From NCBI RefSeq assembly GCF_000379525.1, contig NZ_KB902532.1, positions 1 through 35,665 of the forward strand: a DNA stretch of 35,665 bases, given 5' to 3'. The stretch comes from Lamprocystis purpurea DSM 4197. Its GTDB lineage: Bacteria; Pseudomonadota; Gammaproteobacteria; Chromatiales; Chromatiaceae. A program made the position numbers and the translations under genes. The notes below the pieces were generated by a model that searched no databases, was not told the origin of the DNA, and saw only the letters and a list, made by a program, of their open reading frames with translations. Positions 1 through 35,665 of the stretch are shown here, piece after piece (positions within the stretch are counted from its first letter, which is position 1; every line of letters starts with the position of its first letter).

Positions 1-51
1 AACGCCAAGCAACGCGAGGCGCTGGCGCTGATCAAGGCGATCGAGATGTAG
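1..51 (+). CDS. C-terminal end of an unknown protein (partial)
   Basis: The window opens inside a plus-strand reading frame. Its last 16 codons end at a TAG at 49-51 and give a charged, helix-like tail (NAKQREALALIKAIEM). The rest of the gene lies outside the window, so no family can be named. It is called coding only because the frame is open from base 1 and its composition suits an amphipathic C-terminal helix. Confidence 0.45.
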   Translation, partial: NAKQREALALIKAIEM

Positions 52-212
52 CCAGGCATTTGCACCAAAATTTTTCGAAAAATATTGAAATATCAGTCGA
101 ATATCGCGTTTTCCAGGCGGGAACTTCGGTTTAGCCGGTTCGGCGCACAGGCACCACTGATTTTATTTGAGATCTCGGGAATCGCCACCGGCTAAAGCCT
201 CGGCCTCCAGTT

Positions 213-376
213 GCGGACAGGCCGTCGCTGGCCGAAACGATGATCAAGGCCCTCGGGCGGACGCGCAAGGGGACCTGGAAGAGGCATTGATAACCGATGG
301 GCGGAAGCCGACCGGATCGCGCTTGCCGCCTCGAACATCACAATTTCCGAATGGCGCAAGCTCAACCCTCAGTTGT
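213..376 (+). pseudogene. gene remnants in two frames upstream of the DUF2442 gene
   Basis: Bases 52-389 hold no intact gene. At 216-290 one frame reads DRPSLAETMIKALGR and soon stops. It resembles the segment before the helix-turn-helix part of some recombinase-associated proteins, which is a weak recollection. At 298-376 another frame reads AEADRIALAASNITISEWR and stops at TGA 374-376, just before the next gene. Protein-like stretches in changing frames point to a decayed gene or genes. Bases 60-110 are AT-rich and could hold a promoter, but no clear -35/-10 pair is visible. Confidence 0.3.
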
Positions 377-389
377 GAGGTATTGGCTG

Positions 390-827
390 ATGCTGACCGT
401 TATTTCCGTCAAGGCCGTTGCGCCCGCGACGATCGAAGCCGCCCTTTCCGACGGCAGGACGTTAACACTGGAGGCCGCGACGATCATCGGCTCTGCCGGC
501 TATGAGGCGCTGACTGATGCTGATTGTTTCGCGAATATCGTCGTAGCGGACTGGGGCCACGGTATCGAATGGCCAGCCATTGACCAGGGATTGTCGGTCG
601 AGACCCTGACTCGCATGGCGCGCGAACAGGCCGGCACCGCCTTCCCCACCGCCGGCTTCAATGCCTGGATGGAGCGCAACGGGCTCACCTTGAGCGCCGC
701 GGCCCAAGCGCTCGGGCTTTCCCGTCGAACCATCACCTATTACCACGCCGGTCAAAAGCCTATCCCCATCTACATTGGCTTAGCGTGCGAGGGCTGGGAG
801 GTTCGCAATCGTAGCCGGGCGGCCTGA
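390..827 (+). CDS. DUF2442 protein with C-terminal helix-turn-helix
   Basis: A 145-residue protein. ATG 390 is chosen because TGAGG at 376-380 stands 9 bases before it; a longer frame from 297 would run through the upstream remnant. Residues 1-75 have the DUF2442 pattern (IEAALSDGRTLTLEA, then GIEWPAIDQGLS). Residues 90-130 hold a helix-turn-helix (LSAAAQALGLSRRTITYYHAG). DUF2442 proteins are small and often sit beside DUF4160 partners in presumed toxin-antitoxin pairs. No DUF4160 gene is visible, so this copy is either solitary or a regulator whose partner has been lost. Function is not established; the family assignment is fairly secure. Confidence 0.7.
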   Translation: MLTVISVKAVAPATIEAALSDGRTLTLEAATIIGSAGYEALTDADCFANIVVADWGHGIEWPAIDQGLSVETLTRMAREQAGTAFPTAGFNAWMERNGLTLSAAAQALGLSRRTITYYHAGQKPIPIYIGLACEGWEVRNRSRAA

Positions 828-921
828 GTTTATGGAGATGAACGTCTTTGCCCAACTGGTGGGGCGTTTCATCTTATCTTGCAGGTCCGTGCTCGCTGCG
901 AGTTACCATCCATGGCACTGG

Positions 922-942
922 ATTCCGGCATCCTGCCGGAAT
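922..942. repeat. short hairpin repeat (ATTCCGGCA stem)
   Basis: A perfect 9-base inverted repeat, ATTCCGGCA / TGCCGGAAT, with a 3-base loop, inside a CTGGATTCCGGC...GGAATGACG context. Dispersed hairpins of this style are common in proteobacterial intergenic DNA. It lies in the gene-free stretch 828-1174 between the DUF2442 gene and vapB. Confidence 0.55.
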
Positions 943-1056
943 GACGAGGGCGGCTTTCCCGCAACTTTAGGCGGAACGGGGTATTAGCCCGCGGGCCTTG
1001 GTAATCGTTCGTCATCGTTCCGGCAAGCTTTCGTCGGAGCTCAGGAACGGAAATTC

Positions 1057-1146
1057 CATCCACAGATGTCACAGATGTCACAGATGAACACAGATGAACA
1101 CAGATGTTTTTCTTTATCTGTGAACATCTGTGTCATCTGTGGATAA
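1057..1146. repeat. tandem and inverted CACAGATG repeat cluster
   Basis: The octamer CACAGATG occurs five times on the plus strand (starting at 1061, 1070, 1079, 1089 and 1099), separated by T or AA. After a T-rich spacer at 1107-1115 the reverse complement follows three times (about 1116-1142). Both ends read ATCCACAGATG towards the outside, so the whole is an imperfect 90-base palindrome able to form a long hairpin. It lies about 30 bases beyond the 3' end of vapB, where a vapC gene would be expected. It could be a terminator, a recombination scar or a mobile palindromic element. Confidence 0.7.
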
Positions 1147-1174
1147 ATCCTGGCGAGCACTTGCATGTATTGCT

Positions 1175-1435
1175 TCATTCACTCCAACCCGCGAACGGGT
1201 CGCGCGCGTGCGCTCCTTGATGACGCTCGTGCTCGTCGAGAAAATCCGCCGGCACCTCCGCATCCTTGAGGATAGCGAAAAATTCATCCCAGTCCGTCGG
1301 CTTGCGCGACAAAATCACGTCGCCGGTTGCCGGATCTCGACGGATGAACACTTCTTTCGTATCGAATCGATAGGCGGCCGGCAAACAGACCGCCTGGCTC
1401 CGACCGTTTGTGAAAAGTTTGGCGACTTGGCTCAT
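1175..1435 (-). CDS. vapB: VapB-type antitoxin (AbrB/SpoVT fold), orphan
   Basis: An 86-residue protein of the VapB/VagC family. The swapped-hairpin DNA-binding part is clear (AKLFTNGRSQAVCLPAAYRF, then VFIRRDPATGDVILSRKP), followed by an acidic C-terminal toxin-binding tail (residues 45-86). ATG 1435 is preceded by GGAGGA. VapB normally neutralises a PIN-domain VapC ribonuclease encoded immediately downstream and represses its own operon. Here downstream (below 1175) there is only the CACAGATG repeat cluster, so the toxin gene is missing. The protein could still act as an antidote to related VapC toxins or as an autoregulated remnant. Confidence 0.85.
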   Translation of the reverse strand: MSQVAKLFTNGRSQAVCLPAAYRFDTKEVFIRRDPATGDVILSRKPTDWDEFFAILKDAEVPADFLDEHERHQGAHARDPFAGWSE

Positions 1436-1453
1436 GGCGGTATCCTCCGGCGT

Positions 1454-1465
1454 TGATATATATCA
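1454..1465. promoter_or_regulatory. perfect palindrome TGATATATATCA in the vapB promoter region
   Basis: A perfect 12-base palindrome 18 bases before the vapB start, in a short AT-rich island (1453-1480) that also contains TATAAT read on the minus strand. VapB proteins bind palindromes overlapping their own promoter, so this is the likely operator. The role is inferred from position and symmetry. Confidence 0.5.
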
Positions 1466-1580
1466 TAGTATATTATAAAGGTCGGTCTGGCGTTGGCGAA
1501 CGGCCTGCTTCGCCGCGTCGGCAGACCGGTTCCGTTACACTGGATGCCTGCTCAACACCAAACCACTATGAGGAACCGCG

Positions 1581-2850
1581 GTGCCGAAAAAGCCCTCGAA
1601 GACCCCGACGCCCGAGCCGGCTCAGATCAAGGCGGTGGAGCGGCTGCTCCGCGACCGGGACTATCCGCGGGCGATCGAGCGGGCACGGGTCCTGGTCCAG
1701 CGTTTCCCCGATCACGGCGGCGCCAACCATTATTGGTGGATGCCCTGGACCTGGGCCGCGGCCGGGGTGCGGCCGTCCTGGCCGCCTATCAGTGGCTGGA
1801 GCGTCGGCCCAACAGTCCGCGTGCGCTTGAAACCTTCTTCCCGTTGGCGGTCGAGGGCCGCCATCTCGCATTGGCGTACCGGAGAACCTGTATGCCCTGG
1901 GCTGGGCACTGCGGCTGCGCCTGTATTTGGGCGATGAGACCGGCGCCAGGGCGCTTGGCGTCCCCTTGGCTCAGGCACCTGCCCGCCGTTCCGAGGATGC
2001 TTACGGGCAGCTCACCGCGCTGCTGTTGATCCACGAAGATCAGGCGGCCTGGGATGCCTTCGAGTGTATGGAGCGGGCCGCGTGGGCCGCGAGCGAGCGC
2101 CGCCATCGGGTCGCAGAACGGCTCCATCTGGCTGCCGGGGCGGCCAGTCGGCTGGGGCGTGCCGATCAGGCGCGCACGCTGTGGCGGGAGGCGCTGGAGC
2201 AGGATCCGCGGCATGCGACCGCCGCGGAAAACCTCGCCGTCCTGGAACGGGATGCGGCACCCCTGACTTGTCCGGCGCTCTTCGGTTGGCGCCAGGTGCT
2301 GCCGATCGACTGGATGCGTCGACTGTCGGAGGCTGACGCGGCACACCTGGAGTCAGCGCTCGGCGCCTTGACCGCCAGCGATGCCTATCTGGAAACGATC
2401 TATCTGGCCGGCGACGCGACCGTGCGTGCCTTGGGCGCACAATTGCTGACCCATCGGCTGACGCGCGAGTCACCGGTTCAGCCCATCCCTGGCGGGCCGC
2501 CCGAACGGCGTGCGGCAGTCATCCTTCGGGATCTGGCGCGCCAGCCTGTCGGTACCTCTGAGGAACGCACCGAATTGCTCCGCACGCTGCGCGAGAGCGG
2601 GTTGGTCGACGGCGACGAGACCGTGCAGTATTGGGACGGCAAGGTGTTGCGCTCGGTTCAAGTGCTCTCGACCCAGATTGATCGGGCGCCGCGGCCAACC
2701 GAGTTGAGCCGCGCCCAAGGCGAGGACGCGTCAGCCGACGCGCTCATTGCCAAACTTGAGCAATTGGTGGAAACCGATGATGACAGACGCCGGCTTGCGC
2801 TGGCCAAGGCGCGGGTGGCGCTGGCCAGTCCGGGTCGACGCATCACTTAG
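1581..2850 (+). pseudogene. degenerate copy of the TPR protein at 3811-5775
   Basis: The sequence matches the intact paralogue downstream almost throughout but is broken. It starts with GTG 1581 behind GAGG (KPSKTPTPEPAQIKAVERLL) and reads normally to about 1730. There, one base is missing relative to the paralogue and the frame changes. A second join near 1877-1885 removes about 300 bases (the region after GRHLALAY) and changes frame again. The third frame runs to TAG 2850, with a further in-frame loss of about 370 bases near 2706-2715 that removes the C-terminal TPRs. At the protein level it can give only fragments. The 3' end overlaps by 4 bases the end of the PIN toxin gene on the other strand. 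The upstream leader also resembles that of the paralogue, so the duplication included the 5' flank. Confidence 0.85.
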
Positions 2851-3254
2851 CCGGATGCCCCGCCGGCACTCGCAACGTCTGTTTGAGAAAAATCGTTACC
2901 TTTGAACAGCAGCGGCAATCCGCGCACCTTCGCCAATGCGTAACTGAACACATCGCCGAAGTTCAGCCCGGCGGGGTGGCCGCTGCCCTTGCCGAACGCC
3001 ACGAAGGCGGCATAGGCCGCGTCCATCTCGGCCGGACCGGGGGATACTATTTCAAACATCGGCAGTCGCAGCACGTCGTCCAGCAACACGACCGCCCGCT
3101 GTCCCCGTCTGCCATGCACCACCATGCGCGCCTCAACCACCGAGACCGTGCTGATCAAGGCCCTGTTGGCCTGTTGTAGGACGCGTACGAATGTCTCACG
3201 CTCAGGTTCCCCGAAGGCGATGGCGACGACGGCCGACGTATCAACCGCGATCAT
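2847..3254 (-). CDS. PIN-domain toxin (VapC-like ribonuclease)
   Basis: A 135-residue type II toxin with the PIN fold. The acidic residues of the metal site are all visible: D5 (MIAVDTSAVVAIAFGE), E41 (STVSVVEARMV), D101 (NFGDVFSYALAK) and D121 (FKGNDFSQTD). PIN toxins are Mg-dependent RNases that typically cut tRNA or rRNA. The ATG at 3254 overlaps the stop of the antitoxin gene (ATGA), giving translational coupling. The pair is complete and should be functional. It lies between two copies of the TPR gene and points away from the intact one. Confidence 0.9.
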   Translation of the reverse strand: MIAVDTSAVVAIAFGEPERETFVRVLQQANRALISTVSVVEARMVVHGRRGQRAVVLLDDVLRLPMFEIVSPGPAEMDAAYAAFVAFGKGSGHPAGLNFGDVFSYALAKVRGLPLLFKGNDFSQTDVASAGGASG

Positions 3255-3616
3255 TGCGGCAGGCCATGCTCATCCCAGGCCACCGGATCATACGCGTCCT
3301 CTCGTTCCGGGATCAGGTCGATTTGCGCCAGCAGGGCCGCGAGGCGGCCGAATCCCTCAGCGTCCGCTTGCGCTGCATCAATGCTGACCAGGTGCTCGTT
3401 CGGCGGGGCAGGGGGGAGTGTCTGAGCGCGGTTGCCAAGCTGCAGGGCGCGGTCCTCGTCTATGGTCTGCAACCGCTGAAAGAGCGCGATATCGACGATT
3501 GCTGCGACCCGCTTCCCGCTCTTGGTGATGACGATCGAATCGCCACGGTACTGAATCTCGTTGAGTAACTCCCCGAGATTTTGCCGCACCGTCATTGCCG
3601 GGGCTTCACGAACCAT
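3251..3616 (-). CDS. Phd/YefM-type antitoxin
   Basis: A 121-residue protein. ATG 3616 is chosen because GAGGTG stands 7 bases upstream; an alternative start at 3676 would add 20 residues. The N-terminal 55 residues have the Phd/YefM fold (MTVRQNLGELLNEIQYRGD, then IVITKSGKRVAAIVDIALF), which binds DNA and represses the operon. The longer C-terminal tail should wrap the PIN toxin encoded next, with which it overlaps by 4 bases. Phd antitoxins paired with PIN toxins are a known combination. Regulation is probably autorepression with the toxin as co-repressor. Confidence 0.88.
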   Translation of the reverse strand: MVREAPAMTVRQNLGELLNEIQYRGDSIVITKSGKRVAAIVDIALFQRLQTIDEDRALQLGNRAQTLPPAPPNEHLVSIDAAQADAEGFGRLAALLAQIDLIPEREDAYDPVAWDEHGLPQ

Positions 3617-3810
3617 GTCAATCACCTCAATTGTTGTGAATGGGGTAAGCTTAGGGACAAAAGATCGGCGCGACAAGGCCGACTGATGCGGATGCCGACG
3701 GGCGGCGTTTCATCGGGAATCTCACCGTCTTGCTCAGGGTGCCGCCTCAATCAGACGGGCTGCCGCGGGGGTAGTACACTGTTCAACGCCAAGCCACCGG
3801 AGAAACCGCA

Positions 3811-5775
3811 GTGCCGAACAAGCCGTCGAAGACCCAGCCAGCCAAGACCCCGCAGCCCGAGCCGGCCCAGTTCAAGTCCGTCGAACGGTTGCTCAAGGAC
3901 GGTGACTACCAGCGGGCGATCGAGCGGGCACAGGTCCTGGTCCAACGGTTTCCCGATCACGGCGGCGCGAACCATCTGTTGCTGCAGGCCCTGGAGCGGG
4001 GTCAGAGTCGCGGCGCGGCGGCCCTGGCCGCGTATCAATGGGCGGAACGTCGGCCGCGGAGTCCGCGGGCGCTCGAAGCCTTGTTGCAGTTTGTCCTCGC
4101 GGGCCATCACCTCTTCTTGGCCAATCGCGTCGCGGACCAGTTGCGGGACCTGGGTGCTCCGGCCGGGACTGCGCTCTCCGACGCCACGAACTGGGATGCG
4201 TTGTTGGCACAGCCCGACGGCACGCGGGCGACCCGCGCGCAGATGGAACAGTTCGATATCGGCAGACTGTATCTGGAAGCCAATGATTTCGCGGGTGCCG
4301 TCCGGGCACTGGACGGTATTGCCCTCACCTCGGCCCGCAACAACCGGGCTTTCGCCTTCTTTCACCAGAACCGCATCGCGGAGGCGCTGGCGTGCTTCCT
4401 GGATGCCTGGCAGCACGACCAGGGTAATCTCTTCGCCCTGGGCTGGGCGTTGCGGCTGCGGCTGTATCAGGGCGATGAGACCGGCGCCCGCGCGCTCGTT
4501 GCGCCCTTGGTCCGCGCCGAGGCGCGCCGCATCGAGGATGCCTATGGTCAGCTCGCCGGCTTGCTGCTGATCCGGGAGGACCAGGCCGCCTGGGAAGCCT
4601 TCGAGCGTTCCGGTCAGGCGACCTGGATTAACCGTGACACCGGTCCCCTGGTCGTCGAACGGCTCAACCTGGGAGCGGGCGCCGCCAGTCGGCTCGGACA
4701 GGCCGAGCAGGCAGCGTCGCTGTGGCGGCAGATCCTGGAGCGCGCCCCGCGTCATGCGGCGGCGGGGGAGAACCTGGCCATCCTGGAACGGGACGGGGCG
4801 CCCTCGGCGCATCCGGCGCTGTTCGATTGGTCCCATGTGCTGCCGGTCGGCTGGGTGCAGCGATTGCGCGCGATGGGCCAGGCGCCCCTGGATGCCTACC
4901 TCGATGAGTTGAGCGCGACCGATTCCTATCTGGAGGCGATCTACCTGGCCGGCGAGGCGTTTGTACGTTCCTACGCCACGCAACTGTTGAAGCATCGGCT
5001 GAAGCGCGCGTCCCAGGCCGAGCCGCCGGCTGGTGGTCAGCCCGAACGGCGCGCGCCAGCCATCCTTCGGGATCTGGCCTGCCGGTCGGTCGGTACCCCG
5101 CAAGAGCGCGTCGCGATGCTGCATGCACTGCGTGAACACGGTCTGGTTGGGGCCGATGAGGCTGTTCAATACTGGAACGGTGCGACGCTGCAGGAGATCA
5201 AATTGGTGTCGACCGACATTTACCGCGAGCCCGATCCGCCCGATCTGCCGCCGGACCTGCAGGCCATGCTCGATGCCTCGGTGCGTTCGACGTGGGATGG
5301 CGAGCTGATGGCCGCCGAGGCGTATCTCCAAGCTGTGCTGGAGCGCGTTCCGGACCACCAGGCCGCCTTGGGCAACCTGGCGGCCATCCGCGTCAAGCAG
5401 GGGCGGGATCCGGAGTCCCGGGAACTCTTGCGTCGGGTGATCGCGGCGCATCCTGATTACTTGTTTGCCCGCGTTAACCTGGCCAGCCTCCTGATCGAGG
5501 ATGGGGATCTGGAAGAAGCCGAAACCTTGCTGAGCGGTCTCGGACAGCGTCCGCGGCTCCACATCCAGGAGGCGTTTGCCCTCTACGGTGTCATGGCCAT
5601 GCTCCGCCGCGCCAGGGGCGAGGATGCAATCGCCGACGCCCTGATCGCCAGTCTGGAGCGGATGGTTCAAACCGACCACGATCGGCAATTGCTTGCCACG
5701 GCCAAGGCGCGTGCCGGTGTGGGTCGATCTTTACCGGATGCTATCAGATCTTTGGCTAAGGCTTCGAACCCTTGA
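3811..5775 (+). CDS. large TPR-repeat protein of unknown function
   Basis: A 654-residue protein with no signal peptide or membrane segment, starting at GTG 3811; the degenerate paralogue starts with the same codon. TPR-type helices are clear at about 20-63 (LLKDGDYQRAIERAQVLVQ) and 500-580 (AEAYLQAVLERVPDHQAALG and two further units). The middle is helical and rich in Arg, Ala and Leu, with an ERAPRHAAAGENLAILERD unit near 310. TPRs are protein-binding scaffolds; no catalytic motif is seen. The intact copy follows a decayed copy and a TA module. The gene stands alone, and a hairpin follows at 5812. I do not recognise the family beyond the TPRs. Confidence 0.8.
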   Translation: MPNKPSKTQPAKTPQPEPAQFKSVERLLKDGDYQRAIERAQVLVQRFPDHGGANHLLLQALERGQSRGAAALAAYQWAERRPRSPRALEALLQFVLAGHHLFLANRVADQLRDLGAPAGTALSDATNWDALLAQPDGTRATRAQMEQFDIGRLYLEANDFAGAVRALDGIALTSARNNRAFAFFHQNRIAEALACFLDAWQHDQGNLFALGWALRLRLYQGDETGARALVAPLVRAEARRIEDAYGQLAGLLLIREDQAAWEAFERSGQATWINRDTGPLVVERLNLGAGAASRLGQAEQAASLWRQILERAPRHAAAGENLAILERDGAPSAHPALFDWSHVLPVGWVQRLRAMGQAPLDAYLDELSATDSYLEAIYLAGEAFVRSYATQLLKHRLKRASQAEPPAGGQPERRAPAILRDLACRSVGTPQERVAMLHALREHGLVGADEAVQYWNGATLQEIKLVSTDIYREPDPPDLPPDLQAMLDASVRSTWDGELMAAEAYLQAVLERVPDHQAALGNLAAIRVKQGRDPESRELLRRVIAAHPDYLFARVNLASLLIEDGDLEEAETLLSGLGQRPRLHIQEAFALYGVMAMLRRARGEDAIADALIASLERMVQTDHDRQLLATAKARAGVGRSLPDAIRSLAKASNP

Positions 5776-5811
5776 GTCTGGAAAGTCGACCACCGAATCC
5801 CGCACCGCCGC

Positions 5812-5839
5812 GGGTGGACAGCGCGGTGCTTGTCCACCC
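5812..5839. terminator. hairpin after the TPR gene
   Basis: A perfect 9-base inverted repeat, GGGTGGACA / TGTCCACCC, with a 10-base loop, 36 bases after the TPR gene stop. There is no following T-run, so intrinsic termination is only possible. The rest of the gap to 6186 shows no convincing gene; a long open frame enters it, but the ribosome-binding site favours the start at 6187. Confidence 0.4.
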
Positions 5840-6186
5840 GATGCCGCGTGGCCGAAACCGTGATCAAGACCGCGGATGGCGAGTGCCCGGCTGGCCTCGG
5901 ACGTGATCTGGTGGCCGCAGCCACGCCAGGCACCGAATCCAACAGGATCGCCGGTCACCACATATACTTGATGCGGACATCGTCGCGATCGGACACGGTG
6001 CCGTCGACAGCGTCGGCCGTTCCCGGTCGTGCCGCCGCAGCTTGTTCAGTCGCGGTCCGCGTGTCGGGCGGTGCACTGCGTCTGCCCGCCGCCCGGCACC
6101 TGTGTATTGATGGTACCGTCCGCACGGTCCCGACGACGCATGCAGCCGGCAGACGGCGCATGCGTCGGTCCGGACAGGAGGTCGCC

Positions 6187-6645
6187 ATGGTCGTGCTACC
6201 CCGCCCTCGGGAGCGGTCTTGGATCCCGGTCTGGATGATGATGCTCCTCGCCCTGTATGGCGCGCCGGGCCTTGCCGCCCGGTCGGGGGACGCGTGGGAG
6301 GCGTGCCGGGATCGGGTGTTTGCGGATCTGGAGGCTGCCGGGCGTCGCGAGTTCGGCGATGCCGGCGCCTACACCGGGGCCACCGGCAGCGGGGCGCTGC
6401 CGGAGGTGATTGAGCAATGCGGGTACCATCCCGAGCGGATCGATCGGCCTTTGTGCGACACCCTCTATCAACAGGTCTATTGGGACTGCCGGGAGGATGG
6501 TTTCGACGGCCTGTCGATGGCGGCCAGGTCCTGGGTCCTTGTGTTCGATCCCGACGGCTCCTTGATCGCGCGGCTGCGGCGTGTCTGTGCCGATCCCGCG
6601 CAACTGGGCCGGCCGTCCTTTGGTCGTCTGGTTTGCGGTGACTGA
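6187..6645 (+). CDS. small exported cysteine-containing protein
   Basis: A 152-residue protein; ATG 6187 is chosen because AGGAGG lies 6 bases before it. Residues 1-33 form a signal peptide: basic start (RPRERS), hydrophobic core (WMMMLLALYGAPGLA) and AxA-type end before RSGDAWE. The mature part has six cysteines (as in WEACRD, EQCGYH, PLCDT, WDCRED, RVCADP, LVCGD), consistent with disulfides in the periplasm. No known domain is recognised. It lies 3 bases from the end of the convergent SDR gene. Function unknown. Confidence 0.65.
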   Translation: MVVLPRPRERSWIPVWMMMLLALYGAPGLAARSGDAWEACRDRVFADLEAAGRREFGDAGAYTGATGSGALPEVIEQCGYHPERIDRPLCDTLYQQVYWDCREDGFDGLSMAARSWVLVFDPDGSLIARLRRVCADPAQLGRPSFGRLVCGD

Positions 6646-6648
6646 CGG

Positions 6649-7362
6649 CTACCAGGCAATCGCCTCCCCATGCCGGAAGAAGCCGCCGTTCGGGCCGTCG
6701 TCCGGCAGGGTCGCGGCCCAGACGATGCCCTTGGCGCCCTCCGCGACGCTCAGCGGCGCATCCGATCCGCCGAGGTCGGTGCGCACCCAGCCGGGGCAGA
6801 CTGAGTTCACCTTGACGTTCGTGCCCTGCAGTTCGTCGGCGAAGATGCGGGTGACGGCGTTGAGCGACACCTTTGAGAGCCGGTAGCCGGGGCAGCCGCC
6901 GTTCATGTCGCTGAGCTGGCCCATGCCGGAGGAGACGTTGACCACGCGCCCGTTGCCCTGCATCAGCGGAATCAACACCTGGCACAGGTGGATGGCGGCC
7001 AGGGTGTTGGTTTCCATGGCGCGGCGGATGGTGTCGAGATCCGCGTTGAAGATGCTCGACTCGGGACTGCCGGGGCTCGGGTCCGGAAAGATGCCGGCGT
7101 TGTTCACCAGCACGTCGATGCGTCCGAAGGTCGCTTTGAGATGATCGCGCAGGGCCTGCACCTCGGCCGGCGCGGTGACATCCAGGTGCCGGAAGTGCGC
7201 CTCGTGGCCCTCGGCCGCCAAGGCGGCGGCCGCGGCCTGGCCGGCGGCGTCGCGGCGGGCGGTGATCAACACCCGATAGCCGCGCCGTGCGAGCAGGCGG
7301 GCGGTTTCAAGGCCGAGTCCGCGGTCGGCGCCGGTGACGACGGCGGTTGGCATCGCGTTCAT
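6649..7362 (-). CDS. short-chain dehydrogenase/reductase
   Basis: A 237-residue classical SDR. The dinucleotide-binding motif TGADRGLG is at 10-17, NNAG at 87-90, and the catalytic residues are S145 (VNVSSG), Y160 and K164 (GYRLSK). The sequence resembles carbonyl-reductase-like SDRs (PGWVRTDLGG near 195), so it probably reduces a small carbonyl compound with NADPH; an Arg-Arg pair after strand 2 (TARRD) would suit NADP. A ribosome-binding site AGGA lies upstream of ATG 7362. It is the last of three minus-strand genes after the hydrolase and selO. The substrate cannot be deduced. Confidence 0.88.
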   Translation of the reverse strand: MNAMPTAVVTGADRGLGLETARLLARRGYRVLITARRDAAGQAAAAALAAEGHEAHFRHLDVTAPAEVQALRDHLKATFGRIDVLVNNAGIFPDPSPGSPESSIFNADLDTIRRAMETNTLAAIHLCQVLIPLMQGNGRVVNVSSGMGQLSDMNGGCPGYRLSKVSLNAVTRIFADELQGTNVKVNSVCPGWVRTDLGGSDAPLSVAEGAKGIVWAATLPDDGPNGGFFRHGEAIAW

Positions 7363-7404
7363 GGCGGTGTTCCTGTGTGGATTAGTCTGGATCTGGGATG
7401 GGGT

Positions 7405-8244
7405 TCAATATGGGTCCGGCGGCAGACTCGCCAAATACTGGTCGAGTGCCTGCTCGTAACCGGGCTGGGAACGCAGAAAGCCGTCGTTGTGCCCGTCGCG
7501 GAGAACGACGAAGCCTTTGGGTTCCGGCGCCGCCGCGAAGAGTCGGCGTCCGAGCGCGTAGGGAATGATCTCGTCGTCCGGGCTGTGCAGCACCAGGACC
7601 GGGCAGCGCACCTGATGCAGAGCGCCGGCCGCGTCGAGACGGAAGGGCAGGACGATCGCCCGCGACAGGAGCGGGAAGAGAGTGTCCGCAAGGTCGCGGG
7701 CGGAGCTGAAGGTCGACTCCAGGATCAAGCCCCCGGGTTGGACCTCGGCGGCAAGATGGGCCGCCACGATGCCCCCCAGGGAGCGGCCGAACAGGACGAT
7801 ATGCGCCGGAGCGATCCCCTGGTCTACGGTGAGCCAGCGCCAGGCGGCACGACTGTCCCGGTAGAGCCCCGCTTCGCTGGGTGCGCCCTCGCTGCGGCCA
7901 TAGCCCCGGTAATCCAGGAGAAGTATGTCGAGCCCCAAACGATGGAAGATGGCCACGGATGCCCCCCGATGGGCGATATTGCCGGCATTGCCGTGGAAGA
8001 AGAGCAGCACGCGCCGCGCGCCGGTGGTGGCGGCGGGGATGAACCAGCCGTGTAGCCGGATGCCATCCTCGGTATGGATTGCGAGATCCCGGTAATCGAG
8101 ACCCCAGTCCCGGGGCGTCGCCTCCAGCGTGGTCGAAGGGAAGAACAGCATCCTCGGCTGGGCCAGAAAGAGCAGGCCGTTGAGCAGCGCCCAAGCGGCC
8201 AGCACGCTGAACAGGATCGCCGCTATGCTGCTCAACCGGATCAC
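7405..8244 (-). CDS. membrane-anchored alpha/beta hydrolase (ABHD13/BEM46-like)
   Basis: A 279-residue serine hydrolase. Residues 7-28 are one membrane helix that should anchor the enzyme to the inner membrane. The oxyanion motif HGNAGN is at 84-89, the nucleophile S155 in GRSLGG, the acid D223/D224 in SPDDEIIP and the histidine H252 in DGHNDGF. This pattern is typical of the BEM46/ABHD13 group, whose natural substrates are mostly unknown (esters, thioesters or peptides). It lies 4 bases after selO on the same strand and is probably co-transcribed with it. Confidence 0.88.
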   Translation of the reverse strand: MIRLSSIAAILFSVLAAWALLNGLLFLAQPRMLFFPSTTLEATPRDWGLDYRDLAIHTEDGIRLHGWFIPAATTGARRVLLFFHGNAGNIAHRGASVAIFHRLGLDILLLDYRGYGRSEGAPSEAGLYRDSRAAWRWLTVDQGIAPAHIVLFGRSLGGIVAAHLAAEVQPGGLILESTFSSARDLADTLFPLLSRAIVLPFRLDAAGALHQVRCPVLVLHSPDDEIIPYALGRRLFAAAPEPKGFVVLRDGHNDGFLRSQPGYEQALDQYLASLPPDPY

Positions 8245-8248
8245 CGTT

Positions 8249-9700
8249 TCAGGTTCCGCAGAAGGTTTGCTGTACGACTTCGTGCGGCTGTGGCGGTTGC
8301 GTGTAAGGTGCGTGCTCGGGCCGCATCTCCCAGGGGCTGGCGAGTACCCGCAAGAGTGCGTCCAGCGGTACGTGGTCGCCGTCCACCGCCGCGTTCAGCG
8401 CCGCCTCGACCCGGTGATTGCGCGGGATCACGGCCGGGTTGGCCCGCCGCATCCGGGCCGCCCGCTCGGCCGGGCTTGCGGTCTCGCGTGCGAGCCGGGC
8501 GCGCCAGTCCGGCAGCCAGGCGGCGATGGCGCCACCGTCGCTCCAGCGGGTCTCGTTACCCGCTGCAACCTCACCCAAGGCGCGGAAGCTGTTGGTAAAA
8601 TCTGCATTGTCCGCGGCCAGGGCCGCCAGGAACCCGGCGATCTGTTCGGCATCGTCCGCCTGCTCATCCATGAGCCCCAGCTTGGCCCGAAAGACCGCGA
8701 GATAGGCCTGTTCGAACCGCGGCATGAAGGTGTCGACCGCCGTCTGGGCGATGTCCAACGCCCGCTCCGGGTCTTCGTCGAGCAGCGGCAGCAGTGATTG
8801 GGCAAGGCTCACCAGGTTCCACTGGGCGATGCGCGGCTGATTGGCATAGGCATAGCGCCCGTGCCGATCGATGGAGCTGTAGACCGTCTCGGGGTGATAG
8901 GTATCCATGAAGGCGCAGGGGCCGTAATCGATGGTCTCGCCGGTGATCGACATGTTGTCGGTATTCATCACCCCGTGGATGAAGCCGATGCCGAGCCAAC
9001 GCGCAATCAGGTCCGCCTGACGCCCGATGACCGCGTCCAGCAGGGCCAGGTAAGGCTGTTCAGCCTCGGCCAGTGCGGGGTCGTGGCGGGCGATGACATA
9101 GTCGGCCAGGCGGCGCAGGGCCGCGTGGTCCTCGCGGGCCGCGAAATACTCGAAGGTCCCGACCCGCACATGGCCGCGCGCTATCCGTGTCAGTACCGCG
9201 CCCGGTCGGGTGGCTTCGCGATAGACCGGTTCGCCCGTGGTGACCACGGCGAGTGCGCGCGTGGTCGGGATGCCGAGCGCGTGCATCGCCTCGCCGATCA
9301 CGTATTCCCGCAGCACCGGACCCAGCCAGGCGCGTCCGTCACCCCCGCGCGAGAAAGGGGTGCGGCCCGAGCCCTTGAGGTGAATATCGAAACGGGTTCC
9401 CTGCGGGTCCGTGATCTCGCCGAGCAGGATCGCCCGGCCGTCGCCGAGCTGCGGGACGAAATGGCCGAACTGATGCCCGGCATAGGCCATAGCCAGCGGC
9501 TCCGCGCCCGCGGGCACCTGATTGCCCGCGAACACGGCCAAGCCCTCCGGCGTGTCCAGCGCTGTCGGGTCGAGTCCGAGCGACAGGGCCAGTGCGGTAT
9601 TCAGTTTGACCAGCCGCGGACCGGCCACCGGCACTGGGGCCAGTCGCGCGTAGAAGTGGTCCGGCAGGCGGGCGTAGGTGTTGTCGAAGGCGAGGGTCAT
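8249..9700 (-). CDS. selO: protein adenylyltransferase SelO (YdiU/UPF0061)
   Basis: A 483-residue full-length member of the SelO pseudokinase family, which transfers AMP from ATP to Ser, Thr or Tyr of target proteins and helps redox-stress responses. Visible signatures are AMAYAGHQFGHFVPQLGDGR (70-89), HLKGSGRTPFSRGGDGRA (107-124, with the ATP-contacting Lys109) and HGVMNTDNMSI (242-252) followed by DYGPCAFMD (258-266), which hold the metal/base Asn and Asp residues. A cysteine stands three from the end (FCGT, C481), where many homologues have a regulatory Cys and animal enzymes a selenocysteine. First gene of a selO-hydrolase pair. Confidence 0.95.
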   Translation of the reverse strand: MTLAFDNTYARLPDHFYARLAPVPVAGPRLVKLNTALALSLGLDPTALDTPEGLAVFAGNQVPAGAEPLAMAYAGHQFGHFVPQLGDGRAILLGEITDPQGTRFDIHLKGSGRTPFSRGGDGRAWLGPVLREYVIGEAMHALGIPTTRALAVVTTGEPVYREATRPGAVLTRIARGHVRVGTFEYFAAREDHAALRRLADYVIARHDPALAEAEQPYLALLDAVIGRQADLIARWLGIGFIHGVMNTDNMSITGETIDYGPCAFMDTYHPETVYSSIDRHGRYAYANQPRIAQWNLVSLAQSLLPLLDEDPERALDIAQTAVDTFMPRFEQAYLAVFRAKLGLMDEQADDAEQIAGFLAALAADNADFTNSFRALGEVAAGNETRWSDGGAIAAWLPDWRARLARETASPAERAARMRRANPAVIPRNHRVEAALNAAVDGDHVPLDALLRVLASPWEMRPEHAPYTQPPQPHEVVQQTFCGT

Positions 9701-9715
9701 CCGCGGTTTGTATCC

Positions 9716-9913
9716 GATGTGTTCGAGGTGATGGGCAGGTCGCCGCGCTCTGGTCCATCAATCTGGATGAGAACGGAAATATCAAGCCGCCAATCGCTTC
9801 CGGACCCGGACGCCGAGGTCTTGGCCCTGTTCCGGTATCGGTTCAGTGTGGAAGCAGGTCGGCGGTTGCTGGAAGCGCGGCTGTCGGGGCCCGGAGCTAA
9901 GGTGATCGCCTGA
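9716..9913 (+). pseudogene. decayed gene tail between selO and the RES toxin
   Basis: Two frames give protein-like sequence: GQVAALWSINLDENGNIKPP at about 9733-9792 and, after a frame change, FRYRFSVEAGRRLLEARLSG, ending at TGA 9911-9913. Together they look like the C-terminal part of one former protein with a one-base shift. The family is not recognised. The 3' end overlaps the end of the convergent RES toxin gene by 17 bases. It could instead be chance coding potential in GC-rich DNA. Confidence 0.3.
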
Positions 9914-10364
9914 TCAGCCGCAGATCGGTGATCAGCAGCTGCGGCTCGCCGACTCTGATTCGGGCAAAATCGGGGTGTCGCGGATTGAGTAGGTAATTCG
10001 TCTCGGCGGGGACCACTGCGCTGGGGACGGCGAGTACGGCGGTGGTCAGCCCCTCTGCCCACTGGGTACCCAGGGCACGAAGGGCCTCGAGAGCTGCCGC
10101 GTCGCGCCAATCGGGGTCGAGTTGCCCGGTGGTGACCCGAGCAATCGCCAGGTCAGTCGGGACCTTGGCCGGGATCATCAGGTAACGGGCACGCAGGGGC
10201 TGGTCTTGGACCAGCATTTCCAGCATGGCCAGGGATTGGGAGCCGGCGGTGTAGACCAGCGGCACACCCTTGCGATTCCAGCGGCCCCCGTAGCGTCTGG
10301 CGCCTTCTCCGGAGAAGGCGCTGTCGGCAAAGCGCGCGGTCAGTATCCGCCAGACGGTGAGCAT
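9897..10364 (-). CDS. RES-domain toxin (NAD-degrading)
   Basis: A 155-residue RES-family toxin. Typical features are the N-terminal VWRI with R6, the GGRWNRKG motif (26-33), VYTAGSQSLAMLEML (37-51) with Y38 and E49, and the later VPSAV and NYLLNPRHPDF segments. RES toxins fold like ADP-ribosyltransferases; studied members deplete NAD by phosphorolysis or hydrolysis, or ADP-ribosylate a target. The start overlaps the antitoxin stop (TGATG), indicating translational coupling. The module is full length and presumably active. It is convergent with a gene remnant. Confidence 0.92.
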   Translation of the reverse strand: MLTVWRILTARFADSAFSGEGARRYGGRWNRKGVPLVYTAGSQSLAMLEMLVQDQPLRARYLMIPAKVPTDLAIARVTTGQLDPDWRDAAALEALRALGTQWAEGLTTAVLAVPSAVVPAETNYLLNPRHPDFARIRVGEPQLLITDLRLIRRSP

Positions 10365-10822
10365 CAGGAGAAAATGCCGTGCTCAATGCGCCCAAGGGTG
10401 TCCATTGCGCTCTCGGTACCAATGTCGGTGTCAAGCAGTGTCAAGGGTGTGACTCCGCCGAGCGCGGCATTGGGCGACTTGAGCCAGTCGATGGTCGCGG
10501 CCAGATCCTCGAAAACCTCTTCGCCGCGGGCAATCACCCGCGCCAGACGGATCACCCTGGATGACTCCTCGCTTGTGAGTTTGCCCTCGCGCTTGCGCCG
10601 CGCCAGGGTCCGCTCGGGGATGCCCACGGCGGTCGCCAACTCGGTCTGGGACAGGTGCGTGAGTCTGGTCAGGGCATCCACAGCGGACGCGGGAATGCCG
10701 CTACGGATGAGGGTCACCCAGTCAAGCGTTGAGCGAGGGAGGCAGGCCAGGACGGTCTGGCCGCCAAGTAGATCATTGACCGCAAGCAGCGACGGAGCGG
10801 AGAGGGTAACGGTGGGCGTCAT
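10364..10822 (-). CDS. Xre/MbcA/ParS-type antitoxin for the RES toxin
   Basis: A 152-residue antitoxin. An N-terminal arm is followed by an Xre-like helix-turn-helix (LSQTELATAVGIPERTLARR, about 57-76) and then the DUF2384 toxin-binding domain (SSRVIRLARVIARGEEVFED and LKSPNAALGGVTPLTLLDT, to about 132). The GG(V/M)xPLxLLDT element is the hallmark of Xre antitoxins that clamp RES toxins. It overlaps the toxin gene by one base. The operon is probably autorepressed. Its promoter shares the 10823-10938 gap with the divergent condensin-gene remnant. Confidence 0.92.
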   Translation of the reverse strand: MTPTVTLSAPSLLAVNDLLGGQTVLACLPRSTLDWVTLIRSGIPASAVDALTRLTHLSQTELATAVGIPERTLARRKREGKLTSEESSRVIRLARVIARGEEVFEDLAATIDWLKSPNAALGGVTPLTLLDTDIGTESAMDTLGRIEHGIFS

Positions 10823-10938
10823 GGATCATCTCGGTAAACAGGGGGGACAGCAGCCCGCGCTGAAGCGGAACAACTGGAGGTTGGTCGCCGGCTGCCTTTC
10901 TAGGATAATGTGCCAGATGGCAGAGCGCATAGTCAAAA

Positions 10939-12109
10939 ATGGCGGAGCACATGTTTGAGCAAACCCTGACCCTGCTCCTGGCCGGCGAGTTCGTCTGTGC
11001 CGTGCGTTATCCGGACGCCTGCCGGTTCCTGGAGGATGAGGCTCAGCGCCGGGATGCCGAAGCCTTTCTGGCCCGGCTGGCCCGGCTGGGCCGGCGGCTC
11101 GCCTGCACCCGACAGGGCGGGGCCTGGTTCGCCGCCTATGCCCGGATCGGCGAGGACGAGCGGCGCGCATTGCGCGACGGGTTCGCCGAGATCAAGCACA
11201 ATCTGCGCTTGCTGGTAGTCATCAGGGTCGGATCGAGAGCGCGGACGAGGCCGCGACCCCGAACGGCCTTCAGGCGCTGCGCCGGCACCGCACCTTGGTG
11301 CCGCTCGAGCAAGACGCCTTCCGGCTCGCGTCATCGCTCGCGCGGCATCTGGACGACGTTCTTCGAGGACTTCCGCATCGGGCGGACCAAAGGATCTGCC
11401 TTCCTGTTCGATCGGGAAGACAAGGCGCGGATTCGCGAACTCCTGAGCGCCGATGGCATCGCTCCGGACACGGATCCGGCGGCCTGGAACGGGATCGGCC
11501 GCGCCCAGGCGCTGCACCTTGGACCGAACGAAAAATTCGCCGCCGCCCCGGTCAAGCGCCGACGGGTCGCCATCAAGACGCTGCCGGGGCGTCCCCTGAT
11601 GCTGGACGGCCAGGCGCTCATCCTGCCGCCCGCCAGCCACCTGGACGTGGAAGGCCCGACGGTCGCCGGTCTCTTGGCTCACGCCACCGTGCTGCTGGTG
11701 GAGAACTGGGAGTCCTTCAATCGCATCCATGACACCGAGCTGGATTTTTCCCCGGCCGGAGAGAATCCACTGGTGGTCTGGCGGGGCGACCGCTCCGACA
11801 CCCGCGCGGACCATGCGCTGGGACTGTTGCGCGCCTTGCAGGTCCCGGTCTGGGCCTTTCGTGGATTATGACCCCGCGGGTTTGCTGATTGCCGCCGCGC
11901 TGCCCGGTTTGGCCGGTCTCATCGCGCCGCCGCTCGAGCGCCTGGAACGTGACCTGGCGCAGGGTCTGGCCGAGCGCTATCAGGCGCAGCTCCCCATGGC
12001 CGCCGCCGCGCTGGATGCCAGTCCGAGCGCGCCGGTGCGCCGGCTCTGGACCATCATCCGCCGTCACGGGCGGGCACTGCCGCAGGAGCGTTACCTGCGT
12101 TCGCGGTGA
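10939..12109 (+). pseudogene. deletion-fused remnant of an MksE-like gene and a DUF7281/MksG-like Toprim gene
   Basis: Three frames are needed to read this locus. Residues 5-93 from ATG 10939 (FEQTLTLLLAGEFVCAVRYP, GGAWFAAYARIGEDERRALR, EIKHNLRLLV) resemble the N-terminus of MksE/JetB-type condensin subunits. At about 11220 the frame changes to a short unassigned part (ESADEAATPNGLQALRRHRT). At about 11358 it returns (FFEDFRIGRTKGSAFLFDRE) to a Toprim-type protein with VLLVENWESFNRIHD. At about 11865 an extra base shifts it into FVDYDPAGLLIAA, the Toprim DxD motif, ending at TGA 12107-12109. Such Toprim (DUF7281, MksG/JetD-like) subunits are the nucleases of plasmid-excluding SMC systems. The SMC subunit and most of mksE are gone. 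Family calls are by pattern only: the Toprim part is strong, the MksE part moderate. Confidence 0.65.
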
Positions 12110-12274
12110 TTGTCGGCGTCACCCTCCGGCGAGTTGTTCCTGGAATCCACGCCACGCCGGGCGCCGCACCGCGGACGCCGCGGTTGCGTCGTCCGCCCTC
12201 CTGATGACTCATCGACGCCGCCGCATCCGGCGTGGTGGCGAAACTTTAGTCGGCGTTTCAAACGCACTGTTTGG

Positions 12275-13354
12275 TTAAGGTTCAGTCCCGCTTGGGCACA
12301 GCTTATCCACAGAAGCGACAACAGGGGATGTGGAAAGCTCGCGGTGCTCCGGTCGGGGGTGGACGACGCGTCGCCAGGTGGTCTCGTCGCGCTCGACCTC
12401 ATGCCGTGCCCAGTCGGCGAAGGCCGCGCGACTCAGGGTGCCGCGGGTGCGCCGTTCGGTTCCGGCAGCGCCGCGGAAGGACACCAGGGCCTCAGCGCCG
12501 CCGGGCTCAACCGTGATCACGCGACGTACCGCCCAGTCGGCCCCGTAACGGCCGTTGCTGTAGCAGCGGCCAGGCCGGATCTCCAGATCGCCCGGATGGC
12601 GTTCCTGGGCGTGGTGCGCCGCCAGGGCGAAGATCTGTGCCAGGTCGGCCTCGGAGACGTCGATGAATGAATCCATCCGCCCTAAGGCATAGACCAGATC
12701 GTCGTGGCCGAGTGCGGGCGGTGTCGGCGTCTCCCCGGTATCGGGTACGCCGGGTGCCGCCGCGGGTGCCGCCAAAGCGGCCGGATAACGCCGCCAGCGG
12801 AAAGGGAAGTTGAGCAGGATGCCGGCCGCCACCAGCAGCGCGGCATTGACCAGCACTGGTGCCAGGAGATAGCCGTACCCCAGGGCCTGGATCTCGGCGC
12901 CGCCGATGATCGCCGTCAGGGCGGTGGCGCCGCCCGGCGGGTGCAGACAGCGCGCATAATGCATGGTCACGATCGCGAGACCGACGGCGAGCGGCCCGGC
13001 AAGTGCCGCCGACGGGATCCAGTGCGCCGCGGTGACGCCGATGAAGGCGGACAGCAGATGGCCGCCGATGACCGGCCAGGGCTGAGACAGGGCGCCATGG
13101 GGCACGGCGAAGATCAGCACGGCCGAGGCCCCCATCGAGGCCACCACCAGCGTACTGCCCGGCCCCAGGGGGTGCAGCGCCGCGGCAGCGAACACCAGCG
13201 CAATACCGAGGACACCTCCGGCCATCGCCAGCCAGCGCTCGTGATGGCTGGCCGGCCGGGATTCGATGCCGAGCAGCGCGCGCAGTCGCTCCCGCGGGGG
13301 TAAGCGCCTGGGTTTGCTGCGGTGCGGCGGGTTGGTCTGGTCGGTACTGGTCAC
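12275..13354 (-). CDS. HPP-family integral membrane protein with extra C-terminal domain
   Basis: A 359-residue protein from GTG 13354, chosen because GGGGAG stands 5 bases upstream; the frame also opens at TTG 13372. Counting from that TTG, membrane segments lie at about 49-66, 73-91, 101-118, 124-140 and 168-188. The family signature CLHPPGGATAL (142-152) follows helix 4. HPP proteins have four to five helices; some are implicated in chloroplast nitrite transport and many carry CBS domains. Here the C-terminal 150 residues are not a CBS pair. They begin DDLVYALGRMDSFIDVSEAD and are soluble and unassigned. The gene is divergent from a DUF190 gene across a 219-base gap. Confidence 0.82.
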   Translation of the reverse strand: MTSTDQTNPPHRSKPRRLPPRERLRALLGIESRPASHHERWLAMAGGVLGIALVFAAAALHPLGPGSTLVVASMGASAVLIFAVPHGALSQPWPVIGGHLLSAFIGVTAAHWIPSAALAGPLAVGLAIVTMHYARCLHPPGGATALTAIIGGAEIQALGYGYLLAPVLVNAALLVAAGILLNFPFRWRRYPAALAAPAAAPGVPDTGETPTPPALGHDDLVYALGRMDSFIDVSEADLAQIFALAAHHAQERHPGDLEIRPGRCYSNGRYGADWAVRRVITVEPGGAEALVSFRGAAGTERRTRGTLSRAAFADWARHEVERDETTWRRVVHPRPEHRELSTSPVVASVDKLCPSGTEP

Positions 13355-13573
13355 GCGTGCTCCCCGCTGCAAGGTTCAGACGAAGGATGTGGCTGGAAAC
13401 GCCGGTCGGTCGGCAGCCGCCGACGACCCGTTTGCGTTATACCTTATGCGCAGGGTTCGCGGTGGTCTCGCGCCTGGATCGCGCGGCTGGCCGGCGGCTT
13501 GAAGCCGAAGGCCCCGTTCAGGTTGCGAGACATCCATGTTCACACGTGCGTCAGATGACTGGCAGGACTGTCC

Positions 13574-13945
13574 ATGAACGGCTGTTTTCTCAAGTTCTAT
13601 GTGGCGGAAAACCGCCGCCACCATCGTAAACTGGCCTACGACTGGCTGCTGGAGGAGGCGAAGCAACTCGGTTTGCACGGCGGCTCAGCGTTCCGCGCCC
13701 TGGCCGGCTATGGCCGTCATGGGCGACTGCACGAGGAGCGTTTTTTCGAGTTGGCTGGAGACCTGCCGGTGGAAGTGGGTTTCGTGGTGACCCAGGAGGA
13801 GGCCGATCGGTTCCTGGCTCACATCGCGGGGCAGGGGCTCAATCTGTTTTATCTCAGGGTGCCGGTGGAGTATGGGTTTACCGGTGATCCTGAATCTTCG
13901 TCTGCTTTCCAGGAGCCCCGACCGGAGCATAGCAGCGCCATGTGA
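13574..13945 (+). CDS. DUF190 (PII-like) protein
   Basis: A 123-residue protein of the DUF190 family (COG1993), which has a PII-like ferredoxin fold and often lies beside CrcB fluoride channels or other transporters. The typical features are LKFYVAENRRHHRKLAYDWL (6-25), GLHGGSAFRALAGYGRHG (33-50) and LPVEVGFVVTQEEADRFL (64-81). DUF190 proteins are thought to be nucleotide-binding regulators of transport, unproven for this one. Its neighbour is the divergent HPP membrane protein, a plausible partner. No CrcB gene or fluoride-riboswitch-like leader is seen in the 219-base gap. Confidence 0.85.
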   Translation: MNGCFLKFYVAENRRHHRKLAYDWLLEEAKQLGLHGGSAFRALAGYGRHGRLHEERFFELAGDLPVEVGFVVTQEEADRFLAHIAGQGLNLFYLRVPVEYGFTGDPESSSAFQEPRPEHSSAM

Positions 13946-13990
13946 CGGTCGGCGCGACGCCGAAGGCGGGCGAAACGATGAGCGCGATGT

Positions 13991-14067
13991 TATAGCCTTC
14001 GTACTCTTGGTGTAGGGGCGGGTTTGAAACCCGCCCCTACGTCCGGTTATCACGTCCGAAGGCTATA
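13991..14067. mobile_element. MITE-like element with 11-base terminal inverted repeats
   Basis: A 77-base element bounded by TATAGCCTTCG (13991-14001) and its exact reverse complement CGAAGGCTATA (14057-14067). An internal perfect hairpin lies at 14012-14040 (GTAGGGGCGGGTTT / AAACCCGCCCCTAC). A second copy in the opposite orientation lies at 29746. No coding capacity. Terminal inverted repeats plus dispersed copies fit a non-autonomous transposable element. The flanks (GT before, CC after) show no clear target duplication. The following gap to 14324 has no gene; it holds the palindrome CGCGACGTCGCG at 14097-14108. Confidence 0.75.
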
Positions 14068-14324
14068 CCGGCCAAGCGCGCAAGCAAAAAAACCCGCGCG
14101 ACGTCGCGTCGTACATCCTGCGACGCGAAATCTTGAGCTGCCCGCTATTTTGAAAAGGCGCGTCAATGCCTCTCTCATTGGCGCGCGACGCTCGACACCG
14201 GACCGGGCAACGATCCGGGACGCAATGCCTACCTCACCGCTTTTCATACCGCCCAAGCTTTTCAGACCTGACCGGGATTTTCTGTTCCGCCGTCCCTGAA
14301 ACACGAATCTCGCCTGTCGCCAAG

Positions 14325-14352
14325 TTGACAGCGACACTGTTTGATGTATAGT
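14325..14352 (+). promoter_or_regulatory. sigma-70 promoter giving a probable leaderless MerR transcript
   Basis: A perfect -35 box TTGACA (14325-14330) and a near-consensus -10 box TATAGT (14347-14352) are separated by 16 bases. The ATG of the MerR-type gene begins 7 bases after the -10 box, about where transcription should start. No ribosome-binding site can fit, so the mRNA is predicted to be leaderless. An imperfect dyad ACAG...CTGT lies between the boxes and could bind the MerR protein itself. Confidence 0.7.
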
Positions 14353-14358
14353 TAGGCC

Positions 14359-14898
14359 ATGATTGACCCACTCGACATCAACGCCCTCAGTCGTGAGACC
14401 GGCGTCCCCGTGCGCACCATCCGCTACTACCTGGCGGAGAAACTGCTGCCGGCGTCGGCGGGACGGGGACCAGCCGCGAGCTATGGCCCCGGCCACCGCG
14501 ACCGCCTGCGGCTGATCCGACGCTTGCAGGAAGCCCACCAGCCGTTGGCCACGATCCGGGCGCAGTTGGAGGCCCTCGACGATGCCGGCGTGGCCGCGGC
14601 GCTGGTCGAACCGGGCGCTGTGCAAGATGCTCCCGCGACGGCCTACGACTATGTGCGCCAGGTGTTGGGTCAGCCTGCCCGGCACGGCGAACCGCCCACC
14701 GGTGCCGCGCGACCGGAGCCCGCGGTCACGCCTGCACCGCCGCCAATGGCGCGGCAACCGCATCGCAGCACGTGGGAGCGCATCACCCTGCACCCGGATA
14801 TCGAGTTGCATGTGCGTCGACCGCTCGCCCGCGCCGATCAGCGCCGGCTCGACGCCCTGCTGGAGCAGGCGCAGCGGCTGTTCAGCACCGAGCCCTGA
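14359..14898 (+). CDS. MerR-type regulator of the ARPP-1/vWA/PARG gene
   Basis: A 179-residue protein. Residues 5-75 are a MerR winged helix-turn-helix (INALSRETGVPVRTIRYYLA, then RLRLIRRLQEAHQPLATIRA). A Pro/Ala-rich linker (100-133) leads to a short C-terminal module (STWERITLHPDIELHVRR, then DQRRLDALLEQAQRLF), not the long coiled-coil effector domain of classic MerR proteins; this module probably senses a ligand or binds a partner. The stop lies 88 bases before the next gene, which has its own strong ribosome-binding site; the two are almost certainly one operon. The ATG directly follows a near-consensus promoter, so it probably lacks a 5' leader. Autoregulation is likely but inferred. Confidence 0.85.
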   Translation: MIDPLDINALSRETGVPVRTIRYYLAEKLLPASAGRGPAASYGPGHRDRLRLIRRLQEAHQPLATIRAQLEALDDAGVAAALVEPGAVQDAPATAYDYVRQVLGQPARHGEPPTGAARPEPAVTPAPPPMARQPHRSTWERITLHPDIELHVRRPLARADQRRLDALLEQAQRLFSTEP

Positions 14899-14986
14899 CC
14901 AGGAATCCAGCCACCGAAACCCAACCGGGCAGGCGCCGACCCCAGCAGTCTCCGTCCGCCGCTACGACAACCTGAAGGAGACGCCC

Positions 14987-17900
14987 ATGTCCGCCATTGC
15001 CGAGAGCCTGTCACGCGTCGTCGTCGGAAACCCGATCCAGTTCCTCAATCTCAGTCTCTTTCCGCTGCTGGCCGAAGGACCGGCCCAGCCGGGCTATCGG
15101 CTCCTGGATGAGGCACTGGGCGACGGCGGCGCGCGCGTCACGGAGGTCTCCGAGGCGGGGCAGGTGCCGGAGTTGTGCTTCGTCAATCGGGGCGACTGGC
15201 CGGTGTTGTTGCTCGACGGGGAGGAATTGATCGGCGCCAAGCAGAACCGCATCCTCAACCTCAGCATCCTGGCCCCCGCGCACCAGACCATCATCATCCC
15301 GGTCTCCTGCGTCGAGGCCGGTCGCTGGCAGGCCGAGTCCGCCGAGTTCGGCAGCGCCCGGCGTGCCCACTTCGCCGCCGGGCGGGCGCGCAAGGCCGCG
15401 GACGTGAGTGATTCCCTGCGCCGGCGCGGCTCTCGCGAGAGTAACCAGGGCGCGGTATGGCGCGACATCGAAGAGCGTTCCCGCCGCATGCAGGTGTCCT
15501 CTCCGACCGGAGCCGCCGCGGCCTTGTATGAGGGCAGCCGCGCCCGGCTGGACGACTTCCGCGCCGCTTTCACCCCGCAGCCGAACCAATGCGGCGCGCT
15601 CTTCGCGATCAACGGCCGGCTCGTGGGACTCGATCTCTTCGATAGCCCGGCCACCCTGGCCGCTGCCCTTGGCAAGCTGGTGGAGAGCTACGCGCTGGAT
15701 GCCATCGACGCGGCGAGCGACGTCCGAACCCAGGCGCAGGAAGTCCCGGGTCCCTGGCTCAAGTCCATTGCAGCGGCCCCGATCGAGCGCTTCGCAGCCG
15801 TCGGGGAGGGCGAGGACTGGCGCCTGGTCGGCGACGGGCTCGCCGGCGGTGCCTTGGTGAAAGACGGGCGTCTCATCCACCTCTGCGCCTTCCGGACCGC
15901 GGCCGACGCTGACGACGGCGAGGCCCCGGACCCCGAGGGCCGCGAACGGCTGGGACTCACATTGGACACCGATCGCCGGCTGATCCGTGCCGCCGGTCTG
16001 AGCGAGCGCTACCTGCACCTGCGACTCCAGGCCCCGCACCTGAACGGCGAGCGTGCCCCGGTCGACCTGGCCCTGGCACTCGACCGCTCGGGGTCGATGG
16101 GCGGCGACAAGTGGCCGCGCGCCCGTGAGACCGCCCTGGCGGCCATCGACCGTCTCGGACCCCGCGACCGGATCGCCCTGGTGGTCTTCGACGACCACAT
16201 CGACACCGTCCTGCCGCTGACCCACGCGGGTGCCGGTGCCAGGGCCGCGGCCAGCGCGGCACTCGGCAAGATCGGTCCCCGCGGTTCCACCAATCTCGGC
16301 GAAGGTTGGCTCACCGCCTGCGGTCTGATCGGCCGCGAGCCCCCGAACGAGCGACTGCGCCGTTGCTTCGTGCTCACCGACGGCCAGGCCAATGTCGGCA
16401 TCGTCGATCCTGCCGAACTGGCCGTTCACGCCGCACAACTGCTGACGCTTGGAGTGCGCACCAGCACCTTTGGCATCGGCGATGACTACAACGAGTCACT
16501 GCTCGGGCCGCTGGCGGATGCCGGCGGCGGCGCTTTCCACGACATCCCCACCGGCGCGGACATCGCCCCCCGCATCGGCCGGGAACTCGGGGACGCCCTC
16601 GCGGTGGTCTGCGCCGATCCACGCGTGCATCTGTCCTGGGACGGGAGCCTTGCGGTCAAGGCCCTGGGTCCCTGGCGCACCAAGACCGGCGATCGCGCCC
16701 TCAGCATCCATCCCGGCGACCTGGCGAGCGGACAGGTGCTCGACCTGCTGGTCAGCGTCCGCTTCACGCCGGGTGCATTGAACGCGGATTGTCCGCTGCG
16801 GGTGCAGGTCAGCGACGGCGACCGGCCCCTGACCGCGGCCGACTTTCGCTGGACCTGGGTCGATGATGCCGCCCGTAAGTCTCAGCCCCGCCAGGTCGCG
16901 GTCGAGCGCCGGGTTGCCGAACACCTGGCTCATCAGGCGCGTTACGACGCCGCCTCGGCCAACCGCGAGGGCGATCTCAAACGGGCGCGCAAGACGCTTC
17001 GCGATGCCGCCAAACGGATTCGCGACTATAGCGGCAAGAATCCCGAACTGGTGGCCCTGGCCGCCGCGCTGGAGACCGAGGTCGAGCGTCACCGTGAGCC
17101 GTTGGGCAGCCGCGGCGTCAAGGAAGCCGTGTATGAGTCGGGCAATGCCCTGCGCAGCCGCGGGGGAAGCGGTGACCGCATCCGGGATCGAGCGGCACCA
17201 GAGGAACGCGCCCTGGCCCGGGTGGAGGTTCGCCCGTGCCAGGACAGTCCGGAACTCGCCGAACGCTGCCGCAAGCTGAGTCAGATCCCGCGCGAACAGG
17301 CGGCGGCCCTGGGCCAGTCGGCACTGGCGGCGATCACGGCCGGGACCTATTCCAACGTCGCCGGTCAGCCCGTCCACTGGGGTGCCGCCGTGGCCGCGGC
17401 CGTCGCGGCCAAGCGCAGCCTGCCGGCGGATGCCGTCCTGCCGCAGGTCGGGCCAGTCGGCTTCACCGTCACCCAAGTCCAGGTCGTCAACGAGAGCACG
17501 CTCGCCACCGCGCGGCGCCTCACGGCGACGGCCCGGCGTGTGCTGGTGCTCAATTTCGCCAACGGACTCCACCCCGGCGGCGGCTTCCAGCAGGGCAATC
17601 GCGGTCAGGAGAGCCTGCTGTGCCGCTCCAGCGCGCTCTTCGCCACCCTGTCCGCTGATCCCATGTACGCCGCCCACGCCGCGCGGCCCCTGCCGGACTC
17701 GACCGACTGGGCGATCCTCTCCCCGGACGTGCCGGTCTTCCGCGCCGCTGACGGCACGCCGCTGGACCAGCCCTGGCCGCTCGGTATCCTGACCTGCGCC
17801 GCGCCCTACGCGCCCAAGCTCGGCCAGGCGGCCGCTGCCGACCGGATGCAGACCCGCATCCGCCGCGTGTTGGCCATCGCGCGCGCTTTCGGCTACACCG

Positions 17901-18091
17901 GGCTGGTCCTCGGTGCCTGGGGCTGCGGGACCTACGGCAACGACCCGGCCCGCATTGCCGCCATCTTCCATGAGGCACTCAAGGAACAGGCCGGCGCCTT
18001 CCAGTCAGTGGTTTTCGCCATCGCTGACTGGTCGCCGGAGCGGCGCTATCTGGCACCGTTTCGGGATCTGCTCGCCGCCGGTACTGGCTAG
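14987..18091 (+). CDS. three-domain fusion: ARPP-1 + von Willebrand A + microbial PARG
   Basis: A 1034-residue cytoplasmic protein; ATG 14987 is fixed by GAAGGAG 6 bases upstream. Residues about 8-305 are an ARPP-1 (DUF6569) domain, with LLDGEELIGAKQNRILNLS and IPVSCVEAGRW. Residues 355-540 are a von Willebrand A domain with a complete metal site: DRSGS (D366, S368, S370), T435 (GSTNLGEG) and D465 (LTDGQANVG). Residues 540-760 are helical and basic (a typical vWA C-terminal extension). Residues 765-1030 are a microbial-type PARG domain (TIGR02452 type) with NFANGLHPGGGF (856-867) and LGAWGCGTYGNDP. The expected GGG...QEE signature reads QES (Q874, E875, S876), so the second, catalytic Glu is a Ser. 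ARPP-1 domains were linked by genome context to NAD and ADP-ribose metabolism. A role in removing or sensing ADP-ribose marks is inferred. Confidence 0.88.
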   Translation: MSAIAESLSRVVVGNPIQFLNLSLFPLLAEGPAQPGYRLLDEALGDGGARVTEVSEAGQVPELCFVNRGDWPVLLLDGEELIGAKQNRILNLSILAPAHQTIIIPVSCVEAGRWQAESAEFGSARRAHFAAGRARKAADVSDSLRRRGSRESNQGAVWRDIEERSRRMQVSSPTGAAAALYEGSRARLDDFRAAFTPQPNQCGALFAINGRLVGLDLFDSPATLAAALGKLVESYALDAIDAASDVRTQAQEVPGPWLKSIAAAPIERFAAVGEGEDWRLVGDGLAGGALVKDGRLIHLCAFRTAADADDGEAPDPEGRERLGLTLDTDRRLIRAAGLSERYLHLRLQAPHLNGERAPVDLALALDRSGSMGGDKWPRARETALAAIDRLGPRDRIALVVFDDHIDTVLPLTHAGAGARAAASAALGKIGPRGSTNLGEGWLTACGLIGREPPNERLRRCFVLTDGQANVGIVDPAELAVHAAQLLTLGVRTSTFGIGDDYNESLLGPLADAGGGAFHDIPTGADIAPRIGRELGDALAVVCADPRVHLSWDGSLAVKALGPWRTKTGDRALSIHPGDLASGQVLDLLVSVRFTPGALNADCPLRVQVSDGDRPLTAADFRWTWVDDAARKSQPRQVAVERRVAEHLAHQARYDAASANREGDLKRARKTLRDAAKRIRDYSGKNPELVALAAALETEVERHREPLGSRGVKEAVYESGNALRSRGGSGDRIRDRAAPEERALARVEVRPCQDSPELAERCRKLSQIPREQAAALGQSALAAITAGTYSNVAGQPVHWGAAVAAAVAAKRSLPADAVLPQVGPVGFTVTQVQVVNESTLATARRLTATARRVLVLNFANGLHPGGGFQQGNRGQESLLCRSSALFATLSADPMYAAHAARPLPDSTDWAILSPDVPVFRAADGTPLDQPWPLGILTCAAPYAPKLGQAAAADRMQTRIRRVLAIARAFGYTGLVLGAWGCGTYGNDPARIAAIFHEALKEQAGAFQSVVFAIADWSPERRYLAPFRDLLAAGTG

Positions 18092-18128
18092 CGGGGTTGT
18101 AACTAACCCAATACGCAGTGCTTGCAGA

Positions 18129-18152
18129 CCACCCGGCACGGCGGTCGGGTGG
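18129..18152. terminator. hairpin after the PARG fusion gene
   Basis: An inverted repeat CCACCCG / CGGGTGG with a 10-base loop, 37 bases after the stop of the fusion gene. No T-run follows, so this is only a possible transcription terminator. Confidence 0.3.
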
Positions 18153-18254
18153 GTCCCAACGTCTTGACCTGAAGCGCATTCACAGGTAGTCCCCATAAGG
18201 ACATAATGGCGTAGCGTGAAGAATCGGCTTCCATCAACAACGACGGACGGACCC

Positions 18255-19110
18255 ATGGACCACCGCCACCTGACCACCCTGTCTGCCCAGCTTGCGGCCT
18301 TCCTCGCCGAGGTCTTGCCGCGCCTCTCCGACCACTGGTGGCAGACCCACGTCCTGCAAGAACTGACCTTTCAGCAACGCAACCACGTCGACACCGCGGG
18401 CTACACCCGGCTCGACCAACTCGACCTGGCCGCCCTGCTGCGAATCGCCGACCGTAATTGGTCCGGCTCATTCAGGCTGACCGGCCCCGGCTGCTCATCG
18501 CCGATGAGGTCGGTGTCGGCAAGACCATTGAGGCCGGGCTGATCCTCAAGGAGCTTCAGGCCCGCCGCGAACTGCGCACCGTGCTCGTCATCTGCCCCAA
18601 GCCGCTGGTTGCCGAGCGCAAATGGCTCGAAGAGATGAAACGTTTCGACGAGCGTTTCGACCACCTGGACGGCCCGACCCTGCGCTACTGCATCGAAGAG
18701 ACCCATCTGGACGGCGTCTGGCCGCAGAAATACGCCCGCGCCATCCTGCCCGACGAGGCCCTGCTGATGGGCGACACCGAGCGGCGGCGCCCCCGGCGCG
18801 GCTTGCTCGGTCTGGACCCGCCGCCCACTTTCGACCTGGTCATCATCGACGAGGCCCACCACATCCGCAACACCGAGACCTGGGCCTACCGGGCGGTCCG
18901 CTGGTTCTGCGACAACGCCGAGGCCGTTGTCCGGATCGAAGCCACCCCCATCCAACTCGGCGACCCCGATCTCTACACCTTGCTCCACCTGCTTCGCCCG
19001 GACCTTTTGCCCAGCAGCCGCGAGCTCGCAAGCCGCGTCTTCGGCCTCGCGTCCTACTTGGAGTCCATCCTCGACCGCCACTTGTCCCAACTGGAGTGCC
19101 CAAGCCGCCA
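18255..19110 (+). pseudogene. remnant of a SNF2-type helicase with a Swt1-HEPN-like N-terminus
   Basis: From ATG 18255 the frame reads MDHRHLTTLSAQLAAFLAEV, then WWQTHVLQELTFQQRNHVD and LDLAALLRIADRNW, as in proteins that begin with a Swt1-type HEPN domain before a SNF2 helicase. At about 18460 the sequence jumps, with a frame change, into the helicase core: Walker A LLIADEVGVGKTIEAG, then LVICPKPLVAERKW and the DEAH box VIIDEAHHIRNTE. It fades out after DRHLSQLE near 19100, so the second RecA lobe is missing. Such helicases occur in defence islands. An internal deletion, a frameshift and a 3' truncation make it non-functional. The HEPN assignment is a pattern judgement. Confidence 0.75.
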
Positions 19111-19175
19111 CCGGGCACGCGCGCGGTGTGGCTCAGCACTTGACCACGGTCCTCAATCGTGGCGTCATTGGAACA

Positions 19176-19457
19176 ATGAACGCCAGAAAGCTCTTCGAGC
19201 GCCGTCAGACTTTCCGCTCCGGCCTGATCGAAATGGTCATCTGGCAACTCCCGCAGGCTGACGCGGAGCGCCCGCACGGGCTGAAGTACCGTTTAGTGTA
19301 TATTCGGGACCGGCAGCGTATCGTCGGTTATGACAACGAGCGCGGCAAGGGCGACCACAAGCATCTGGGCGGACGGGAAGAACCTTATACGTTCGTCAGC
19401 GTCAGGACTTTGCTCGACGATTTCTGGGCCGATGTCAGGAGCTTGACCGATGAGTGA
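19176..19457 (+). CDS. tumE: TumE-family toxin (DUF6516)
   Basis: A 93-residue protein with the TumE pattern: FRSGLIEMVIWQLP, then HGLKYRLVYIRDRQ, VGYDNERGKGDHKH and EEPYTFVSVRTLLDDFWADV. TumE proteins are toxins paired with the helix-turn-helix antitoxin TumA. ATG 19176 fits the usual family length; the ribosome-binding site is weak (GGA). The end overlaps the tumA start by 8 bases, so the two are translationally coupled. Here the toxin precedes the antitoxin. The gene follows directly on the truncated helicase remnant and may use an upstream promoter within it. Confidence 0.85.
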   Translation: MNARKLFERRQTFRSGLIEMVIWQLPQADAERPHGLKYRLVYIRDRQRIVGYDNERGKGDHKHLGGREEPYTFVSVRTLLDDFWADVRSLTDE

Positions 19458-19815
19458 ACGACGCATCCTTCGCATCGAGATCTCGACCCCGCAGGCCGCG
19501 ATGGAGGCGTTCGCGCAAACCTGGGAACGCCTGGAACGGGGCGAAGCCGTCACTCCAGTTGAATCCATTGGCTTCGAGAGCCTGTCTGAGATGCTCAGTA
19601 CCCTGACGCCAAGGCGTTGGGAACTGATACAGACAGTCAAACGCCGCGGACCCACCCCCATCGGGGAACTTGCTGAACCACCCGAGCAGGACAAGACCCT
19701 TGGCTGCACCGATGTCGGGACCTTGGTCGATTTAGGTATCCTTGAAGTCGACGACCGCCAACGCGTATTCGTACCTTGGGATGAGATCGACCTGCGGGTA
19801 CCGCTAGCCGCTTGA
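19450..19815 (+). CDS. tumA: TumA-family antitoxin (HTH)
   Basis: A 121-residue protein. The winged helix-turn-helix spans about 45-110 (LSEMLSTLTPRRWELIQTVK, then GELAEPPEQDK and GTLVDLGILEVDD), typical of the HVO_A0114/TumA group of DNA-binding antitoxins. The N-terminal 30 residues (LRIEISTPQAAMEAFAQTWE) are probably the toxin-binding part. It overlaps tumE by 8 bases in the order toxin then antitoxin, a known arrangement for this pair. The antitoxin probably represses the operon. A 154-base gap follows before the Mrr gene. Confidence 0.85.
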   Translation: MSERRILRIEISTPQAAMEAFAQTWERLERGEAVTPVESIGFESLSEMLSTLTPRRWELIQTVKRRGPTPIGELAEPPEQDKTLGCTDVGTLVDLGILEVDDRQRVFVPWDEIDLRVPLAA

Positions 19816-19969
19816 GATTACAGCATGCCAAGAATCAAGAATCAGTTATACCTGTGACCGACCGAGGCTCGCTGACTCGCGCGCCCGCGACTACTTATTT
19901 GAGTATAGTACTGCCAAGATACCGCCCCGGGCATCTATGATGCTTAAGCAATGGATCACGTAGCCAAAC

Positions 19970-21184
19970 ATGACCGAAAATCATCACGACCTAGTTCACA
20001 TCCCCAATCTCCCGAGCTATACGGAAGTCCGCAGGCTCATCGCCATCTGGACGGGTACGACCAGCCAAACTGCCGTCCGCGACATGGTCGCCGCGGTATG
20101 GGACCATACCGGCACGCCCCAAAATCAGGTCGATTGGAGCAACCCGGACGAATGGATTATTCAACGCCTCTCAGGCGAGTCCGCGGCGTTAGCTGGCCGA
20201 ATCTGGAAGGAAAGCGGTGAGACCATCAACCCCCGCTACCTTTACGGCGCTTACCGGTTTATCGCCACTTACAAGCTGCTGATGCCTGACAGCAGTGGCA
20301 TATACCGACTGTCCGACATCGGGCAGGCATTTCTCGACGACGATATCGCTACGGTCCGCAAAATCGACGAGGCCGAAGGCATCCCGATTCTACTCTCCAT
20401 CCTCGCCGCGCATTCGCCGGGCAAACGTGGCGATTTGCTCGAAGACTGGGGGAGTTTCTTGCTGGCCCATTCAACCTATAGGACTCCTTCGACCATCAAG
20501 CATACGCTACGTTATCGTATGCTCAACGTCGTCGAACGTGGCTACTCCACTCGGGCAGGTAATACCTACGCCATCACCGAGAAAGGCATCGCCTACGCCG
20601 CCGATTCGATCGCGACGTCGGAGCAGCATCCGCATCAGCGGGTACTCAGCGCCATCAAGAAATACAACGACGATCAGGTCACGGCACTCCGGGAGCGGCT
20701 CGCTAAGATGCATCCCTACCGGTTTGAGGCTCTCATCCGGGATCTCCTTGAAGCGATGGACTACGAGGACGTTGTCGTGACCAAACAGAGTGGCGATAAA
20801 GGTGTCGATGTGATCGCCAATTATCAGTTCGGCATCACTCAGATCAAGGAAGTAGTCCAGGTGAAGCGTCATCAGGGTTCTATCACCCGCCCGGTGCTCG
20901 ATCAGTTGCGCGGCGCGCTGCCCTACCACCAGGCGATTCGCGGCACGATCATTACTACCGGCCGCTTCGCCAAGGGCTGCACCGACGCAGCCCTGTACCC
21001 CGGAGCCGCGCCCATCACTTTGATCGATGGCGACAGGCTCATAGACCTCCTACTCAAACATGAGGTCGGCGTCAAGAAGCGACCCCAATCCCTGATCGAA
21101 ATTGACGATAGCTACTTTTCCGAGGGTAACGCCGGCACTGAAACAGAACCGGCCCTAGATTCGACGGAGGACATGGGGTCATGA
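19970..21184 (+). CDS. mrr: Mrr-type restriction endonuclease with N-terminal winged helix
   Basis: A 404-residue protein. The N-terminal 220 residues are helical with a winged-helix part (WIIQRLSGESAALAGRIW; GNTYAITEKGIAYA). The Mrr catalytic domain (about 245-375) has E253 (RFEALIRDLLEAMDY), D280 in SGDKGVDVIA and Q297-V-K299 in VVQVKRHQGSI, the PD-(D/E)xK metal site. LDQLRGALPYHQAIRG and IITTGRFAKGC are typical of the family. Mrr enzymes cut modified foreign DNA (type IV restriction). The C-terminal tail (380-404) is acidic and unassigned. Next to a TA pair and a helicase remnant, the context is a defence island. ATG 19970 is chosen by family-like start; no strong ribosome-binding site is seen. 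Confidence 0.92.
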   Translation: MTENHHDLVHIPNLPSYTEVRRLIAIWTGTTSQTAVRDMVAAVWDHTGTPQNQVDWSNPDEWIIQRLSGESAALAGRIWKESGETINPRYLYGAYRFIATYKLLMPDSSGIYRLSDIGQAFLDDDIATVRKIDEAEGIPILLSILAAHSPGKRGDLLEDWGSFLLAHSTYRTPSTIKHTLRYRMLNVVERGYSTRAGNTYAITEKGIAYAADSIATSEQHPHQRVLSAIKKYNDDQVTALRERLAKMHPYRFEALIRDLLEAMDYEDVVVTKQSGDKGVDVIANYQFGITQIKEVVQVKRHQGSITRPVLDQLRGALPYHQAIRGTIITTGRFAKGCTDAALYPGAAPITLIDGDRLIDLLLKHEVGVKKRPQSLIEIDDSYFSEGNAGTETEPALDSTEDMGS

Positions 21185-21292
21185 TCGGCAAGATTGAGCA
21201 GCGCAGCATCGTCAGCGGCGCTGGTCGCCCGGCTCCAGAAGCAATTTGCCTCGCCGGAGTGAAAGTTAGACAACCCCCAGGAGCTGCCTGAC

Positions 21293-21916
21293 GTGTTCCG
21301 TCTGATCGAAACCCACATTCGGAGCATCGTCGGTTCTATCCCTGCGGCCCACGTTCGGGATTACGACTGGCTCGTCGAGAATATCGATCGCGCTGGTGAG
21401 TCGGAATTTCAATCGAAATATCGAGCATATTGGGCTATGAATGCGGCGCGCCTCAGCTCGAGCTACTACCAAGAGTATTTTGGCCGCCTCGCTGCGGCTA
21501 CAGACAGCATGCCAACGCTAGGAAACCTTGTCGGAGATCTCTATAAGGTGCCAACTCACCGGAACGAACGCCAGAGTCTTCAGTTTTCGTTTGCCACGAA
21601 GCTAATTCATATGAAGAATCGCCGGTTGCCGATTTACGACAGCCAGATTGCTGCGTTTTATTTCTTTCGGGAGCCCGCCCGCACTCTCTCACTTGGGAAT
21701 CGGATCAGCCAGCTCGAAAGTTTTCATCGGTTCCTGCGCTCCGAATACGTAAGGATCCTGGCGAACGATTTGCTGACAGCATCAATAACTGCCTTCAGGG
21801 CAGCGTTCCTTCCAGTCTATTTCACTGACGAGAAAGTTATCGACTCTCTGATCTGGGCATTCGTATCTAGGCTACGCAGCGGAGCCACCCGAGAAGGCTC
21901 CGTAATCTATAGCTAG
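21293..21916 (+). CDS. uncharacterised protein downstream of mrr
   Basis: A 207-residue protein starting at GTG 21293, with AGGAG 9 bases upstream. It is mostly helical with no signal peptide or membrane helix. A central motif, FATKLIHMKNRRLPIYDSQI (101-120), recalls uncharacterised proteins with an S-F-(A/S)-T/S-K...P-I-Y-D-S signature found in accessory regions; no activity is known to me. It follows mrr by 109 bases on the same strand and may be a partner in restriction or a separate defence gene. Codon use is less GC-rich than that of the housekeeping genes, suggesting transfer. Confidence 0.65.
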   Translation: MFRLIETHIRSIVGSIPAAHVRDYDWLVENIDRAGESEFQSKYRAYWAMNAARLSSSYYQEYFGRLAAATDSMPTLGNLVGDLYKVPTHRNERQSLQFSFATKLIHMKNRRLPIYDSQIAAFYFFREPARTLSLGNRISQLESFHRFLRSEYVRILANDLLTASITAFRAAFLPVYFTDEKVIDSLIWAFVSRLRSGATREGSVIYS

Positions 21917-22065
21917 ATGAGCAAGACAAAGCGGCTAAGGCCATTTTTTTAAGCTGACGATAAGAGCATATCGGTTGCGGAGCACGATGCAGCCGAGCAA
22001 TTCTTATCAGTACACCAAACGCCCAGGCCCCCGCTCTGGTATTTGAGTCACTCAGGAGCGCAGCG

Positions 22066-22323
22066 ATGCAATGGCAAGAAATCCGCGACTATTATCCCCA
22101 ACAGTGGCTTCTGCTGGAGGCAGTCAAGGCCCATTCCGAAGGCGACCAGCGCATTCTCGACCAATTGGCGGTGCTTGACGCCTTCCCCGATTCGGCGACG
22201 GCCCTGAGCGCCTGCGCCAGAATTCATCGCGAAGTCCCGCAACGGGAGTTCTACGTCTTCCACACCAGCCGGGATACGCTGGATATCCGCGAGCGGCAGT
22301 GGCTTGGCATCCGGAGCGCGTGA
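22066..22323 (+). CDS. small protein of the retropepsin-partner type
   Basis: An 85-residue soluble protein; AGGAG stands 8 bases before ATG 22066. It begins MQWQEIRDYYPQQWLLLEAV and has SACARIHREVPQREFYVFHT in the middle. Small proteins of this kind commonly precede a clan AA aspartic (retropepsin-like) protease gene, and here a truncated one follows with a one-base overlap (TGATG). Its role is unknown; an antitoxin or chaperone-like function for the protease has been suggested only by gene order. Confidence 0.65.
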   Translation: MQWQEIRDYYPQQWLLLEAVKAHSEGDQRILDQLAVLDAFPDSATALSACARIHREVPQREFYVFHTSRDTLDIRERQWLGIRSA

Positions 22324-22430
22324 TGAATATCGAGCTGCGTCATGGCCTGCCCTATATAAGTGCAGAAATTGAGTACCGCGGACGACAGGTCAAGGTCGAG
22401 AATGTCTTACTGGATACGCAGTCCCGGTGA
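22323..22430 (+). pseudogene. truncated retropepsin-like aspartic protease
   Basis: Thirty-five codons reading MNIELRHGLPYISAEIEYRG and then VENVLLDTQSR before a stop. In the family this point is the active-site motif LLDTGS, so the sequence breaks exactly at the catalytic Asp-Thr-Gly and everything after it is gone. It overlaps the preceding small gene by one base, the normal organisation of the intact pair. Confidence 0.7.
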
Positions 22431-22531
22431 CAGTTTACCTAACCGGAAATCTTAGGGTTGAGAAAACAGTTATGCCGGGATTCCCGAAACGTCGGCTGCC
22501 CATTCACGGCTGTTGGGCTAGAATCGGACCC

Positions 22532-23173
22532 ACGCACACCGACCCGCTCTTCTACCGGATCTTCCAGGAGCGTCCGGCGACCGTCTTTGAACTGGCGGGC
22601 CTTGCGGTCCCGCCCGCGGGGGTCTACCGGATGCATGCCGAGGAGATGAAACAGACGGCCTTTCGGCTCGACGGGGTGCTGTTGCCCGCTCCGGGTACAC
22701 CCGGCTTGCCGTTGGTCTTCGCCGAGTCCCAGTTCTATGCGGACCCCTGGTTCTATGCTCGCTGACTGGCGTCGATCTTTCTGATCGAGACCGTGCTGGT
22801 CTACAAATTTCCAGAGCTTTCGCGAGAGGCGATCCAGATCATGCTCCATTTGCCTGAAACCGATTTGAAAAAGACTCGCTTTTACCAGGAGGTATTCCGT
22901 GAGGGTGAGGAGGCGGGAGAGAAACGTGGAGAGAAACGTGGAGAGAAACGCGGCGAGAGGCGCGGTCTGGTCCTTGGCCAACTGGGCTTGGTGATGCGCT
23001 TGTTGCGCCGTCGTGTCGGCGAGCCGACCGCCGATCAGCGCGCGCAGGTCGAGCGTCTCTCCGCCGACGAACTGGCCGCCTTGGGTGAGGCCCTGCTGGA
23101 TTTCACCGGGATCGAGGACCTGGAGCGCTGGGTGCGGGGATCAAAGGACAGCGAGGCTCGCGGTGACATCTGA
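22532..23173 (+). pseudogene. DUF2887/Rpn-type nuclease-like gene, inactivated
   Basis: The sequence HTDPLFYRIFQERPATVFEL, then EEMKQTAFRLDGVLLP and AESQFYADPWFYAR, is the N-terminus of DUF2887 (Rpn/PD-(D/E)xK-like) proteins. Three lesions are seen. The expected ATG is ACG (22532-22534). The Trp codon after FYAR is TGA (22763-22765). Most of the middle is missing in frame between LASIFL and IETVLVYKFPELSREAI. The C-terminal part (to 23173) keeps TDLKKTRFYQEVF and a repeated GEKR linker. Such proteins are linked to recombination-promoting nucleases. The tail could be expressed from an internal start, but nothing indicates it. Confidence 0.75.
22916..22963 (+). repeat. 12-base tandem repeat coding GEKR units
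   Basis: Four direct copies of a 12-base unit (GGAGAGAAACGT, twice exact, then two variants), coding (GEKR)3-GERR in the Rpn-type remnant. The unit length keeps the frame, so copy number could vary by slippage without frameshift. Confidence 0.8.
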
Positions 23174-23203
23174 TCCCCGGTTTCCCGACTCAATGACCCC
23201 GAC

Positions 23204-23404
23204 ATGCAGGCCGCACCGGTGGCGCTGATGCGGGCCTCCGAGCGGGCGCGTCGCCTGGCCGAGCAAACCGGCACGTGGTTGGTGGTCCGCCCGCCCGCCG
23301 GCTTGCTCAACGACGGGCTCGGCTCCACCAGTGCAACTGAGCCTGACAGCGAAGGCAGCGCATCATTGGCGCGTTGTGGATCAGTTCGGGAGAATCAACC
23401 ATGA
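23204..23404 (+). pseudogene. truncated small antitoxin-like ORF
   Basis: The first 30 residues (AAPVALMRASERARRLAEQT) resemble small proteins of the type PVALRRAxxRARRLAEQTGT, often found as antitoxin-like genes. After WLVVR the expected continuation is lost and the frame runs on in unrelated sequence to 23404, overlapping the next gene. Probably a fragment. Confidence 0.35.
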
Positions 23405-23595
23405 CTGTTGCAGAGTTGGCCTACGAACAGATCAAGACACTCCCTGAGATCGAGGCTCGGGAGGTACTGGATTTCATTGGTTATCTAAAGGAAAAGAGCG
23501 AGCGGGTGGAGTGGGAGGATCTGATGGGTGCCCAAGCGGCTTCGCTCGCCGCCGTCTGGGACAACCCGGACGATGAGGTGTGGAATGATCTATAG
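23401..23595 (+). CDS. DUF2281-like antitoxin
   Basis: A 64-residue protein: MTVAELAYEQIKTLPEIEAR, then EVLDFIGYLKEKSE and an acidic tail (WDNPDDEVWNDL). The pattern is that of DUF2281/RelB-like antitoxins whose C-terminus binds a MazF or PIN toxin. The stop overlaps by 11 bases a following ATG whose product begins like MazF but is cut short, so this antitoxin has probably outlived its toxin. No strong ribosome-binding site is seen before ATG 23401. Confidence 0.7.
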   Translation: MTVAELAYEQIKTLPEIEAREVLDFIGYLKEKSERVEWEDLMGAQAASLAAVWDNPDDEVWNDL

Positions 23596-23686
23596 GCGTG
23601 GCGCCTTGGCCCTGGTGCCTTTTCCGTTTTCACCGGGCGCGGCTGAGCCCCCATGCCCAGGTGTAATGCTGATAGCGCAGCCATAG
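23585..23686 (+). pseudogene. truncated MazF/PemK-type toxin
   Basis: Thirty-three codons beginning MIYRRGALALVPFPFS, the first strand of MazF/PemK ribonucleases. After PFPFS the usual DLSxxKxRPAL sequence is missing and unrelated residues run to TAG 23686. It overlaps the antitoxin gene by 11 bases, as an intact toxin would. The toxin is certainly inactive. Confidence 0.65.
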
Positions 23687-23707
23687 CCACTCTGACAGAG
23701 AAAACAG

Positions 23708-23920
23708 ATGAATTCTCCGGAACTGGAGCGAATTACGATCAACCCCAAGGTCATGAGCGGCAAGCCTTGTATCCGCGGCATCAGGATAACGGTCGGCACC
23801 GTCACTGGATTGCTGGCGTCAGGCGAAACGATAGACAAAGTCCTGGAACTCTATCCTAGCCTCGAACGGGCGGACATTTATGCGGCCCTGGCCTATGCGA
23901 CAATCGCTCCAGACCGATGA
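23708..23920 (+). CDS. DUF433 protein (antitoxin-like)
   Basis: A 70-residue DUF433 protein: ITINPKVMSGKPCIRGIRIT (9-28), then VTGLLASGETIDKVLELYPS and DIYAALAYATIAPDR. DUF433 proteins have a winged-helix fold and usually act as antitoxins of DUF5615 PIN-like toxins encoded immediately downstream. Here the next gene downstream is a convergent vapB, so the toxin is missing. The protein is complete. The 121-base gap between this gene and the broken DUF2281/MazF pair (23587-23707) shows nothing else. Confidence 0.82.
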   Translation: MNSPELERITINPKVMSGKPCIRGIRITVGTVTGLLASGETIDKVLELYPSLERADIYAALAYATIAPDR

Positions 23921-23934
23921 GTCGACCAGCACCA

Positions 23935-24132
23935 TCACGCATCGTCGCGCCGCGTGGCATCCAGGTCGCCGTCCCAGGGCAGCTTGCCGTGCGCCGCGCG
24001 GATGCGTTCCTGCTCCTTCAGTCGCACCAGGAGCCGCAACCCCTCCTCGACCGCCTCACGCTTGGTTTGCAGCCCCGAGAGCGCCTGTGCACGCTCCATG
24101 AGCCGGTCATCGATCACGATGTTCGTTCGCAT
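23935..24132 (-). CDS. vapB: VapB-type antitoxin (ribbon-helix-helix), orphan
   Basis: A 65-residue protein with the N-terminal MRTNIVIDDRLMERAQALSG and TKREAVEEGLRLLVRL of the COG5450 VapB group, a ribbon-helix-helix DNA-binding antitoxin. AGGAG lies 9 bases before ATG 24132. The usual downstream vapC is absent: the gene ends 15 bases from the convergent DUF433 gene. This is a second VapB family in the window, different from the AbrB-like one at 1175. The gap upstream (24133-24263) holds only its promoter region. Confidence 0.82.
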   Translation of the reverse strand: MRTNIVIDDRLMERAQALSGLQTKREAVEEGLRLLVRLKEQERIRAAHGKLPWDGDLDATRRDDA

Positions 24133-24263
24133 GCCGTGGATCTCCTGTAGATCGGTGTTGGCGATTATGCGCCTTGAGCTTGAGGTGATGGAATCCTCGC
24201 CTTGTCGTCTTACCCGCCGATCTTCATGGTCTACGATCGGTGCGTTAGGCCGCTAGCAGGAAC

Positions 24264-24340
24264 AACTTGGACACTTACCGGGTGCTCCGTGTTGACAGCG
24301 CAGCTATCCACAACACTCGCTGATGAGAAATGTCCAAGTT
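24264..24340. repeat. 77-base unit bounded by AACTTGGACA inverted repeats
   Basis: AACTTGGACACTT at 24264-24276 is matched in inverse by AAATGTCCAAGTT at 24328-24340 (12 of 13 bases). The 51 bases between contain TTGACA and a TATCCACAAC stretch but no gene. The size and structure suit a MITE or the fused ends of a deleted insertion sequence. It sits 17 bases from the 3' end of a broken RES toxin gene. Confidence 0.5.
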
Positions 24341-24356
24341 ATTTTTGCTAGGCTCC

Positions 24357-24797
24357 TTAGTGTTGCCAGCGTCCGCCGATCATCCTATCGATTACAGCAC
24401 TGCCCACGGCGGAGTAGTGCCGCAGATCGAACGGCGTCACCGTCACGTGCTCGGGCGGGATCGGGTTGGGATAATCGGGATGGCCAGCGTTGATCAGCAG
24501 GTTCCGCGCCGCGCCATCCGGGAGCGTCGAGGACGGGACCTGCAAGGCCAGGGAGTCGCGCCGATCCAGCCAGGCATTGCCGATCGCCTGGGTCGCCGTG
24601 GAATGTAGGTTGGAGATCAGCCGCCAGGTCGCCGGGAGGGTCGCCGGGTCCACCGACGGCAGGGTGCCGTCGGGAAAGGCCCAGGCCACCTCCACCAGCA
24701 GCAGTTCGGTGCCTATGATCTCCGGCAATTCGAGGCCCTGGCTCATCATCCCCTTCAGCCACTCCAGCGTCGCCAGTGCGGGGCTTTCGGCCCCCCT
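24357..24797 (-). pseudogene. 5'-truncated RES-domain toxin
   Basis: The frame is open from 24797 down and reads SPALATLEWLKGM, then LVEVAWAFPDGTLP, STATQAIGNAWLDRRDSLAL and the typical RES ending NLLINAGHPDYPNPIPPEHV. A TAA (24798-24800) lies just before SPALAT, so the N-terminal third with the catalytic Arg and Tyr is gone. No antitoxin gene is left. ATG 24749 could give a 130-residue fragment without activity. This is a different RES branch from the intact one at 9897. Confidence 0.7.
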
Positions 24798-24943
24798 TTA
24801 TTTTACTCGCGGCCCGCAGGAAACCCGGGTGTTCCGGAACTATCCGCACGCGGCAACGCGACTCGTCTAGCGAGTAAACTTAGATGATCGCTTTCATCAA
24901 GGCGCTAGCAATGGCGCTTTGGCGATCCGCTGAACGTGGGCGC

Positions 24944-25210
24944 TCAGGGGCGCGACGCTTGCGGCGCCTCCCTTGGAACGTCTTGTTCGGCAATTCGTTC
25001 CGGTATGAAGTCTACGTGATCAACCTCGTGCGGAGCGATGGCTCTGTTGATTGATGCCCGGAAGCGGGTGAACGTTTGGCGTTTGGACCTCACCGCCGAG
25101 AGATGGGACCAGCCACCCCACGGTGGCCGAGCCCTATCATCGGCGTGGACAAGCAGGCGGCGCGCTTTGACGCCAGTGAATAGGCACTCGAATACGTGGT
25201 TCCATGACAT
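24944..25210 (-). CDS. possible small protein or fragment, unrecognised
   Basis: An 88-residue frame from ATG 25210 reads WNHVFECLFTGVKARRLL, then QTFTRFRASINRAIAPHEVD and HVDFIPERIAEQDVPREA. It begins 24 bases after the PIN remnant on the same strand. Its residues look protein-like, but there is no good ribosome-binding site and I know no family. It may be a fragment of a larger gene. The stretch 24798-24943 beyond it shows nothing recognisable. Confidence 0.3.
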   Translation of the reverse strand: MSWNHVFECLFTGVKARRLLVHADDRARPPWGGWSHLSAVRSKRQTFTRFRASINRAIAPHEVDHVDFIPERIAEQDVPREAPQASRP

Positions 25211-25233
25211 TGGTTTTGGGCAGATTCGCCTCA

Positions 25234-25505
25234 TTACGGGAACTCTCGGGCCTCCGCGAGAACCTGTTCGTAGACGGATTGGCTCAACCAAAATCCCGCA
25301 CGCAGACGCAGATCGTCGAGCAAGGGTTTGATCGATCGGCATCGGCAACTTCATTGCGACCTGGCCAGGACCGCCCGCCCGCGTTTAACTCGAACCAAAC
25401 AGCCTCGGGAATCTGGATGCGGCCGAACAGGCTCTGCAGCAAGTCGAGTCTCCCGATCGCCGCGAGATTGGTCAGCGGCGAGGTGTCGCTGACAACCAGG
25501 CTCAT
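25234..25505 (-). pseudogene. PIN-domain toxin of DUF3368 type, deleted and frameshifted
   Basis: From ATG 25505 the sequence MSLVVSDTSPLTNLAAIGRL, then LFGRIQIPEAVWFEL, is a clear DUF3368 PIN toxin N-terminus with the first catalytic Asp (SDTSP). After GRSWPGRNEVADAD the central half with the other acidic residues is missing. In another frame the normal family ending appears (LLDDLRLRAGFWLSQSVYEQ, VLAEA), stopping at TAA 25236-25234. An internal deletion with a frame change has therefore inactivated it. Its start overlaps the stop of the UPF0175 antitoxin by 4 bases. Confidence 0.75.
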
Positions 25506-25792
25506 GGGTGCGAGCGCTCCCAGCAATCGATCGCCTTGAGATCTTCAGTTAATTCGGATTCATCATAATGAACCGGAATGCCGCGGGACGCAGACAATTG
25601 TCTGAATTCCCATAGCGACAAACCGGCAAGCGCTCGGGCCTTACCCGCCGACAGCCGCTGTTGCGAGTACAAGGCCAATGCCAGTTCCCGTTTCGCCTCG
25701 GCCGCCGTCAGGCGCGCCGAATCCAAGACGTCCTCGGGGATCTCGATCTGTGCCGCTGCCACGATGGCCTCCGCGTCATCTATTTCGTTCAA
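25502..25792 (-). CDS. UPF0175 antitoxin
   Basis: A 96-residue protein, apparently starting at TTG 25792. The UPF0175 core is clear: IEIPEDVLDSARLTAAEAKR, then ELALALYSQQRLSAGKARAL and the helix-turn-helix LAGLSLWEFRQLSASRGI. UPF0175 antitoxins pair with DUF3368 PIN toxins; that partner follows with an ATGA overlap but is broken. The gene begins only 15 bases after pyrC' on the same strand, so it is probably transcribed with the pyr genes. Apparently intact antitoxin, no active toxin. Confidence 0.82.
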   Translation of the reverse strand: MNEIDDAEAIVAAAQIEIPEDVLDSARLTAAEAKRELALALYSQQRLSAGKARALAGLSLWEFRQLSASRGIPVHYDESELTEDLKAIDCWERSHP

Positions 25793-25807
25793 TGTGGATG
25801 AGTCGAA

Positions 25808-27097
25808 CTAAGCACGCTCATGGACGATCCGCCCGCCGAGCAGCGTCCAGCGCACCCGACCCCGAAGTTGACGACCGAGAAAGGGGGTATTCTGACCCTG
25901 ACTGACGAGTGTCTCGGGGCTCAGGACCCAGGTTTCGGCCGGATCGAAGCAGCAGATGTCAGCCGGCCGGCCCGGCGCGAGACGGCCCAGGTCGTGGCCC
26001 AGGATCGCGGTGGGTCCGGTGGTCAGGCGGGCGATGGCGGCGGACAGGGTCAGGACGCCCTCATCGACCAGGGCAAGGGCGAGCGGCAGCAGGGTTTCCA
26101 GGGCCGAGATTCCGGGTGCGGTCTCGGGGAAGGGGGCCTGCTTGGCGTCGGCGTCGTGGGGTTGATGGTCGGAGCACAGCGCCTGAATGGCGCCTTCGGC
26201 AACGGCGGTGCGCAGCGCCTGCCGGTCGGCCAGGGTCCGCAGCGGCGGGATCACATGACAGTCGGCATTGAAGCCGTAGACATCGTCCTCGGTGAGGAAG
26301 AGTTGGTGCACCGAGCAGTCGCCGCTGGCCGGGATGCCGCGGCGCCGCGCCTCGGCCAGCATCTCCGCGCCGCGGGCGCTGGAGAGTCCGCGGAAGTGGA
26401 TGCGGGCACCGGTCTGTTCGGCCAGAGCCAGGGCGCGGGCGACGGCGACGGTCTCGGCAGCCTCCGGGATGCCGGGCAGACCCAAGCGGGTGGCGACCCG
26501 GCCCTCGTGGGCGCAGCCGCCCTCGCTGAGATCCGCGTCCTGGGGTTGCAGGAACAGCGTGAGGCCGAAGGTGGCGGCATAATCGAGGGCGCGCATCAGC
26601 ACCTGGCTGTTGCGGATGGGCCGGTCGGCCTGGCTGAGCACCGGGCAGCCGGCCTGTTTCAGGGCGGCCATCTCGGTGATATGGCGGCCGTCCAGACCCT
26701 GGGTGATGGCTCCGACCGGCAGCACCCGCGCCAGTCCATGGCGTTGCGCGGTGCGCAGGATAAGTTGGGCGACCGCCGGGGTGTCGATGATGGGGGCGGT
26801 GTCCGGCGGGCAGCACAGGGTGGTGATGCCCGCGGCGGCGGCCGCGCGGGTCTCGCTGGCGATGGTCGCTTTCTGTTCGTGACCGGGCTCGCGCAACCGG
26901 GCGGAGAGGTCGATCAGGCCGGGGCAGACCACCAGCCCGTGGGCGTCGAGCACCACGTCGGGCTGGAACCCGGCCGGGGGCGCGCCGATGGCGAGGACCC
27001 GGCCATCGGCGAGATGCAGATCGGCCTCGTGGTCGGTCCCGCTCGCCGGGTCGATCAGGTAACCATTAACAATGCTGATCTTTTTGCTGCTAGTCAT
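25808..27097 (-). CDS. pyrC': dihydroorotase-like PyrC' (non-catalytic ATCase subunit)
   Basis: A 429-residue protein from ATG 27097, a start that overlaps the end of pyrB by 8 bases. It is homologous to class I dihydroorotase ([26 protein letters not shown]...[18 protein letters not shown]). The zinc-binding HxH normally found in GLIDxHVHLREPG is replaced by [10 protein letters not shown], and the catalytic Lys region is also unusual ([15 protein letters not shown]). As known for Pseudomonas-type ATCase, such PyrC' proteins are inactive as dihydroorotases and hold PyrB in its dodecameric complex. A true dihydroorotase must be encoded elsewhere. The UPF0175 gene follows after 15 bases. Confidence 0.92.
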
Positions 27098-28097
27098 CAA
27101 GGCCCCCCACGGCGCTCTGGCCGCGCAGGTTCTGGGTGCCGATACACATGGCAATGACCGCCATGCGCACGGCGATTCCGTTGCTGACCTGTTCCAGAAT
27201 CACCGAGCGTGGCCCGTCGGCCACCTGGGTGTCCATCTCGACCCCGCGGTTGATGGGGCCGGGGTGCATGACGATGGCGTCCGGCCGGGCGGTGGAGAGA
27301 CGCTCTTCGGTGAGTCCGTAGAGTTGGAAATATTCGTGCTCGCTGGGCAGCAGGGCGACGCTCATGCGTTCGCGCTGCAGGCGCAGCATGATCACCACGT
27401 CGGCGTCACGCACCCCTTCGCGCAGATCGTCGAAAACCCGCACGCCCAGGGATTCGACCTGCGCCGGCATCAGGGTGCGCGGGCCGATAACCCGGATCTC
27501 ACCGGTGCCCAGGGTGTTGAGCGCGGCGATCTGGGAGCGGGCCACCCGTGAGTGCAGGATGTCCCCGACGATGGCGATGCGCAGGTTCTCGAAGGCGCCC
27601 TTATGACGGCGGATGGTGAACATGTCGAGCATGCCCTGCGTGGGGTGCGCATGGCGTCCGTCCCCGGCATTGATGACGCTGACGTGGGGGGCGGCCTGGG
27701 AGGCGATGAAGTGGGCGGCGCCGCTGGCCGCATGGCGCACCACGAACATATCGACCTGCATCGCCTCCAGGTTGCGCAGGGTGTCGAGCAGGGTCTCGCC
27801 TTTGGTGGTGGCCGAGGCGGCGATGTTTAGATTCAGCACATCCGCCGACAACCGTTTGGCCGCCAGCTCGAAGGTGGTGCGGGTGCGCGTGCTGGTTTCG
27901 AAGAACAGGTTGGCCACGACCTTGCCGCGACACAGGGGGACCTTCTTGACCGCCTGCTGGGCGACGCCGAGGAAGCCCTCGGCCTGGTCCAGGACCTCGG
28001 TCAGGAGTTCGCGGCTCAAGCCCTCGACGGTGAGGAGGTGCTTGAGGTGACCCGCGGGGTCCAGTTGCAGATCGTGGGCATTGGCGTGGGACATCAT
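27090..28097 (-). CDS. pyrB: aspartate carbamoyltransferase catalytic subunit
   Basis: A 335-residue enzyme that makes carbamoyl-aspartate from carbamoyl phosphate and aspartate, the first committed step of pyrimidine synthesis. Signatures: [13 protein letters not shown] (carbamoyl-phosphate site), [31 protein letters not shown] and [12 protein letters not shown]. The N-terminal extension ([20 protein letters not shown]) is typical of the PyrBC' class, in which it contributes to nucleotide regulation. Overlaps pyrR by 4 bases and pyrC' by 8, so translation is coupled. Confidence 0.97.
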
Positions 28098-28705
28098 GGT
28101 GCGGCCTCGACCTGGTGCGTCTTGGGTGCCGGCTTGGCCGGCGCACGCCCGCGCACCAGCACCAGCGGCGCCGGGCCGGTCAGCTTGATTCGCTCACCCG
28201 CTGCGAGGCGCGCGTGCAGGCCCACCACGTTGGGCTCGATCGGCAAATGGCGTCCGTCCAGCTCCGCCAGGACGGCGAGAATCACTGATTTGGGACGGCC
28301 ATAGTCGAACAGGGTATTGAGTGCCGCGCGGATGGTGCGCCCGGTCTGGAGAACGTCGTCCACCAGGATGATATGGCGGTTCTCGACCGTGACCGGCAGA
28401 TGCGAGGGGCGGACCTGAGGGTGCATTCCGATCCGGCTGAAGTCGTCGCGGTAATAGGAGATGTCGAGATGGCCCAGGGGATCGGCGAGGGCGAGTTCGG
28501 CGTGTAGCCGCTCGGCCACCCAGACCCCGCCGGTATGGATACCGACCATCAGGGGGGCGGTGATGTGCCGCCGCTCGAGCAGGGCCTGCAGGCCAATGCC
28601 CATGGCGGCGATGGCCGTCTCGACGGCGGCGTGATCCATCCAGATCTCTTGAGAATCACCGGGGTGGTTGATCGTTGCGGGGCTAAGGGGTTCGGGGTTG
28701 CTCAC
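28094..28705 (-). CDS. pyrR: PyrR: pyrimidine regulator / uracil phosphoribosyltransferase
   Basis: A 203-residue phosphoribosyltransferase-fold protein. The PRPP-binding motif [18 protein letters not shown] is present, with [18 protein letters not shown] (PRPP loop) and SYYRDDFSR. In Gram-positive bacteria PyrR is an RNA-binding attenuator; in proteobacterial pyrRBC' operons it is retained as a regulator or uracil phosphoribosyltransferase. The C-terminal tail ([16 protein letters not shown]) is an extension beyond the usual 180 residues, and so is the N-terminal 20. It overlaps ruvX by 23 bases and pyrB by 4. Confidence 0.95.
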
Positions 28706-29129
28706 TGAGCCAGGCTTCCAGGATCAAGGCGGCCGCCAGGGCGTCGACCGCGTGGTGGGGTGGGGCGCCGGTGCGCGGCTTGGGACCGATCCGCGGGTTG
28801 GGGCGGCTGCTCAGTTGAGCGCGTGCCTCACAGGAGGTGAAGCGCTCGTCGACCAGATGCACCGTCAGCCCGAAACGCCCCTGAATCTGACGCGCGAAGC
28901 GGTGGACCAGGGGCGCCCAGTCTGCTTGCGTATCATCGAGCTTGTAGGGCAGGCCAATGACCGCCGCGCTGGGCTGCCAGTGCCGCACCAGGGCCTCGAT
29001 GCCGGGCCAGTCCGGATGCGCGCCGCGGCAGGTCAGGGTGGTCAAGGGGGTGGCGGAGCCGGTGACCGTTTGGCCGACCGCGACGCCGATTTTGCGCGGG
29101 CCGAAGTCGAATCCGAGCAGAGTTGGCAC
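28683..29129 (-). CDS. ruvX: RuvX/YqgF Holliday-junction resolvase-like protein
   Basis: A 148-residue RNase H-fold protein. Acidic catalytic residues appear in LLGFDFGPRKIGVAVG (D8), HLVDERFTSCEA and AVDALAAALILEAWL. RuvX acts in 16S rRNA 5' processing in E. coli and as a candidate Holliday junction nuclease. It overlaps algH by one base and pyrR by 23, an arrangement conserved in many gammaproteobacteria. Confidence 0.95.
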   Translation of the reverse strand: MPTLLGFDFGPRKIGVAVGQTVTGSATPLTTLTCRGAHPDWPGIEALVRHWQPSAAVIGLPYKLDDTQADWAPLVHRFARQIQGRFGLTVHLVDERFTSCEARAQLSSRPNPRIGPKPRTGAPPHHAVDALAAALILEAWLSEQPRTP

Positions 29130-29692
29130 TACGCGTGTCCGGCCTCGCCGCTGAGCAGGTTGAGATCGACACCGAGCAGCTTGGCGGCAGCCAGCCAGCG
29201 TGACTCCGCGTCCAGTCGGAAGATGATGTCGTCGTTGGCGGGGCCGCTGAGCCAGGCGTTGGCGCTGAGTTCCTGCTCCAATTGGCCGCTGCCCCAGCCG
29301 GCATAGCCCAGCGCGATCAGGACTTGCGGCGGACCCTCGCCGCCGGCGATGGCCTCCAGCACGTCGCGTGAGGTGGTCACGCTGATCCGGGAGGTGATGT
29401 TGATGGTGGAGTCGAACGACGGGCCGGCGGTGTGGAGCACGAAGCCCCGATCCGTCTGCACCGGGCCGCCTTGATAAACCAGGGTATCGCGCACCGCGCT
29501 GAGCCGGGTGGGGATGTCCAGTTGCGCCAACAACTCGCCCAGGGTCACCTCCGTGGGGCGGTTGATGACGATGCCCATCGCCCCCTGATCGGTGTGCTCG
29601 CAGACATAGGTGACCGTGCGCGCGAAGTTGGGGTCCTGAAGACCCGGCATCGCGATCAGGAAGTGGTTCGTGAGTGACGTACTGAAGCCCAT
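29129..29692 (-). CDS. algH: YqgE/AlgH family protein
   Basis: A 187-residue protein of the UPF0301 family: SLTNHFLIAMPGLQDPNFAR, then TYVCEHTDQGAMGIVINRPT, VYQGGPVQTDRGFVLH, ALGYAGWGSGQLEQEL and NAWL. Function is not established; mutants affect alginate regulation in Pseudomonas, hence the name. It opens the algH-ruvX-pyrR-pyrB-pyrC' string, all joined by overlaps. The promoter must lie in 29693-29898, which also contains a MITE-like element. Confidence 0.94.
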   Translation of the reverse strand: MGFSTSLTNHFLIAMPGLQDPNFARTVTYVCEHTDQGAMGIVINRPTEVTLGELLAQLDIPTRLSAVRDTLVYQGGPVQTDRGFVLHTAGPSFDSTINITSRISVTTSRDVLEAIAGGEGPPQVLIALGYAGWGSGQLEQELSANAWLSGPANDDIIFRLDAESRWLAAAKLLGVDLNLLSGEAGHA

Positions 29693-29745
29693 GGCGCTAG
29701 TATCCCGTGCCCCGCGGGCCGGGGCAAGCCCGAAGCGACGGATAT

Positions 29746-29809
29746 TATAGCCTTCGGACGTGATAACCGGATGTAGGGGCGGGTTCCAAACCCGCCCCTA
29801 CACGAAGGT
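29746..29809. mobile_element. second MITE-like copy, partly decayed
   Basis: The segment from TATAGCCTTCGGACGTGATA to the internal hairpin (GTAGGGGCGGGTT...AACCCGCCCCTAC, 29773-29801) is the reverse complement of the element at 13991-14067 with very few changes. Its outer right end (CGAAGGTCTG...) no longer matches the terminal repeat. It lies 54 bases upstream of algH and could alter that promoter. Confidence 0.72.
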
Positions 29810-29869
29810 CTGTCTGGATATCAGGTGCGAACGCAATAAGCGCTGCGCCGGTGCAAGGCCGGCGAATCG

Positions 29870-29900
29870 AGGATGGGTTTCGCTACGCTCTACCCATCCT
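29870..29900. terminator. hairpin repeat at the end of tonB
   Basis: A perfect 9-base inverted repeat, AGGATGGGT / ACCCATCCT, with a 13-base loop; it overlaps the tonB stop codon. GATGGGT...ACCCATC hairpins are frequent dispersed repeats in gammaproteobacteria. Position suggests it ends tonB transcription. Confidence 0.5.
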
Positions 29901-30999
29901 ACTCCCAGCCGAGCTTGCCGCCGCGCAGGAATTGCCAGGTGCGGATGATGTCGAGGACGTCGGTTTCGGCGGCGATGTCGGGCGGGAAGGGGGCGTAGGG
30001 CGCGGCGAGTTGGACGATCTTGATGGCGGCCTGGTCCAGCAGCTCGTGTCCGGAAGAGCGCACGATGCGGATCTGTTCCACGGTGCCGTCCGCGCGGACT
30101 CCGACATGCAGGATGAGATTGCCGTGGAGGCGCTGGTCCTTGGCGGCCTGTGGGTAGTTGAGGTTGCCGATCTGCTCGACTTTGCGCGCCCAGGCGGCGA
30201 GATAGTTGGCGTAGCGGTATTCGCGGGTGCTGGCGCTGATGGACTTGTGTCGCTGGCGGCTGGCATAGGCGCTGCCGCGCGCCTCCAGGCTTTCGGTGAG
30301 ACGGGCGATCTCCTGGTTGCGGCTGGCGAGGATCCGGGCGGCATCCACCGGTCGACCCGGGTCATTCAGGGGGTCGCTGCGGGGGTCATTCAGGGGATCA
30401 CTCAGGGGTTCGACCGGCGGCTTGACCCGCTGCTCCGGTTTGGGCTTGGGTGTCGTCGCGGTCAGGACCTCAGGCGGCTGGGCCCGCGCGGGTGGGGGCG
30501 GCGGCGGGAGCGGCGCCGGGGGCTCCGGTTCCGCCATCTCCTCATCCAGGAACTCGACCTCGGCGTTCGGATCCGCGTCGGCCGAGACGACGCTGTCGGC
30601 CTGCGGTGACTCGCCCACGCGTGAGCGCTGGGACAAGGCGGCATCCGGCTCGGGTGTCGGGGTGGTCTGCCCGGCGTCCTTCAGGATCAGGATCTCGAGT
30701 GTCTCATCCGCGGGCGCCTGGGTGACCGGTTGGGGCATGTGAAACGAGACGGCCAGGAGCAGGAACAGGTGCAGGAACAGGGCTGTCAGCAGGGCGAGCG
30801 GCAGCACGCGCGAGGGGTCGTCATCCAGCGGCGCGGTCAGCGCGCGGGGGACCGGCGGTGTCCGGAAGGTGGCGGCGCTCAAGTGGGTTCCGCGTTTCAG
30901 GCGCAAGCCCCAAAGGCTCATCGCCGGGGCTCCGCCAGGACGTCGCGACCGTGCGTCCGGATTGGTGCGCTTGCGTTTGGAGCGGCTGTGCTCGCTCAC
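29899..30999 (-). CDS. tonB: TonB protein
   Basis: A 366-residue energy-transducing protein, starting at GTG 30999 (GTGA overlap with apbE). After a basic N-terminus of 60 residues, a single membrane helix (VLPLALLTALFLHLFLLLAV, about 65-86) anchors it. Then come an acidic linker (about 130-155), a Pro-rich segment (PEPPAPLPPPPPPARAQPP) and an imperfect SDPLNDP repeat, which span the periplasm. The C-terminal TonB domain (about 285-366) has LNYPQAAKDQRLHGNLILHV and DLAAP-like helices, ending GGKLGWE. It carries the proton-motive energy from ExbB/ExbD (not in the window) to outer-membrane receptors. The long 60-residue cytoplasmic N-terminus is unusual. Confidence 0.93.
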   Translation of the reverse strand: MSEHSRSKRKRTNPDARSRRPGGAPAMSLWGLRLKRGTHLSAATFRTPPVPRALTAPLDDDPSRVLPLALLTALFLHLFLLLAVSFHMPQPVTQAPADETLEILILKDAGQTTPTPEPDAALSQRSRVGESPQADSVVSADADPNAEVEFLDEEMAEPEPPAPLPPPPPPARAQPPEVLTATTPKPKPEQRVKPPVEPLSDPLNDPRSDPLNDPGRPVDAARILASRNQEIARLTESLEARGSAYASRQRHKSISASTREYRYANYLAAWARKVEQIGNLNYPQAAKDQRLHGNLILHVGVRADGTVEQIRIVRSSGHELLDQAAIKIVQLAAPYAPFPPDIAAETDVLDIIRTWQFLRGGKLGWE

Positions 31000-32120
31000 G
31001 CCGGGTTGGAGCGAGGCTGACCGGCGGTCGGAGGTGCGCCCGGCGGTGCTGCGAGCGGCGGGCTCAAGATCAGTTCGGCGTTGGTATCGACGATGTCGAG
31101 CCGCGCGTGCAATTCCGGGTTGAGGTGCACGTTACCCTTACTGTCCACCAGGATGACATAGCGTAAACCGAAGGCTTGGGCGACCGCGTGCCAATGCTTG
31201 GGGCCGGCGACGAACAGGGCGGTGGCGGCGGCCGTGGCGGTGACCGCGTCACCATGGACGACGGTCACCGATTGGGTGCCGCGCGCCGGTTGGCCGGTGC
31301 GGGGGTCCAGGATATGGTGATAGTTCACGCCGGCATAGATGAAGTCACGGTCATAGGCGGCGGTGGTGGCGACGCTCTCGTCGCCCATGACCTTGAGCAC
31401 GGCCAGCACGCCGGCACCACTCGGGCGGCGTATCGGAATGCGCCAGGGCTGACCGCCGCGGTCGCCGATCGCCCGCAGATCCCGACCGATCTGCACCAAG
31501 GCGTCGCGGATGCCCAGTTCCTTGATCTGGGCAATGGCGAGGTCGATCGCGTAACCCCGGATGATCGGCTGGAAATCGAGCCTCAGGGCGCGGTTATTGC
31601 CCTGGATCTCCAGTCCGTCGAGTTGGATGTCGGCCATGCGGGGGTTCGCTTTCACCCAGCGCTCGATCACCTGATCGCGCGGCGGCGGATTGCACTCCGG
31701 TTGCGGGACATTGAAGCCCCAGAGTGCGATGAGATTGCCCAGCGCCGGGTTGAACAGCCCGCCGCTCAGCTTTTCATAGGTCTGACTCATGCGGACCAGG
31801 GGCAGGATGGCGGGCGGCGCGACGAATGGTTCTCCGGTCGGCAGGAGTTGGTTGACGCGCTCCATGACGCCGGTCTTCCAGGTATCCAGGGTGCTGTCGA
31901 GGAAACGGAAGTCTTGCTCGATGAGGTCATTCGCGCGCGCGGCCAGGGCGGGCTCCACGCGCACCAGGCTCAGGTCGACGATGCTGTCGAAGGCCGTGAA
32001 GCGCGCGGTGATCACCGGTGCCTCGGAGCGGCAGCCGGTGAGGAGGATGAGCAGGGCGGCGGCGATCCATCCGGCGCGGCGGCGGGTCCGGCCGAGGGTG
32101 AGGTCCAACGGATACAGCAT
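30996..32120 (-). CDS. ApbE-family lipoprotein, probably non-catalytic
   Basis: A 374-residue FAD:protein FMN transferase homologue. A signal peptide ends in the lipobox LLTGC (C30), so it is a periplasmic lipoprotein. ApbE landmarks remain (FNPALGNLIALWGF; HHILDPRTGQPA; ALFVAGP), but three active-site elements differ from the usual pattern. GGIAKGYAVD reads QPIIRGYAID (184-193), GGDLR reads GRDLR (212-216), and the Mg-binding Asp of TADALATALF is Thr (T296, in TATAAATALF). It may bind flavin without transferring FMN. It lies 45 bases after gshB and overlaps tonB by 4 bases. Confidence 0.88.
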   Translation of the reverse strand: MLYPLDLTLGRTRRRAGWIAAALLILLTGCRSEAPVITARFTAFDSIVDLSLVRVEPALAARANDLIEQDFRFLDSTLDTWKTGVMERVNQLLPTGEPFVAPPAILPLVRMSQTYEKLSGGLFNPALGNLIALWGFNVPQPECNPPPRDQVIERWVKANPRMADIQLDGLEIQGNNRALRLDFQPIIRGYAIDLAIAQIKELGIRDALVQIGRDLRAIGDRGGQPWRIPIRRPSGAGVLAVLKVMGDESVATTAAYDRDFIYAGVNYHHILDPRTGQPARGTQSVTVVHGDAVTATAAATALFVAGPKHWHAVAQAFGLRYVILVDSKGNVHLNPELHARLDIVDTNAELILSPPLAAPPGAPPTAGQPRSNPA

Positions 32121-32165
32121 GGGAAGCTCCGGGGCGCGAGCCCGCGACCGGGGATTCTGGTCGCG

Positions 32166-33119
32166 TCAGGCAGTGGGAAGGCGCGCGGCGATGGTGTCCA
32201 TCAGGTCGCCCGCGATGTCCAGTCCGAACTGGGCATCCAATTCGCGGATGCAGGTCGGGCTGGTGACATTGATCTCGGTCAGCGACTCGCCGATCACGTC
32301 CAGCCCGGCGAACAGGATGCCGCGCGCACGTAGCACCGGTCCGACTTGAGCGCTGATCCAGCGGTCGCGTGCGGTCAGCGGACGGCCTTCGGACGAGGCT
32401 CCGGCCGCCAGATTGCCGCGCGTCTCGCCGGGGGCCGGGATGCGCGCCAGGCAGTAGGGTACCGGCTCACCGTCGATCATCAGGATGCGTTTGTCGCCAT
32501 CGGCGATCTCGGGGATGAAGCGCTGGACCATGCACAGTCGCCGGCCGCGCTCAGTCAGGGTTTCCACGATCACACTGAGATTCGGGTCCGCGGGGCGCAC
32601 CCGGAACACCCCGGATCCGCCCATACCGTCCAGGGGCTTGAGGATCATGTCCTGATGGACGGCCTGGAAGGCGCGGATGTCGGTCAGATGCCGCGTCACC
32701 AGGGTGGGCGGGGTGCACTGGGGAAACTCCACCGTGAACAGTTTCTCGTTGGCGTCACGCAGTGCCCGCGGGTCGTTGACCACCAGCGCACCGGCGCGCT
32801 GGGCGTGTTCCAGCAGATAGGTCGAGAAAATGTACTCCATGTCGAAGGGCGGGTCCTTGCGCATGAGTACCGCATCCAAGTCACTGAGCGGGCATATGGT
32901 TTGCGCGCCGAACTGGTACCAGCCCGCGGGATCGTCCGCCACCCCGACCTCGCGCATCCGGGCCCGCGTCTGCCCGTCGGCCAGAAACAGGTCACCCGCT
33001 TCCATGTACCGCAGGCGCCAGCCGCGCCGTTGCGCCGCGAGCATCATCGCGAAGGTGCTGTCCTTCTTGATGTTGATGGACCCGATGGGGTCCATGATGA
33101 CGCCGATTTGGATAGCCAT
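32166..33119 (-). CDS. gshB: glutathione synthetase
   Basis: A 317-residue ATP-grasp enzyme that joins gamma-glutamylcysteine and glycine. ATG 33119 matches the family N-terminus (IQIGVIMDPIGSINIKKDST). Other signatures are VLMRKDPPFDMEYIF, DMILKPLDGMGGSGVFRV (ATP grasp), RGNLAAGASSEGRPLT and INVTSPTCIRELD. The upstream frame from 33137 is an extension of six residues without support. First gene of gshB-apbE-like-tonB, a common order in gammaproteobacteria. The promoter lies in the gap shared with the divergent response-regulator gene. Confidence 0.97.
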   Translation of the reverse strand: MAIQIGVIMDPIGSINIKKDSTFAMMLAAQRRGWRLRYMEAGDLFLADGQTRARMREVGVADDPAGWYQFGAQTICPLSDLDAVLMRKDPPFDMEYIFSTYLLEHAQRAGALVVNDPRALRDANEKLFTVEFPQCTPPTLVTRHLTDIRAFQAVHQDMILKPLDGMGGSGVFRVRPADPNLSVIVETLTERGRRLCMVQRFIPEIADGDKRILMIDGEPVPYCLARIPAPGETRGNLAAGASSEGRPLTARDRWISAQVGPVLRARGILFAGLDVIGESLTEINVTSPTCIRELDAQFGLDIAGDLMDTIAARLPTA

Positions 33120-33371
33120 GGCGCGAGTGTACCCCAAGACCCTGTTCCACTTGAAGCCGTCTTTTCGCCTGTCGTCCGCGTCGCGCCGACGGTTACATCG
33201 TCCGGGGATGCTCCGGCCGGCGCTCCTTGACGGCCGACGAAAATCCTTCGCGATCCGGTACAGGATGTTCCGGCAATCGCCTGATGCGGTCGGAGTGTCC
33301 GATCGTTTCCGACGGTGCTACCGTTCATAATTCTTCGCATTCCGTGCCTTGATCGCGGTCTAGAATTCTGG

Positions 33372-33401
33372 TTGACGTCGCGTGACCTGACGCCGGATAG
33401 T
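33372..33401 (+). promoter_or_regulatory. candidate promoter for the first response-regulator gene
   Basis: TTGACG (33372-33377) and GATAGT (33396-33401) are 18 bases apart, a reasonable sigma-70 match, 72 bases before the short leader frame and 110 before the regulator gene. The rest of the 33120-33510 gap shows no gene. Confidence 0.4.
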
Positions 33402-33472
33402 GGGAGGTCATCGCATCTCAGTCTTGGGCGATGTCTGTGCGCTACTGCAGAACGCCCGCCTTGTTTGAGGAG

Positions 33473-33514
33473 ATGACTTTGGCCATCAACACTCAAGCGG
33501 AGAAACAACAATGA
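33473..33514 (+). CDS. short leader peptide overlapping a response-regulator start
   Basis: A 13-residue frame (MTLAINTQAEKQQ) whose TGA overlaps the ATG of the following gene (ATGA). GAGGAG stands directly before its ATG, so the TTG two codons later, 5 bases from that site, is the better start. The overlap would couple translation to the regulator gene. It may also be chance. Confidence 0.3.
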   Translation: MTLAINTQAEKQQ

Positions 33515-33897
33515 AACAAGAAGCGGCACGCCGGAAAATTCTGATCATCGAGGATGCGCTGGACCTGTTGGGGTTGATGAGGTCTGCGATGGAACGCGAA
33601 GGCTATCTGGTGTTCTGTGCCGCCAACGGTGCGGACGGTATTTCATGTCATGCGCGGGAGCGTCCGGATCTGATCATTCTTGACCTCTACATGCCGATCA
33701 TGGGCGGGATAGAGGCGCTGCAGGCCATCCGCAAGACTGATGACAAAGTGCTGGTTGTCATCCTGACCTCATACCCCACACCAGACACCATCAGGGATGC
33801 CGCCGACCTCAATGTCAGCGAGTACCTGAGTAAGCCTTTTGAATGTCGGGACCTGGTGAAAGTGATCGATACTGTGTTCGCGCACAAAATTAGCTAG
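33511..33897 (+). CDS. single-domain response regulator (CheY-like), copy 1
   Basis: A 128-residue receiver domain with no output domain. The acidic pocket (E14, D15), phosphoacceptor D58 (LIILDLYMP), T86 (VILTSYPTP) and K108 (YLSKPF) are all present, so it can be phosphorylated. GGAG lies 10 bases before ATG 33511. A close paralogue follows at 34445 (same ILIIED, LLGLM, GYLV, CAANG, LNVSEYLSKPFE blocks), so the pair arose by tandem duplication. No histidine kinase is in the window; the kinase must be encoded elsewhere. Confidence 0.93.
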   Translation: MKQEAARRKILIIEDALDLLGLMRSAMEREGYLVFCAANGADGISCHARERPDLIILDLYMPIMGGIEALQAIRKTDDKVLVVILTSYPTPDTIRDAADLNVSEYLSKPFECRDLVKVIDTVFAHKIS

Positions 33898-34444
33898 CGG
33901 ACGCGACGGCGGCCCGACCGGCGGTACCGGCGGCGCGGGGTTCGGTGGACCGCCGCCGGACGGATGATCGAGGCCGAGGCGCGGGCATGGGTCTGCGTTT
34001 CAAGGGCATGATCGGTGCCGTCTCGGAGGGCAGGCGGCGGCTTTTTCACGACTGGACCACCCGACGACCGAGCGCCCCCGGCGCTGATCTGCCTGGGCGC
34101 ATCTCATGCGGCAGGGGGCGGAGGGGATTGTTCAAGCTTGTGTAGTCCGCCACAGGGACGAAGAGGTAGACTGCGCTAGGCTGGTGCAAGGCCCGCCCGG
34201 CATCAGGATCGATAATCAACGAAAAGTGTTTTTGTTGTGCCGGCATCGGGGTTGTCAGGCGAGCACCGCGGCGCCACGGAAGCCGCAGAGCATCATCAAG
34301 CGCCGTTGTTCGCGCTGGCGGTCGTGAAACAGTGCGTGCCGGTTATCTGCCGGACTCATCGGTCAGGCAGTGGTCGCGGTCCAGCAACAGGGTATGAGGG
34401 TTATTGCAGTGCATTTCAGTGACCATTCTTCAAGCGGCAAGGAA
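33898..34444 (+). other. gap between the two response-regulator genes
   Basis: About 550 bases with no gene I can support. A frame at 33945-34145 is open, but its Arg/Gly-rich product resembles nothing and has no ribosome-binding site. The stretch may be decayed coding DNA or hold the promoter of the second regulator. Confidence 0.4.
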
Positions 34445-34810
34445 ATGAAAAATCGCAAGATACTGATCATCGAGGATGATCCCGAGTTGTTGGGGCTGAT
34501 GAGGCACGTAATGGAACGCGATGGCTATCTCGTCTACTGTGCCGCTAACGGTCCCGATGGTATTCTCCGGAATACCCAGGAGAATCCTGATCTGATCATT
34601 CTGGATCTGCACATGCCGGAAATGGATGGCATCGAGACGTTGCGCATTATTCGGGAATCCGATGACAGCGTGCTGGTTGTGATACTGACGGGATATGCTT
34701 CGCCTGATACGATCAGAGCGGCTGCCGATCTGAATGTCAGCGAATATCTCAGTAAGCCTTTTGAAAATCAGGAGCTGGTAAGCGTGATCGGCAGCGTATT
34801 CAAGCTTTGA
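34445..34810 (+). CDS. single-domain response regulator (CheY-like), copy 2
   Basis: A 121-residue receiver domain, paralogue of the one at 33511. The pocket D11/D12, the phosphoacceptor D54 (LIILDLHMP), Thr in VILTGYASP and Lys in EYLSKPFE are kept. ATG 34445 is chosen by alignment with copy 1; AAGGA is too close (1 base) to be ideal, so ATG 34394 with 17 more residues is possible. The next gene starts 18 bases after its stop and is probably co-transcribed. Coding DNA from here on is visibly less GC-rich than the housekeeping block. Confidence 0.92.
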   Translation: MKNRKILIIEDDPELLGLMRHVMERDGYLVYCAANGPDGILRNTQENPDLIILDLHMPEMDGIETLRIIRESDDSVLVVILTGYASPDTIRAAADLNVSEYLSKPFENQELVSVIGSVFKL

Positions 34811-34828
34811 ATCAAAGAAGCAGCAGCG

Positions 34829-35419
34829 ATGAAAGAAATAAGACGGTTGATCTATGTGCCTATTCTTCACGCACAGGACGATTCGGGACGCGCCGCTTCA
34901 AATGTGTCGGAAAATGCGAAGATGCGGAAAAGTAAGGAGAGCGTTGGTGCTGATCGGACTGCCGTCGAGCAGATGTGGCAGGGGATCGCGGCGAAGATCA
35001 CCGAGTTGAATCTGCCCTGGGAAAAGACGCGAATCTATCAGGACGGTACGCCGGTCTGCGGTAATGAGACGGCGTTGGCGGAGCGGCTCGCGGAACGGGG
35101 TAGTACGAATTACACATTTCTGATAAAATTAATGAAGAAAGGGGCGGTTCTGGAAGGTACCGAAGATATGGAGCTGCTGATACAAGAATATGATTTGCTA
35201 AATAAATTATTGATTAAAAAGGCGGTTTCTGATCGGGATTCGGTGAATGCAGAATACCAGGAGAAAAGCAGAAAATTATTGGCGTTGCGAGATCAGTTTA
35301 TCGCCGGCCGGATTGCCGCGACCCTGCAGGAAGGAGAACTTCCGATCGTGTTCATGGGCGTCATGCATCGTTTGGATAAATTGCTGGAGAAAGAGTGGCT
35401 CATGAGGCCAACTGTGTGA
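34829..35419 (+). CDS. unknown protein in operon with a response regulator
   Basis: A 196-residue protein. The N-terminus has MKEIRRLIYVPILHAQDDSG. The middle is helical with a WEKTRIYQDGTPVCGNE segment and long charged helices (about 110-150). The C-terminus reads RDQFIAGRIAATLQEGELPI, then VFMGVMHRLDKLLEKEW. The block (G-E-x-x-I-V-F-M-G-x-x-H-R-L) recalls TraB/EreA-like hydrolases (GVxH) but too little is present to claim one. AT-rich stretches in 35190-35280 suggest recent acquisition. The last 20 bases overlap a transposase gene on the other strand, so the true C-terminus may have been lost. Confidence 0.7.
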   Translation: MKEIRRLIYVPILHAQDDSGRAASNVSENAKMRKSKESVGADRTAVEQMWQGIAAKITELNLPWEKTRIYQDGTPVCGNETALAERLAERGSTNYTFLIKLMKKGAVLEGTEDMELLIQEYDLLNKLLIKKAVSDRDSVNAEYQEKSRKLLALRDQFIAGRIAATLQEGELPIVFMGVMHRLDKLLEKEWLMRPTV

Positions 35420-35665
35420 CGCCACACAGCATTCGGAGAAATTCTATGCAGCATATTTTGATGTTGTGAGCCCATTCATGAATGGCGACATACTGCTGAA
35501 GATAGACCTTGTTGACACCACGAAATGGGCGGAGAAAATTGCGCAATCCTGTCCAAAAGCCCTCGCTGGTATTTACATGCACTTCCCGAATGCCGTCTCC
35601 GTCATCATCTCTGGCCCAGACGCGCTTGCCGGGCGTATGACACACCGTCACATGTAAACGATCAG
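35400..35665 (-). mobile_element. IS1595-type transposase, C-terminal part (runs off the window)
   Basis: The minus-strand frame is open from the window edge to 35400. It contains EVHVNTSEGFWTGLRNFLRP, then RGVNKVYLQQYVAIHEWAHN, the C-terminal part of ISXO2/IS1595-family DDE transposases, including the conserved N-T-x-E-G-F-W with the last catalytic Glu. The upstream two thirds lie outside the window. After HNIK the tail (ICCIEFLRMLCGVTQLAS) is not typical and may come from host sequence beyond the element end. Confidence 0.8.
35412..35429. repeat. hairpin at the junction of the unknown gene and the transposase
   Basis: CTGTGTG and CACACAG flank a 4-base loop exactly at the stop of the unknown gene (TGA 35417-35419). 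It may be a bidirectional terminator or the IS end. Confidence 0.5.

Follow-up and report, generated by a model that had tools for sequence, protein, structure and literature searches.

A MerR–vWA gene pair with fused ARPP-1 and PARG domains in Lamprocystis purpurea as a possible self-regulated, ADP-ribose-linked switch

Introduction

What might one polypeptide that joins an ARPP-1 domain, a von Willebrand A (vWA) domain and a microbial PARG domain do next to a MerR-family regulator? In animals, proteins that read ADP-ribose are well described; to our knowledge, little is known of such readers in bacterial gene control. Predicted ARG-centred counter-ADP-ribosylation systems, in which vWA is a predicted chaperone, are described in the available text of PMC9503650 (Viruses 2022), with a Nudix- or WYL-type regulator in over 42% of the systems. 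Here, we analyzed a 35,665-nt stretch of the purple-sulfur-type bacterium Lamprocystis purpurea DSM 4197 (the window) that carries such a fusion gene.

A two-gene unit encodes a MerR regulator and an ARPP-1/vWA/PARG fusion

Both open reading frames that the earlier note had assigned to a two-gene unit were recovered on the plus strand, namely the 179-aa MerR-family regulator P0002 (14359..14898; Pfam MerR_1 PF13411 at residues 7-71, E 8.5e-13) and the 1034-aa fusion protein P0001 (14987..18091). The P0001 frame is open throughout, with zero internal stops, and a Shine-Dalgarno-like GAAGGAG lies directly 5' of its start. Pfam and NCBIfam profiles matched all three domains claimed for the single chain, in the order ARPP-1 (residues 11-302, 15017..15892, plus strand; PF20208, E 1.6e-100), vWA (residues 360-514, 16064..16528, plus strand; PF00092, E 1e-14) and PARG (residues 777-1026, 17315..18064, plus strand; TIGR02452, E 1.8e-53, and PF10021). 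The proposed MIDAS residues of the vWA domain (D366, S368, S370, T435 and D465) were located as described. Residues 515-776 (16529..17314, plus strand), comprising a post-vWA extension and a linker, had no Pfam family match, and tblastn matches to Deinococcota and cyanobacterial vWA genes extend to about residue 680. An AlphaFold2 model of P0001 with the L044 and L045 proteins had a mean pLDDT of 34 and was discarded.

The full-length fusion was also found in L044, from an uncultured Thiodictyon metagenome-assembled genome, and in L075/G584, where the G584 protein is 59% identical to P0001 across residues 1-1026. Since full-length relatives exist, a local assembly error as the source of the fusion was ruled out.

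ARPP-1 is variably retained among related fusions

The ARPP-1 domain of P0001 contains Q86 and C108, both of which are kept in 18 of the 21 aligned ARPP-1 sequences; the diverged L062-L064 sequences are those that lack them. The conserved Cys and Gln that characterize ARPP in the available text of PMC9503650 are thus found in P0001, and we infer that C108 and Q86 are the residues meant there, with Q201, invariant where present, as an alternative Gln candidate. The suggested tie between ARPP-1 and ADP-ribose systems agrees with the same text. At three related loci the domain is deleted or shortened with differing breakpoints (L045, where it is cut out of the fusion in frame, L079, where it is shortened, and L086), and therefore the three domains are not required together.

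The PARG domain carries QES in place of the catalytic QEE signature

P0001 belongs to the same family as the bacterial PARGs of PDB entries 3sig and 5zdb (E 1.9e-39 and 3.8e-38), which are presumably from Thermomonospora curvata and Deinococcus radiodurans, and scored 181.8 bits against TIGR02452, above the curated cut-off of 50; PARG_cat_microb (PF10021) covers residues 777-919 with an E-value of 4.5e-30. Unlike these PARGs, it is fused to ARPP-1 and vWA, and the last Glu of its GGG-X-QEE signature is replaced by Ser (residues 874-876, 17606..17614, plus strand; codons CAG GAG AGC). Its loop thus reads GGG-X7-QES rather than the GGG-X6-8-QEE of active PARGs, while the first signature Glu and the diphosphate loop are retained. 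In characterized PARGs the last Glu of QEE is required for hydrolysis: mouse PARG E749N is inactive, and DrPARG E112A had undetected activity with little or no change in ADP-ribose affinity (PMC6445106). An active PARG is therefore unlikely in P0001, and the best reading of the sequence is that the domain serves as a putative ADP-ribose reader rather than an eraser. The three-part ADP-ribose machine proposed in the earlier note stands as an architecture, but probably without an active PARG and not as a set whose three parts are all needed.

The QES variant occurs in three of five fusion proteins (P0001, L045 and L075). QEE is kept in the L044 and L079 fusions, in a second PARG gene beside the G584 fusion and in an adjacent PARG gene of Deinococcus ficus, and a reader role is therefore not general. 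The diphosphate loop of L045 reads GCRTYGN, which may weaken ADP-ribose binding. The dN/dS ratios of the QES PARG (0.155 for P0001/L045 and 0.204 for P0001/L075) indicate that purifying selection is acting on the domain despite Ser in place of Glu. Fragments such as L073, L087 and L091 were left out of the PARG alignment. In a phage collection, 19 records matched in the PARG part only; the scan of viral_contigs with alignment A3 gave six loci, which match in the vWA region only.

An alternative that extends PMC9503650 is that the protein removes ADP-ribose placed on host molecules by phage or toxin enzymes, with the vWA chaperone presenting clients, PARG cutting and ARPP-1 handling the sugar. 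ARPP, vWA and ADP-ribose hydrolases are named together among the predicted counter-ADP-ribosylation systems in the available text of that paper. A gene run in G533 joins ARPP-1 to a WYL regulator and an ADP-ribosylglycohydrolase (Pfam), and the relatives with QEE point in the same direction. We nevertheless regard removal as doubtful for this locus, given the QES loop of P0001 and a host genome in which P0001 is the sole TIGR02452 match, leaving no second gene of this family for the cutting step.

The MerR–vWA pair extends across phyla

In Deinococcota, cyanobacteria, alphaproteobacteria and gammaproteobacteria, the gene of a tail-bearing MerR (see below) is followed by a vWA gene, mostly with leaderless-type promoter spacing. 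Of 22 plasmid records matching a Meiothermus MerR, 15 were inspected, and the next listed gene is vWA in 14 of them (vWA being called by annotation in these records and by alignment for L008, L097 and L101). In an Allomeiothermus record, a gene annotated as VWA-like is the third downstream of merR. Among 299 genomes, 30 MerR loci were recovered, and the four top-scoring ones, P0002 included, are exactly those with a vWA gene next to them; no vWA gene was found within the flanks of the remaining 26. All five MIDAS residues are present in 22 of 23 MerR-linked vWAs compared, and the L075 vWA lacks two of them.

The modules found near these pairs include an adjacent PARG, a fused macro domain, NUDIX, a DSP-PTPase phosphatase, fused ARPP-1/PARG, GmrSD and others. 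From these comparisons, the MerR–vWA pair is a cross-phylum core to which ARPP-1 and PARG are apparent add-ons that were gained, swapped and lost. The pair is wider than the fusion described in the earlier note. On Synechocystis plasmids (e.g. pSYSA of PCC 6803), the same MerR tail and vWA type come with a fused ADP-ribose-type module, but ARPP-1 is absent and a macro domain stands where P0001 has PARG. The same tail and vWA type in D. ficus have their ADP-ribose-type module adjacent, with PARG as a separate gene and, again, without ARPP-1. The GGGGVD loop found in DR_2288 and MACROD2 is absent from the cyanobacterial macro domain, which favors the switch proposed below; against it, PARP14, the second-best solved relative of this macro domain, likewise lacks GGGGVD.

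MerR-family members classically sense metals or oxidants. The pair could accordingly be a general stress unit in which MerR senses a metal, redox state or small molecule, vWA acts as a chaperone or scaffold, and the ADP-ribose modules are incidental. Many MerR–vWA pairs indeed lack a recognizable ADP-ribose partner and adjoin transport, sacsin-like or unknown genes. Set against this is the recurrence of PARG, macro, NUDIX, phosphatase and ARPP-1 modules around the pair, and we consider a general stress role unlikely.

A conserved MerR tail and a predicted leaderless promoter

The unusual C-terminal module noted in the regulator (residues 136-175, 14764..14883, plus strand; RSTWERITLHPDIELHVRR...) proved to be common to vWA-linked MerRs of four lineages, and matched zero Pfam families at E 0.1. 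Its consensus is WxRIxLxPGLELHVR, and its Glu (E149 in P0002) is nearly invariant (22 of 24 aligned MerRs). Alignment A1 comprises 17 of these 24, leaving out four diverged Deinococcus sequences, L082 and two VIT-vWA-linked ones, and alignment A2 comprises 12 tails. We define a vWA-linked tailed MerR by a MerR HTH, a WxRIxLxPGLELHV tail and a vWA gene next to it, and P0002 has all three. With the tail alone as query, 9 genomes out of 398 gave matches at E up to 0.01: those in the own genome and in G175 are MerRs beside vWA, the L154 match was rejected from its translation as a histidine-kinase-like chance match, and the other six score 17.5-19.9 bits. A plasmid search with P0002 returned 24 records with HTH-only matches, none at 80% coverage.

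Upstream of merR, a promoter is predicted at 14325..14352 (plus strand), with a -35 TTGACA (14325-14330), a 16-nt spacer and a -10 TATAGT (14347-14352). The -10 element ends 6 nt 5' of the merR ATG, and a leaderless start is therefore predicted. Among 26 related merR genes, 21 have an exact TTGACA 34-37 nt 5' of their start; for three of the 21 the distance was taken to a chosen in-frame ATG downstream of the called start, and one, the broken copy L086, had its start set one base off. As a control, TTGACA lies at 34-36 nt in 2 of 581 other called genes (loci of at least 9 kb). Against this explanation, the spacing is not kept in four merR genes of Deinococcus, and three mismatches occur in several of the -10 hexamers. 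An inverted repeat at the P0002 promoter was rejected as an operator because it is within chance (p about 0.18); such repeats reach p of 0.05 or less in 6 of 19 loci.

Neighboring genes and selection on the locus

In line with the possible anti-phage response raised in the earlier note, two plus-strand neighbors are defence-like, namely a remnant of a HEPN_Swt1-SNF2 helicase gene (18255..18787; tblastn/blastn against L044 and Pfam, DrmD-like in PADLOC) and a gene for a 404-aa Mrr-type restriction endonuclease (19970..21184; PF04471, E 5.2e-29; PADLOC PDC-S02, E 2.1e-175). The remnant lacks 577 nt of the L044 version, which is not a multiple of three; the L044 contig terminates inside that gene. 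Neither gene was found beside L075 or L079, and we rejected both as core members. In PADLOC-DB 2.0.0, P0001 had no defence-model match at E 0.001, and P0002 matched mad1 weakly (24.8 bits over 31 residues), limited to the HTH, so membership in the MADS system was rejected.

Could the locus instead be a functionless mosaic that sheds ARPP-1, a PARG residue and a third gene stepwise? Such decay would fit the differing ARPP-1 breakpoints, a broken copy in G634 and the broken helicase gene (broken copies, namely this remnant, L086, Synechocystis B12 and L082, were read as separate pieces). Against it, the 1034-codon frame is open, the merR promoter is retained although the upstream DNA beside it has diverged, and dN/dS is below 1 for every domain compared. 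For P0001/L045 the ratios range over 0.151-0.195 in vWA, post-vWA and PARG, with the linker at 0.32; for P0001/L079 they are 0.147 (ARPP-1), 0.26 (vWA), 0.33 (PARG), 0.37 (linker) and 0.47 (post-vWA). We therefore consider decay very unlikely.

Proposed mechanism and relation to known systems

The most likely reading is a vWA switch under the control of MerR to which ADP-ribose modules are added over time, as a variant of the ARG/ARPP systems of PMC9503650, as far as its available text describes them. Features in common are ARPP, vWA, ADP-ribose-processing domains, phosphatases, restriction endonuclease and helicase neighbors and a one-component regulator. Unlike in those systems, the regulator here is a tailed MerR rather than one of the Nudix or WYL type, the vWA domain shares its chain with ARPP-1 and with a PARG that looks non-catalytic, and ARG is missing from the unit and its scanned neighbors: no ADP-ribosylglycohydrolase (PF03747) was detected in P0001, P0002 or 12 further ORFs of the window. 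The locus also resembles the vWA-MoxR conflict systems (PMC7159879, eLife 2020), in whose available text vWA is joined to variable effectors, some related to NAD or ADP-ribose. It differs from them in that no MoxR ATPase was found among the 12 neighboring ORFs scanned with Pfam, and membership was put aside; the main text of that paper, as available, contains 'MerR' 0 times.

As a whole mechanism, to which we give a probability of roughly 40%, the locus would be a self-regulated MerR–vWA switch with fused ADP-ribose modules. MerR would repress its own leaderless promoter, and the vWA protein would contact the MerR tail, where E149 is perhaps a ligand of the MIDAS metal; the incomplete MIDAS of L075 counts against a universal contact of this kind. 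The PARG without its hydrolytic Glu would bind ADP-ribose or ADP-ribosylated targets, and this binding would alter the vWA–MerR contact and raise operon output, while ARPP-1 would process or trap released ribose or ADP-ribose. The trigger might be ADP-ribosylation or NAD breakdown in phage or toxin attack. The more specific proposal of an ADP-ribose-sensing transcription switch, in which a pseudo-PARG or pseudo-macro reads, the vWA metal site relays to the MerR tail and MerR regulates the leaderless operon that encodes it, with defence enzymes attached, is tentative and, in our judgment, doubtful as it stands.

If true, the mechanism would link ADP-ribosylation to transcription through a vWA–MerR contact found in four bacterial lineages, and would provide testable partners for ARPP-1 and for the MerR tail. 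Under the more specific proposal, two unrelated ADP-ribose modules fused to the same vWA type would each have lost their catalytic acid, a convergent eraser-to-reader conversion. Natural allele pairs are available, differing in QES or QEE in PARG and in the presence or absence of ARPP-1.

The MerR-fusion pair and its relatives

The MerR gene (14359-14898, + strand, 179 aa) is followed 88 nt further 3' on the same strand by the fusion gene (14987-18091, 1034 codons). Searches with Pfam and NCBIfam profiles bore out the three-domain chain proposed in the earlier note, placing ARPP-1 at residues 11-302, vWA at residues 360-514 and microbial PARG at residues 777-1026, all above cut-offs, and every vWA metal residue it had listed (D366, S368, S370, T435 and D465) was found in the protein. 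The MerR-fusion locus is probably a conflict-type unit that is regulated and responds to ADP-ribose. PMC9503650 predicts that viral ADP-ribosylation is countered by ARG-centred systems that include ARPP, vWA, phosphatases, REases and helicases; no description of this MerR-vWA unit was found in the portion of the literature searched, mostly outside subscription journals.

The fusion is real, recurrent and mosaic. Scanning genome contigs with six exact 8-residue patterns from the protein returned two loci: L044, a full-length fusion (75% in the best segment) in an uncultured Thiodictyon MAG, and L045, in an uncultured Lamprocystis MAG, which covers residues 302-1025 and runs off the contig end. 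Among 116 same-family genomes, all three parts share one frame in the window genome, in G584 (locus L075; residues 1-1026, 59%) and in G662 (locus L079), where ARPP-1 has a gap. No whole-fusion match outside the window genome was obtained among 274 genomes of the class (E <= 1e-10, at most two candidates scored per genome), and none of the 60 matching plasmid records matched over 80% of the protein's length. ARPP-1 on its own is also rare, occurring in 4 of the 299 genomes from the phylum and in none of the 14 controls.

The PARG domain as a probable non-hydrolase

The signature loop (residues 874-876) reads QES in the window, L045 and L075 fusions, QEQ in L094 and QEE in the other 10 of 14 aligned PARGs, fragments from other loci being omitted. 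The window domain retains the first glutamate (E875) and the GAWGCGTYGNDP loop, in place of which L045 has GCRTYGN. Mouse PARG E748N and E749N were completely dead, with residual activity in Q mutants (PMC3897571), and E112A of the bacterial DrPARG had undetectable activity and an ADP-ribose affinity little or not altered (table values 2.02 and 1.78; PMC6445106). Between the window and L045, the QES PARG has a dN/dS of 0.155 over 260 codon columns (our own Nei-Gojobori-type script), indicating purifying selection, and the window genome holds no other TIGR02452 match. By its sequence, the window PARG is probably not a hydrolase. From the QES loop, the dead glutamate mutants elsewhere, the retained E875 and GAWGCGTYGNDP loop, the purifying selection and the lack of a second TIGR02452 match, we infer, as our best guess for the PARG-bearing unit (probability about 0.4), that it binds ADP-ribose as a reader rather than hydrolysing it as an eraser; the eraser model of PMC9503650 is a less probable alternative.

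Gain, loss and history of modules

The co-occurrence of the three domains, which the earlier note had proposed checking, held in frame in the window genome, L044, G584 and G662 and failed for ARPP-1 at two loci. In L045 this part is absent, in frame, from the 15th residue to about residue 302, and in L086 (G634) it is gone with different breakpoints from a gene carrying stops and frame changes. About 80 residues of ARPP-1, from about 181, were lost in frame in L079, and the L075 vWA no longer has the metal-site Thr and Asp. Directly 3' of the L075 fusion lies a second PARG gene (4672-8733, - strand), QEE-intact and fused to Sel1 repeats.

Synonymous divergence between the window and L044 is lower in ARPP-1 (0.24) than in vWA, post-vWA and PARG (0.55-0.67), which suggests that the two halves differ in history. 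Since the PARG tree splits the window, L045 and L075 fusions from L044/L079 (support 0.975) and the vWA tree places the unfused L081 vWA among fused ones, it is not established that the fusion arose only once.

The MerR-vWA pair across lineages

MerR, vWA and PARG are adjoining genes in Deinococcus ficus, and in Synechocystis PCC 6714 and 6803 MerR is followed by a vWA-macro fusion; MerR-vWA also occurs in other Deinococcota, Picosynechococcus, Cyanobacterium and Haematobacter. The Meiothermus MerR matched 22 plasmid records, and in 14 of the 15 inspected a vWA protein is encoded by the gene listed next; Allomeiothermus has a gene annotated VWA-like in third place downstream. The 299 genomes of the phylum yielded 30 MerR loci, whose top four scores (E <= 2.4e-14, own MerR included) belong to the four adjoining a vWA gene; the flanks of the other 26, some of them short, held none. 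In two of these four the partner is of another, VIT-vWA-like type and the MerR tail has diverged; one of those two MerRs lacks the tail Glu.

A second pair type, in which a longer vWA protein adjoins a short MerR whose tail is related but diverged, was seen at L135 (C14 of the window genome), L076 (1795-4625, the only one with VIT confirmed by Pfam), L084 (11107-13937), L066 (12310-15065) and L109.

The MerR tail and the merR promoter

The C-terminal module that the earlier note had called unusual and short proved conserved across the MerR alignment: 17 MerRs all have Arg141, and nearly all of them have Pro146, Glu149 and Arg153. The Glu is retained in 22 of 24 aligned MerRs, D. ficus having Asp and D. 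psychrotolerans Val at this position, and the tail matched no Pfam family. In integrin-type domains an acidic residue serves as MIDAS ligand. From co-occurrence, we guess that the vWA protein is the binding partner of the tail.

In 21 of 26 genes an exact TTGACA precedes the merR start by 34-37 nt. The 21 include three (L076, L082, L081) whose start was shifted by five codons to a downstream ATG in the same frame, and the broken L086 copy, with a start that is off by one base; in L079 the hexamer has one mismatch, and it is missing from four Deinococcus genes. On loci of at least 9 kb, 9 of 588 called genes have TTGACA at 34-36 nt, seven of them merR genes of the vWA-linked family (L096 and six from the set of 26). 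Without these, the count is 2 of 581. Some loci overlap, and some starts were misplaced by the gene caller. As the loci are related, the count cannot be read as a probability. A -10-like hexamer, with three mismatches in several cases, lies 5-9 nt before the merR ATG, which would put the transcription start at or near the ATG.

Companion genes and neighbourhood

MerR-vWA is followed by NUDIX in G624 (L081), by a sacsin-like ATPase (Pfam) in G584 and by a similar protein in G660. Very large sacsin-like proteins lie immediately 3' of the pair in L076 (9354-17045, the one with a Pfam basis) and L082 (9770-16757, broken into two frames). Other companions are a DSP-PTPase phosphatase (D. deserti), GmrSD (Cyanobacterium HL-69), a nucleotidyltransferase-DUF86 pair (PCC 7002) and, two genes beyond MerR-vWA in two Deinococcus, a PD-(D/E)XK nuclease.

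The Synechocystis macro domain matched MacroD-type structures and has SDSGALS or SNSGALS in place of the GGGGVD seen in DR_2288 and MACROD2, a loop whose Asp is catalytic; its second hit, PARP14, likewise lacks GGGGVD. In G533, ARPP-1 occurs with a WYL regulator and an ADP-ribosylglycohydrolase, in agreement with the description in PMC9503650. At L088, L089 and L090 the ARPP-1 gene precedes a conserved 152- to 176-aa gene.

Within the window, a RES toxin/Xre-MbcA-ParS antitoxin pair (9897-10822, - strand), of NAD-acting type, lies 3.5 kb 5' of the MerR gene, with a RES fragment at 24357-24749 (-) and a SelO protein adenylyltransferase gene at 8249-9700 (-). At 18255-21184, a remnant HEPN_Swt1-SNF2 (DrmD-like) helicase gene together with a PDC-S02 gene of Mrr type gives the look of a defence island. 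L079 carries several near-alike genes starting MDTLTPWHRLFGIALTDLF (3826-7156 and 18359-18775), and a gene resembling them sits upstream of the MerR-fusion unit in L044.
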